Positions 1 to 64,000 of a DNA stretch of 64,000 nucleotides are shown here, in pieces. The stretch comes from Sistotremastrum niveocremeum HHB9708 (Eukaryota > Basidiomycota > Agaricomycetes > Sistotremastrales > Sistotremastraceae), in contig KV419453.1 in the NCBI GenBank assembly GCA_001630475.1, forward strand, positions 68,798-132,797, read 5' to 3'. The notes under the pieces were generated by a model that worked only from the letters and a program-made list of their open reading frames with translations, searched no databases and had not been told where the DNA came from. Positions within the stretch are counted from its first letter, which is position 1, and every line of letters begins with the position of its first letter. The position numbers and the translations under genes are program-made.

Positions 1-2050
1 TACACTATGATGGGGAGAGACTTGGTGCCGGTCTCTGAAGTTCGCGCCGGTAATGTTTTTGCTGTTGCAGGGCTCGAAGGAACGGTCTTCCGCAGTGCTA
101 CGCTTTGCTCGCCGAATTCTGAAGGCACCGGCCCTGCTCCCGATTCTCAGGTGTCAGAGGCTCTCGAAAAATGTGTGGTAAATCTCGGTGGCGTTACTTT
201 CCAGGTATTTTGCCCCATATGTCGGCCCTGGAACTTTTGTTTGAGACGTTTAGGCTCCTCCCATTGTCCGAGTGGCCCTTGAACCCGAGCATTCCGGTCC
301 GTCTACTGTAGTTCTAGGAGCTAATCCACTAAACTCACTTTTGTACAAGTTGATATGCCAAAATTAATTGAAGGATTGAAGATCTTAAGTCAATCTGATC
401 CATGTGTTCAAACCTTCCAGCAACAAACAGGAGAGCATGTTATTCTTACAGCCGGGGAATTACACTTTGAGGTATGACCTGTTCTGTTAGTTGGATCTCC
501 CTAACGTGGACATCTCAGCGGTGTCTCAAAGATTTACGTGAGCGTTTTGCTCGGATAGAAATACAGGCATCGGACCCCATAGTTCCTTTCCGCGAGACGG
601 CGATCAAGGTACCAGGTACAGTGATCAATCAGTGCAATTTGGGGGACTTGCTCACTCCGTCGAAAGATGTGCATCCTTCGGCGTCCCAAGGGGTCATTCA
701 AGGGCATAGCGCCCAATTGGCGGTCAATTTCAGCGTCCGAGTTGTCCCCTTGCCCGAAGTTATAACAACCTTCCTGAAAACGAACGTCTCGACGATCAGG
801 GCTCTGAAGCATTGCCAAAAGGATGTATCCGCGCTTGTCTCAAAGTCGACACAAGACGTCACTGATGTCGAGAACGACTTTGACTTCGAGATGAATCTTG
901 CCCAGTCAGATGCTTCCACATCACGCTTGGATGATGATCAATTTTGGAAACAATTGGAAGACATCTGCCAAAGTGAAGGGGAACCTTGGTTGCAGCTTTC
1001 GAGGACTGCGTGGGCATTTGGGCCAGCAAGAAGAGGCCCTAACGTGCTCATTGATGCCAGAGTAGGTACCAATACAAGGTGCGGCCATGAAATGCAGCAT
1101 AGTCCAAAGCTGATCAACGCGGTAGACAAATGCGTGATCCAACAACCAGTACCAAAACGGAAGAGGGCTTGGGGGAAAGGGATTCAATCGTCGACCTCGA
1201 GGATTCGTTGGAGGCTGGCTTTCAAATTGCTACTTTTCAGGGCCCACTGTGTGGCGAACCAATGGAGGGAATGGCATTCTTCGTCGAGAAAATCGACATT
1301 GATGCGGAGAAGTTGCACAACGAGAATGGTAAAATCTTTACTTACGCTGACAATTCTGGCATGATCTCTAAACGGTCCATCTAGTGCGCACTCGAATGGC
1401 ACAAGAAACGGGTTCTTTGATTTCTTCTAACCGAGACGCCTGTCGATCGGGGCTACTGGAGTGGTCGCCGCGTCTTTTGCTTGCCATGTATTCCTGCGAG
1501 ATCCAAGCGTCAAGTCAGTTCCATCTAAAGATTAACAACTATCTGCTAACTTGTTGCACTCAGGTGACGTTCTGGGGAAAGTATACGGAGTTGTCGCTCG
1601 TCGTCGAGGGAGGATTATTGCTGAAGACTTGCGAGAGGGGACAAATCTTTTCAGCATTCGTGCTATGTTACCCGTTACCGAGAGTTTTGGCTTCGCCGAT
1701 GGTACGCATTAAGTGGCTTTTCTCCCAAGGCAGGGATCGTTCTGATACCATGTGCAGAGATACGAAAGAAAACATCAGGTGCTGCCAGCCCGCAGCTAGT
1801 TTTCAACGGGTATGACTTGACGAGATCCTTTGTTATACAAACCCTGAAGCTGCATTACAGATACGAACTCCTAGATGAAGATCCGTTTTGGGTACCTACG
1901 ACAGAAGAAGAATTGGAAGACCTTGGAACAAAGGCAGATAGAGCCAATATGGCCAAATATTACATGGATAACGTGCGCGAGCGAAAAGGGATGTTCGTCG
2001 ACAAAAAACTGGTGGAATTTGCAGAGAAACAACGGACGCTGAAGCGATGA
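1..2050 (+). CDS. EFL1: EFL1/Ria1 ribosome-assembly GTPase, C-terminal part (5' end outside window)
   Basis: EFL1 is the cytoplasmic EF-2-like GTPase that, with SBDS, releases eIF6/Tif6 from pre-60S subunits. Only EF-2 domains II-V are here; the G domain lies upstream of the window. Visible blocks are [49 protein letters not shown], the long insert before [13 protein letters not shown], the domain IV-V block [24 protein letters not shown], and the family C-terminus [11 protein letters not shown] with AEKQRTL. The reading frame fixes the exons at 1-204, 254-296, 350-471, 519-1061, 1103-1328, 1385-1513, 1564-1701, 1758-1809 and 1861-2050, with introns of 41-57 nt. It converges with RPP1. EFL1 is preferred over EF-2 because of the insert and the C-terminal tail. 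Confidence 0.93.
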
Positions 2051-2383
2051 TTGTTCACTCGATTGTACGTCTGAACTGTACTTTGTGCCAAAGCATGACT
2101 AACATCCGAAACTTGCAAGGTCGTCGAATATCCAGTATTACGCTCACATTCTATCCTGTCCTCGGCGTGTCCGCCATCTTGGGGGGCATCGGGTATTCGC
2201 ATGTGCACTGTCTTTCATTTCCGGAATCACTGCACTGTATAAACAATGCACAGATGATGCTAGACCTTAGTAAAGCGTCCATGTGTAGTATAGAAGGCAA
2301 TTCTCGTAGATAATGACATCGGTGAAGGCGCGTTGAAAGCCGTATGGAGTCACAATGTTGGGATTGTAGATCTTTTATCTTCT
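2051..2383. other. Intergenic, convergent 3' ends of EFL1 and RPP1
   Basis: This stretch lies between two stop codons facing each other. It has only short overlapping frames without family resemblance and probably holds the two 3' untranslated regions. Confidence 0.6.
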
Positions 2384-3678
2384 TCATTTCCTTTGCCGCT
2401 TCTTTCTTTGAGCGTCGTTCTGCTGAGCCCCAGACTCGGAAGCAGGTTGTGAGGGATCAAGTTCAACAGGCGTAGAAGTATCGAGAGGTCTCTTCAACGA
2501 CTGAGAAGGCTGTGTAGGGTTCACTGTCTCATTCGGCTCAACAGGAACAGTTGTGGCAAGCGATTCGGCCACAGATTCAGGCTCCCCGGCGGCGGGAGCC
2601 TCCGGTGGGGTTGAATCACCCTGCGCTTGACGTGGAATAATGAGTTTTGGTTCCGAGATAATCGCTCGGTAGGTACGACGAGTTTCTAAGGCATGTTAGA
2701 TAGGAATGTGGTTTTGCCTAGGCACTCACGTGCTCGAAGAACGAGAGATTTTGGGGTCTTAGAGACGCCGTCCAAGGCTGTATCCTGGGCGATACCAATA
2801 AGGGTTAACCTACGACCCCGTAAGTTCTTGGCATGACAGAGAAAGCAGGAAGACCTACAGATTTGCAACATCTCTAGGCCCTCGAAGGCTAGCGATATCT
2901 TCGCCTCCCCATCCATAAACTAAGCCTTTTCCTTTCGTAACTCGCATAACTTCTCTAGAGCCAGCCCACCAGTTCCTTCGTGAGGTTTCGTCGAGATGCA
3001 GGGCACCACCGTAATCGATCTCAAAACACGCTCCATTCTTCAGAGCAGACCGGACGAGGGTGTGTTTGAAATGAAATGGAAGACGTGGTAAGGTAAGGGG
3101 AAGTGAGATGATGTGTACGGTTAATGGTGAAGGGAGAGTATGCGTGAGGCAAGTGGCACTGAATGTCGCTGCAGTTGTGGGCTGTAGGGCCAGGATATCA
3201 AATGTGGCAAAATAGACAGCAGCATTATTTGTCTAAAGTCCAATCAAATTGAGCACTTGAGGTGGAATGATTTTGACTTACTAGGCCGAATCCCTTTTCT
3301 GATCCTTCGTCCAGGACAATAGTCAGTCGCTTCATAAATGCCACGCCTTGTCGTGGACTCAGTCGGCTTAGGATTTCATCTGTATAATTTGGAGTTGTCT
3401 TAGGGTCGATTTTTCCAAGAACGAATTGGTTCAGTGCTATCACTGTATATCCAACTACGACATAATGAGCACCAGCTCTCGTGTTCCAGGAGTCTGACGT
3501 TGAACTCACGACGAACGAGAAGATCGATTTTTGACTCCAGTACGGCGATTTGAGCAGCTGTGAAAGCCTGATGGGGTGCATCGCTGAGAGTCTGTTTTTG
3601 TTTGCCCTTTTTCGACGTAGTGGTCTGCAGATGAGGGGCAATGGGTGTAGGTATCGGGACGTTCAGGTCGAAATACAT
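2384..3678 (-). CDS. RPP1: RNase P/MRP protein subunit Rpp1 (p30)
   Basis: A subunit of nuclear RNase P and RNase MRP, which mature tRNA 5' ends and rRNA. The protein opens with MYFDLNVPIP, the family N-terminus, and continues with GYTVIALNQFV and LSRLTIVLDE-like strands of the PHP-type TIM barrel. A late block contains FEIDYGGALH, NWWAGSREV and VYGWGGEDIA-like sequence; the tail is hydrophilic and ends in KKRQRK, a likely nuclear signal. Several short introns interrupt it. I chose the ATG at 3678 because it gives the conserved N-terminus; an upstream in-frame ATG at 3771 would add 31 residues and run into the coding region of the divergent gene. Its start is 54 bp from that of the oxidoreductase gene. 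Confidence 0.88.
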
Positions 3679-3732
3679 TTGTCGCTGAAAGCTTGTTCTC
3701 TCGGCATCTCGGCAAGCTGTTGGGTCTGCTCC
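3679..3732. promoter_or_regulatory. 54 bp divergent promoter interval RPP1 / OYE-like gene
   Basis: Only 54 bp separate the two start codons, so the 5' untranslated region of at least one gene must overlap the other gene, and promoter elements probably lie within coding sequence. No TATA box is obvious. Confidence 0.5.
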
Positions 3733-5280
3733 ATGGTCTCGAATGGCTCCCTTGACGGGCTTGGACCCCATTCTCCTGCTACGTTACCTTGTGGACGGAC
3801 GTTGAACAATCGGATGGTCAAAGTATCATCTCAGTGTAGCTCGTCCGTTGTTGCAACGCTAATCGGCTTTAGGCTGCCATGTACGAACACCTGGCTGATT
3901 TGGGCGGAGGACCTCCCAACCCGTTGCACCTTAGTCTTTACAGGAAGTGGGGAATGGGAGGCTGGGGTATGGTCATAACAGGGAACGTACAAATTTCGAA
4001 ACAACATCTGACTTTGGGTCGCGATCTGTGTCTACACCCACTGGAGCGAACGAATCAGGAACATTTTGGACGGCTGGCAGATGCAATTCACGCGTCATCT
4101 TCTGACAATCGACCTCTCGCTATTATGCAGCTCAGTCACAGTGGAAGACAGTCCCCGAGGTTCATTGGTGGTCGTTCTTTGCTGAGCAAACCCGTCGCGC
4201 CAAGCTCACAGCGCGTGGGGTTGAACTCGAAAGAGGGTTTGCTAGCAAGAACGATATACGGTTTCATGTTCCAAAAACCGCACGGCCTTTTCCCTGAAGA
4301 AATCTCGTGCATCATCGAGGACTTCGTTCACGCTGCAAAGACAGCGTACGATTGTGGCTTCGATGGCATCCAACTACACGCGTCACATGGATGTATGTAA
4401 TTCGACAATGCAAGAAAAACATTTCTCTAAAGCCTTCAGACCTTTTGTCGCAGTTTTTGTCGCGGAAGGTGAGACTTTGTTGCTAGACGTACTGCCGCAG
4501 CTGATGCTGACCAGGTTAATGATCGCGAAGACGAGTATAGAGATGGCATTCGGATCGTCTCTAAGATCGTATCCGGAATACGCGCAAGTCTTCCCGCCTC
4601 GTTTGCCGTAGGGGTAAAGATCAACGCGGGCGATTATATTCTCGGTGGCCTAGGAGAAAAAGAAGCGAATGCACATATTGAAACGCTTGCAGCAGATGGC
4701 GTAGATTTCATAGAAGTAAGCGGCGGCGATTATGAGAACCCAGGTACGCTTCCGTTCTGTCCCTCTGGAATGTCAAAGGTTAAACCGATCTCCTGTTTCA
4801 GAGTTTATGGCTTCGACTTCCGCCAGACAAGTGTTCTTTTCCGCGTTCAGTAAAATCGCCATGAGGGCTGTGGCATCGTTGCCTGACAAGCGGCCTCTCA
4901 TCATGCTAACAGGCGGTATTCGGACGCCTGAACAAATGAACAGAGCGTTGAATGATGCAGACGCAGACTTGCTCGGCCTGGGGCGACCGTCCGTTTTGTG
5001 CCCTGATCTTCCGATTCGTCTTCGGGATGGTGATCGAGCTCCGGTGATTCTGGAACCACAACTCAAATCGCCCTCGTGGTTTCCCAAACTTATTGGGGCG
5101 GGTGTCGGGACGGCGTGGTACACGGTGCAGATGAAACGCATCGCGACAGGGGAAAATATCGATCTTACTTTGAGTGGCCTTGAAGCTGTATGGTCTATGT
5201 GGATTCCGTTCAGTGGCTTGTACCAATGTATCTCATTGTTACTCGTACTAAGCCTTGCAATCGCATATCTCAGCTTATGA
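3733..5280 (+). CDS. NADH:flavin oxidoreductase (Old Yellow Enzyme family) with C-terminal membrane segment
   Basis: An FMN enzyme of the OYE superfamily, which reduces activated double bonds with NAD(P)H; the substrate is unknown. Exons fixed by frame are 3733-3822, 3873-4392, 4440-4468, 4515-4743 and 4802-5280, giving 448 residues. Motifs are LPCGRTLNNRMVKAAMYEH, MQLSHSGRQSP, the active-site loop IQLHASHGYLLSQFLS (the two-His form), VKINAGD, EVSGGDYENP and LTGGIRTPEQM with LGLGRPSVLCPD at the FMN phosphate site. The last about 20 residues are hydrophobic (SLLLVLSLAIAYL), suggesting a tail anchor, which is unusual for this mostly soluble family. The start was chosen by frame continuity; ATG 3743 is out of frame. 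It lies head to head with RPP1. Confidence 0.88.
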
Positions 5281-5449
5281 TGTAGTACAAGTGGATGAAG
5301 GTCATCCGACGGGAGGGGCGGAGGCGTCTAAGGCCCCGTTATGGTTAATCAATTTAAGAATCTCCGGTAATTCCCCGCACCACCAGCTTATAAGCTCTTC
5401 GAAAAGTTTACCTCGAACAGTATTCTTCATCCACCCACCATCACACAAA

Positions 5450-6738
5450 ATGCCTGCCAGTAAAACCATCAAGCTCAACACCGGCGCAGAGATGCCCACT
5501 GTCGGTCTCGGTAAGCCTACTTTATCTTATCGCGATCTAGATCTCGGCAATCGCTAAGTCTTCTATAGGCACCTGGAAATCCCAGCCTGGCGCTGTTGAG
5601 AAGGCCGTTGAGCATGCTATCAAATTTGGCTACAAGCACATCGACACTGCTACCGCCTACTGTATGTCTTTCTGATCCGATTTTCCTTCGATTTCGTCTT
5701 ACATGCGTTTTTAGCAAACGAAGCTGAGGTCGGCCAGGGAATCAAAGCGTCCGGCGCCCCTCGTGAATCGCTGTTCATCACCACCAAGTTGAACAACATC
5801 GACCACAGAGACCCCCAGGCTGCTCTTGACTACTCGCTCAAGCAGCTCGGTGTCGGTTACCTCGACCTGTGGCTTATGCACTGGGTAAGTTTTGATCAGT
5901 CTGAGATCCGTTCGAACCTTGTGCTGATGACCATGACAGCCCGCTCCCATGACCAAGGACTGGAAGGCTGACAAGGAGCATGACTGGCTGGACACCTGGA
6001 AAGCCATGGAGGAAGTATACAAGAGCAACCCCGACAAGGTCAAAGCTATTGGTGCGCATATATTGGTCATTTCGGCTTTGAATGGATCCTGACTGGATTG
6101 CCCAGGTGTCTCCAACTTCTCTATCCAGTACTTGGAGAGACTCCTTCCTGAAGCCAAGGTCGTCCCTGCCATCAACCAGGTTGAACTCCACCCTGTAAGC
6201 ATATCCTCAGTTCAAGCCTCCATCGCTAAAATATTGATTTTGAATTTTCAGTCGTGCCCTCAGGAGGAGCTCGTTGCCTACTGCATCTCCAAAGGCATCT
6301 CAGTGACTGCCTACTCTCCTCTGGGATCCGACAACAGCCCTCTGTTGAAGAACCCCGTCGTCAACAAAATCGCCACCGCGCACGGAGTGTCTCCCGCCAA
6401 CATCCTCATCTCCCTCCAAGCCAACCGCCCCCATGTGTCCGTTTTGCCTAAATCCGTTACCCCCAAGCGTGTTGAGGGTATGTTTCGTTGACGATCCACT
6501 GTGATGATCGTGCTGATTTATTGTTCCCCAATAGAAAACTTCACGATCGTGGACCTTAGCGAGGAGGAGATCGCCGAACTCCACAAGATTGATGAGACCC
6601 ATCACTTCAGAGCTTGCAACCCCGAGGTACGCTTCTCTTGGCTTCACAGCTCTGCCGTTACTCACTCTTCCCCGTTCACAGTGGGCTGGTCACGGACATC
6701 TCGGTTTCCCTGATCGTATCGGTGTTGAGTCAGCTTAA
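5450..6738 (+). CDS. Aldo-keto reductase (Gcy1/glycerol dehydrogenase-like)
   Basis: A cytosolic NADPH-dependent carbonyl reductase of about 300 residues in eight exons. It shows the family path: N-terminal LNTGAEMPTVGLGTWKS, HIDTATAYANEAEVG with the catalytic Asp and Tyr, FITTKL with the catalytic Lys, DLWLMHWP with the catalytic His, VSNFSIQYLE, NQVELHP, TAYSPLGS, and the NADP phosphate-binding stretch VLPKSVTPKRVEENF. The last exon encodes WAGHGHLGFPD and ends with the TAA at 6736-6738. The ATG at 5450 gives the normal family N-terminus. Substrate preference cannot be read from sequence. Confidence 0.92.
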
Positions 6739-6851
6739 TCTATTTCTTGTTGTCGGAAGTACCATGCAAGGTTGCATACACGTCACTGGAGTTTAGACTG
6801 TAGTAGTTGAAACGCGAATAAAATCAATAGCATCACGGAAGGTCATGAAGC

Positions 6852-6927
6852 CTACGGTCGCCCTCGAGTCTGTAGTAGACTTTCTCCGATTTCATTCTGG
6901 CTCGGGACCTTCGATTTCAATTCTCAC
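6852..6927 (+). repeat. Left terminal inverted repeat
   Basis: The outer 31 bp (6852-6882) are the exact reverse complement of 9510-9540. The following about 45 bp match 9464-9509 imperfectly. Confidence 0.75.
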
Positions 6928-7150
6928 GACAGTTTCACCGAGACCGAGATCCTGGAGCAACAAAGATGCATTAAATCTCAGATATGTGTCGGTTCTCAAG
7001 AAGTTTCGCTAATTTAATAATCGGTCACATCGGCATTGCAAGCTTGCGGCATCGAGACGGCAGATTGAGCAAGATGTGGCATATTCAAGGTTGTCTACAT
7101 TCACTAATATCAAGTAAACAACAGCCATGCTCGGTTCCATAATATATAAG

Positions 7151-7399
7151 TCAGTCGTCGCCGATGCTGAAACCGTTGAATATGTTTTCCGGGTCTGCCG
7201 ATTCGTGCCGAATGTGGGTCGGAGCCTGGGGTCGGAGTTTGAAAATGGGTGCCTCGACGCCGTCTTGTCCAGCAAGCCTGTCTATGTCGACGAAGACAAT
7301 TCGTGTGGGATCAATCTTAATCTCTCTTTTCACCGAGTTGATTATTCTTGTCATATTTCCTTGTTTTGCGAAGACAAACAGATCCATCCGGGAACTCAC
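7151..7399 (-). other. Unidentified minus-strand coding-like fragment inside the TIR element
   Basis: An open frame of 82 residues with protein-like composition (DPTRIVFVDID, APIFKLRPQAPTHI) ending IFNGFSIGDD. Downstream on the same strand, after a stretch with stops, a short frame reads DLGLGETVVRIEIEGPEPE into the terminal repeat. I do not recognise a family. It may be a remnant of an element gene, a captured host exon, or chance. Confidence 0.25.
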
Positions 7400-7449
7400 T
7401 CAAGACTACAAGGCCTCATCTGCCTCTGCAACCATCGTTTCTCGTCCGC

Positions 7450-8330
7450 TCCGGCTTCCCTCGTGGACTCCTATCTGTTGCTTTTGCACACGTGCTTCAA
7501 CCGTCTCTGTGTCTCTTGTGTAGTGGTCGCTTCAAGCCGCTGTTGAGAAGGACTGCCCTAAATGCTGGATGCGCCGTCACGCTCTTGATGGTACCGAGCG
7601 GCTAGGGATCGAGGTTCGTGCTCCCATATCGGTATCGCTATTTTGATTGACATCATTGACCAAAAAATTCCGCGATGTAAAACCTGTGGAGAGGTCTTTG
7701 ATTTTATGCCTCCGGGCCAGAGGACGTGGTGGATGTCAAAATACAGCTACACGTACGTCACCTGACTACCTCTCATCTTAAAGCTTCTCTTAAGTTCATG
7801 TAGGTGGTTCTATTCCCGCGAGATCTTCTTCACGTCGTCACCAATCCCCCGCCGATGCCATCGTCATCGTCGATAGTAGTGACCTCGAAGAAATCCCTCC
7901 TAAACCGACTCGACTGTCAACGGGCACCCTCCGCCGTCCTCTCCCACAGTCTATCATACATTTCAAGAAAGAAGTGAGCGAGCAAAAACCGAGGGAATCA
8001 TTGCTTCCAACCTCCAAGATCTCACTCAAGTTGTCCTAATGAAGATCTCTGTTGGTACTCCTCTGGCCTCGCCCCTGTGTACGTTGTGCGGACAACGGCC
8101 AATCGACACTCCGGATGGACCTTCGAGAGAAGACTGACACTTCAAAATTGGATCTCGAGTCTGCGTTCGCGCTTTCGCAAGTGATCTCAAGTTCTTTGTG
8201 AACGCCTTCCGGACGACGCCTCGTACGTGCATACACGGTCACAGAAAGAAAACTATTGCTCACCCTTGTTTAGATTTGACTGTTCCTCTACCCACTATTG
8301 TCGTGGAAGGACCATCGGATTCACGCAAAT
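7450..8330 (+). pseudogene. Unidentified fragments with CxxC pairs, plus strand, inside the TIR element
   Basis: Separate short frames hold ICCFC, KDCPKCW, RCKTCGEVFDFMPPG, a serine/acidic stretch IVIVDSSDLEEIPPKP and PLCTLCGQRPIDTP. Paired cysteines suggest zinc-ribbon or zinc-finger segments of one former gene, and a plausible intron joins two of them near 7754-7803. No intact reading frame spans them and I cannot name a family. It may be what is left of the element's own protein. Confidence 0.3.
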
Positions 8331-8994
8331 GATCCAATGCAGCAAGTATGGGTTTACCGCAACGAAATTTAGTCAGAATTGATCTTCAATTGCGAGAGGC
8401 AAGTCCCGATGGTGATTTTTCACAGATTATATTGCACAGATCATTTGATCTTCATTGGTTTTGACTGACTTTAGAGGTATACATAATCCATTCTCCTCAA
8501 TTCAAATCATTGATTCCGTTACAGCTGCACATTTGGACAACAGGCATCAATCTCTGCGACCCTTCATACCGAGGTGTCACACGTCAGTGTTGACCTATTG
8601 TCAATAGATTAGCATTTTCACCTCATAAGGATTTGTGGCAACCAGAAAACCAGCAATGACGGACTATCGGCACTTGACAATTTCAGGAAAAATCAAGGCT
8701 ACGACGAGTGATAGGACTGGGACCAGGAAAGTTCTTGTAGCTTGCAGAATAGACGTCAATTGCTCCGCCACGAACACAATCTGAAGTTTATTTACAACTT
8801 ACAAGCAAATCTGATTTCTGCTTCGAATTGCATTTTTTGCTGTAATTACAAGCACTCTCACTCTGAGCTAGTCAGTTCAGCCGTTATTCTTTGCATTTCA
8901 CGCACCCAGACGACAAGCACGACTGTTGACCAAGTTTGAACCAAGTTCGCAACTGACGAACTTACGGGGCGGAGTTTGAATTCGGCGCCTATTT

Positions 8995-9012
8995 TGACCG
9001 TGATCACGGTCA
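8995..9012. repeat. Perfect 18 bp palindrome
   Basis: The site reads TGACCGTGATCACGGTCA and is self-complementary throughout. A 7 bp stem (8943-8949 with 8957-8963) lies just upstream and a second 16 bp palindrome lies at 9259-9274. All are in the right half of the TIR element. Confidence 0.85.
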
Positions 9013-9258
9013 TTTCACCAACTTGCAATTATGTGCATATTAGCTGGATCATTCAAACTGAGAACCAAAATCGTACCAAGTTTTACACTATAACAGCCAA
9101 TACCAAGCCTGTAATTCCCTCGTCTCCCCTGATTGACATCTGCTAATCCGGATTGCCCAAGCATTCAGCGAGCTACATTGACGGTACAGAATACGAGAAC
9201 GGCAAGGAAAAGACCAAACGTCGATGCAGAGTCCTCCGGCAGATTGTAGCGCGAAGCT

Positions 9259-9274
9259 GAAGTCGTACGACTTC
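9259..9274. repeat. Perfect 16 bp palindrome
   Basis: GAAGTCGTACGACTTC, self-complementary, about 265 bp inside the right end of the TIR element. Confidence 0.85.
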
Positions 9275-9463
9275 GCTGCATACGTAATTCTTTGCAGCCA
9301 GATCTTACAGCACAGCCGACGATGAAGGAGCGTCAGCAGTACGGTTGTACCTAGGCGTATCTACGATTGCATCTTGGGATCTCGATATCTCATTCCTCTT
9401 CACCAAGATCTCATTACGCATCTGCATACTCGGAACCTGGGAATCGGCCTATAGGGACCCGGC

Positions 9464-9540
9464 GTGGGAATCGAAGTCGAATCTCGAGCTCGGAAAAAAA
9501 AATCGGGCGAAGTCTACTACAGACTCGAGGGCGACCGTAG
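9464..9540 (-). repeat. Right terminal inverted repeat
   Basis: Inverted partner of 6852-6927. The outer 31 bp (9510-9540) are identical, and AAGC follows directly, matching the AAGC before the left end. Confidence 0.75.
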
Positions 9541-9798
9541 AAGCCCGGGCCGCTTCGCATATCCCGCAACGCGCCTTCTTGGGCGACGCGCTGTACCTGT
9601 CCAACACCACGCAGCTAGTTTGAAACCAAGAGGTAACGCTCGGGTGGCCAAGGGTATGACTCAAACGCCCGCCGTTATCCAAATCAGGAGTGCTCCCAAC
9701 TGTCGAACTGACTCAAGGTTATAAGGCCATGGCGCCAGTCCGGGAACAGTTTCTAGTTCAAAGGACTGCGCGTCCGCAACCAGACATCCATCTTTACA

Positions 9799-12242
9799 AT
9801 GCCTGGCATTCCTCGCAATAAATCACCAATTAACCCTACTGCACCTCAACCCCCGACCGTCGCGCTTTCAGGACCCTCGTATCTGTCTGATTCCGGATTG
9901 AAAGTTCCAGCCGCTTGGACATTTGGCTTGGACCAAGAAGACTACCTCCATGAGCCAGAATTATCGCTTTCCGACGATGACGAGAGGGAGCATGTCCATG
10001 AAGATGAGGAAGAAGAAAAGCCGGCGCGAACGTTATACAAGTTCGAAGGAAAATCAGAACTGAGAGAGCTTTCTCTGGCTGCCGGACAAGATATTACCGT
10101 CTTGAAGGAAGACATGTCGGAGGGATGGAGTCTCGTAAGACATAAAGAAACCATCGGGCTTTTTCCCAGGTCATATTATACTGTACGTGTTTTCCTTCCA
10201 GTTGCCTCACGACTTCCACGATGAACTCTCGTGTAGTTTACGTCCAGTTTTTCGAGCCCTAAGGCTCAGAAAGCAGTCATGTCTGTGGGATCCTCCACAC
10301 CTCGTAACTCTGTTGCAGGAGATCTACCACCTCTGGAGCCCCAGTCTACGGGGTCGTATGTCCCAAACTTCCGTTCCTCAGTTTTGGGCGGCAGGAGTAT
10401 CAACAGGTTCTCGAATTTCGTCACCAGCGGCGCCGAGGAATGGGTCTTGAATGGCAATGCCCAAGATGAAATACGCTCTCTCCAGAGAGCTGATCCACGA
10501 GATGTGGGCATGGCGTCTGCTCTTACAGAACCATTCAACCAGAAAGCGACAGACCGACATTATATCGATGAGGGTCCTTCATGGGAGTCGAAAGTCCCTG
10601 CATTCCGCGTTCTTGTCCATTCTCCTTCAAAGCGAAGTCCCTCATTGGGAAGCCCCTACACTATCTATCAGGTCACGTCTATGTTCTCGGTCCCTCGCCA
10701 TAATCCAGGAAGCCCAGCGAACATCCGAATAACCGTTGAGAGACGGTTCACCCATTTCGTATCTTTGCACACTGCTTTACTGCGGAGATTACCAGGGATT
10801 GTGCTCCCACCTCTTCCTGCGAAACAATATACGGGACGGTTCAAGGAAGACTTCGTAGAAGCGCGTAGAGGGGATCTGCACCGGTATCTGTCGAGATTGA
10901 TACGGCATCCCCTTGCACGACATGCCGAGGTCTTGACCTTTTTCTTGAGCTGTGATACTGAAGCTGTGAGTCGACCCAGGTGATTCTTTATTCCGGGTTC
11001 TAAACATGAATCTATATGACAGGAATGGAGAAGAGTGATGCCTGGGCATCTTTCAATGCCACCTGTTGGCCCATGGTTCTACGCTCGGGTCTTCCATCCG
11101 TCCTTCAACATGAATGTGGAAGACGCTCAGGACGCGGGAGAGCGGTTTGCGCGTCATGTAGAAGCAAACGGCAAAGGCATTCAATTGCTACGAGATGTTT
11201 TCGGGAGGATCAGGCTTGGTCGTGCCGGTCAGTTTCCATCAATCACTTTACTCGAAGCTTCTGGCGCTCATGACTGCTTAATCAGATGAAGGCTCCACGC
11301 AGCGTCTCCTTTCATACGCAATATTATCCCTTATAACGGCCACACCGATAGGGTCACACGGAGCCGCAGATTTAGATGGCACAGAGCGGAGCCGAGGGCT
11401 GTTGAACAATCAAAACGCGTGGTGCTGGAAGGACGACTGCGAAGGTGAGCCGAGCTGGCCTGGACATGAATGATTAACTAAGCCTCCTGATAGAATGTTT
11501 GAGCTTAACGAAAGCTATGCAACGCACCGCCGAACATCTGCAGACAATCGCTGATCTCCATGATAACAATGTGAGCATCATCATTGCTGCTTTTCTGCGT
11601 TACCTTAAGACATTATTAGGCTCGTTCCAAACAACTAAGCATACACGAAATGTTAAAAGATGTTGCTCATCCAGAGTCCTTGTACCAGGTTTGACTTTCT
11701 TGCGTCTATCGTTACCTTGTCTTAACCATGGATGCAGCCTGTCCTTGAAACGCATAGGCAAACGATAGAGCGTTGTTTGGATGCAGACGAAGACATTGCT
11801 GCGCGTTGCGAGACCGTCCTCAATACCACCTTGGCCGAGTTTGAGACATACCATACGCAAAGAATTGAAGACTTCCGAGATTTGACGATTGATCATCTGG
11901 ACAACGAGATTGAATTTCATACTCAGGTAAGTCTCACATGACTCACTTGCTGAGGTTGTTGCTCATGTATTCCAGGTCCTTTCTCGTCTGAAAGCAGCTC
12001 GTAGTCTCTTTTCACCTGAACAGTATTCTGCTCTCGGTAAAGGAGGTCCGCGACAGCCCTCCATGTACGAACGAGATCTAGCCAACCCAAAGATTACACG
12101 ACCTCCTTTACCTCAACCGACGCCACATGCCTACGATGTAGTTCACTCGAGACCTGTCAGTGCGGTATTGCAGGAAGGAGTGGGTTTGTTAATGGGAAGC
12201 CCTGCTACCGGACGGACCAGTGTGCTTGGACGATTTTGGTGA
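9799..12242 (+). CDS. Sorting nexin of the SNX9/18/33 type (SH3-PX-BAR)
   Basis: A membrane-remodelling adaptor of endocytosis. Order of domains: an acidic disordered N-terminus; an SH3 domain at about residues 75-128 (ARTLYKFEG, EGWSLV, IGLFPRSYY); a linker; a PX domain beginning near KVPAFRVLVHSP with RRFTHFVSLHTALLRR and PPLPAKQYTGRF, the phosphoinositide-contact regions; then a BAR_3-type helical region from EWRRVMPG onwards with GPWFYARVFHPSFN, followed by long helices (LSLTKAMQRTAEHL, QRIEDFRDLTIDHLDNEI). The tail is proline-rich and ends LGRFW. Seven or more short introns are implied by frame changes. The first ATG of the open frame (9799) gives a complete SH3 domain. Confidence 0.87.
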
Positions 12243-12712
12243 ACGTCATCAAAAAATCTCTATGTTTCTCATGTACAATCGTGTACTAGACAGGATATTG
12301 ACTCATAGCACAAAAAATCCATGTATCTACATACTCATGTACAGCATGCATATATTTGCCACAATAATTGTCAGTGTATGAAGCTCGGCAGCGGTGTTCG
12401 GAGTTGGTTCATGTCAGCCCGAGACTCGTCTGAGACCCGTCTCTCCTCTTGTGCTCCTTCGTCTCGGACCACCACCGTTGGCTTTCTTGCATCTTGGATC
12501 TCACTGGCGCTGCTCCGTCCTCCAACTTGTACGTATATTCTCTCTGTTGCCGCTAATAGGCGTCCCTATAGTCATCCTCTAAGTATTGCTCCAAGAATAT
12601 TACTCCGGGCACTCGTTCTTGTGCTTGACTCGTACACCGGTGCTATTCTCTTGCTATGTATACCATCTCGGATTTATTTCTTACTTCCAGCAGCTTTCTA
12701 GAGCTCGTCGAC
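12243..12712. other. Intergenic between SNX9-like gene and the disordered-protein gene
   Basis: It contains only overlapping short frames without recognisable domains. It should hold the 3' region of the upstream gene and the promoter of the downstream one. Confidence 0.5.
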
Positions 12713-15231
12713 ATGAAGCGCCATGTCGAAATGCGAACACCGGTGCAAGAAGTGGATTGGGCGTACAAGAGGCGGAAAATCTCCCATACCCAATCAAGCG
12801 ACATATTGGTTGACCGTAATTCTCTTTGAATATTTCGTCATTCTTTCCACACTGAATATTCGTCTACACAGAGAACAGCTCCCCTGTGCCTTTGCTTCTC
12901 GAACAAACAGGGGATAGCTCGAGAGATTTCCAGGGCTATTTGCAGTCTATTCTGCAGCCTTCGCCCGCATATCTTCCTTTTGCTCCATCTCATGCAACTC
13001 CTCTGGAGGACGAAGACTCGGTATATTTCCGCCGAGCGTCTCACACGCCTGGCAGATACAGAACCCCGGGCATGCCACCGTCGAGCGTTGAGATTGTGGA
13101 CCTTACGAGCCTCCCATCTTCTCCCATGCCCCAACCTTCGTCTCCTCTGCGTTATTCAGCTCACGAACCTATTCCGGGCTCCTCAGCAATGCCTGGCAAC
13201 GAGCAAGAGTACTCGGATTCCGAGGAAGATGAGATCGTTGAGCTCGACCCCGAATACGCTCGAAGTCTCTTCGCCCCTACCACCAGTCATTTTCATAGCT
13301 TCAAAGGCAGGCCACCTTCGCCACTTCAGCTTGAAGGTAGCGAAGTCGATGCCACTGTGGATCGTTCACCCTCGCAATCAACTCCGTCAATTCCATCCTC
13401 CTCATCTACAGAACAGCAGTCCATCTCAACGCCGAGCGATGCCACGACTTCTTCATCTCTCAATATCGACAAATCCTCAGCCCCTCAACGCAAGTTCTTT
13501 CCACTCCCCAAAAAACCCGACTATAATCCATTCGCTGACCTCCTGCCCTCGCCTGTCAAACCTGCATTTACAGCTAGCTCCTATCGACCCTCCCGAGATG
13601 ATGATGAAAGGCCACGCCCGAGTCGCCGGGTCTCTTCGCCTCCACCGCCATCATTGCCACCTCCACCCCCTCCCCCGGTAATCACGGGCGCCAAATCTCG
13701 TTTGGTTTTCGGGTTTTCTTCTGCTCAAACTACGGACCCCTTCCGCTCACTGGTCTTCACGGATCTTCGCGAGGGAAGACAAGAGCCCCAAGCGTTGCGT
13801 AAATGGGCTGAGCGTTTTGGCAAGGTGTCAGAATGCTCTGTCCAAAATGTCAACCAAGAGGTTCGTGGGCTGGTGGTCTTTGAGGAGAAAGGGTCCGCTA
13901 CAGCCGCCAATCGAAGTGTCACACTGTCCCAGAGCCTTGGAGAAGGGACGCGAGTTTTCTGGCGCAAGTGTCCATGGCCACGTTCGGCCAGCCATACTGA
14001 GCAAAAAGAATGGTGGACCAAGGCGATGAAAGAATTCGAGAGTATCAGGGCCAAGTTTGAACCGCTGCCTTTGGATCCTGGCCAGAAAATCTCACGTACT
14101 AAGCAACGTAAACGTTCTCGAAATACAGACGGCCGCACACACAGCCCGCCAGCAACACCAGCAACACCCGTCCCGGGCCCTTCGAATCATCGGCCGAGCT
14201 CCCCAACACCTTCTCCGTCTTTTCGTCGAGCTACGCCTCCGTCGCATCCGTTGGAGATTTATCTTGACCATCCCCCGCTTTATCTTCCCACTGCGAAGGC
14301 GAAGGCGAAACCGCAACCTTCCTCTCCTCCTTTTTCCGCCCCTCCCCAACCTCTCTCTACTCCCCTTCCGGCCCTTGATCCGATTCATGAACCAAACGAG
14401 TCCTCGCGAGAGAACGAGACAGTCCACGTCTTGTCACTGTATGCACGGATTCCGGAGCCGTCAATCGAGCTACACGTTGATACGAGCACGCCTATGGAAG
14501 TTGACGACATTCCTCCTGCTGAAGTGATTGAACCAAGTAATGCTCAGGACTCTCAAGAAATCAAGCCCGTGGGAGCTTTAGCCGTCGTTACAGCTCTACC
14601 GTCAACTGCCAATGTTATGAATGCTGCTGAAGCTTTCATCGCAGAAGCAATTGCAACAACTCCGAGTTCAGCTCCTCCCGTCGCTACATCTTCCTTGGCC
14701 GAGAAGGCAGCACGTTTGCAGCAGCAAATCGACGCTGCCCGTCTTGCGCTTCAAAACCGCATCGCTTCGTCCACTTCCCAAGTTATAAGCTCAGACACAA
14801 CCCCTCGATCCTACTCTCCTTCATCCAATTCCTCTTCGGAGAATATCCCCTCTCCTCTTCCAGTCCCTTCTCCCACAATCTCCCTATCCGCTAGAAAGAT
14901 CTTGATGGAGGGACAACTCAATCGCGCTAAGATGCTCTACGGCAAGTTGAAGACCGCCGCCTCTAAAGAAGAAAAAGACGCGATTTCTTTGGAGATCAAA
15001 GATGCAGAACAGAAATTCGCCGAACAAAGATCGCTATACACGCAGCAAGCCACAAGACAGAGTACTCGAGTCTTATCCGGTAATGTACAAATCGCTCGTC
15101 CTCGCAAACCTTTTCTTGCTACTCGGACATCTTCTACTTTCTTTCCTACAGTTACAACACCTTTTAGTTGGCCCTGTCATAATCCTGGAGACAGAGTGAT
15201 TATTGATATCAGCGACAACGAAGACTCGTAA
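12713..15231 (+). CDS. Long proline/serine-rich disordered protein with an RRM-like segment
   Basis: I do not recognise a named family. A short first exon from the ATG at 12713 (MKRHVEMRTPVQEVDWAYKR) ends at 12815; a 56-nt intron (12816-12871) leads in frame into one long exon to the stop at 15229-15231, about 820 residues. Most is low complexity (SPPPPSLPPPPPPP near the first third). One folded-looking patch of about 110 residues (LVFTDLREG, ALRKWAERFGKVSECSV, VRGLVVFEE, AATAANRS-like) resembles an RRM fold with its RNP strands. Near the C-terminus a coiled coil (EKAARLQQQIDAARLALQNR) and a charged helix follow, and the protein ends in DISDNEDS. A basic KRRK near the N-terminus suggests nuclear import. 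Function unknown; RNA or chromatin binding is only an inference. Confidence 0.75.
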
Positions 15232-15511
15232 CTCGCGAGTCTCTCGTTGTCGACGGCCGTTCTTGTTGTTTATTCATCTTGTTGTATCAGTACGATAATG
15301 ATTGCATAATTCCCTTTACACAATTTCAAGGCGTGAACCAATGACGATTGACCGGCGATCGTCGGATGAATCCACGGTTATCAATGGGATTGGGACCCTA
15401 GATGATCTACTACTTATAGCAATGCGTGTTTCACTTCGTCATTCCTTCGCACGTCTTCCCAGTCTTACACATCTAACAAAACTCACCTCTCAACGTTTCT
15501 TCTTCTCAAGC

Positions 15512-16819
15512 ATGGCACAAGCTGATATCTCAATATTCAAAAATGCAGATGACGGTCATTTCCGTCGCGCTGCTTCTAGTTACCGGGACGTCATCGAGAA
15601 GGGTGGTCGTTTTGAACCCGAGAAAGGTACGAGCGCTCGTCGAGATGTCTCAGAAGTTGACCAACGACGTCGATAGATCGTTATCACCTCTACGTCTCGT
15701 ATGCATGCGTAAATATTTTCCCAAGAGTGGTCGAATTCTGCTGACTGACATTGACGCTGCAGCCATGGGCCCACCGTACGCTCATTGTGAGAAGACTCAA
15801 AGGTCTTGAAGGCCTTATTAGTACGTATATCATTAATAGCAAGACAACTGATTTCATCAACAATTGTTTAGGTGCTAGCGTTGTGTCGCCTAGGATGGGC
15901 AAAGACGGCTGGCCATTCAACGACGCAGACTCCTTCCCAGGCGCAGACGTCGACACCATAAACCACGCACAGCACGTCAAAGATCTCTACCACAAAGCCA
16001 GCAGTGACTACAGTGGCCGATTCACAGTTCCTATTCTCTGGGATAAGAAGAACGACACGATCGTGAATAATGAGAGCTCGGAGATTATCAGGATATTCAA
16101 TACTGCTTTCAACGAATTTATTCCTGAGGAATATGCAAAGTTGACTTTCTACCCGGAGAGTTTGAAGAAGGAGATTGACGAGCTGAATGAATGGGTGTAT
16201 GACACTGTTAATAGTGAGTGCATTCTTGAGTGAGAGAGATATTAATACTGATGATCAGCGTAGATGGCGTGTATAAATCCGGCTTCGCTACTACCCAGGA
16301 AGCATACCAACAGAACGTAGTCAAAGTTTTCGAATCTCTGGATCGCTTGGAGAAGATCTTGGAAGGCAAGGACTTCCTCGTTGGCGGACAGCTGACGGAG
16401 GCAGATATTCGCCTTTTCACTACGACCGTACGTTCACTTATGATATGGGAGTGTTGTCATATCTCATTAGACCGCATATAGATTCGATTTGACCCCGTAT
16501 ATGTGGGGCACTTCAAATGCAATATCCGCACCATTCGTGGTGGATATCCCAATATCAACAGGTGAGATTTTCGACTCTATGGCAAAAGGACCGGGCTAAC
16601 GTGAATCTAGGTGGATGAAGAACCTTTACTGGAACTATCCGGCCTTCAAAGACACCACGAACTTTGATCACATTAAAACTCACTATTACTGGTCGCACCC
16701 TCACGTAAGTTTGGTTTGACCTCGGAAGAGATGAGTTATTGACGGTTCCTTTGAAGATCAATGCGACCAGGATTGTACCAGTTGGACCCATACCAAACAT
16801 TGAGCCATTGAGTTCTTGA
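15512..16819 (+). CDS. Glutathionyl-hydroquinone reductase (Xi-class GST, Ecm4-type)
   Basis: Xi-class enzymes remove glutathione from glutathionyl-hydroquinones using a Cys, and are prominent in quinone handling of wood- and litter-degrading fungi. Seen are [27 protein letters not shown] (formed across an intron) with the active-site Cys in [27 protein letters not shown] with the cis-Pro, NNESSEIIR, then the helical domain with [23 protein letters not shown] and the family C-terminus [19 protein letters not shown]. The stop is TGA 16817-16819. The ATG at 15512 gives a cytosolic form; an in-frame ATG at 15422 would add 30 residues that resemble a mitochondrial presequence (rich in Arg, Ser, Leu, ending QRFFFSS). 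A TATA-like TTATAG at 15414 argues that many transcripts start after the upstream ATG. Confidence 0.9.
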
Positions 16820-16968
16820 TTGGGTGTAAGGCGACGTCTCTGAGTATCGAAGCTGTATTGTAAGCGCTGGAATGCAATGTATCATTTGAATTGGGATGGC
16901 CAAGATGTATGCGTTCAATTACACGCAGAAAAGGAATGAACGACAGCAGCATATATGGTCGAAGGGTA

Positions 16969-17998
16969 TCAAGTACCAGACATGCCGAAGACGCCAACTT
17001 CGTCTCTAATTTTTGCAATCTCTCCCGGGCTCAATTGACCCTTTGTCGCACGCAAAAAGTCCTCAAACGCGGTGGCAGCGTCCTCTGGAGAGGAAAACTC
17101 CTTCTTTAAAAAGGCATATAGACGTGCCCAAAAGGCGGGCGTGGATATGGAAGCGTGGTACGCAGTTACGCTCGTGAGAGAGGGCGGGTGAGCATCTGCC
17201 GTATCGAGATTAAGTGGAATGGATGGGAGCGGATCTTTGTTGGCTGTGCCAGGTGTGGATGCACTTGGACTGGGGATGGGGGAGAGGACGAGATCAGGGA
17301 TATTGGCGGAACCTGTGCGAGAGTGTGATCGTGATCTGGACAGATTGCTCGGTGAGGCTGTGAGATTGGCGAGGGTCGTGCTGGATGTGGGGGCAGCGAG
17401 GGCAGAGGGGTTGGGCGCGACGACTGAGGGAGCAGTGACGATGCGCGGTGAGGGGACAGTAAATGGTGTCGATGACGAGACAGGCGGTTCGAAGCCTGGT
17501 TTAATCATGAGATTGACGGTGTCGCCGTCTGCGATTGGGTATTCTTTGAGCAGCTTCGAGTCTGCGAGGGCTTTGCCTTTGTGAAGGAGACGCTGGCCTT
17601 CAGGAGCGGGTGCACCTGGTTTGGCAGCGAGGAGATGTTTGATGGCGAGGATGGTGTCGGTGGGCGAGACGGCGAGGGTGAAGGTGGCGGCGGGCTTGAG
17701 CGACTTGAACTTGAGGGTAACAGACGCTGCAAACGCGGTCAATTTATAGACGAGACCAAGTCAGGTGATTTACCTGAACTCGAGTCCTTTAGAGACTTTG
17801 GGGGCGGCGGAGGAGCAAGGTCGATCTGCAAGAGTTGAGCGCGCACTTTGAGTCTGGCAACGAATTAAATACCGGGAGCGTAGGAACTCTTCTGGGCAGA
17901 TTAGACGGAGGCTGTTCATAGTCGTCGCCGTATATGACTGGCAGCGTCGCGAGGGTGTCTGTATGCGCCTTGATAAACGACTTTTCCCAGTTGTCCAT
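16969..17998 (-). CDS. GET5: Get5/Mdy2 homologue (ubiquitin-like protein of the GET pathway)
   Basis: Get5 with Get4 and Sgt2 hands tail-anchored proteins to Get3 for insertion into the ER. The frame is continuous if exons are joined: an N-terminal exon from the ATG at 17998 (MDNWEKSFIKAHTDTLATLP), an intron of about 53 nt, a proline-rich piece (QIDLAPPPPPKSLKD), a second intron, then a ubiquitin-like domain (VTLKFKSLKP, DTILAIKHLL, EGQRLLHKGKAL, ADGDTVNLMIKPG), a Ser/Thr/Pro linker, and a helical C-terminus (FWARLYAFLKKEF) matching the Get5 homodimerisation region. Total about 309 residues. The stop is at 16969-16971, 150 bp from the converging reductase gene. A different Ubl protein (UBL4A-like) is the same family. 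Confidence 0.8.
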
Positions 17999-18053
17999 CG
18001 TCGTGGATCCGGAACAACGTCACGGCGCTCAACCAAGCTTGACCCGCTAAACC
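17999..18053. promoter_or_regulatory. 55 bp divergent promoter interval GET5 / NDUFS5
   Basis: The two start codons face away from each other 55 bp apart, so both genes must share or interleave promoter elements and have very short 5' leaders or overlapping ones. No clear TATA box is seen. Confidence 0.5.
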
Positions 18054-18542
18054 ATGGCTGTAAGTCCCATCCTCTCCCTAGTGCTTCATGCTCATTCTCA
18101 TTCACTGCTACAGTCCGGTTTTGGCTATGCTGGAGGTATACATCAACTATGTCTCGAAGAGCGGTGATTGATACGGATTCTAGGTCGCTCTCGGTGCTTC
18201 ACGTTCTGGCAAGAGTTCTCCAAAGTACATCCTTATTCCAGTCACTGTCGGGACCGTTTTCTTACTATTTCCGCAGTGCTATGCTGGCGCAGACACTCCG
18301 TCGGAATGTCGTCTCCAAGCGGAAGACTATCTAGAATGCTTGCACCATAAAAACGAGGTACGCTCGCTTGTCTCATTCTGAACTTGCTCTCTGACCAGCA
18401 TTAGACTGCACGGGCAAAGGCCATCCAGGCTGAATTTGCGAAACGAGTGAAGCACGAAGCCCACGAAGGACGAAAGGAGGCACAGATCCTGAAAGACGGG
18501 GCCGTAGTGGGAGTTGGCCTGATAGAGTCAACGTCAAAATGA
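18054..18542 (+). CDS. NDUFS5: Complex I 15 kDa subunit (NDUFS5), twin CX9C protein
   Basis: An accessory subunit of mitochondrial NADH dehydrogenase, facing the intermembrane space. Five exons encode 95 residues; the first exon codes only Met-Ala. Joined exons give SGFGYAGG, RCFTFWQEFSKC and CRLQAEDYLECLHHKNE. The cysteines fall at residues 14, 24, 34 and 44, an exact twin CX9C arrangement used for Mia40-dependent import. The C-terminal helix is basic. The track of this gene is easily missed because no exon is long. Its start is 55 bp from that of GET5 on the other strand. Confidence 0.9.
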
Positions 18543-18917
18543 ATATATATAGTGCATTCACTGTTCGCGTTCTAGTTCTAGAATAAAGGAGGCGATGACT
18601 TGATTCTGACTAATAAAAGCTGGGTCCCGGGTGAAGTGACCTCTTCCAATACAAATACAGAGCAAACAACTCTCCCTTCTTCTCCTCTACCCCCATCCAT
18701 CCCTTCAGCGGATCGATTCTTACCTCCCGTTCGCTCTCTTCAGTCTCTGTAAGTCGCTCTCCTCGTCGTTCCCTGCGTCCATCTCGCTAGATCGCCCAAT
18801 CGCACCCATATCTATCTGTTCCCGATCGTCGTTCCTCACACGACGAGCTCGTTTCTTCCTAATCTTCAATCCAACTAACTCGCCGTGTTCTGATCTCCAG
18901 AGTTGCATCTTATTCCA
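18543..18917 (+). promoter_or_regulatory. UBC4 upstream region with a likely 5' UTR intron
   Basis: About 375 bp without a coding frame. A donor-like TCTGTAAGTC near 18747 and an acceptor-like CTCCAG ending at 18900, 17 nt before the ATG, suggest an intron in the 5' untranslated region, as is common in highly expressed basidiomycete genes. Confidence 0.45.
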
Positions 18918-19682
<765 letters not shown>

Positions 19683-19854
19683 AAGGGTTGTTCCGGTCCC
19701 AACTACCATCTTTCTTTTCTAACTTGTTTGCTGCATGATGTTGTGTTCCTCGTTTCTTGTTCATTACCGGCGATAGTTCCAATTTTCCTGTTATCAGTTA
19801 AAACAAGTGTGCTTGTACCTGTAATCGATGTCAATTGCAATTTGTCTGACTCCA

Positions 19855-22080
19855 ATGACTTCTTTACCAGCCAACGTGGTAACCCATCTTCGCGCTCGCA
19901 GTGCTGCAGTCCTCGACGATCCCAGCAGTACAGATCCGTTGGATGCAAAGCTCCTCCACTCTCTGCAACATCTAGCTGAACAGAAGAGACTTACTCTTGA
20001 CATCCCAACTGCAATTAGCCTCGGAACTTTATTCCCTGTTGCCTCTCGAGCGCTGCTGGCCAATGAAGCAGTCATACCCTTGAAACAGCTAATCAGTGGA
20101 TTGCCTTCATTGACCGACATTCTGAGAGGTCCATCCAGGACGAGAGATGACCTCAAACTTCTGCGTCGGTACAGCGCGTTCCTCGAACGATACATCTCAG
20201 CTCTCCCCCCGTCCATCCATCAAATCTTCCTCTACCCAGAAAGTAACTTCATAGAAAGTCTAAGGGACACATACGACTCTCTCGGAGCTGCATCAAAACT
20301 CCTCGGCGGGGGCAAAATAAACGTTCACGATGACGATCCGGAGACGTGGAAAGTCGACCTCGTACGGATCAAGCTCTCTCTTCTGGGAATATTACATTTC
20401 CTACTCGACCAATCTGGCGATGGGGAGCTTATGAATGCAATACACCATTTGGCTGTCATCGCTGAAGCTTCGGTGGGCGGTGGCGGTGGCGGTGTCGATG
20501 GACCCGTCGTCCCATTCATTGACCGTCCTTTGTTGGGGGATTATGAAGTCCTTTGTGGGACGAGTGGATTGTTGGAGAGGTGGAAGAGTACGCAGCTTGG
20601 AGGTGCTGATCCAAGGGTTGATTTTATTCGAGGATGTGTCGGGAATGTTCCTGGCGTTCATGATCGGTCGATGCATGCTTTGGCTTGGATCAATCAGGCG
20701 TTCAAGGGAAGAGAAGCTTCGACGGGACATGCTCTCCATAACCCTTCTGTGCCGTCCGTAGGCAAAGGAAAAGGGAAGGCTCAACAAAATGCAGTATGTT
20801 GAATGAGCCGTGGCATCGAAACAGTCGACTGAACCTTCATTTCAGACTCTCAATCCAATCTTAGAAGACGAGATCATGCAAGTCCTCGCTGTTCTCCCCG
20901 ACTTCTCACCAGAAGACATCAGACGATGTCTGGAACATCCACGTTTCTCAGGAAACGTTCCTAAACTGTTAGAAACCCTTTTGGATTCTGGCGTGCCACC
21001 AGATATCGTGGCCGACGCTCCTTCTGAACACTCTCACAATGACTTGCCTGCTGCATCTGGTGGAGAATCCCAATGGGAGTTCACTAAAGATAGAAGAAAT
21101 GTGTTTGACGATGAGATCGATGCTTCTGGCATACATTACGGGAAAAGGTTCGTCTTGTGTCGGAATTGCATATATTGTTGGCTTAATATTGATGATGCCT
21201 TGGCAGAGACGCGGAAGAGGCTGCTTTGGACAGACAGACGAAAGCGAACATTTTGCGCAGGGTCGAGGAATTGGCGCTTGAGGATGTTCTGAGTGAAGAG
21301 TCAGATCACGGCGAGCTGACGTACGGCGTCGAGGAAGACCTCGAAGGTGTGGATCTCGACCTCAACAAAGGCAGAGACATCAAAGTTGGAGGCGACGGCG
21401 AAGAGAGCGATGCATCTAGCGCTGAAGAAGAGGTCTGAAATTCATCCATATCCCGCCTCGGTATAGTTTGACTAATGCGGTCGTTATACAGGTGGTAAGA
21501 CCTCCAAAACCGAAAGATGTGGAGAGTCTACTCGCAGTAGAGTATCTCAAAGACCCTAATCTATTTGCGAGAGATGCTGCTACAAGACGAAGCAAGGAGC
21601 GGGCAGATCTGAAGCGCAGAACAGGTGACGTTTTCTCTTCTAGTTACACATTAGGGTATACTCAAATGATGCAGATTGGACGGATGAGCAGATCGAAGGC
21701 TGGAGGATAATGCTGGAGAGAAATGTATGATTTATCTGTGCGATCTCTATTTACGCTAACCTGGTTTATAGCCCAAGAAAGACAAAATACTGGAGAAGCA
21801 CGAATTTGCCGGGAATGTGCCCGGTCCATTGAACAATCACCACCCGCAGGCGTCATCGTCTGGCGGGAATTCTGAACGTGGCAGAGGGCGGGGTGGAAGG
21901 GGAAGGGGTGGCGGACGAGGCAACGGAGGCGGTGGTGGTGAAGGAAGTGAAGACAAGGACCGGACCAAGCAAGACCGTGCCTGGAAAGACAGACACAAGT
22001 CAAGAGGTGGCAACCATGATCGAAAGAGAGGCCACGATAAGAAAGCGGCAAAAATGGGATTAGGGGCACCACCTCAGTAG
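19855..22080 (+). CDS. CUE3: Cue3/ASCC2 homologue, CUE-domain subunit of the ribosome quality-control trigger complex
   Basis: Cue3 (Rqt3; ASCC2 in animals) binds ubiquitinated stalled ribosomes with the Slh1 helicase. The long first exon is a helical region like ASCC2 (LKQLISGLPSLTDILRG, LPPSIHQIFLYPESNF, DFIRGCVGNVPGVH), with a poly-Gly insert (VGGGGGGVDG). An intron near 20795-20848 leads to the CUE domain: IMQVLAVLPDFSPEDIRRCLE, NVPKLLETLLDSG. Then an acidic stretch, DVESLLAVEYLKDPNLFAR, WTDEQIEGW, and a Gly/Arg-rich, very basic tail ending MGLGAPPQ. The stop is TAG 22078-22080. An in-frame upstream ATG at 19828 would add nine residues; 19855 fits the conserved beginning better. Confidence 0.87.
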
Positions 22081-22135
22081 AACAATCAGTATGTACTCTA
22101 TGTGGCTGATACGCGGACGAGATCTGCTTGATAAC

Positions 22136-23992
22136 TCATTCCGCTTTCTTGTGTGAGTCAAGCTTCTGTTGCTTCCTCTGTTTGCGCCAAACTTTGAACT
22201 CTTTGATTCCGGTGACGAAAAGGGGTACGAGTATGGGAGCAAAGAGCGGCAAGTAAACCGCATAGTTATGGGCATCTGGGAAATAGAGCAGCGCTAGCAT
22301 TCCGGGATTAAAGAAGGCATGCGACGACGTGCTCAACGCCCGATCAGAATATGCCAATAATTCTGAAGGCGAAAGAGGGAGTGGGGGGTAAAACTAAAAT
22401 TTCATGCTCAGAATTGAATATGACACAGTGATGGGGAAAATGTTAACCTTGGCCAGGGCATCCAGGGCTGTGTTAACATCTTCTCGAACATCTTTGCCCA
22501 CGGGCATTTGTTGAATCGAATTGACGACTTTCACAATGCTATTCAATGCATCGACACTGCGATTCACGTTCTCAATGGTCCTTCGACGCATGAGAGCGTC
22601 AAGTTGCCATTGAGAGATATCAGAGGAATCAGTGATACACTGACTGTTTGCCGATACGCCAAGGAGAGCGAGCAGCTGATTTTCGTATATGGACAATACG
22701 TCCTGGAGGACTGTATCCGGCAATGGGCCCAATGGTTGCCCCAAGGCCGGAGGATTATAGATGACAACGCCACCCCACTGCGGGACTAGAAAGGCCTTGA
22801 AGTTATCATCGTGCTCTGTATGGCCGTCAGAATTTTAGGGTGAAGGGATGGTACACTCCGCCCGTACCCATGCTCGATTCTATGTGCAAGGGACGGTGTT
22901 CTTTTGAAGGGATGAACAGCAGAAAATGAAGTACCGGATCGGTGGTCACTCCAGAAGCTATCGAACGATAATCAACATATATCCTAAGCGGAATTGAAAG
23001 AGATGTTACCCAGTGTCCATTCTGCAGAGTTCACGAAAACAGTCAATTGATCTCGCGATATGACATGCCCATTATCGACTCTTTGGGGGTCGAAGGCCAG
23101 GGGCGCATAAAACTGAGTCTGGCTTTCTACAGAGAAGTTGTGCAAAGGAGAAAGTCTCTCTAGGAGTGGAGCCACATGACCTGCGCCCTGTCAGTCTATA
23201 CATCACAGCAGTCGACGAACCGACCTTGGAACAAAGATTCTATGTTCCACGATGAAAACGAGTCTTCCATAAAAACTTCTTCATTTAGGAGACTAAAAGC
23301 CAAACGAACTTTCGGCGCATATTGTACGACTCGTCGTTCGTGTGCTGCAGAACTGCGGGGCGCCAGAAGCTCGCACAGTGTGGCGGTCATTTGAGTTGCA
23401 AGAGATGCTGCTCAACAAGCCATCAGAATCTCACTCACATCAAAGAAGAGCACTCTAACCACCTTTATTCGCCCTATTGACTTCCCACCGCAGAGATCGA
23501 CCGTCAATCTTACAATCCGCGGAGCCTGCTTTCAACACCAATCGGTAATCATAGTCTGATGTACTGCCTTGACTACGATTAGCCTCAATTATCCAATATA
23601 TGCGATTAGGAGCCGCACTTTGAGCATTGGTCACCACTAGAGCCAGCCCGGCGGAAGAAGTGCAACTTTGCAGACTGGTTTGCAAAGTACGGACGAAATG
23701 ATCGGAGTTGGCCAGAATGTTGTCCACATCATCTAAATACAAGTTTACAGGGATGTCGACCTAGAAACTCCACCGTTACTGAGCTCTTTTCCTCACTGAA
23801 TTAGCTCACTGGCTGACCCTGTAGCGAAATGACTTGAGATTCTGGTAAGGATAAACGCTGGATGGAGGTAGTGTATAGCCAGATAGGAAGGCCAATTATG
23901 ACAGCAACCCAATACGACAGAATGATCAGCCTACGAATCGACGGTGTTTGGAATGCAACGGCACTCTCAGCTGGGAGAGCCGTGTCAGCCAT
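22136..23992 (-). CDS. GPI17: GPI transamidase subunit PIG-S/Gpi17
   Basis: A subunit of the ER complex that attaches GPI anchors to proteins. An N-terminal membrane helix (LIILSYWVAVIIGLPIWLYTT) is followed by a luminal domain with VDIPVNLYLD, FTLNDE-type blocks, QTQFYAPLAF, FVNSAEWTL, FLVPQWGGVVIYNPP, and a C-terminal region AKFYPPLPLSPSELLAYSDRA, where the exon is joined across a 55-nt intron. The second membrane helix is VYLPLFAPILVPLFVTGI, followed by a basic cytosolic tail. These match PIG-S in order and topology. The ATG at 23992 opens the protein. It is head to head with SNT1, 249 bp apart. Confidence 0.9.
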
Positions 23993-24241
23993 TTAGGTTC
24001 ATGGCGTGTTGAAGCGGAGACCGAAAGGTCTTCGCCATTTCAAACCTCCACCCCCGACACTTGGTACTCATTATCCTCTCCCATCTAATATTCTGAATCT
24101 GTTGCTTGGGTACCCGTTGCATAATATCTGGCCAAATTTCTACAGACTGTAATAATTACCTCCTTCCCGCTCCGAGCCACAGGCCGTGGTTTGATACATC
24201 TTGTGAGCTCTACAACGAAACCTCCTCTGCTAGGAAATACG
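23993..24241. promoter_or_regulatory. 249 bp divergent promoter GPI17 / SNT1
   Basis: Region between the starts of the minus-strand PIG-S gene and the plus-strand SNT1 gene. An in-frame ATG at 24191 could lengthen SNT1 by 17 residues. No other feature is evident. Confidence 0.45.
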
Positions 24242-27200
24242 ATGTCTCTGGGTGCACGGCCTACCACTTTGCCAGAAAGGCCTACAGGGCAGGTATTCTC
24301 GGAAGATATTCTGAGGACGCACCATTCCCATGAGGTGAGTCTGTTATTCAACTCCAGAACATACCACAGAAACATTGCAATGCTATTCATGTTAGAAATA
24401 TCCCCTGCTGCAACACCGAAGCGCTGCTGCTCCACTTGTCCCTATTGCTCCCCCTCGTATGCGAGATCGTGATTACAGAGAACATTACAACCCGTACCCT
24501 CATGGCCGAGCAAGGTCGCCGAATAGACCTCCTTCCCCCCGTCAATATCACGATCCCCCAACTTCTTCGTCTGCTCCAGATTATGACCCAAGGAGACGTC
24601 TCTCGTATAATTCTCGAGTTCCTCAGTCTGATTCTTGGAGGCCCCTTCGAGAACCACCTACAAACCGTGTTACATCCCAACCATTGCGCCGAGACACGAG
24701 AGAGGGTAATTCTTCAAGCACAAGAAGCTGGAACCCAGATCGATCTTTCCAGCCCTCTGCTTCGTGGTCGCGGAATCGCGACGACTATTCACCGTTAGAA
24801 TCTCTCATGGTCCATAAAATTCTCTCAATAATAATTTCTTTCTAGACCCCCAAGATCTCCCGTGGTGCCACGAAAACCTGTTGATTTTCACGCCTCTGGT
24901 CCCTCTCTTTCGTACATGCAACATGATGATTATCGTCCTGTGGGCGACAGTGAAGCGGAGTCCTATTCACCGTTAGAATTTCTCATGGTACACAAGATTC
25001 TTTGAATAATAGTTTCTTTGCAGACCTCCAAGACCTCCAAGACCCCTGGTACGGAAACCTCCTGAGTTTCAACCCTCTGGTCCCTCTCGTTCGTACATAG
25101 CACATGAGCATTATCCTCCCCCCGGCAGAGATTCAGGGTCCTATCCGGATCGTCCCGATTTCAGATCTGCGGACAATGTTTACAGTAGGCGGAACCCTCG
25201 ACCAACAAATCGACCCTCTGCTTTAGGTTCGTATAAACGTAAAGAGAGGGAAGACTCGCACTTTCGAGATAGACCTGATACACATCCTTATAAGGAGATT
25301 TATACTCGTCATTCTAGAGAACGGTCGATCAGCTCGGATTCCTCCGAAGCTTCTGCAGAACCTGCGCGGGCCCGACCGAGACATCGTATACCAGCTCACC
25401 CTCTGCATCCTACAGGATCAGTTTGGGATCGCTCCCCACCCAGAGCCCCATATGCACACCGTCGGTCGCCCGCGAGATATGTCAGACCCAGTCCGGAGCA
25501 ATCCCCTCGGCCTCCCTCTAGCCATAAGTACCAAAAATCGAAATCGCAGCGTTCGCGAACTCCTTCAGTATCGAGTGCGTCGGATATGTCTATTGCAGAT
25601 TCCGTACAGTCGTCTCGTCGTTCGACCCCCGCCGAACCTTCGTCACTGAAGGCAACGAACGGCAGAAGGTCATCCTCGGTGGAGGTTGAACGTGATGGTG
25701 CTCATTCGAGGGCAGTCAAAGAGGAACAAGCTCAACGAGCCGCCTCTTACGACTCTATCAGGTCTTCGTCGCCTGAAGCCGATACTGGTGACACCCAGAC
25801 GGTTCCCGGCCTCGACATGCAAGCCTATATGCCTACTGAAGAGGCTGCGGAGGTGATGCTCCCCAAGACGTTGGAGCTGCCTGGTGATGCCACGCCTAAA
25901 GCCATGGTCGCAGAGCTCGATGGCGCGGCAGAGGCTGATCAATCCTCGCATACCGATGTTCCCAGGCCTGACAAGGTCTTCGAAGACGAGGAACCCTCCC
26001 CTAACGTATCTCGAAAACTTTCTTCCCCTCAAGTTTCACCTGTAATCCCTTCGAACGACGCGCCAGATGCACCAGATGCACCGCTCCTAGAAGAGGATGC
26101 CATTATGGGTGCCCCTGACGGCCAAGAGTCGATTGAGGTTCCTTTGGAATCAATTCCTGTTGGGGACGAGCAACCCGTGCCTCACTTGACCTCACCACCT
26201 CCAGTATCCCAACCGATGGTCACTCTACAGCCTTCCGTGGAAAGGGTACCCGAGCAGGAAGTCCACCAAGAACACAGTCTGCCGATTGCTCCTGTGGTAA
26301 TGCCACAGCATCGCGAGGATCAAGAGAACGGACACAATCAGACGGCAAAGGTTTCCCAAACATCACGTCCTTCCGATTCACCAGCGTATGTCTTCTCCAA
26401 GCCGATACAGGTTACTCCACAGCCGTCAATCGCAGCTGCTCTTCGAGTCTGCATTGCAGCTCGCCGCGAGGATGATAGAGCCACTCGAGACGACCGCGTG
26501 AACAAAATTCTAGCCGCCAACAGAGCGCTCGTCGACAGTCCCAGATATGATGTCGACACCACGGCCGACGAACTGATATATGAAGTCTTGAACGGGAAAA
26601 CACTCCGCAAAAGGTTGCAGCTTTTTTCCGGAGAGCGAGAAAACTTCCTTTCGAAATTCGCTGCGCGCGAGTACAGGCTGCGCGAGAAATCTGAGAGCCT
26701 CAGGGAAGAGTATAAACAGCTCCACGAGAAATGGGTGACACACTGTAAACGTCTTGACGACTTAGCTAAGCTAGGTGTTAACGAACCAGTCCCTCCTACT
26801 CCGGCTGAAGAGGCCCCCGCGATTGGCGGTAGAACGACTCGACGTAGCGCGGCAGCAGGGCACTCTGATATCATACATACAGACTTGGACATGGAACGAG
26901 TCATAGCTGGTCTAAACAACGACAACGCCACAGACCCCAACTATCTGGCGGCCGACAATCTCGCTCGCATTCCAGATATGATCAGTCTCACCATGGGGGA
27001 CAATGTTGTGCTTTATGACGATTCCAATGGTCTGATTGAGGACCCCCATCAGTTCTTTGACTTCGGCGCTAGGCCTGAAGTTTGGACAGAAGAGGAGAAG
27101 GACATTTTCCTCCATCAGTATGCTCTTTACCCCAAACAGTTTGGCGCGATCGCCAAGGCTCTGGAGAATAAGAGCCCTGCAGATTGCGTTCTCTTCTATT

Positions 27201-28566
27201 ACTTGCACAAGAAAGGACACATCGATTTCCGAGACGCCGTCACGAGATTCGCTCCTGGGAGACGACGGAGGGGAGCTCGCAAGTCGGGCAAGCAAAAAGG
27301 CAACGCTCTCATTTCGGATATTGCCAGTTCCAGACCCAGGCGAGTTGCGCAGAAGGATTCTCCTGCGCCATCCCCCTTCCCAGATGGCGAGGAGCCTCGT
27401 CCACGACGTCGGGGAAGACCTAGCAACGCAGAGCTGGCGGCCGCGGCATTGGCAGCCAAGAAGCAGAGACAGGCTCGTCGGGCTGCTAATGGGGAGGCCT
27501 CTCCTGCCGATTCTGAAGTCGAGAGACCAGAAGGGCGCCGCAGGACCACATTGACAGCTCGAGCCAGAGCCTCTATGGAAGTCGACGGAGTCGAAGTTAC
27601 TGCCACGAAACGTCCATATAGGAAAGTCGCCAGAAAACAGGTTGCAACACCACCCGTTTCCGTTGTTGCTACTGCAGTCCCAGTCAACACGACGGTTGCT
27701 TTTGCAACGACTGGCAAGACCGTCGCTGCTCCAGGCCCCATTGCCAATGCGGTATCCCATACTTTTGTAGGAACTCCGGGAGTGCCTGCCATGGCCAGAG
27801 TGTCTACTCCGCAGGAAGCTGAAAAATCCACTTCAAGGGCTCCCAAGTCTGTAGGGTCTAGTTCTTGGACGGATCAAGAGCAAGGTTAGTGAAGGCTAGT
27901 TTCTATGCGCGGTTACGTTGTTAAAACAACTGTCATGCGTTCAGAGCAATTTCTATCGCTTCTACGTCAACACGGTCCAAACTTCAAGCGCATCTCTGCT
28001 TCAATGCCCAACAAAGTAAGTCTCTGCAGAATACAAGCGAAATGAATCCAACATTCCTTCAGACCGCAATCCAATTGCAGACCTGGTTCAGAGCCAACGA
28101 TGCTCGGCTCGGCTTGTCCGCTATAGCGGCAGCTGCCGAAGAGCACCCCCCGAGTCCGGAATTTGCCAAACAATCCGTGAGCATGCATTGCCGTAGCATA
28201 TTGACTCTACTCACCACGATCCCCTTTCTAGATTATGCGAACAAAAGGTCCTGATCCCAATCCGAAAGTTTCCCAGGCCCCAGCGTCGGTTGGGAACCAA
28301 CAACGACATGGCGTCCCACGTAAGAATTCATTCCAATTGTGAAGACGGTTTCAATCATGAGCTGACTGTTGTTATTAGACGTCTGGATTGCTCCGCAGTA
28401 CACCGGCTTCATGGGCTATCCTATGCCGACAGGACCACCGTCTGGAGTCCAGACCTATCCAGGTCCTCACCCACCGTTTCCCGTGTCTTATATCCCTCCA
28501 CCACCGAATGGTTACTCGGCATCGCATTACAGTAGCCCATATCCTGGTAACCACTACGCTCCTTAA
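24242..28566 (+). CDS. SNT1: Snt1/SMRT-type SANT-domain corepressor
   Basis: Snt1 is the SANT subunit of the Set3 histone deacetylase complex and is related to animal NCoR/SMRT. The first half is disordered and rich in Arg, Ser and Pro, beginning MSLGARPTTLPERP. A conserved helical block follows (LAANRALVDSPRYDVD, REKSESLREEYKQL), then SANT1: EVWTEEEKDIFLHQYALYPK, FGAIAKALENKSPADCVLFY, YLHKK. After a basic AT-hook-like stretch (RRRGRPSNAE) comes SANT2, built across an intron: SSWTDQEQEQFLSLLRQHG, FKRISASMPNKT, LQTWFRAN. The C-terminus is Pro/Tyr-rich and ends GNHYAP (stop at 28564-28566). At 24785-25141 an exon-intron unit is tandemly duplicated in frame. About 1,250 residues in about nine exons. 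Confidence 0.87.
24785..25141 (+). repeat. Tandem duplication of an exon-intron unit within SNT1
   Basis: Two copies, 24785-24963 and 24964-25141, about 179 bp each. Each begins TATTCACCGTTAGAAT, contains a complete short intron with donor GTTAGAAT and acceptor CTAG or GCAG, and then an exon encoding PP-R-RP...VRKP-F-(A/P)SGPS-SY. The introns and exons both align; the copies have diverged and carry a few small length differences. Because the intron phase is the same in both, the protein stays in frame and gains an extra Pro/Arg-rich module. Confidence 0.88.
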
Positions 28567-28757
28567 TTCATGCCAGTCTCTTCGGCCCGTCAAATATCGC
28601 ACCATCAATGACTGCATGATAAATTGTATTTCAATTATTATACGGGTACACATCGCTCCTTTCATCCAACGCATTGTAAGCATTACGGTCATTATTATAC
28701 CCTCATTTGTCCTGTAGTTGTATGACTACGCATAGATTATTGATAGCTCGCTACCCA

Positions 28758-29358
28758 TCAGCGTCTTCCTTCCACGAGAATGATGTGATAACCGAATGAA
28801 GTTTTGACCAGCGGAGACAAGATAGGCTTATCCAGGGTAGAAGGCTGAAGTGCAAACGCAGCCTCTTGGAATGGGCCCTGGAAGTCATGAAGGTTGAGCG
28901 GGAACTCGATGGACAACCAGGAATACAGACCACCATGGACCCTCTGTTCATCCAGCCAAGACTACCACCGGCTGAAAGAATCTTGAGTGTGGTCGGTTAT
29001 TTGGGAAAATCTGGAATGACCTTTTGCCTTGTCCTCGGAGTATTCTTGTGCAACTTTATCGAAGCGTTGGCCGTCCTAAGGTTGCGCCGATGACGAAGAT
29101 CGTGTGGAATCAAAGAATAATGTATACCTTAATCTTCTGCAGCGCTTCCAAAACTTTGGATTGCTTCTCACATAAAATATGTCGAACGTTGACAGCGTTG
29201 GCAGGTTTCAAGGCAGCGGAAGTAGCGGTAGACTTTGAGCCCTAACAATCACGATGTAAGGAACAACGTGAGATCTAATCAAGACAGAATAGACGAGCTT
29301 TGTCGTCAGACTTGGACGCTTTAGAACTAGATTTATCTCCCTTGTTTTTGGCACCCAT
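28758..29358 (-). CDS. PIN4: Parvulin-type peptidyl-prolyl isomerase (Par14/PIN4)
   Basis: A small rotamase of the Par14 class, linked in animals to pre-rRNA processing. Pieces join to about 129 residues: a basic Lys/Ser-rich N-terminus ([13 protein letters not shown]), [48 protein letters not shown], and [16 protein letters not shown] with the final [15 protein letters not shown]. These match Par14 residue by residue in layout; a WW domain, as in Pin1, is absent. The stop is at 28758-28760. The junction between the basic exon and the next one has no clean GT donor in the needed phase, so the N-terminal splice is unresolved. Head to head with RLI1. Confidence 0.87.
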
Positions 29359-29485
29359 CCTGTTCGTGGTCAATCAGAGTTGTGCGAGTGGTCCGAACGA
29401 GCGCTTCGTGCCGTGACCGCAACTAGATTTTCATCGCACCGCCGCCTCGACGGTTCCGGTCGACTCGACTCAAATTCCTTCCACC
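29359..29485. promoter_or_regulatory. 127 bp divergent promoter PIN4 / RLI1
   Basis: Region between the two start codons; both neighbours act in ribosome biology, which would fit shared control, but this is inference. Confidence 0.45.
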
Positions 29486-31826
29486 ATGGCGGACAAAATC
29501 ACTCGTATTGCGATCGTCGATACTAATAAGTGCAAGCCAAAGAGATGCGCTCAGGAGTGCAAAAAGGTCCGCATCCATTTGACAAAGTACCACCTCATTC
29601 CAACCTTGAGCTTGTGACAGTCATGTCCGGTCGTCAAAATGGGTATCGACCTTCGCTATATGTGTGGATCATAGATTAACGATGCCCCAGGAAAGCTTTG
29701 CATCGAAGTCAAATCAACCGATAAGATCGCGTTCATCTCAGAATTTCTGTGCATAGGTTGTGGTATCTGTGTTAAGAAGTACGTCCGTGCCATGAGTTGT
29801 TGCATGATGTCTACTGATATTTTCACCATCGAGATGTCCTTTTGAAGCCATAACCATCATTAATCTCCCCACCAATCTTGAATCCGAAGTCACCCACCGT
29901 TATGCCGCGAATGCATTCAAGCTTCATCGATTGCCGACACCGAGACCGGGCCAAGTACTGGGGCTGGTTGGAACGAATGGTATAGGAAAGAGTACTGCAT
30001 TGAAGGTCTTGGCTGGAAAATTGAAGCCCAATCTGGGCAGATATGACGTGCGTCATAATTTTCACTCTCATGACATGGCGACGCCGAAACTCGTGTTCAG
30101 GATCCCCCAGATTGGCAGGAGATCTTGAAATATTTCCGTGGCTCTGAATTACAGAATTACTTTACGAAAGTACTCGAAGATAATCTGAAAGCCCTCATCA
30201 AACCGCAATACGTCGATCAGATCCCCCGAGCTGTCAAAGAAGGAATGACCGTCTCGCAAATGCTGGACGGAAAACTCGAACTGGACAACAAAGAGATCAT
30301 CTGTCGTGATTTGGAACTCAACGAAGTTTTGGGACGACAGGTCAACCAACTTTCTGGTGGAGAATTGCAACGATTTGCTATTGCCATGTCGTGTATTCAG
30401 AGAGCCGACGTGTATGTCATGATCCACTCTCGATATAGAGAAACTCACTCAGTTACACGATTTCTAGATATATGTTCGACGAACCATCCAGTTACCTCGA
30501 TATCAAGCAACGGTTACGAGCCGCCGAAGTCATCCGATCCCTTCTCAACCCTGACTGTTATGTCGTGGCCGTTGAGCACGACTTGTCCGTCCTTGATTAT
30601 CTCTCCGACTTCATCTGCTGTCTGTACGGAAAGCCCTCTATGTATGGCGTAGTGACAATGCCTTCATCGGTTCGAGAGGGTACGTGGCATATCGCTATAT
30701 CCGACATCTATCTTAACAAACATCACTAGGAATCAATATCTTCTTGGACGGATTCATCCCCACCGAAAATCTTCGATTCCGAGAGGAATCACTATCATTC
30801 AAGATGGTAGAGAATGCAGAAGAGCTGTTACAAGACAAAACTCGACACTACTCTTATCCCTCAATGACTAAGACTCTCGGGGGTTTCAAACTCACTGTGG
30901 AAGCTGGCGACTTTACTGATTCGGAGATCATCGTCATGTTGGGTGAAAACGGTACAGGAAAGACAACATTCGTACGATTGCTCGCAGGAGATAGTCCCGA
31001 TGTGGAGACAGACAAACAAGCCCTGAATGTGTCCCTCAAACCTCAAACCATCTCGCCGAAGTTCCCGGGGAGCGTTAGGATGTTGTTATTGAAACAGATC
31101 AAACAGGCATTCATGCACCCTCAATTCCAGACTGATGTAGTCAAACCCATGAATCTCGATAACATCATTGACCAAGACGTCAAAACCTTGTCTGGTGGAG
31201 AATTGCAAAGAGTAGCCATCGTCCTCGCATTAGGTAAACGAATTCTTTCATTCCACACAAGAGGTTGTGAGCTTGACATCATTGCACAGGCAAGCCGAAC
31301 GTCTCTGTATATCTTTTGGACGAACCGAGTTCTTTCTTGGATTCCGAGCAGCGTATCGTGGCGAGCAAGGTCATTAAACGGTGAGAAATCCTAGAATCCT
31401 GAGCACGCGTTGTCGCACGTTTCTGACATCATGCAGATTCATCCTTCACGCTAAGAAGACCGCGTTCGTCATCGAGCACGATTTCATTATGGCAACGTAT
31501 CTGGCCGATCGTGTAATTGTGTTTGAAGGCAAACCCGCCGTGTCCGCAACGGCAACACCGTGCGTTCCTGTCTATTTTTGTTTCCATTGTGCTGATTGTG
31601 GAGCTGCTTTTTGCAGACCACAATCATTGCTATCCGGCATGAACCGCTTCTTGGCGTCCCTCGAAATCACATTCCGTCGAGACCCCACAAATTATCGACC
31701 AAGAGTGAACAAAATGAATAGCGTGAAAGACCGCGAGCAAAAAGGTGGGAACATTCATTTCCGTAGCTTCTGGTGCCTGAGTCTTTATCTCTAGCGGCTG
31801 GGAATTACTTCTTCCTCGAGGAGTAG
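29486..31826 (+). CDS. RLI1: Rli1/ABCE1 ribosome-recycling ATPase
   Basis: ABCE1 splits post-termination ribosomes and carries two 4Fe-4S clusters. The N-terminus has the cluster cysteines in [17 protein letters not shown] and [18 protein letters not shown] domain 1: Walker [10 protein letters not shown], signature [12 protein letters not shown], Walker [14 protein letters not shown] domain 2: Walker [10 protein letters not shown], signature [12 protein letters not shown], Walker [15 protein letters not shown], followed by AFVIEHDF. The end is [13 protein letters not shown], the family C-terminus, joined across an intron (stop TAG 31824-31826). All catalytic elements are present. Exon boundaries fall at short introns throughout. 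About 600 residues, the usual length. Confidence 0.96.
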
Positions 31827-31988
31827 AGAGACGGAGCAGTGTTGCGTGTGATTGTTGAGATATAGTGTACACTCCGTAGCCCTCGAAATGTAGATTAGGG
31901 AGCGGCACGGACGATGCCGGTTGATTTAGGGCAGGCACAAACGCGACAGGATTACAATCTCGTTGACGCGTCTTGAACACGAAATCCA

Positions 31989-32467
31989 ATGGCTCAAATC
32001 GAGGATGTACGAATCAACGGGAAGATGATGGGGGAGTACGTGGGCAAGATTGCACGGATGGTCGGGAAGGTGAACCGGGTGCGATACAACGTTTCTCAGC
32101 TGCGTTACGCGTGCATCCTGATACACGGTACAGGTCGTCGATAGGAGCGCGGTGTTCACTACATCTGACGGAATGACCATCAGTGTCACGCTTCTCCCGG
32201 TGCGAATGGCGTTGTGCTGATTCGTTGACACGCGACTGATAAGCAGTACAGGACGCAAAGATTACTGATACTATTGTGGAATTTGTGGGCCAGGTCGTGA
32301 ACGACACGACGCTGAAGATGCTGGCGGTGTACAACATGGGCGATGACGAAGGTGCGATAAGAGGTCTGGCTTAATGCGTCCCTGACCCCGTTTCAGATTT
32401 GCTTTCGGTGGTGGACCAGACAGTCGAGTTGATACACAAGCCCCAGTTTTCGAATATGTTCTACTGA
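31989..32467 (+). CDS. RFA3: Replication protein A 14 kDa subunit (Rfa3)
   Basis: The small OB-fold subunit of the single-strand DNA-binding RPA trimer. Four exons give about 110 residues: MAQIEDVRINGKMMGEYVGK with IARMVGKVNR, VVDRSAVFTTSDGMTISVTL, DAKITDTIVEFVGQVV, VYNMGDDE, and DLLSVVDQTVELIHKPQF ending MFY. The pattern of an OB barrel and a C-terminal helix that joins the trimer core matches RPA14. The ATG at 31989 is the first in frame; the stop is 32465-32467. It follows RLI1 by 162 bp on the same strand. Confidence 0.85.
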
Positions 32468-32611
32468 TTGTCTGTGCTTACATAATACGACTATCGGTCC
32501 GATCAGCTCAGGGTGCAGTTCTTCCAAGTCGATGCATGTGATTTCTGCTATCCTCATAACTCGCGCTTGATTTGCATTCCCTTCGTCGCTCTTCGTCGTC
32601 GCCTTATCACA

Positions 32612-33932
32612 ATGTCTACAGAGACCATCACCGCGCCCGCTGCTGCCCCCGAGCTCTCCATCTTCCACAGAGTCTACTCGATCCCAATCGTCGCCGACTC
32701 CCTCGCCACTATCCACTCGTCGCTCTCGAACAACTCGTATACTCGTTCACCCTACGTCGCTGCCCAGTCTTTGGGTGGAAAGGCTTACAGCTTCTCTGAA
32801 CCTATTCAAGCTCGTCTCGCCCCTGTCCTCACTCGTGCAGACGGCCTAGCAAACAAGGGGCTTGATGTCGTTGAATCTCGCTACCCTTACCCATTCCAAA
32901 CACCCACCCAGGACATCTATCGCGATATCAAACAGAACACAGACCAGGCTGTTGATGTAGCCAATAAGACTATCGACCTGCGTATCAGAACACCAGCCTA
33001 CGGCATCGCTCAGGGTCTGGATCAGGTGCTTTAAACTCACCTCCGTTTATCCCTCATCCACATGACATCTAATCCCTCGTATATTCAGCGATTAGCACCC
33101 CTCGTTGATCAATATGCCGTTGTACTCACCCGCTTTGCCGGCCAGCAGCCTCAATCACCCGTCAGCTCTACACCAGAGTCTACCGAGCTCGCGACTTCTT
33201 CCTCACAAGTCGAACGCGCATATCGCCTTACTGTGGATCTTCGCGATCAGATCTACAACCTCTCAAGTGATCAACTCAAGCAGCTCCAAACTCAAAACGC
33301 CTATGTGTGAGTCCTTCTCAGCTTCGCTTCGCGTTGTCGCGCGGCCCTGAAGTCATCTGACAAATCCCCATTCAGCCAACGTGCGACGGAAACAATCCAT
33401 AATCTTAATGGCCTCCTTGCCTCCTCCTATTCAAATATCCGGGGAAAAGGCGTGTCGCTAGGCAAAGAAACTCAGTCTCGAATTCAAGTCCTCAGTCATA
33501 ACCTTGTTCAGGAACTCGAAAAAATTCAGGCATGTCGCTGTCTCAGCTTCTGAGCTTTGAAACCCTTATCTTATCTGTTTTGCACAGGCTGCAACGGCCA
33601 GTCTGCCTTCGCACCTTCAGGCGAGATTAGAGCCAGTTCAGGCTGGTTTCAAATCCACGATAACTGAGATCTCAACAATACTCCGTTCTGATATTCCAGT
33701 GAGCGAGAAGACGTCCAAGATTGGTTCAATGGTCCAAACCCAAGTCCAGCCGGTTCTCGATTCAACGCTTGACGTCGTTCACGCCTATGCCGAGGCTTCA
33801 CGGAAATATATCGGGCTTAGCGTCGAAGAAATCAAACCTGCAGTCGAAGAGACTGAAGCGACGATAGATGCACATGTGAACGGGAATGGGAATGGCGCAG
33901 CTGCGAATGGGAATGGAAACGGGCATACATGA
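32612..33932 (+). CDS. Perilipin-like lipid-droplet protein (Mpl1/Cap20 type)
   Basis: Fungal perilipins coat lipid droplets and influence fat storage. The start MSTETITAPAAAPELSIFHR leads into VYSIPIVADSL, and a series of amphipathic helical repeats follows (QARLAPVLTRADGLANKGL, VDVANKTIDLRIRTPAYGIA, VERAYRLTVDLRDQIYNL, LPSHLQARLEPVQAGF), typical of the PAT/11-mer type. The C-terminus is a Gly/Asn simple repeat (NGNGNG, AANGNGNG). Short introns near 33024-33088 and two further ones are clear by frame. About 330 residues. The ATG at 32612 is the first one of the gene; the frame extends upstream without another good start. Confidence 0.8.
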
Positions 33933-34110
33933 CCTGGCCTTCTCATTGTTTTCATTATCTGTGTAATCTGTTTTTGTTGTTATCTTTCAGTGTGACATTT
34001 CTTCATTATGGCGTGTTATCCATCGCATTTCTTTCCCCTGGATAGACCAGTGTTTTCTTTGATCTCATAGATTACGTGAGCCGGTAGAGTAGGAGAAGAC
34101 AGAAAAATCA

Positions 34111-37100
34111 TCATCGAGTGTCAGAGTCTCGGAAGTCCAGATGATAGCCGCTTCCCAACTCTGACGGATGAATTTCATCTGGAGGAGGATTGAAGTCGTC
34201 GGCTCCCGTTTTCTCAGATAAAACCTTCTCGTCAATTTCGACTTCAGGGCCAACTTCTTCATCCGGTTCCTCGATCACGTATCCCAACTCTTGTTCGAGC
34301 ATCCACGTTCGCTCGGCCACCTGCCATAGACACAAACATGTGAATAAATGGCCGAGAGAGGAGAGAAGAGAACGAACCTCGAGATTCTGGCCGGTACTCA
34401 GCGCCTTGAGTATTTGCCCCTCACATCTCAAGTGAAAAGATTGGGCGAACGACCGACTGAGGAACGAGGAAAGAACGCTAACTGGCCAATCGGGTGGGGC
34501 CGTAGAAACAACCTATCAATCATAGGTTTGTGTATGCACAGGGACTTAATATACGGAGTAACTCACGTGTTCGGCGTCCAGCTGAGAACCTTGGGTGTCA
34601 AGGAGCTGAGCCGTATCCTCCCTTGCGTTTGGCCTGGTCACGATGTCAGTTGATGTCCCTGAAGATCATTGAAGCCTTCTTTCGCTTAACTCACGTTGTC
34701 AGGAGTACTCCGAAGAGGACACGAAGCAAAGCCCCTTGCTCCGTCTCCGTTGACTGTGGCAGTTTCTGAGCAGCTCGGAGTTGTGACACCATATAGAGCG
34801 ACCAGGGTTGAAGGTCGAGCTGCGACGCAACAAAGTTGGCCAGGTTCTCTGGAATGATATTGCCCCCCTTGGTACAGTACAGCTGAGCAGAAATGGGATC
34901 GTTGAGTTCATGCACCAGTATCGACAACGCTTCTTCATGCAGAGCCAACTGCTATCTGTCAGCATGGCACACCTAAGATATGAGGACTTCATTACCTTTC
35001 CATCCACGAGCGTCATCTCGATCTGCAGCAGATCGCGAGCATTTTGAAGGGTTTTGCGAACTTCATGGAAATCGTAGCGCGACGAGCCTTGCAAAAACAG
35101 TAATGTTTTGAACCTCAATCTCTTTAATGGAGAATCTGGGACGTTTGCCAGAGCAGTCAGGACTGTCATCCCACGCGCTGTGGACAAAGTTTCAAAATCG
35201 GCTTTGTTTACGAAATGAGAAACCTACGTGCTGAAGTAACCAGTTCGCTTGTTGCATTCGGCAAGGCTCGTAACACTCGATGCAACAAGCGCACGGCCAA
35301 CCGAGTATGTATATCAGCGTCCTAAAGAAAATGAGAGACGAAGTAATAAGCCAAATTGAAACCCACATCGCTACGCTTCTGCAATACAATGTGTTCAAGA
35401 AAAAGATCGGCGGCCTCCTCGCTCAACATTCTCAGTTGTGAAAGCGTCGAGGCATCGTCGAAATCCCCCGACTTTTGCACATCCCGCGAAGTGAGTAACT
35501 ACCGCAGAAGGTTGTTAGGCATCGACATCGCAACTTGGCAATACAATTACCTTGAGTCCGAAATCCAAGTCCCTCTTCGTGAGCCAGAAGATGTGTTTTT
35601 TGAATAACACACGGTCTTTAGTCTTGCTAAGCAAAGAGCCGATCCGCTGTAGTGGATCCGCGATCCGAGGATCCTTCCATTCACCTTCCACGAGCCTGGT
35701 TCATAGATTGAGACAAACGATGCAAGTAATGGCAGTAACTTACTTGGCCCATGTTTCGATCAATTTAGCTTCATTTCCATGTTGCTCGTAGAGGCTGCAG
35801 AGAATTTGGAACTGCTGCATATCGATGAGCGTCTGTTCAACATCTCCCAAATTGATGTTCTGGGACTCCTGGAGTAATGAGCCAAGCTCTTCTTCTTTTC
35901 TATCTTCAGCAAACAGCCGAAGGAGAACTGTGTCGACCGCCTACGATGAACGAACCGGTGAGGGGATTGGGATGTAAGCATCACGGAAAGACTTACCACG
36001 TCAATGAAAGGGGTATCATGGTCCTCGGGTATCAGATTGGCTCTGCGTTGCACACGCCATTTTGAGAGATACTCTAGGAGCATCTCACGCGCTTGGGAAT
36101 TCAAGACTTTGCCAAGTTCGACCGTAGGATGAGCTGTGCGCGTGTTAGGCTCGAGGTGGGGAGAATAATTCCTGACTATGTTTGTCACGACTGTCAGTGC
36201 CCAGAAGGGACGGATACATCATTAGAAGATGATAATAGAGCAGGCGCAACTAGGCGAGCAGTGTGGTAGGATGGGAAAGGAATAGCTCACCGAGATCTGC
36301 AATGTCTGTCTCTGGCACGTCAGGCTTGAGGCCGATATAATTTGTTGCATAAGGAGAAACTTCGAACAGAGATCCAACGATAGAAGGGAAGTAACGAATG
36401 AGAAGGCGTGGGTCCAGCCGGCCAAGGAACAACTGCCGGCCTGCTTCTTCAAAGGAGCACAGAGAAAGGCAGCGGTATCCTAATTTTTGCCGCAGATAAC
36501 GAGCTTCTGTAATCTGAACGATCCTCGTCACCCAATAAATCTCGAGGAAAGTGTATCGTCACATACCTTGGATGGATCGGGAGGGTTTGTTGAGTTCGCT
36601 TGCCTATGTATCTCATCCAGGAGCGCTACAGATTGCTCGATTTGGTTCGATTCGATCAAAGATTCAGCTCGTGATATGACAGGTGGTGCACAGAGAGCCT
36701 GAATAGAATTGTCTCCCAATACGAGGATTCGGGAATTCTCAAACTGCGGAGAGACCGGTGCATTTCGAACGCCTTCCGACTGATCGCCCCACTGGTTCCC
36801 GGCATCAGAAAGTGGTAGAGAGAAGGACACTTGCTCGAGGCGGAGAGCACCGTGGTTGTAGGGAACGAAAAAATCGCCTTGCGTTCCCAAAATTGCCACA
36901 GGAAGCGGAAGCTTCGGAGAAGGTTGAAAGGTTTGAAGGTAGGAAAAAGTGTCTGGATCTTCAACCGGATCGTCTATAGACCGTACTAGTATCGTTTGAT
37001 TCGCCGTTATAGCAATAATGTGAGGATAATCGACAGCTGGACCGAGAATGAGTGCGACAGAAGCTGAAGGTAAGAGGTGAAAACCGAACCCAAAGACCGG

Positions 37101-38132
37101 AGCTGATGCTTGTACTCTATTGGGTTCCGTGATGGGTCTCCCGTACCCATGAGAGACACTCCAAAAGAAGCGGTACCAGACCAAGTCACGAGAAGAAATT
37201 CATTCTTTGAGAGCACGGCTAAACTCGGAGTTGGCTTTTCAGATACATCTTCGCTCTGGGACACCTGCACAATCTCAAAGTGCAGTTTGGCGTCTAGATC
37301 TACCATTCGGTAGAGTTGTGTATCGCCGATACACACAAAGTCGCCATATCTGCGCGCCAGAACAGGTTTGGATGTTTCGGGGAAACCCATGTCCTGCATT
37401 TTCGTTAGTTCGTTCGATGATTGGACAGGTCCTACTTACCGGTCTGGGCACAACTTTGTCTCCGATTACATATGGTGCAATAAATTTAGGTTTCACGACA
37501 AGGATCTCGGCTGCCAACGGGGCTTGTCCAAGTTTCAAAGGGGGAGGTGGTCGCTCATCCAAGCAGAAGGTGACCACATTCTTGAGCGGTGGCATCTTGT
37601 CTGGCGGTATTGGATCCAGGTCGGGATAAGTGAAGAAATATATTCTTCGGTCTACAATCCATTAGATACTGAGTCTAACACAAGCAAGAGAAATACATAC
37701 CAGTCTGAACCAATATTTTCCTTATACTCGGAATGACCTTGATGTCATCTATGGCTTTCCCTTGAGGGAAAGCATGTCGGTTGAGTAGCATATATGATTC
37801 GGCCTAGCTTCAATCAGCACGGTATAAAGAGAGGACAAATAGACTGACCAGGCCATTCTCCAGCTGAGGCAATGAGAACCTCAGGACCGCGCCGTCGGCA
37901 CATCCGACGTAAATATCGTTTCCTATGCAATGTCAGCTCTGGGGCGGCGACAGTGTAGCATTTGACGCACTTATTGCACAAGCGCATCGCACATAATTTG
38001 ACTGTGACGCGGATTCTAGATAGTCTTGAGCCACCGAGAAGTGGTTCAGCAAAGGGAAAGCATACCGGAGCCAAAACCTGCAGCCAGGACATCCGCGATG
38101 AGCACCTGTAACTCGAACGGCGGCAAGCTCAT
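34111..38132 (-). CDS. VPS3: Vps3/TGFBRAP1-type CORVET subunit
   Basis: Vps3 is the Rab5-binding subunit of the endosomal CORVET tether. The N-terminal exon MSLPPFELQVLIADVLAAGF starts at 38132. A CNH beta-propeller follows (GNDIYVGCADGAVLRF, VVTFCLDERP, YGDFVCIGDTQLYRM). Then come helical repeats: a Vps39_1-like block (LGYRCLSLCSFEEAGRQLF with RLDPRLLIRYFPSI), VDTVLLRLFAEDRKEEEL, LEHIVLQKRSDDADIHTRLA, and LHEEALSILVHELNDPISAQ, close to the TGFBRAP1 sequence EKALHILVHEL. The C-terminal zinc-finger-like Vps39_2 region lacks obvious cysteine pairs and ends in an acidic tail. More than ten short introns. Vps39/Vam6 is the main alternative; the propeller start and the LVHEL block favour Vps3. Confidence 0.78.
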
Positions 38133-38402
38133 GACACGCAGAACTCAAGGCCTGCTTTTATGCAGAGTTCACGACTGCTCTCCGGACGTTGTTCAAGGTC
38201 GTGCCAGGTATTATCGTCGCGAGCGTAGTCGCGGTTTACGGTGATGTTGACCGGAAGACGTGCGTCGGATGTGGAAGTCCCATACATGTAAACTTACGGC
38301 TCCTGAGCTGTTCCCGCAAAGCTGGCGTCCTCTGACTTGTCCAGCATCATCTCTCCGCTGCAGCTAGGCGGTCTTCTGCACTGCGTCACTGGCTAGTGCA
38401 CT
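38133..38402. promoter_or_regulatory. 270 bp divergent promoter VPS3 / SDS23
   Basis: Non-coding interval between opposite start codons, with no further recognisable element. Confidence 0.45.
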
Positions 38403-40179
38403 ATGTCTTCTCTTCGTCGACGGAGATCCCACTTCTCCCCATCGTCTCCATCCAGTCCTAATAACACATCTTTACCAACTACGGATTCAAGAGAATTGGT
38501 TGATTCATGGTCACAGATCAAAGCTAAAGGTCTTCAGATTGTTTCCTTGTCATCTGCATGTCTAAACCATGCTTTGCAGACTTGATCGACAGCCCTTTGT
38601 ACGAGATCGAGGCTGATGCCTCCGTTGAGGCAGCCTGTGAGGTTTGTAATGACAATATGACGATGGACAAAGTCTTGACGCCTATCGACACAGAGCCTCC
38701 TCACGCACGGAACTTTGTGTCTCGCTATCAAAGCCTCTCAGTTATCGCCCAACGGAAGGCCTTATTCGGGCCTCTTCGATGTGAGCTTTCATGCCACCAT
38801 TGCAAAACTATTTCATAATCGACCTTTTGACAGTATGCCGACGTTAATGCGTTCTTGACTTTGGCTGCCACTCAGCACGCTCTCACTCCAGAAGATCTCG
38901 AAGAAAACCCGCGTTTGAGCGAGATTCTGATCGCTGCCAAGAGCGGACACGTTCCAGTACATCTCGTTGGAGGTATGTTCCAATTCGGGTCACTTCACCA
39001 GGCTTTTGGCTAAGCTGTGCTTTGTGCTAAGATCTGTCTGATAAGAACCCTCTTGTTCTTCTACAGCATGACGCAACTCTGCTGGATCTCCTGCAGGTCT
39101 TTTCCAGAGGGACACACCGAGTTCTTATCGAAACGGAAGACGGACGGCCTGCTGGAATGGTATCAGACCTATCTCTGGTGGGCTGGTTCCTTGCCCACTG
39201 CAACGATTATCCCAATCTTCATTCAACACTCGAAGCTGCCATAGCTCAACTGGGACTATATACAAACCACGTCGTTTCTTTACCTGCCGATTCCGTCCTG
39301 TTAGATGCCATGAAGATCCTGTCCGAACAAGGTCTGAGCAGCGTTGCGATCGTCAACCCTCTGGATGGCTACCTCTTGTCAGCTGTCTCGGTCACTGATA
39401 TCGGCAAGGTCCTTATCGGAGTCGCTTCACTCGTCAACCAGCCTAACCCGTATTTAGATCGTTGTCCCGAGTCAAAGCAAAGCGATCCTCACTGTTCCAT
39501 TGGGTGATTTCATCAAGCAAATAAAAGTGAGTCTCGAGTTTTCGAAGACCACTCACGCTCATGCCTCATCAGGAGCCTGCTGGTGCGGATGACGGCGTTG
39601 ACAGGTACCCTGTTTATGCTGTAGGACTTTCTAGCAGTCTTATGTTTGCTATGCAAAAACTCGTCGCAAGTGAGTTTGAATTCTATCGATCCTTGCATAT
39701 AAACTATAACGATAATGTCCCAGCTAATGCGCATCGCGTATTCGTGGCTGAAGAGGCGATGGAAGAACAGTGCCTAGTGGGGACACGAGGGAACCTCCGT
39801 GGAGTTATTTCAGTCGTCGATGGTAAGCTCTCGCTCGGATTAAGTTATTCTGCCTTAACAGATCAACGTCGGATTCAGTCCTCGCGCGCTTCGCTACCAT
39901 GGCTTCTATTGAGACTGATCCGAGACGAATGCAAAGACATCGGCGAGCATCCTCGACTTCATCGTCCAGATCTCGTAGCAGTGGAAGTGTGGATGTTCAT
40001 AGCAGGTAAGGCACAATTCACAACATCATAAATGGCTGGAAATTTTTGAACTGCGACTGAACAGACGCAACAGTATGCTTTCAAGCGTGTCAAGTCTAGG
40101 AAGTCTGGATAGAGTAGACCCGTGGACGAAGCCGAAGAGTGGAGAAGGTCAAAAGGAGATCGTTCGTCCCAAGCATTGA
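38403..40179 (+). CDS. SDS23: Sds23-type CBS-domain protein
   Basis: Sds23 in yeasts inhibits PP2A/PP6-type phosphatases and links nutrient state to mitosis. The start MSSLRRRRSHFSPSSPSSPN is basic and Ser/Pro-rich. Four CBS motifs are visible after joining exons: DLIDSPLYEIEADASVEAAC with LLTHGTLCLAIK; PLVLLQHDATLLDLLQVFSR with THRVLIETEDGRPAGMVSDL; VVSLPADSVLLDAMKILSEQ with LSSVAIVNPLDGYLLSAVSV; and a last one with HRVFVAEE and LRGVISVVDVLARFA. YADVNAFLTLAATQH lies between the first two. The tail is Ser-rich and ends RPKH (stop 40177-40179). About 430 residues. Confidence 0.87.
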
Positions 40180-40452
40180 AAGACTGATAATTTGAATTCC
40201 CCATGCGTCCCTGAATGTGTTTGCACTAGTTGGCGACTCAGTGTATGAATAATGATTATGTTCTCCTGTAATAGTTTGGCCTGAATTGATTATGAGCATT
40301 TTCGTGGGTTCATTTGTCACTGTTTTCGGCCGATCTTGCTCCGCCATCCCTTTGGCTTTCAATTAGTGCGTGACTCTATGCGAACATCCAGCTCTCCTCC
40401 AGGGCCATAAAAGCAAGGCTACCGCTCCTTACACTCCCTGTCACGAACAGCC

Positions 40453-42462
40453 ATGTCTATCCTCGGCGCCAGCATTCCAGCCATCCCTCATGCCATCTCG
40501 GTCTCTCTTCCGACCTGGAGAGACAATATCGACTATGAGGAAGGCAACAAACGAGTCATTGACACGATGTGCACTGGATATCCCAGATTTTTCATCCATA
40601 AGAGCATACAGAAGGTGCGTCCATCTTATTTTGTCGCTCGCTGAGAGCTCAGGTATCTCGTGCAGCTCGCAACGATCTGTGAATCCAAATTCGGCCGACC
40701 TGGCGAAAGCTGTATGCTGTTCCCCAAGGCTCGAATAGCCAATGCATGCCTTTCCTTTATGCTCGCCCATCATAAAGAGCCTCACCCCCTGCCTATACGA
40801 ACTGTGAACTATCTCATACCCCTCGATTCAAGCCCGAATTTGGATTCGGCCGAGACACCATCGTCCAGTGCTGCAGAGAATATGGATCTACATATGGTCT
40901 TTTTCCCTGCAGAGTCCTTCCCTTTGGCGAAACAGTTTTGGCAGCATACTGGTTTAGGCATATCTAGCCGATTTGCCGACAAGTGTCTGTCCCTGGTCGC
41001 TCCAGAGGTGCCAACCATCACGCCATCCCCCTCACGTGCATTTTCAAAACCAGGCAATCGACACTATTCCAAGAAGAGCACGCCAAACAACCCCCTCGCC
41101 CGACTCCATGGCTGGTCTGAGCCCTCGGAGAACTTAGACCAAACTTATCTTGAAGAACGCTATGGCCGTAACCTGCCAGCCATGTCTGCTGACATCGCCA
41201 AGCGTACTTTGCGTCGTCGGATCGCAGGTGTGCTTGTTAGAGACCCTTACGACTCTCTTCGCCCAGGGGAAGGGTGCTCGGAACAAACAGGCCCATCCGT
41301 GCGAGGCATCGAAAACGTTAGCGAGGACGATGTCTTTTTGTACCCTAGTGGAATGAGCGCAATATGGAATGCGCATCAGCTCGCTTTGTCCGTCATGCCG
41401 TCGGCGAAAAGCGTCTGTTTTGGGTAGGATCGTCTTTAAATTCCCTTGTCGCTTAGCCTAATGATTTTACTTTCAGCTTCCCGTATACCGATACGCTCAA
41501 GATTTTGCAGAAATGGGGTCCTGGTTGTCATTTCTTTGGCCACGGAACAGACGCAGACGCCGATGCATTGGAAGCCATGCTCGAAGCCGCGCCTGTCGAT
41601 TCTCCTCCCGTACTGGCCCTCTTCTGTGAATTCCCGTCCAACCCCCTCCTTCGCTCGCCACCTCTCAAAAGGCTGAAGGACCTGGCCGCGAAATACAAAT
41701 TCCTCATTGTCATTGACGAAACTGTTGGGAACTTTGCCAACGTAGAAGTCCTACCATTCGCAGACATGGTCGTCAGTGGGCTGACGAAGGTCTTCAGCGG
41801 TGACGCAAATGTCATGGGTGGAAGGTGCTCCCGATTTTTTTGAGTCCGAGATTAATGCGTTTTAATGACTTCCGTTCAGCATGATATTGAATCCTGCCTC
41901 CGTGTATTATGAAAAGCTCAAGAAGGCACTTACCAGTTGCTACGACGAATGTTACTGGGGAGAAGACGCTGTCTTCTTGGAGCGTAACTCACGAGACTTT
42001 GCTCGGAGAGTCCACGTTATCGACGGCAATGCTGAAGCCGTCTGCGACTGGCTGCGCGAGCGCTCACTCGAAGTCAGCCCTGATTCAGGCTCCGTTGTCA
42101 AGAAGATCTGGTATCCCAAATTCGTGACGCCTGAATACTACGATGTATGTCGTGTGAAAGGCTCCGCAGATCGTCACCCCGGAGGGTATGGAGGGCTCTT
42201 CTCTGTCACCTTCACCTCTTTAGAAGCTTCACAAGCGTTCTTCGATACCTTGGACTGCTGTAAGGGCCCTAGTCTCGGCACTAACTTTACACTGGCATGT
42301 CCTTATACCATTCTCGCCCATTACGCCGAACTGGACTGGGCAGCCAGTTATGGCGTAGAGCCTGGTCTCGTGCGTGTTAGCGTCGGGATGGAAAAACGTG
42401 ATACCCTGCTGACTATGTTTGCGGCTGCACTGGGAGCAGCTCAGGCGACTGCAAAGCTATAA
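40453..42462 (+). CDS. STR2: Cystathionine gamma-synthase (Str2 type)
   Basis: A PLP enzyme that joins an activated homoserine ester with cysteine to make cystathionine in the trans-sulfuration route. Fungal Str2 proteins have a long N-terminal extension, present here from [17 protein letters not shown]. The PLP domain shows [20 protein letters not shown], the cofactor contact [24 protein letters not shown] with the PLP-binding Asp, and [11 protein letters not shown] with the Schiff-base Lys. The C-terminal domain ends [18 protein letters not shown]. Three introns of about 50-60 nt are inferred. About 610 residues, typical of the fungal enzyme. The lysine and aspartate look intact, so it should be active. 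Confidence 0.93.
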
Positions 42463-42635
42463 CTCAATCTCTTCTAATTCATCCTCTAATTTCGGTTTAT
42501 CCTCATCTCAATGGTTGTCCATCCAACATGTATCCATAGTTTTGAATGTGCGTTCAACTCGCACAGAAAGATCAAAGTAGCCATAGTACAATTACACAAT
42601 ACACAGAAAACAACTTTTCAAATACACCAACGTGA

Positions 42636-44137
42636 CTAGGAAATGTACACCTTCTTGAGCTCTGTGAATGGAATTTCTGCCCCAGAACGCATACATTTGA
42701 CTCTTCCGTTGTTCTTCTGGGCCATATCTTCCAGAGCCTGCTGACGTGTGAATTTTATGTCTGAACAAACCTTTGAAACGAATTACCTGCCGCGAGTACA
42801 CGAAGCCATTTGGAAATGCCATAGGCGGGTTATCTTCATCCATGATCTTACTGCTGTACCTGCATACGATCGTGGAATTCACATGGTGGCTCTGCGGTAC
42901 CTCTTTTGCTAGCTCTCCGAGACCCTCGTGATCGCAGACCGGGCAATCGACGTTCTTGCAGCCGTCCTCGTAACAAATGGGAAGCTTTAGAGACGCGAGA
43001 CCGGCATAAAGAGCAAGATGTAGCAGAGGTTCAGAAGATAGAGTATTGAGGGTATAGACAGCTTGACGGAATGACTGGACGATGCTTTCCCATCGCTTCG
43101 GAGAGTAGAGGCGCTGATCCCAAAATTAGAATCATTGAAGGGTAACAAACGGCAGATACACACCTTATAGGGGCCACAAGTCGTTGTAGGAAGCACAGCA
43201 AGCAACGCAGAACACTTCTGGATTTGCTCTAGGTGCGTCTCCTTCCAAGGTGCAAGATGTTTCTTCAAATAAGCTATTGCTTCTGTGTGGTTCATACATC
43301 GAGCCAACTCGATGAATTCTTGCAATCTTAGTTCGAATTCGAGGGTACTCTGGGACACCAGAATGAGACCGAGTCTTCGGAGAAGTCAAATAGCAACTTA
43401 CCTTGATCTTCTTCAGCGCATTCTTATTCTCATTGCACCATGCAAGTGCCTCAGTACAGCTTTGTTTCCTCAATGCGTCTTCTATTCGGTGAATCTCGGC
43501 AAATAATTCCAAGTCCACTAGTGACTGCTTTGGTGAGATCTTGATGAATCCACATTAAGAATAAGGACGTACGTATAGATCTTGACTCTGTGTTAGCTTC
43601 TCGGCCGTTTGAATCCTTCCAGTTCGCAGTGCCCAATCGACTATCCACTTGTTAAGGCGGGTGTCTGCCCATTTAGGGTATCTCGGATCGTCCTGTGTCT
43701 GCATGTCCTCCACTAGAGACAACTGATCCAAACGAGTCTTGGTGACCTTCAGAGTAGGAGCACCGGCATTGGAGTGGAGATCTGAAAGCTTGAAGAAGGT
43801 TGGATGATGAGCTAGAATGTTGGAGGATCACACGAGCTGGCCATACCTTCTTCTTCAGACCTTCCACTCTGGCTATCATCGCATCTAAGGATTTGACCAT
43901 GTCACCGTTATCCTCAGTAGCGTCCGCATGTTTCAGAAGCTCGTTCGAAGCATTCTGAACCGCCCCGAGCTCTCTTTCTACGTATTTCTGGGAGGTGCGG
44001 AAGACCTTGCGGTAGTTCTCGTACGGCACCTGAGAGCCATGGTGAGCAGGGTGTCTGACAGATGAGTACATTATACTCACCCGAATGAAAGGCTGCTCGA
44101 ACAGTAGAATGCCTTCATGATTTAGCTTGAAGCTCAT
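42636..44137 (-). CDS. FYV10: Fyv10/MAEA subunit of the GID/CTLH E3 ubiquitin ligase
   Basis: Fyv10 (Gid9) pairs with Rmd5 to form the catalytic RING-like core of the GID ligase, which degrades gluconeogenic enzymes in yeast. Domain order: MSFKLNHEGILLFEQPFIR with VPYENYRKVFRTSQKYVERE, a coiled coil (MIARVEGLKKK), a LisH motif (LVDLELFAEIHRIEDALR), CTLH (CTEALAWCNENKNALKKI), CRA (FIELARCMNHTEAIAYLKKH), and a RING-like end with VCRYSSKIMDEDNPPMAFPN, GRVKCMRSGAEIPF and the terminal KKVYIS. These match MAEA closely, including the incomplete set of zinc ligands typical of this subunit. The stop is 42636-42638; ATG 44137. Confidence 0.92.
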
Positions 44138-44353
44138 CGCTCAGTCAACGGCTCGAAGTCGTGCGTCACGGTCACTGGGCTAAAGTTGGGCCAAGCGTTT
44201 GCTCAGGCGCGCAATGCAAACAGAGATCGCGGCTAATAAGATTAGATTTGATTCGCAACGGGACTATCGTACACAACGTAATCTAAGATACTGCGTCTGC
44301 TGGTCTAATCTACTCAAAGCTCTGTTGATGCCTTACCCAGCGTTACACTGCTT

Positions 44354-45201
44354 CTAATCATAATCTAGACGATGAATGAGCTCAGCCATGAGTTGGAGAA
44401 CCAGGACTGAACATACCTGCACCACCACCCGCCTCATCACCACCGCCGCCGCCCCCGAGATCATCAACATCGTCCGCTTCGCCATTGTCGAAATAGTTCT
44501 CAGCATAATCATTGTCGTCTTCTTCATCCACATCATAATCTTCATCAGCCTGTTCACTGCCGTCTTTGGAGCCCTTCTCGGAACCACTTTGGTCGTCGTC
44601 ATCTTTCAGGTCATCGAGATTAATGCCTTTCTTTGTAGTCGAGGCTTTAGCTGGGAATGGTTAGTGGCCGGCCATTCAATATTATGATGAAAACATACTT
44701 TTCCTCTTTTTCCGGGGATTAAAATGAGCATCGAATAGATCTGGAGGAAAGAACGATGGATTTAGGTCCTTGCGCTTCAAAGTCGGCTGGGCAGTCGCTA
44801 TAGGCCGATATTTATCAGAGTAACGCGGTAGATCTGGCTTTAATCGTTAGCATATAGTCAGTGGTAGAAGATTTGGCGGACCTGTTGACTTGACCGTTTC
44901 CACCAGGTAATACTGCGACTGGCGCAGTCTCTTGACGAAGCCACGTTGCAGATCCAAAATCTCCAGTTCTTCCGGTTTAATGGATGTCAGAATAGGGAGG
45001 GGATCCATTGGCTACAACCTTGATACTTCAACGAATTGTTATAATACATGCGGGAAATATACTCACAGGAAACAGGCCAGTCTCTTCTTTCGATATCGCT
45101 TGAAGGTCAGCGAAGGTGAGCCCCATGGGTGGCATACTCGATCCTCCTGCAAAACCACCACGGCCACCACCTCGCCCTCCTCCTCGTCCGCCTCGAGACA
45201 T
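44354..45201 (-). CDS. RPC31: RNA polymerase III subunit Rpc31 (RPC7)
   Basis: A subunit of the Rpc82-Rpc34-Rpc31 initiation subcomplex of Pol III. The start MSRGGRGGGRGGGRGGFAGG is the usual Gly/Arg-rich N-terminus, followed by LTFADLQAISKEETGLFP. The core reads LPILTSIKPEELEILDLQRG, FVKRLRQSQYYLVE, TDLPRYSDKYRPI, TLKRKDLNPSFFPPDLFD with HFNPRKKRK. The tail is strongly acidic (DEEDDNDYAE) and the last exon adds DYD before the stop at 44354-44356, as in other Rpc31 proteins. Introns near 44400, 44650 and 44830 and one near 45010-45065 are implied. Head to head with YRA1. Confidence 0.9.
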
Positions 45202-45513
45202 TATGCAGTATAAGAGACGTCTGGACGTTTAGCAATTCTGTTGATACTGAAGATAAAAATGGTAGAAGGTCCCTGGATATTTTAAGCACTGAGACGTGCA
45301 ATTTCCTGCGAGATATGACCCAAAGAGGAGAAAACAGCCAGAGAAGACCTCGAAGTTGGTTGACTGAGGACAAAAAATTGAAACTCAGCTTGAACTCGGT
45401 AGTCACAAAAGAGAGCCCACCCGCGTCGCTCGCCTCCTTGTTCATCGCCTCCATCAGCCAGAACGCCGTCTCAGTCGTCTCAACGTTAAAACCTTCGCTT
45501 CTTCTCAGAAAAC
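45202..45513. promoter_or_regulatory. 312 bp divergent promoter RPC31 / YRA1
   Basis: Non-coding interval between opposite start codons. The plus-strand frames in it have no protein-like content. Confidence 0.45.
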
Positions 45514-47038
45514 ATGGATAAATCCCTCGACGATGTAAGAAGAGCGCCATGAGCCTCAAAAGGCCTCATTTTCAAACCCTCGTCCTTTTTGTTCAGATCA
45601 TCAAGTCTAAGCCCAGAAATCACCGTCGAGGCGGCGCTCGTCGTGGCGCTCGTGTCAACGCTCTGGGCACTTCAGCTGCGGGTGCTAATCCCTCCACCCG
45701 TGCTCGTTATGCCGGAGCGGTTCCTCTTGCCAACGGTGCCTCTGCCGTGACGCCTGCCACACAAGCCTCCGACAAAATCATCGTCTCAAACCTCCCTCTG
45801 GATGTGAATGAGGCTCAAATCAAGGTTTGTCGCAGCAGTTGTGTGTATGAAAACCCGTATTTATATCCATTCCCTCAGGAACTTTTCTCAAGCACCGTCG
45901 GTAATCTGCGCGATGTTAACCTTCACTACGATGCACACGGCAAATCCAAAGGCGTCGCTTTGGTCCAGTTTGTGAAAAAGGGCGATGGTGCCAAGGCTTA
46001 CCAACAATACAACAATCGCCTCATCGATGGCAGTTAGTAGCCCCTCTCTTTAATTCCTTTCCTTCTCCCTTCGACCTTGGTTACCTGATGGCGTGCTCGG
46101 CGTTGCTTCGCTTCTTCGTGCCCTCGGCATCGTCACCTCTTTTGCGGCGTGATAGACGGATCAATCTGCTCAACCCGACATGATTGAGACTTTGAACTAA
46201 GAGATTGGCGCTTTCGGTGGCTTCTGCATTTCATCATGCTCTGCCTCCATGTGCGAATGTCACTTGTGACCCAATCTATGCTACGTAGCTCGCTACTGGC
46301 TTATACGGGGTCGAATGCCACAGACTGTAGGCTCAAGTTGTTTTAAACAACGTCTCACAGCTCTCGACTTTCCTCCGGAAAGCGGCAGACCCATGGCGTT
46401 CCATCCGGCCTGTGCGAGATCGGCCTGTTCACTAGAACGAGACATCCGTTGTCTGCCATCCCTCAGTGTCTGTTCACCGAATTCCGACCCTCTCAACGCT
46501 CCAGGGCACGGAGAAGAACAATGTTGATGGCGCCGTTTTCTGGATATCATGAAGAGACCGTGCTGAGTGGATATTTCGATACGCGTGCCGTTTCTCTTTG
46601 CGCTCTTATCCTAACCTCATCTGGACACCTGCCTCACCAAATTGCTGCTCTCCACAGAACGCCCAATGAAGATCGAAATTGTTCTTGGACCCGCTGCACC
46701 CCCATCATTGGTCAATCGCGTCGCTCCCGCGGCTGCACCCATGGAAGGTGTTGAGACCACAGCTGGACCTACCAGGCAAGTTTCGTCGATATGGACTCGA
46801 CAGGTTATCTAAATCATATTCAAAGAACTGGGAGAGGAGGTAGAGGAGGACGTGGTAGAGGAAGGGGTCGCAGAAACAGGGGTGAGAGAACGCCGAAAAC
46901 TGCACAAGAGTTGGATACAGAGATGGAGGTTAGTACTTTCATTATTGACGACTACCATATCCTAATCTATGTCATAACTAGGATTATACCAAGACGGATC
47001 AAGCAGGTGCCGCTGCCCCTGCCGCTGTGACTGCTTAA
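45514..47038 (+). CDS. YRA1: Yra1/ALYREF mRNA-export adaptor with a 625-nt intron and a GC-AG intron
   Basis: Yra1/ALYREF is the TREX adaptor that brings the Mex67/NXF1 export receptor to mRNA. Exons are 45514-45534, 45597-45824, 45879-46032, 46658-46775, 46826-46928 and 46982-47038, giving 226 residues. The N-terminal UAP56-binding motif is MDKSLDDIIKSKPR, followed by an Arg/Gly region, an RRM at about 65-138 (DKIIVSNLPLDVNEAQIKEL, GKSKGVALVQF, DGKRPMKIEIV), a Gly/Arg stretch (GRGGRGGRGRGRGRR) and a C-terminal UAP56 motif with QELDTEMEDY. Intron 3 (46033-46657) is over ten times longer than other introns here. Intron 4 (46776-46825) begins AG|GCAAGT, a GC-AG intron; no GT alternative keeps the frame. 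Confidence 0.92.
46033..46657 (+). other. Unusually long intron of YRA1 (625 nt)
   Basis: Donor GTTAGT, acceptor CCACAG. It contains several stops in all frames and no recognised domain. In budding yeast the YRA1 intron is also exceptionally long and is needed for autoregulation of the gene through inefficient splicing; that the same holds here is inference. A non-coding RNA inside the intron was looked for; no clear box C/D or H/ACA pattern was established. Confidence 0.8.
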
Positions 47039-47595
47039 AGAGTAGTCGAGGACGTTTTTGTTAATAATGTGTTTGTTCTTGTTCCATTCAATGCTCTGTG
47101 ATCGATTAGTTTCCTTTCTTAATGCACCTCTTATCTATTTCTTTCGCATTTGCGCGCGGTGCATCGAGCCAGGCCCAGCAACCCACACTGAACGCTCAGG
47201 CGATGTTCCTCCGCTGACTGAACACCTCGACTCGCTGTATCTGTCTTTCGAGTGTACCCGCGGCACTGGAAGCCGAGTATACATGCATATCGTTACCAAT
47301 GGATGGCGATTCGCCTGCCTAAGGAGACCGTTATCACGGTGTCTTTCTATGACGTCGACGGTGGGCTGGTTCAATTTTCATTGCCCACCCAGGGGCGCGA
47401 TGCCATAGGATACGACTTTGTTCATTACAACAGTAATGCAAGCATTGTAGCGTGCATATACAAATGTTGGGACTGATATGGTTATGGCATTCTGAGCGCT
47501 GTCAGCGCTGTCCCGTACTACGAGTACATTACAAATCGAAGTCTCTATACTGGAACCACATGCAAGGCGATACTACTGTGTCCGCCATTCTTTCT
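47039..47595. other. Intergenic, convergent 3' ends of YRA1 and F-box gene
   Basis: Short frames only, none with protein-like content; probably the two 3' untranslated regions. Confidence 0.5.
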
Positions 47596-49247
47596 CTACA
47601 ACTGTTCGTGTTCAACCTGCACCCCTCTCCCTTGCGCAATCCTTTGGAAGAGCTGAGCCTCGGCATCAGAGACATTCCCTTGATCAGGTCTCCGTACGAC
47701 TCTGATGGTTTTCAGATTTGGGAGGTGATCGGGATGATGATGAATTGCCCCCACAACTCCGGTTATTCCTACGCTCATCTCCAACACCTCTACTGAAGGG
47801 TATGCGGGGAGCATCAGGTCAAGGACTCGGCTAAGATCTTGCCTGGTCAAGGACAGCGGCTCGTTGGGAGGTCTTGACCTTTGAGAGATCGTGTTCCGTA
47901 TGATAATTTTGTGGGGTTGGAGGTTAAGAAGCTGTACCGGCGCGCTAAGGGCGGTTCCAATGGTCGCAATGAAGTTGGTGCTATCAGCGGCAGCCACGTT
48001 CCTCCAATCGCTTTCGAATCGATAGCCTGCCATAGATATAACCACCCGACCATGATGCAACTCGAAAGACAGGGGTTCTCCTTCGGTTGCGAGTGTGGGA
48101 AGAACAGAGAATAATGACATCGAGAAAGTCATGTCTGGGAGTTGAACCAGTCTTTCGCTCACGCGTAGGGATTCGAGCTGAGGGAAGGAGATGTGGGCGA
48201 GGGCATATTCTGCGAGGTGTGATTCCATGTCGTCTATGTTGAACCAAGTGCATGCAGGTAGAATCGTTATCTCGGTAGGTTCTGGGGCCAATGCAACAGT
48301 CTCGCGCGTTCCGATCAAAGCAAGTTTCTCGAGTTTTTGCATTCCTTTGAGCGTCTCGATCAATTCCTTTAGATTCTGCCCATCGACACGGTACTGCAGT
48401 TCTCGAAGAGATTCGAAGAGGGGGAGACGAAGTTGCATAGAGCCGTGTATGCGGGCCGCGCGCAAGAGTGGGGCGTTCGAGCCGAATAGAGTTGTAATAT
48501 TTTGGATTCCTTGTCCAAGATGCACCGCAAAAAATTGCAATCGAGGAGCGTGGGTGTGGCATATGGCATCCGCAACAACCTGACTACTTTGCTGACTGTG
48601 GATGTCCAGTTCGAGGTGGGCAATGTTTTTCATTTCTTGTTCGAAGAAGTGGGCGACATATTCATGCTTCAATATCCGATTGCGAGTCCCAAGCTGACGA
48701 GTGTCAAAGCTGACGAAGATGTCGGGGGTGTCTGATATTCGAGAGCGTTCCAGGTAGAGGTTAACGATTTCTTTTGGCCAATGCAGCAATATTGTAGACC
48801 ATAGATCCCGATGAGTAAGGGTGAGGGCGACGCGACGACATTGTTTGTTTCTGAAGGAAGTCAGTTTCACAGTACGTGTCCAACGCGTTGCACTCGGTCT
48901 CACATCTGTGCAAGGGAAAGAGTGTTCTTCAGGTATTCCTTGGACTGCCTGATCTCCTTGAAATCCTCCTCGAGGTCCTTAAAAATCTTGGAGATGAGCT
49001 CGTCGGGGATGTTGTTGAAGGGCATGTCGACGAGTCGGCGGGCTTCAATGTACGAGGGCTCTGGTCGGACGTCGTTCGACAGCAAGAAACGCGCGAATTG
49101 AACTCCCGACCGCCCTAACCGCGATCGGGGCGGAGTTGCAATGTCGCTCTTCCCAGTAGTGTAGCTCATGTTGTCGGGCGTAGCAAGCAAAAGTACTAAG
49201 CAACCAAGCGCAGTATTGGTTCTCCAAGCTTTGACGAGCCCTGACAT
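47596..49247 (-). CDS. F-box-like protein of the agaricomycete type
   Basis: A degenerate F-box motif (FNNIPDELISKIFKDLEEDFK) is followed, across an intron of about 60 nt at roughly 48852-48908, by NKQCRRVALTLTHRDLWSTI, the usual continuation after the F-box in mushroom proteins. The rest (about 430 residues in one exon) has loosely repeated leucine-rich segments (LRELQYRVDGQNLKELIETL, LEKLALIG, LESLRVSERL) as in LRR-type substrate receptors. It would act in an SCF ubiquitin ligase; the target is unknown. The start is uncertain: ATG 49247 opens the frame, but the N-terminal 70 residues before the F-box include a hydrophobic stretch that may be untranslated, and later ATGs are possible. Confidence 0.8.
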
Positions 49248-50269
49248 GTGGGATCTCTGAGATCAGCACTCGATGACATCTATATCTGTCAATTCCTTGA
49301 ATTCCAATCGCATTCAACAAGTCCATCTCATACATGCTCCCGTTTGCGACTTTAGCCTACAGTAACGGATGTTCATGCGCTCTCATTCACACGACAGCAA
49401 TTCATATATGGCCTCTGTTCTGTGTTCACGTGTCTGAATTCCTTGGTCCTCTCATGCTCACTGGCAATGTGACATCGCGTGAACATCGCGTCGCTCTTTC
49501 ATAGCTCACACTGTTCCTGATATTATTGGTACATGCCAGTCAGACATTTCCAGGATCTTCTTAGTGCTCAAAGTCAATCAAAAGGCTACATGAAGAGCTC
49601 CTGATGCATGTCGCTCATCCTAATTATCTGGTCGGGCAGCCCACTGCTTCCACCAAGCTCTTCATGATTGCACTCGGTCCTTACAGATTGGGAGCTATAC
49701 ACCGTTACTTCTGCGCAGCTCGGCAGGCCACAACAAATCCATCATATCCTCGTCCTGAAACTCGCGGGCCTTCTCCGTCGCCAAACTGTTACTCACAAAT
49801 GTACATCGACATCATTCCACAAAGACATAGGGCCTCGCCCTCACATGACAATAAACTTGACCCAAAAATAAATAAATCCACAAAAGAATTGTATCCTGGA
49901 TTTTACGAGGGATCTCCTTTCAGTTCCTCGCTGCCCGCGGGAGATCCGACAAACGGTTAGATCTGTTTTATGTCATGCAGTACTCACCAATAAATAATCC
50001 CAGACATCGCTTCTGTGGCGAAGACAAGGCGAATCATATCTCTAGATGTTTGGTGGACGTATATATCCTCAAATTGATCATATATGATGTACATGCCTCG
50101 TATATCGTTCACTGGCACTGGTAGCACCGCGATACTATTCCTCTCCGAATCCTAAAGCGCCGCAATGGGCGGGTAGAAAGAGATGATTAAATTTACTGAA
50201 AGGGTGAAGACTCGGAGATGGTCAACAGTGTATAGTTAAAGATACTCAGCATGAAGGTAAGGTAAGATC
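49248..50269. other. Intergenic, about 1 kb without a supported gene
   Basis: Only overlapping frames of 60-118 residues with no domain or codon pattern. No repeat was seen apart from faint similarity of its last bases to the outer flank of the inverted repeat that follows. Confidence 0.45.
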
Positions 50270-50330
50270 TCAGTCGCACAGATGGCCACCTCTTGCGAGG
50301 GACCAACGCACGACCGCTCGCATACGACCG

Positions 50331-50697
50331 CAGACCACTTGTACAGCAGAATGCGACGATGAGAGACCTCCACTCAGCTCAGCTCTCCGACGTAGGGCGA
50401 CTAAGCCCCTGCCTCGCACAGCGGTGGTGACCAGAGAGCCACCATCCTGGGAGGTCTTACAAAGATAGTCGTTGTGCAGCCCACCACTGCCAACCGCGTC
50501 GGTGCCGTCTGAGAAGACGGCGGGGCCCACACAAGGCGACCAGGAGGTCGCTTTGCGAGAGAGTGGAAGGGATGAGAGAAGGGAAAGCACGCTTCCGGAA
50601 TCCGAGCGTACGATATATCGTAATTCATGTTTGGAATTCTCACAGGACACGTGACTGTATCGATACCATATTCCAGTGGAATACGAAGAGCTTCAAG
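50331..50697 (+). repeat. Left arm of a large inverted repeat
   Basis: The 367 bp are the exact reverse complement of 50913-51279. Outside, from 50330 back to about 50270, similarity continues with several mismatches. The arm contains short hairpins and perfect palindromes, mirrored in the right arm. Confidence 0.9.
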
Positions 50698-50912
50698 NNN
50701 NNNNNNNNNNNNNNNNNNNNNNNNNNNNNNNNNNNNNNNNNNNNNNNNNNNNNNNNNNNNNNNNNNNNNNNNNNNNNNNNNNNNNNNNNNNNNNNNNNNN
50801 NNNNNNNNNNNNNNNNNNNNNNNNNNNNNNNNNNNNNNNNNNNNNNNNNNNNNNNNNNNNNNNNNNNNNNNNNNNNNNNNNNNNNNNNNNNNNNNNNNNN
50901 NNNNNNNNNNNN
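50698..50912. other. Assembly gap of 215 N
   Basis: Undetermined bases exactly at the centre of the inverted repeat. Reading frames that run through it are artefacts. Confidence 0.99.
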
Positions 50913-51279
50913 CTTGAAGCTCTTCGTATTCCACTGGAATATGGTATCGATACAGTCACGTGTCCTGTGAGAATTCCAAACATGAATTACGATATATCGT
51001 ACGCTCGGATTCCGGAAGCGTGCTTTCCCTTCTCTCATCCCTTCCACTCTCTCGCAAAGCGACCTCCTGGTCGCCTTGTGTGGGCCCCGCCGTCTTCTCA
51101 GACGGCACCGACGCGGTTGGCAGTGGTGGGCTGCACAACGACTATCTTTGTAAGACCTCCCAGGATGGTGGCTCTCTGGTCACCACCGCTGTGCGAGGCA
51201 GGGGCTTAGTCGCCCTACGTCGGAGAGCTGAGCTGAGTGGAGGTCTCTCATCGTCGCATTCTGCTGTACAAGTGGTCTG
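50913..51279 (-). repeat. Right arm of a large inverted repeat
   Basis: Exact inverted copy of the left arm. Internal perfect palindromes or hairpins lie at 50928-50940, 50944-50953, 50988-51001, 51059-51074 and 51089-51106. From 51280 to about 51340 the match to the left side becomes imperfect. Confidence 0.9.
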
Positions 51280-51340
51280 AGGCTGTATGCGAGCGGTCGT
51301 GCTTTGGTATCTCGTAAGAGGTGGCCATCTGTGCGATTTG

Positions 51341-51970
51341 GGTCTTGCCTTGCTTCCTTGTCAGGCTGGGTGTGCCTTTCCTTTTGATAGGGCCATAATC
51401 TCCCTGATCCATGAGACTCCCTGTATTTTTTCCACTGAATGATTTAAACAGGCTCTATTGTATGCGCGCTGTTCCTCGTCTTTGACATAAATTCATCCTT
51501 CCACAAATACTTATCCCGACGTAGTTGCTAACATCACACTGCCGGTGCGATACTCAATTCATTCTTGTACGAAGCGCCTCACATATTTGTTCAATATGTT
51601 CTTCAATCATCTCACTGTAAGGGTAATAGACTGGCTGTATCAGTATAGATCCGAATTCCCCGACGCAAAACTTGTTCCTTGACACAATTTGTCACACAAA
51701 ATTCAGTCTACTGCAACATTTCGTTGATGAAGACTATCTGGCACACAGAAAATAGTCACGATTCAATGAAAATGGTCTACAATACAATGAGGGGAAGGGT
51801 AGAGACACACAAAAGTTGTTGGGGGAAAGGTTTACAATGCAGGGATCTAGGAAGGGTATGGTTGGTCTGTAGGGTATCAAAAGATTGGAGAAAAATGGTA
51901 AATGAGAGTTCTTGATTGATGAAATGTGTAATGGGTGGGATTGAAAGACAAAAAACTGATGGTTGACGCG
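51341..51970. other. Intergenic, no supported gene
   Basis: AT-richer stretch with no frame of interest; the right part is probably the 3' untranslated region of the minus-strand hypothetical gene. Confidence 0.45.
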
Positions 51971-52922
51971 CTAGCCAGTAAAGAAAGACGCTGGAATTCC
52001 AGAAGCCGGTACCGAGCGGGGCAGGCTTGACGGTCCAAATAGAGATTCAAGTCGCAATTCAGTATCAACTTTAGGCAAAGTGCTTGCATGTTGTCGGGAG
52101 AGGGTGCGCAGATTGTTCTATAAGGACAGCAGAGGTAAAACAGAAGACAAGCATATTATAGAAGGAACTAACCATGCCCTGATTATGGGGCTTTGCTTTC
52201 TGACGAGATGAATTATGAATTAGAAGGGGATTGGGATTGGGATTGGGATTGGGGGGTGCCTGATCCAAGTTTTCTGCAAGTTCTTGTAAGGGTTCGCGAT
52301 TGTTTAAGACATCTTGGCAGTATTGGGACGCAAGGGGTCCATTCCAGGTCATATTTTTCTTCGTGTAATCGCCGGCCACGAGAAACAGTCGCCAGGTACG
52401 TCGCTGTTTGGACCGAGCTTCCTTAGCAGCGAGCACCCGATGATGCGCAGCTTTGAGTTGTCCTCGGGGAGGGAAATCGTTTTCCTTCGATGCTAGCGTT
52501 GTACGGTAGACTTTTCTTCGGGCACGATGTGAGGACGGATGAGGATGTGAAGGTGGTGGGGGATGGATAGTGGTACTGGTGTCGGTATGAATGCTGAACG
52601 TATGACGATTTTTTGGAAGAGGTGATGGATTTTTCGAGGCATTACGGTCGCCTGGAGTACTCTCGTTCGCGTTGTCGTTCGTCGGCCGTAGGATATTCGG
52701 AGAAGGTTCGACCACAGTGCTGGTGGGAACTGGAACTGAAGTGGAAGCCTCATGTCTCGTAATGATCGTTGTAGCACGATGAATGGGCTTTCTTAGAAGG
52801 TTTCGAGCAGTAGAGCGTAGCATGTCTGGACTTATTATAAGGTTTTCAAAAGAGTGACGACGTGGTGGTGAACCGAAGACAGGTGAGCGGGGTTTGAATT
52901 CGAAGTGGACCGTACTCGGCAA
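51971..52922 (-). CDS. Hypothetical Ser/Pro-rich disordered protein
   Basis: No family recognised. The long exon starts at ATG 52922 (MPSTVHFEFKPRSPVFG) and runs through Ser/Thr/Pro- and Arg-rich sequence to a helical part (RKVYRTTLASKENDFPPRGQ, RRTWRLFLVAGDYTKKN) and a NPNPNPNP repeat encoded by a GGGATT array. A 55-nt intron at 52118-52172 gives a second exon (NNLRTLSRQHASTLPKV, LESLFGPSSLP, ending ASFFTG) with stop at 51971-51973; this tail is polar and fits the rest. Without splicing the frame instead ends at 52071 after a hydrophobic stretch. Starts 127 bp from the RNase III-like gene on the other strand. Confidence 0.6.
52227..52253. repeat. GGGATT hexanucleotide array (about 4.5 units)
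   Basis: Perfect tandem repeat within the hypothetical gene, coding for Asn-Pro dipeptides on the minus strand. Confidence 0.9.
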
Positions 52923-53049
52923 GAATTTGAGAATTTGAACACTGGTACTTCCTACACATCCCCAGCTCTGCCAGTGGCGAACATCCCGCGTTCACAAAGC
53001 AGAGGGGTTCATGATATCGGACCCCTTCAGGTTTAGTCTGTGAATAAGG
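52923..53049. promoter_or_regulatory. 127 bp divergent promoter interval
   Basis: Between the start codons of the disordered hypothetical protein (minus) and the RNase III-like gene (plus). Confidence 0.4.
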
Positions 53050-54538
53050 ATGGCAGTGCTTTCGAAGCCAACGCCAGTATGGTCGAAAGTAGAACGCGAC
53101 CTGGCGGCTAAGATGGTCAGAGATGCCATTCGAACCATGGCTCGCGAAGATCTGCCTGAGCTACCTCCTATCAACGACGATAATTTGAGAAGAACTGCTC
53201 TCAATTGCGATAGAACCGCTGCAGACGAATGTCCCCCAGACGTGACTTTGGGTCCCCATCCCCCGTCGAATCCGACCGGTGAGTTCTCACCAGTGATCTG
53301 CCGCACGGATCTATCTCTTCAAGTCTGAGATCTGAGTCTCGCTCCGCAGAGGCAAGCGCAACCAACAAGCTACTCGAGCTATATGGCGACGCTAACATGA
53401 ATTATCTGATCGACCGCATTCTCGAGACACGCGCGCGCAACCGGTTGCATCATCTCGTGAGTGCGCGTTTTCTGATAACATTGCCACATTTCCTAACAAA
53501 TCGATGAAACTGTGTCAAGAAAATGAGCAAGATACTTTCCAGAAACGATGTTCTAGGCCACATGTGCTACCGAAGTGGACTTTTGGACCACCCTGATCTT
53601 CACATGCTCGACGCTGATCGATGGGCTATCCAACTATGGGTGGAGGGCGACATGGAAGGCGATCCTCCGAAAGTGCTTGCTAATCTTTTCGAAGCTTACA
53701 TGGGTGCCCTATGGGTGATGGGCAATGGCGATTTTACCTTGATGTACCGGTGGCTTGAGCGATTTGTGGATGCCTTGTGGATCTACGCGTCGGATCCTGC
53801 CGATTTATCATCGACGGAACAGCGTGGACCCTTTGACCCACCGCATCACGAAAGTTGCTGCATTATCGCAATGTTCAACAGCTTGGATAGTCCTCTGCCG
53901 GATATCATAAGAGAAGGCGCATTTCTTCGGGAAATGCTGGGGAAAATGGCGGAAGATGCCGTTTGGGTCCCCTTTGTATTTGACGACAATGATGTGCTTC
54001 AGCTCCCACATTCTGAAATGCTTGAACGCGGTGAAAATTGCTTGCGGATGCTCATCCTCAATGCATACCTTATGGCAACCTCAAAGAGTTTTAGAATCTT
54101 TCTGACAAGAGAGGGGGAATCAAAGGCATACTATCTAACAGTAAGATTCTTGTGCTCTTGCTTGCATGAGCTGTCTCACCTTCATTCGATCTCATTGTGT
54201 TTCAGAAACTTCGAGATTTGATCATGACACCCGCCGTACTCGCTCGCATTGCTTCTGGTCTTGCTCTGCATGACTGGTTCGGCAGCACAAGCGCTCAATT
54301 AAGGCCAAGCAACGAGAAATCAAGCCAAGCTCTCATGTCAGCTATAGGATGGTTCGATCGCTTTTTTGACGAATCTAGACCTCAGATGCTCCATTTCATC
54401 CAGTTGATGATTCCTTGTGCGATAGAAACACTTCAAGAACATGGATATCATGAGTGAGTTGCATGATGTCTTGACAGGTCAGATGCAAGATGCTCAATAA
54501 TTTCTTTTAACAGGAGTCAAGGCTCGCGCGAAGCATGA
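53050..54538 (+). CDS. RNase III-like domain protein with one altered metal-binding residue
   Basis: A single RNase III-type domain. Joined exons give NKLLELYGDANMNYLIDRIL, which lines up with the signature RLEFLGDAVL and keeps its Glu and Asp, then ILSRNDVLGHMCYRSGLL and PKVLANLFEAYMGALWV, which lines up with VLADxFEALIGAIY. In the second block the first acidic position is Asn (LAN in place of LAD), while the Glu of FEA is kept. No double-stranded RNA-binding domain follows; instead about 250 residues of helical sequence end in GYHESQGSREA. The ATG at 53050 is the first of the gene; stop TGA 54536-54538. Five exons. Role unknown; activity may be reduced or lost. Confidence 0.68.
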
Positions 54539-55601
54539 TCATCGTCTCTAATCTTGTCTTGACCGTGCTTCCTACTGTAGATTTATAACTTATTACTAAC
54601 ATCTATGTCCAAAACTTTGCGCTTTTCTTTCACTCCAGTCGTCCGTGATAAATTTTGCAAAAACCAACTCAGTGTTCAGTGTTCTCGCTCATGGCTTCCG
54701 TTCAACTGATTCTGCTACCTATGACATTTGCAGGCTGCACGGATCACCCCGATATTTGACAGCACGGTTGCCTTGTCGGCTCTAGAGTCTGAGATGTGCC
54801 TTGAGTGAGGAAACGGTACACCGTACAGTACAATCAGCCTGAATCACGTGATCGAGTCGACGCGCGCGAGCTAGGCCAGGGCTCGGATGCATGCGATTCT
54901 AGTCAATACTGCCATGACAGCAGCTTCAATTATGCGACTACCGAATGAGCCATGTCAGCAACCTCGAGCGTCCTTGTGAGAAACAGACTACCTCCCGCAG
55001 CATGATGAGTGACTAACAGGAACCGAAGCAGCCAGCAGGCAATCCCTTCACTGGGCCTTCAGTAAACCACTTGTAGCTTGGTGGGCGTTGGACCTGGGGT
55101 ACTTTAGTAACGACATTCCCGGGTACCTCCCCAACTGGAACGAAGACTTTGGAATCATAAATCAAAGCTCGTGCACCCTGGCGACCACTCTGTGATACGA
55201 CTGCATCCGATCCCTTTTTACCGCGACCAGAATGCTTCCCGGTGATCCCTTGGAGATAAAATGACACTCAGGTTATCTACAATCAGCTATTCACCAGCAG
55301 AATCTTCATTTCGAAATTCATTTCTGGCCAGTTTCACGATCGCCTGCACTCTGGCGTTCCAGGTGTTCTCTGGGGCTCTACTTAGCGAAATGAAGTGCTC
55401 TGGGCATGATCAAAGATAAGAATTCCGAATCGATCCTAACAACGCTCGGCTACTATCTCTATAAGATTATGGGCTGTAGTTATGGCTACTTTTGCGACTG
55501 GTGCGCCCTCTTCTACGCCCGGCTCGAAGCTCGCAGATCCTCCCAGGCGATTGCTGTGAATCTTTGTACCGTCTTGGTAGTGGTTTCGTTCTTGGGGAGC
55601 T
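54539..55601. other. Intergenic between RNase III-like and seven-helix protein genes
   Basis: Holds an E-box-like ATCACGTGAT palindrome near 54843-54852 and one possible small minus-strand gene (55013-55267). Otherwise nothing recognised. Confidence 0.45.
55013..55267 (-). CDS. Possible small protein, 84 residues, unidentified
   Basis: A single open frame from ATG 55267 (MSFYLQGITGKHSGRGKKGS) to a stop at 55013, with a middle part VFVPVGEVPGNVVTKVP and the end SYKWFTEGPVKGLPAGCFGS plus Cys. Composition is protein-like and without low complexity, yet no family is recognised. It could be a small gene or the last exon of a longer, decayed one. Confidence 0.35.
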   Translation of the reverse strand: MSFYLQGITGKHSGRGKKGSDAVVSQSGRQGARALIYDSKVFVPVGEVPGNVVTKVPQVQRPPSYKWFTEGPVKGLPAGCFGSC

Positions 55602-57172
55602 ATGTCAAAGAGTCTCGATGACTTGACATTCTCCTTGCGAATCCGGGATGGCTCCAGCAGCACTACACCGCCCATCTCCTTCTTGTTACTGTGGTTTTCC
55701 GTTCTCATTCTAGGACAAATCGGTCTTTTCGCTCTTCTTTGTACATTTGCGCTTTCAAAGTCTATCACTCCTCGCTCTCCTTTGCTCATCAACGTTATTG
55801 TTATCTGGTTCTTCGCAACCTTCGCTTACTTGATCCTGTGAGCTATACGGACACCCTTTTAATGAACATGAAACGTTGACTGCTTTTTCACAGGGCATAC
55901 TCTGGCCATTATACTGATTCCAAGCCTCCTTTTGAATTCTGTCTTGCTCAGGCGGTTCTGAAACACGGCTTTGATTCCGGGTGTGCTCCGTGTTCAATCC
56001 CACAGCACCTACGTATCCTAACAGTCATCAATAAGTTCTGTGTTTGCGGTCTTCTTACTCGTGTTCGATGTCAGTCCGGCGAGGATCATATAGCATTCTG
56101 TCATCTTTGACATCCTGCGAGTAGACTTGGTTAACAGTAAGGCGAGGTAATGAAGCGCCTACATTTCCTCGTTTGCGTCTTGTACTTGTGAGTCACGAGT
56201 ATCCTGTCTGCTTTGATCCTGATAATTTCACAGGGAATCTCTGCCCCTTATGTCACCTTCCTGGTGGCTTCGCTGCTGGTCTTAATTGTGAAAGATTTAC
56301 TATCCTTCATCTGGAATCTTGTTCATAATCTAAACTAGAGCGGCATAAAACATCCGCAGCACGTGGAACGCATTCAAGGGACATTCTATTGCACGCTGGG
56401 CGGCGATATTGGGTGAGAACCATCTTGTTTTCGAATATCGTAATCCTAAGTAGCACGCAGTGGACGATTCTTGAAAGCTGCGTGGGAGATTGTCATGACC
56501 GCACAGATCGTATTCCACGGTCTGTGTTCGTCCTCTCTCGCAAAACACCTCGTCTGATTTCCCAATCAGTCATGCTTGGCGTAGCTGCATGGAAATATCA
56601 AAAGGACGCCAACAGAGTGGGAACCGACGTCCTAAGCATCTCTGTTCTGATAAGGGTGCTCCTCTTCTCGATATGGGGTCTCGTGGGGTGAGTCCATTCA
56701 AAACCAGGGTTAGAGGCATATTCTACAATAATACCATACAGGCTTGTCCTGAGTGTCGGTTTCACTATAGGCACGGTGACCAGTGGGATCGCAGTGTCCA
56801 CCATCTCGTCAAGCTGTGAGTTTGGGGCGCAATCGATCCTGATTTGTCTTGACCTTCCTATAGTTCCGCTCGTTATCTTCTTGATATTCTCCACGTCTAA
56901 AGTGAGTGCAAAGGCCAATTTCGCTACCAGACTGACGTGAATTGGCAGGATATACTACGTGTCTGGTGCTTCTGGAAAAGGCCTCCGGTTCCCCAACAAC
57001 CTGTGTCAACGGTAATGAAGTCGGCCGAATTTGACAGCGTTCCGCCAAAGCAACCTCGGAAAAGCTCCACCGCTTCGTCAATGACAGCTGTTGGATCGGA
57101 AAGCTACAAGTACAGCCCCCAAATTCTCAACATATGCCATGATGAAGTTTGGGCCGCCCGTCAACCTGTATG
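55602..57172 (+). CDS. Orphan seven-helix membrane protein of the agaricomycete type
   Basis: Exons separated by short introns spell a series of hydrophobic helices: PISFLLLWFSVLILGQIGLF, LLINVIVIWFFATFAYLIL, then AYSGHYTDSKPPFEFCLAQA, the extracellular loop motif (PPxxxCLAQA) common in mushroom orphan receptors, SVFAVFLLVFD, YVTFLVASLLVLI, LIRVLLFSIWGLVGLVLSVG and LPIVPLVIFLIFS. The cytosolic tail is Ser/Pro-rich and ends VWAARQPV. Exon limits between about 56330 and 56600 are uncertain because two frames stay open. Expanded families of such proteins are known in Agaricomycetes, with unknown ligands. The first ATG before helix 1 is at 55602. Confidence 0.68.
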
Positions 57173-57495
57173 ACTGGCTTCGACCACCGGGAATGTTTAT
57201 CTTTCTTGATATCTTGGAAAACTAAATTAACTAGGACTGAACGATCTTGGACACCATCGACGAATTTACTTTAGGATGCTCTCTTCTTTTGTTTTTGTAT
57301 AGTATGGCCGCTGAAAGTAGAATAGAGCATAACTAAGTTCTAGCATATATAACATAAGACTGAGAAGGATAATCATTTCTAAAGTTTGATCCCGGTTTGG
57401 AAAGGTCCTCGGAAATACCGCTCTTGGTGTCCGGATTAGCGCATCATCGTTTTGACATTGCATTCGTCTCCCGGTCATCCCACTTCAGAGTCTTC
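57173..57495. other. Intergenic, KGD2 promoter region
   Basis: No coding signal; should hold the promoter of KGD2. Confidence 0.45.
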
Positions 57496-59335
57496 ATGCT
57501 CTCCAAACAAGTTCTTTCCGTCGCGAGGACGCGTTCTGCTAGCAGATATGCTCTATCCATCTCGTCCGTGCTATTTCCTGCGCAAATTTTGGATGGCTCG
57601 CTAAAACTTTTGGTTATAGTGCGTCACGGCTCAGGAAGGCTCAATTTCATGCATCTCGTCTCCTACAAGGTCGGCTATTTTAGAATATCATTGAACTCGA
57701 GATCTGGTTACATCTGTCCTCAGGAGAGACCATAAAAGTCCCCCAGATGGCCGAGTCCATCTCGGAAGGTACTCTGAGGTCCTGGTCAAAACAAGTCGGA
57801 GACTCCGTGGCAGCAGATGAAGAGGTCGCAACTATCGAGACTGATAAGGTTGGCCGTCTTGTCTTTCATTCTTTTCTTTCGGAGGCCGAAGACGCCTAGA
57901 TCGATGTATCCGTAAATGCGCCCAAGGCCGGAAAGATAGTAGAGCTTCTTGCGAAGGAGGACGATACTGTCACTGTCGGTCAAGACCTCTTCGTGATTGA
58001 ATTCGGCGAAGGCGGGGAATCGTCGAGCTCTGGTACGGCCATCGAAAGCTCATGTCTGACAGCGAAACTGACCGGCCATTTCTAGGTGGTGAGGAGAAGA
58101 AAGAGGAATCCAAGGAAGAGCCGAAGGAACAAAAGTTGGAGAAAGATACTAGTGACAAGTCGGAGCCAAGCGGACAGCAGGTCGACAAGAAATTGCCCGA
58201 CGCTCCCAAGCCCGAATCAAAAGACGGAGTTGAGAAGCAAGATACAAGCCCACCCTCGTCCAAGCCTTCCTCCGGCGAAAGTAAGGGCAAGAAAGAGGCA
58301 GCTCCGCCAAAGAAGGAGGAGAAGAAAGACGATGCTCCTCCCCCGCCTGCATCTGCTCCTGGAAGCCGGAACGAGACCAGAGTCAGTTATATTAGCATTG
58401 TAGCTAATTGAGAAGCTAACCGATTTCTAGGTCAAGATGAACAGAATGCGTCTCAGGATTTCAGAACGATTGAAGCAGTCCCAGAACACTGCTGCTTCCC
58501 TCACTACATTCAACGAGATCGATATGTCCTCTTTGATGTCTCTCCGATCGCAGTACAAGGAATCCATCCTCAAGCAGCACGACGTCAAACTTGGATTCAT
58601 GGGTCTCTTCGCGAAAGCTTGTACCCAAGCCCTGAAGGAGATCCCTGTGGCCAATGCCAGTATCGAAGGGGACGAGATCGTTTACCGCGACTATGTCGAT
58701 CTGAGCGTCGCTGTCGCCACGCCAAAGGGCCTCGTGACGCCCGTGGTCAGAAACGCGGAATCCATGACTGTTCTCGACGTGGAGAAAGAAATCACCAGGC
58801 TGGGTAAGAAAGCTAGAGACGGCAAGCTGACTCTGGAAGATATGGCGGGCGGAACATTCACTATGTAAGCACCATTTTCTCTCAACACCAATCCCATTTT
58901 CTAGATACTCAATCGTGACATTCAAGTTCCAACGGAGGCGTCTTCGGCAGTCTTTACGGAACACCCATTATTAATCTCCCTCAAGCTGCAGTCCTCGGTG
59001 CGTCTCGAATCACTCCCGAGTCTCATCAACCCCTTTTCTGACTGTGTCCTCATGGTACCAGGCATGCACAGTATCAAAGAAAGACCCGTCGTGGTGAATG
59101 GGCAGATCGTCATTAGACCGATCATGGTCGTGGCACTCACTTATGATCATCGCTTACTCGATGGTCGGGAAGCGGTCCAATTCCTCGGTCAGTCAGATGT
59201 CGATGATGCATCTTCTCTGTTTTACTTCCGTCGAGCTCCGGTCGCTGATTCATGGATTTTGCCCATTTCTCTCAGTGAAAGTCAAGGAATACATCGAAGA
59301 CCCGCGCAAGATGTTGTTGATCTGAAAGTACATTC
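57496..59335 (+). CDS. KGD2: Dihydrolipoamide succinyltransferase, E2 of 2-oxoglutarate dehydrogenase (Kgd2)
   Basis: A mitochondrial TCA-cycle enzyme. The presequence begins [20 protein letters not shown] and, over an intron, reaches [14 protein letters not shown], a usual cleavage region. The lipoyl domain is [28 protein letters not shown] (lipoyl Lys) and [11 protein letters not shown] Lys/Glu/Pro-rich linker replaces a subunit-binding domain, as in other Kgd2 proteins. The catalytic domain has [64 protein letters not shown] with [15 protein letters not shown], and the active-site [14 protein letters not shown]; it ends [13 protein letters not shown] (stop 59333-59335). Catalytic His and Asp are present. 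Confidence 0.95.
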
Positions 59336-60914
59336 TAATTTAATCCTGCAACTTCTGCTACACTCTCTGGAATACACTTTCTGTAAATCTCCAACAATAA
59401 TTTCAAATATTCTACTTCTCTCCTCTCCGATTTCTCGGTGTGACATCAGCCTATCCCCGGCAGGTAAAGTGCACCCACACAGCAGGCAACAAGCGCCTCA
59501 TGACGACACGATCAGACGCTCAAGCTCGTTAATTCTGGGTTTAGCCTCATGAAAGGCACAAGCACAGTTGCAACATGGGGATAACACGTTTTAAGCATTC
59601 AGTTCTACTAGCAAGAACTCTTCCAATCTCCCACAATACAAAAGCTGAGAATAATAACCGAGCGGGGTCAATGAGGGAGGGTAACTATGGGAGGACAACG
59701 TCGGGTGTTAGGTGTTATGGGGGATGGAAACAATGTAGCAAAAAAGAGGACAATAATAAGGCTAATCTCTTTATCTAGGTATCTGGTAGGCAAAGCGCAA
59801 GACATGAAGTCCGAGTGCAATGGATGGGGAGGTGAGGAGAGTTCGAAAGCAGTAGGGCACGAAATGCGTCTAAAGCATTTTCGGTTGGTGGTGAACGTAG
59901 CATTTCTTGTCGGTCTTCTGCATTGAACGCTCTGCACCTCTAGTGGAGTATGGTATACAGTGGCAATGCTCGATCAAATGGCGTAATGACGGGATGTAAT
60001 GAGTGACGGATGTATGAGCCCGGACGTGGGAGGGGCGGAAGAGAGGGTCCGGGAAAGGGAAGTCGATAATAATGAATTGTTGACGAGGGCACTGGGCACT
60101 AGATTGCTATATGAGTGTCCGGAAAGAGATGAATAGGGGCTGGAAAGCTTACCTCGATCAACGTTGAGGGATACTGTAAACGACAGGGGAATACTTGATA
60201 CACAAATCGTCGACATTATCAAAGCAGTGGAAAACAAACGTCGACGGCCGAAAGCTATGCGGAAATGAAAAGGTGTGAAGGAAGATCGGAAACGTTTTGG
60301 GGGTTGAAACCCAAAGAAAGTTTCTGTGGGTTCCGGCAAATATGCTGAACAGTTGAAAAGCAAAGAAATAATATCAAGTCCGTAAAAGAGAAAAAAGGCC
60401 CGACTCTTTTGTGATGATGGTACAAATGAGGCAAGATGTGAGAAGGTGCTGCATAAGGGAGGGGTCGTGTACTTTATTTGATATGTATGCGATGGATGCA
60501 GTGAGAGAAGGAGGGTCGGTTCGAAGTGCGATTGAGTGAGACCAAGTAGAGGAGGAGAAGAATATGCTGAACACCGATGTACGATCGGTAGGGGGGGTGT
60601 GCCCAGGCTTTTGCGAACTAGCACGCGGACTGATGGATGTGCTTTTGACTGACAGGTTGGGGAAAGCGGGTGGAGGCGATAGGGGAATGTCTAAAGAAGA
60701 CTAGGGTGAGGCTCGTGAAGGTGTCCTGATCGAGTTGGCCGGTGACGGGAGTTGTATGGAAGGTTTAATTCCAGGACGGTAGTGAGCGGCATGGAAGGGT
60801 GATATCATACACACTGAAAGGAAATAAAACCGAAACGATAACTCAAAGGGAGAATAAAGATATCCTGACAGAAGGATCAGGAGAAAGTCGAAGAAGGAAT
60901 GGCTCGGGCTAACC
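59336..60914. other. 1.6 kb between KGD2 and the Edc1-like gene; likely long 3' region of the latter
   Basis: On the minus strand the stretch is pyrimidine-rich, and a 216-residue frame (59974-60624) is low in complexity and Ser/Leu/Pro-rich with no domain. I read it as untranslated sequence rather than a gene. Confidence 0.45.
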
Positions 60915-62138
60915 TCAAAAAGGCCCAAATATATCCGAGGCGGCTGGGATACTGGCGCCTGCCAGAAACTTGGGCTTTGGCAATTCCCTGGGGCTAGGCG
61001 AGTTCTGGAACTCTGAATTCGCGTAGCGACGGTAGAAAGCACTCTGCATGTTGGCGAGCTTCGTGGCCTCGTCCTCCGGGGGTGCGACCTCCGAAAGCGG
61101 GAAAGATCCAGAGCTTTTCCCGTCGAGATTTACAGAGGAGAAAAGACTCTCCAATGGGAAGGAAGGGCTGCGAATGTGAGCCGATCGGTGACGGCGCGGA
61201 GGAGAGGGAGTGGAGTTGCTTGTGGGGAAAGGGAAGACGCCAGGCTCGGGCCCTACACTGATCGGGGCCGTGCGGAGGGGACTCTGCGGACGAGCATGTG
61301 CTGGGGACCAAGTAGCAGCGTTGTTGGCTGCAGGTCGGCGAGTCGCCAAGGGCGAAGGAGCCATGTCCCAATCGGACAAGGGCAGGTCCTCAAGATCGAG
61401 GGACACGTCGGTCGCCTCCTCCATTCCTGAGACTGGAGCACTGTGGTTCTTGGGACGCTTTTCCTTTTGACGCTTCTGTGAACGGGTTGCCATGTTAGGG
61501 TGCGTGAGCGTAGGGGCAGAGCGAGACATGGTAAGGTGAGCGTTATTATTGACATTTTGGACCTTCTTGGATTTGGGGACAGAAATGGGGGCGGCGGCGA
61601 CAGACGCAACTGGTCCCGCAGGAGTGGGGGAAGCAGGACGAGAGTCGGGAGAAGGAGGAGGTGCGGCTGATTTAAAGTTGTTGCGCTGTCTGCGAGACTT
61701 GGCCAAACGGCCTGAGGGTTGGGAAGTCAAGAAGGGCTTGTCCGAGGGTGCGACTGACGGAGGAGGTGGATGAGCAAGGTCAGAAGAGGGAGTAGGACGA
61801 GAAGAAGAACGAGGTGCTGCGCGTTTATTGGAGTGGGTGTTGTTTGGGGTCCTGCCTCGGGGGTTGATTATAGGTTCGGATGAGGTAGAAGATGAAAAGA
61901 CATCGTCCACTGCCGGCACCTGCTGTTGAGGTGAAGGTGAAGCCGATGCAGGCTCATGTCTTTCTCGTCGCTGAAGATGGTTGTTCCTGGCCTGCTTGGA
62001 CGGATGGGGTCTCGGAGGACTCTGCTTGGGAGTCGTCTGTATGGAAAGGAGACCAGGCGTTCTGCTAGGGTGCGGAACGACGAGCGCAGTGACTGCTCGT
62101 CGGTGCGAGTGGTTCGAAAGATGATTGAAAGTCGGCAT
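60915..62138 (-). CDS. Disordered protein with a C-terminal Edc1/PNRC-type decapping-activator motif
   Basis: A single exon of 407 residues, mostly Ser/Pro/Arg-rich and disordered (start MPTFNHLSNHSHRR). The last 40 residues are different: RRYANSEFQNSPSPRELPKP followed by KFL. This fits the Edc1/PNRC pattern, an aromatic-Ala-Gly-x-x-Phe-x-x-Ser-Pro segment that contacts Dcp2 followed by a LPxPxF proline motif that binds the Dcp1 EVH1 domain; here Gly is Asn (YANSEF) and the proline part is intact (about residues 386-391). By homology of this motif the protein would stimulate mRNA decapping in the cytoplasm. A conserved acidic helix EDEATKLANMQSAFYRRY precedes it. The assignment rests on a short motif, but its position at the C-terminus is as in the family. 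Confidence 0.72.
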   Translation of the reverse strand: MPTFNHLSNHSHRRAVTALVVPHPSRTPGLLSIQTTPKQSPPRPHPSKQARNNHLQRRERHEPASASPSPQQQVPAVDDVFSSSTSSEPIINPRGRTPNNTHSNKRAAPRSSSRPTPSSDLAHPPPPSVAPSDKPFLTSQPSGRLAKSRRQRNNFKSAAPPPSPDSRPASPTPAGPVASVAAAPISVPKSKKVQNVNNNAHLTMSRSAPTLTHPNMATRSQKRQKEKRPKNHSAPVSGMEEATDVSLDLEDLPLSDWDMAPSPLATRRPAANNAATWSPAHARPQSPLRTAPISVGPEPGVFPFPTSNSTPSPPRRHRSAHIRSPSFPLESLFSSVNLDGKSSGSFPLSEVAPPEDEATKLANMQSAFYRRYANSEFQNSPSPRELPKPKFLAGASIPAASDIFGPF

Positions 62139-63440
62139 CTGAGGTGCTTTGGGGACAAGAATCTTGATGAAAAAAGATCAGAAAAATTGTGCGTGCTCGA
62201 CGTCGAGAGTGAGTGAGTACCATTGTATGAAGAAGATATTATAAAAGCAGATTGAGTTCGGGCGGGAAGGGAGACAGGACTGGGTCGCGGACGAGGAGAA
62301 CGAGGAGCAGAGCGGAGTTGAATAGGACGAGGATATAGTCAAGTTGATGGTCTTGCCTTTGGTTTTAATCTCCGATCCCACCTGACCCACATTCAAACTC
62401 CGCTCAATGGAGAGGCCGCTCCCACGTTCCCCTAACATGGAAACTCCATTACGGTCGATCCACCTCCTCCGGAATGCGATCTCGAACGTCCGGGACCCGC
62501 TCCATCACCCGTCCCGCTCTTTCGGGCCTCCCCTGCCCACACTGCGACGACGACAACAACGACTGGCAGCATACAGCGAGCAAACCACCAAGTGCGCGCA
62601 TTGACCGCCATGACGTCGCCCGACGCTCGGCCACCACAAATCGTGTCTTAGCCAATGCCTCCTCGGGTCGGATCCGGAACCTTCCGGAACGAGACCAACA
62701 ATAGAGTGGCAAACACGCGCAAACAACCCAACAAAGCACGGATGTGTCAAACAAATGCAAATACGTCACCGCCCCGCTCTGATTGCCGGACCCTCGCCGA
62801 CGACTGACGGCCACTGCTTACCGAGCCTCGTTGGACAGCCTCCGCTGAGTCTCTATGACGAACAGCCCCAGCGCTGCATCCACCAGCACACTCACCTCAG
62901 CGCTATGGATCTCCATATACGCTCGTCGCCCCACTGATCGACACTCAGGGGGGTCCCTGTCTTCTTCCGAATCCCAATTGTCTTCATTTCCGATTCCAGA
63001 TCTTCGTGATTCTCATTTTCAAAGATCCATGATTGCCTTGTTACCTAGACTGGCCCCTCTCCATCAGATAGTTTCGTTACTACACCTTCCACTAATACAC
63101 TTGTTCCGCCAATAGCCTCTCCTAGACAACGCTTTCGACAAACCCTCCGCGTGTACACTTTTCATACTTCATTTCAACCCCACTAGACAAGACAACAAGA
63201 CAAAAGCTATTAGACTCTAAACAGTAACAAGAGCTCCTTTCAAAATCAGGAGTGCAGCCTTGTCTCCTATATACAAGATTCGTGTGCAGTGCGGATCCTA
63301 TATCCTTGTTCTATTGACAGCGTATGGGGATCTCCTCTCTTCACCTCGTGTGTTCGTCGTCAAAACCGGCTTTCCAAGGCCTTTGATTTATTTCATAGAA
63401 GGTATCCTAGGTACTCATTAACCGTGTAGAAGATCATGAT
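62139..63440. other. Upstream region of the Edc1-like gene, no supported gene
   Basis: Short frames on both strands, none convincing. The pyrimidine-rich minus strand next to the gene suggests a promoter and long 5' leader. Confidence 0.4.
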
Positions 63441-63443
63441 GGA

Positions 63444-63860
63444 TTAGCTGAATAGCGAGTCGCTCAGCCTCCCGAGATCATTTACCTTCGTGATGAATGA
63501 GCTCTGTTCATCATTGTCACCCATCAGCTTTCCATGAAAGCCGAATGACATGTCGACTCCCGCGTGGAGTAGACCGAAGCATAGAAACGATGATACGCAT
63601 ATATAGAACCAGAAGACGACTTGCAGTAATGATTCGCTGGTACACGCCACTCTTCGGAAGATCTTCAGTCTCACACCACCACTGTATAGATGGCACGGTT
63701 CGCAGCTCGAAGCCGGAGGAACAGAAGAAACCGGCGAATTTGACGCTATTAGCAACCTGGATTGGAAAGCTCTTCGAAATGCCAGCAGAGCTCACTTGCC
63801 ATGTGTACCTTTACTTTCCGGAGGAAAGCGACGTCATTGTAATCCACTATAATTACTTCT
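63444..63860 (-). other. Unresolved minus-strand coding-like segment
   Basis: Two overlapping frames stay open: one with a hydrophobic segment (VVFWFYICVSSFLCFGLLHA), ending at 63444, and one beginning MSSAGISKSFPIQVANSVKF. An intron could join them, but no family is recognised and the true gene, if any, may extend beyond the window. Confidence 0.25.
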
Positions 63861-64000
63861 AAGAAGTTGAAGTCATTGGCTTGCAAAGCAGACGCGATGT
63901 CATCATGCCAGAGGAATGATGCGCACAATGTAATATTCTGAAAGCTGCGGTCGCTTTTCCAAGCGTCCTACAGACTATCCGAATAAAACAGACAGGGTGC

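Follow-up and report, generated by a model that had tools for sequence, protein, structure and literature searches.

A probable non-autonomous, Ds-like IS3EU transposon and its fuller relatives in the genome of Sistotremastrum niveocremeum HHB9708

The element at positions 6853-9539 of the window (the whole 64 kb stretch of DNA that was analysed) is very probably a non-autonomous, Ds-like member of the IS3EU superfamily, presumably mobilised by the transposase of a fuller relative. This assignment draws on the agreement of four features with published descriptions of IS3EU: the terminal sequences, the 6-bp target site duplications, the type of transposase and the opposed alpha-kinase gene. Two IS3EU families appear to coexist in this one fungal genome, that of the window (family A) and that of an element on C9 (family B), each comprising a fuller two-gene copy and short dependants. 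Judged from sequence, both are new families of a known superfamily. Such helper/dependant pairs could be used for testing IS3EU movement, the ends that it requires and the role of the kinase.

Ends and boundaries of the window element

Base-by-base reading of the flanks delimited an element of 2687 bp (6853-9539, on C60), beginning TACGG and ending CCGTA, between two perfect copies of the 6-bp sequence GAAGCC (6847-6852 and 9540-9545). The chance of equal 6-mers at random places in the window is 0.0004. An earlier sequence-only reading had reported a 4-bp AAGC duplication; the duplication is in fact 6 bp long, and the element edges lie one base further inward at each end. The same reading had described perfect inverted ends of 31 bp. 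These are perfect as read, but the true repeat is 30 bp: the outermost C/G pair belongs to the duplication, one base coming from each of its copies and the two being complementary by chance. Beyond this core, 6852-6892 and 9500-9540 are inverted copies at 93% over 41 nt, and the similarity previously traced to about 77 bp was recovered at 80%. A 4-bp duplication combined with one variable base per end was also considered and dropped, since under it the terminal base differs between copies, whereas the 6-bp reading fits all 11 two-ended copies of the family. The features of the element are as follows.

6847..6852, unstranded: target site duplication, left copy GAAGCC, identical to the right copy
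6853..9539, unstranded: probable non-autonomous IS3EU element, 2687 bp, TACGG...CCGTA
6853..6882, plus strand: left terminal inverted repeat, perfect 30-bp core, similarity fading to about 77 bp
7373..7772, plus strand: decayed N-terminal, CxxC-bearing part of an alpha-kinase gene, spread over several frames, its aligned pieces holding one stop (tblastn with C32 open frames)
7794..8044, plus strand: decayed linker of the kinase gene, including an acidic VIVDSSD stretch, in two frames and running up to the internal deletion junction (tblastn)
8042..8044, unstranded: deletion junction, AAG common to both sides, about 1 kb of kinase gene absent relative to the C32 copy
8074..8220, plus strand: another stretch of decayed kinase gene, read in two overlapping frames with a single stop (tblastn)
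8255..8708, plus strand: decayed C-terminal lobe of the alpha-kinase, interrupted by stops (tblastn; domain PF02816 named on the C9 relative)
9034..9053, unstranded: approximate site at which about 1.9 kb of the C32 copy, its transposase gene included, is absent (edges of two blastn blocks against C32)
9510..9539, minus strand: right terminal inverted repeat, perfect 30-bp core
9540..9545, unstranded: target site duplication, right copy GAAGCC, identical to the left copy

The 64 kb window contains 385 pairs of perfect inverted 18-mers more than 200 bp apart, of which 14 belong to the element ends and 371 to a palindrome at 50.2-51.4 kb, with none elsewhere. This confinement to the element ends and one palindrome indicates that the inverted ends exceed chance. 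Separately, AGACTGTAGTAG at 6795-6806, 46 bp outside the left end, matches part of the terminal repeat at 11 of 12 positions, possibly by chance.

Family A copies and the decayed kinase gene

We searched the genome (34.7 Mb, 111 contigs) with the whole window element, obtaining at least 68 matching pieces, and with its 30-bp end, which occurs at 24 places with up to three mismatches (22 of them exact). The reversed control pattern of this end gave no match in the genome at the same tolerance. A fungal host is supported by the short introns and by the fungal transcription-factor domain PF04082, which has 31 matches in this genome, 30 of them above the cut-off, compared with none in 14 control genomes. 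Eleven copies possess both ends, namely the window copy and those on C43, C8, C32, C63, C10, C16, C12, C22, C51 and C9 (220890-222436). Stretches with one end each on C5, C36, C50 and C88, together with one on C18 that has no end, were excluded from the copy counts. Each of the 11 is flanked by a perfect 6-bp duplication and carries TACGG..CCGTA ends. The ten copies besides the window's, with duplications of 6 bp that vary between sites, are the kind of further copies for which the sequence-only reading had proposed a search. In a multiple alignment of the 11 copies, identity over ungapped columns reached 87% between the window and C43 copies; the remaining 54 of the 55 pairs lay at 49-78%, and parts that barely align account for some of the lowest figures. 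The likeness of the C9:220890 copy to the others is confined to the vicinity of its ends.

The C32 copy (C32:21446-26966, 5.5 kb) combines window-type 30-bp ends with both genes in pieces: kinase-gene pieces whose alignments hold no stop, and an opposed integrase-type gene. It is thus the longer copy, with a transposase between the ends, that had been suggested as a check, and the only one of the 11 family A copies with a transposase match. Its transposase gene was read unspliced. The pieces sit in open frames, and two alignments that span presumed introns hold 5 and 3 stops, which leaves the working state of this gene open to doubt. Pfam searches with eight open frames of this copy, taken singly, returned nothing above the cut-off. 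A nested insertion of 282 bp (L011:5819-6100) also sits in the presumed intron 1 of the transposase gene; it has 20-bp inverted repeats that start TAAGGC and differ by one mismatch, and an 8-bp duplication, GAATGAAT.

With pieces of the C32 copy as tblastn queries, kinase-gene remnants were detected in the window copy between 7373 and 8708, spread over several frames and containing stops. Queries made from the C32 transposase (five open frames, limit E 0.01) found no transposase piece there, in line with the earlier statement that the segment holds no recognised transposase. The CxxC peptide fragments noticed earlier are indeed present and represent the N-terminus of the broken alpha-kinase gene. 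In the C-terminal lobe, NHSCNE of the C32 copy corresponds to NQGYDE in the window copy. The plasmid collection returned no match, and Rfam had none in the window. For annotation, the segment counts as the relic of a transposon, and the CxxC peptides do not belong to a host gene.

The C9 element and the probable assignment to IS3EU

Pieces of the C32 copy, used as protein queries, located a second fuller element, C9:86414-91553 (5140 bp), with 95-bp inverted repeats that are 99% complementary (ends: TACGGTTGCCCC) and a CCCTCT duplication. It encodes two convergent genes of 590 and 421 residues, free of stops after removal of predicted GT-AG introns (10 and 6, respectively). The 590-residue CxxC/alpha-kinase protein matches PF02816 over residues 506-578 (E 7e-6, 26.7 bits, cut-off 21.3), and the 421-residue integrase-type transposase matches PF24764 over residues 154-333 (E 5e-9, 36.5 bits, cut-off 26). 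The putative catalytic pattern of the latter, read from motifs, is D162, D221 and E264, and no cysteine occurs in the 161 residues that precede D162, so that an H2C2 finger is lacking. A sequence search of the PDB gave a weak match of the kinase protein to 4kuj ('Protein kinase, putative', E 0.014) with three weaker ones, and nothing useful for the transposase. About 150 bp between the two genes (L049, approximately 6387-6541) matches C83, C74, C40 and, twice, C49, in two or three pieces each, and is some shared repeat.

Ends of the C9 type occur at 15 further places in the genome. Two of these, C49:24010 and C9:122502, show one matched end, the outer end falling outside the fetched stretch, and were omitted from the family B count. 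The 13 short two-ended copies that remain, like the C9 element, all have TACGG..CCGTA ends, and 12 of the 13 have perfect 6-bp duplications, the copy on C55 having discordant flanks. The three of these 13 copies that were read whole, one of which contains a run of N, yielded neither a kinase or transposase match nor any likeness to the C9 interior beyond the ends. Short copies on C18, C55, C38, C63, C21, C13, C10, C28 and C9 have about 100 bp of end sequence in common with the C9 element.

According to published descriptions, IS3EU/GingerRoot elements have TA..TA ends, usually 6-bp duplications and an IS3/IS481-like DDE core without an HHCC domain (PMC10045372), and TET-positive IS3EU of rust fungi have 6-bp duplications, repeats longer than 30 bp that end TAYGG..CCRTA, and a TET/JBP gene lying between a transposase gene and an alpha-kinase gene of opposite orientation (Kojima 2025, PMC12730594). 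Family A, family B and the C9 element share the described ends. Duplications of 6 bp were found in 11/11, 12/13 and 1/1 cases, respectively, and repeats exceed 30 bp in both the window element (93% over 41 nt) and the C9 element (95 bp at 99%). A DDE transposase without an HHCC domain, its first D 100-300 residues in, is present in the C9 relative and not in the window copy, the IS3/IS481-like nature of this core following the domain name and the paper's description. The opposed alpha-kinase gene appears in the convergent genes of C9 and in the same layout on C32. With no transposase piece detected in it, the window copy is filed as a non-autonomous member only. Compared with IS3EU/GingerRoot generally, to which it is likened by published description, it is a deletion derivative. 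Compared with the rust-fungus elements as described, it has no intact gene, and the two spliced C9 proteins, scanned against Pfam up to E 1, show no TET/JBP domain. A small literature search met no alpha-kinase-bearing IS3EU without TET/JBP, which says little. The earlier suggestion of a DNA transposon or a non-autonomous derivative is supported by the same-ended copies and the longer, transposase-bearing ones; its further suggestion of a new or poorly described element outside any known superfamily gives way to IS3EU, which the 6-bp duplication and TACGG ends fit.

Three other origins were weighed. A new superfamily that merely resembles IS3EU is very unlikely: the likeness was judged by published traits rather than by protein alignment and the PF24764 match is modest, yet all four traits agree, namely the ends, the 6-bp duplication, the missing HHCC domain and the kinase gene opposed to the transposase. 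Still less probable is a Ginger-type transposon, related to Gypsy integrases and making a 4-bp duplication, which the integrase core had brought into consideration and which the 4-bp duplication of the sequence-only reading would suggest. Ginger1 and Ginger2 share an integrase-related transposase with the present relatives, and Ginger1 has 4-bp duplications; the group is described with TGTNR ends, duplications of 4-5 bp and an H2C2 finger (PMC2836005). Here, however, the ends are TACGG, the sites are not CCGG, the duplication is 6 bp and the C9 transposase is free of the finger, and Ginger was rejected on ends, duplication and zinc finger. The sequence-only reading had held that an absence of other copies anywhere, together with the same flanks in distant relatives, would favour an old inverted duplication of host sequence; the first half of this outcome did not occur. 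Such an immobile duplication has next to no probability: the strong differences between copy interiors are the only point for it, whereas the 30-bp end recurs at 24 places and all 11 two-ended copies have matching duplications of 6 bp.

Among eight places matching a C32 transposase piece (query included), seven show an alpha-kinase match no more than about 5 kb away, by homology at C32 and C9 and through PF02816 stretches at C49, C33, C27, C18 and C87; at C36, no alpha-kinase match was found among the 11 PF02816 stretches. The genes converge on C32 and C9, the matches point apart on C49, C33, C27 and C18, and they run in the same direction on C87. Genome-wide scans yielded 45 matching stretches for PF24764 and 11 for PF02816. 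The C9 and C32 genes, whose domains are split by introns, are absent from both scans, so these counts underestimate intron-split genes. Alpha-kinase genes recurrently accompany fungal IS3EU elements; the one in the window copy is broken.

TACGG-type repeats were sought at six further transposase-relative loci (10-15 kb each). None was found at C49, C33, C18 or C36, and C87 gave one poor pair without a duplication. The sixth locus holds a TACGG-ended element of 6156 bp (C27:273543-279698; L053:543-6698) with alpha-kinase and transposase matches and an internal run of N. Outside both of its ends 7 bp, GCCTGGC, are repeated rather than 6 bp, a deviation from the IS3EU pattern, and it likely represents a third family.

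Probable movement in trans and age of the insertions

The deletion junction of the window copy recurs, with its AAG, in the C43 and C8 copies; in the C63 copy it could not be judged by eye. These three copies (window, C43 and C8) thus have one kinase-internal junction in common, lack any transposase match and lie at different sites with different duplications, a combination that points to movement in trans. We infer that the deletion preceded their moves, and the simplest reading would be that one deletion derivative moved several times after losing its transposase. The transposase of the fuller relative would recognise the 30-bp TACGG ends, excise the copy and insert it at a new site through cuts staggered by 6 bp, producing the 6-bp duplication; both its action in trans and the cut-and-paste mode are deduced from sequence comparison. 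Styx of Zymoseptoria offers a parallel, its authors inferring that degenerate copies were moved by the integrase of intact ones (PMC10853768). Both systems combine an IS3EU-related transposase, inverted repeats (36 bp in Styx), 6-bp duplications and degenerate moving copies. Styx differs in its 7.9 kb length and four coding sequences, two of them found only in Zymoseptoria, and the main text of that paper never uses the word 'alpha'.

Across both families and the C9 element, and leaving the C27 pair outside the count, 24 of 25 flank pairs are identical over 6 bp. The exception (C55) differs at 5 of 6 positions and more likely reflects rearrangement than decay. The 24 identical duplications show 0 differences in 144 positions, giving a 95% upper bound of about 2% divergence since insertion. 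The 30-bp ends and the duplications are intact while copy interiors are mostly 49-78% identical, and since interiors differ far more than duplications, interior divergence mostly predates the insertions. Ends constrained by the transposase, combined with old lineages mobilised in trans, would explain this pattern.

Persistence of these copies as survivors of homology-dependent silencing or mutation, their interiors drifted below the recognition threshold and their ends held by the transposase, is unlikely; were it true, interiors would look old though every insertion is young. No clear signature of repeat-induced mutation emerged from five chosen of the 55 copy pairs (transition/transversion 1.18-1.40) or from the indices of the 11 copies against the rest of the window: TA/AT was 0.61-0.90 versus 0.63 (highest in L014, 0.90, and L023, 0.79), and the second index 1.08-1.29 versus 1.21. 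Under the unlikely survivor reading, the transposon's own alpha-kinase might serve to regulate host defence or transposition.

The 24 duplications, from both families, lean to G at place 1, C at place 3 and G at place 4. A central CG occurs in 8 of the 24, compared with 5.9% in the window (P 4e-5, a feature noticed after inspection of the data).

Two near-perfect palindromes were also observed. One, on C18 (L054:7000-7594), adjoins a transposase relative and has arms of 297 nt at 97%, 1 nt apart. The other, of 1.1 kb (window 50250-51360), has arms of 555 nt, 97% complementary and likewise 1 nt apart, and is either a foldback element or an assembly artefact.
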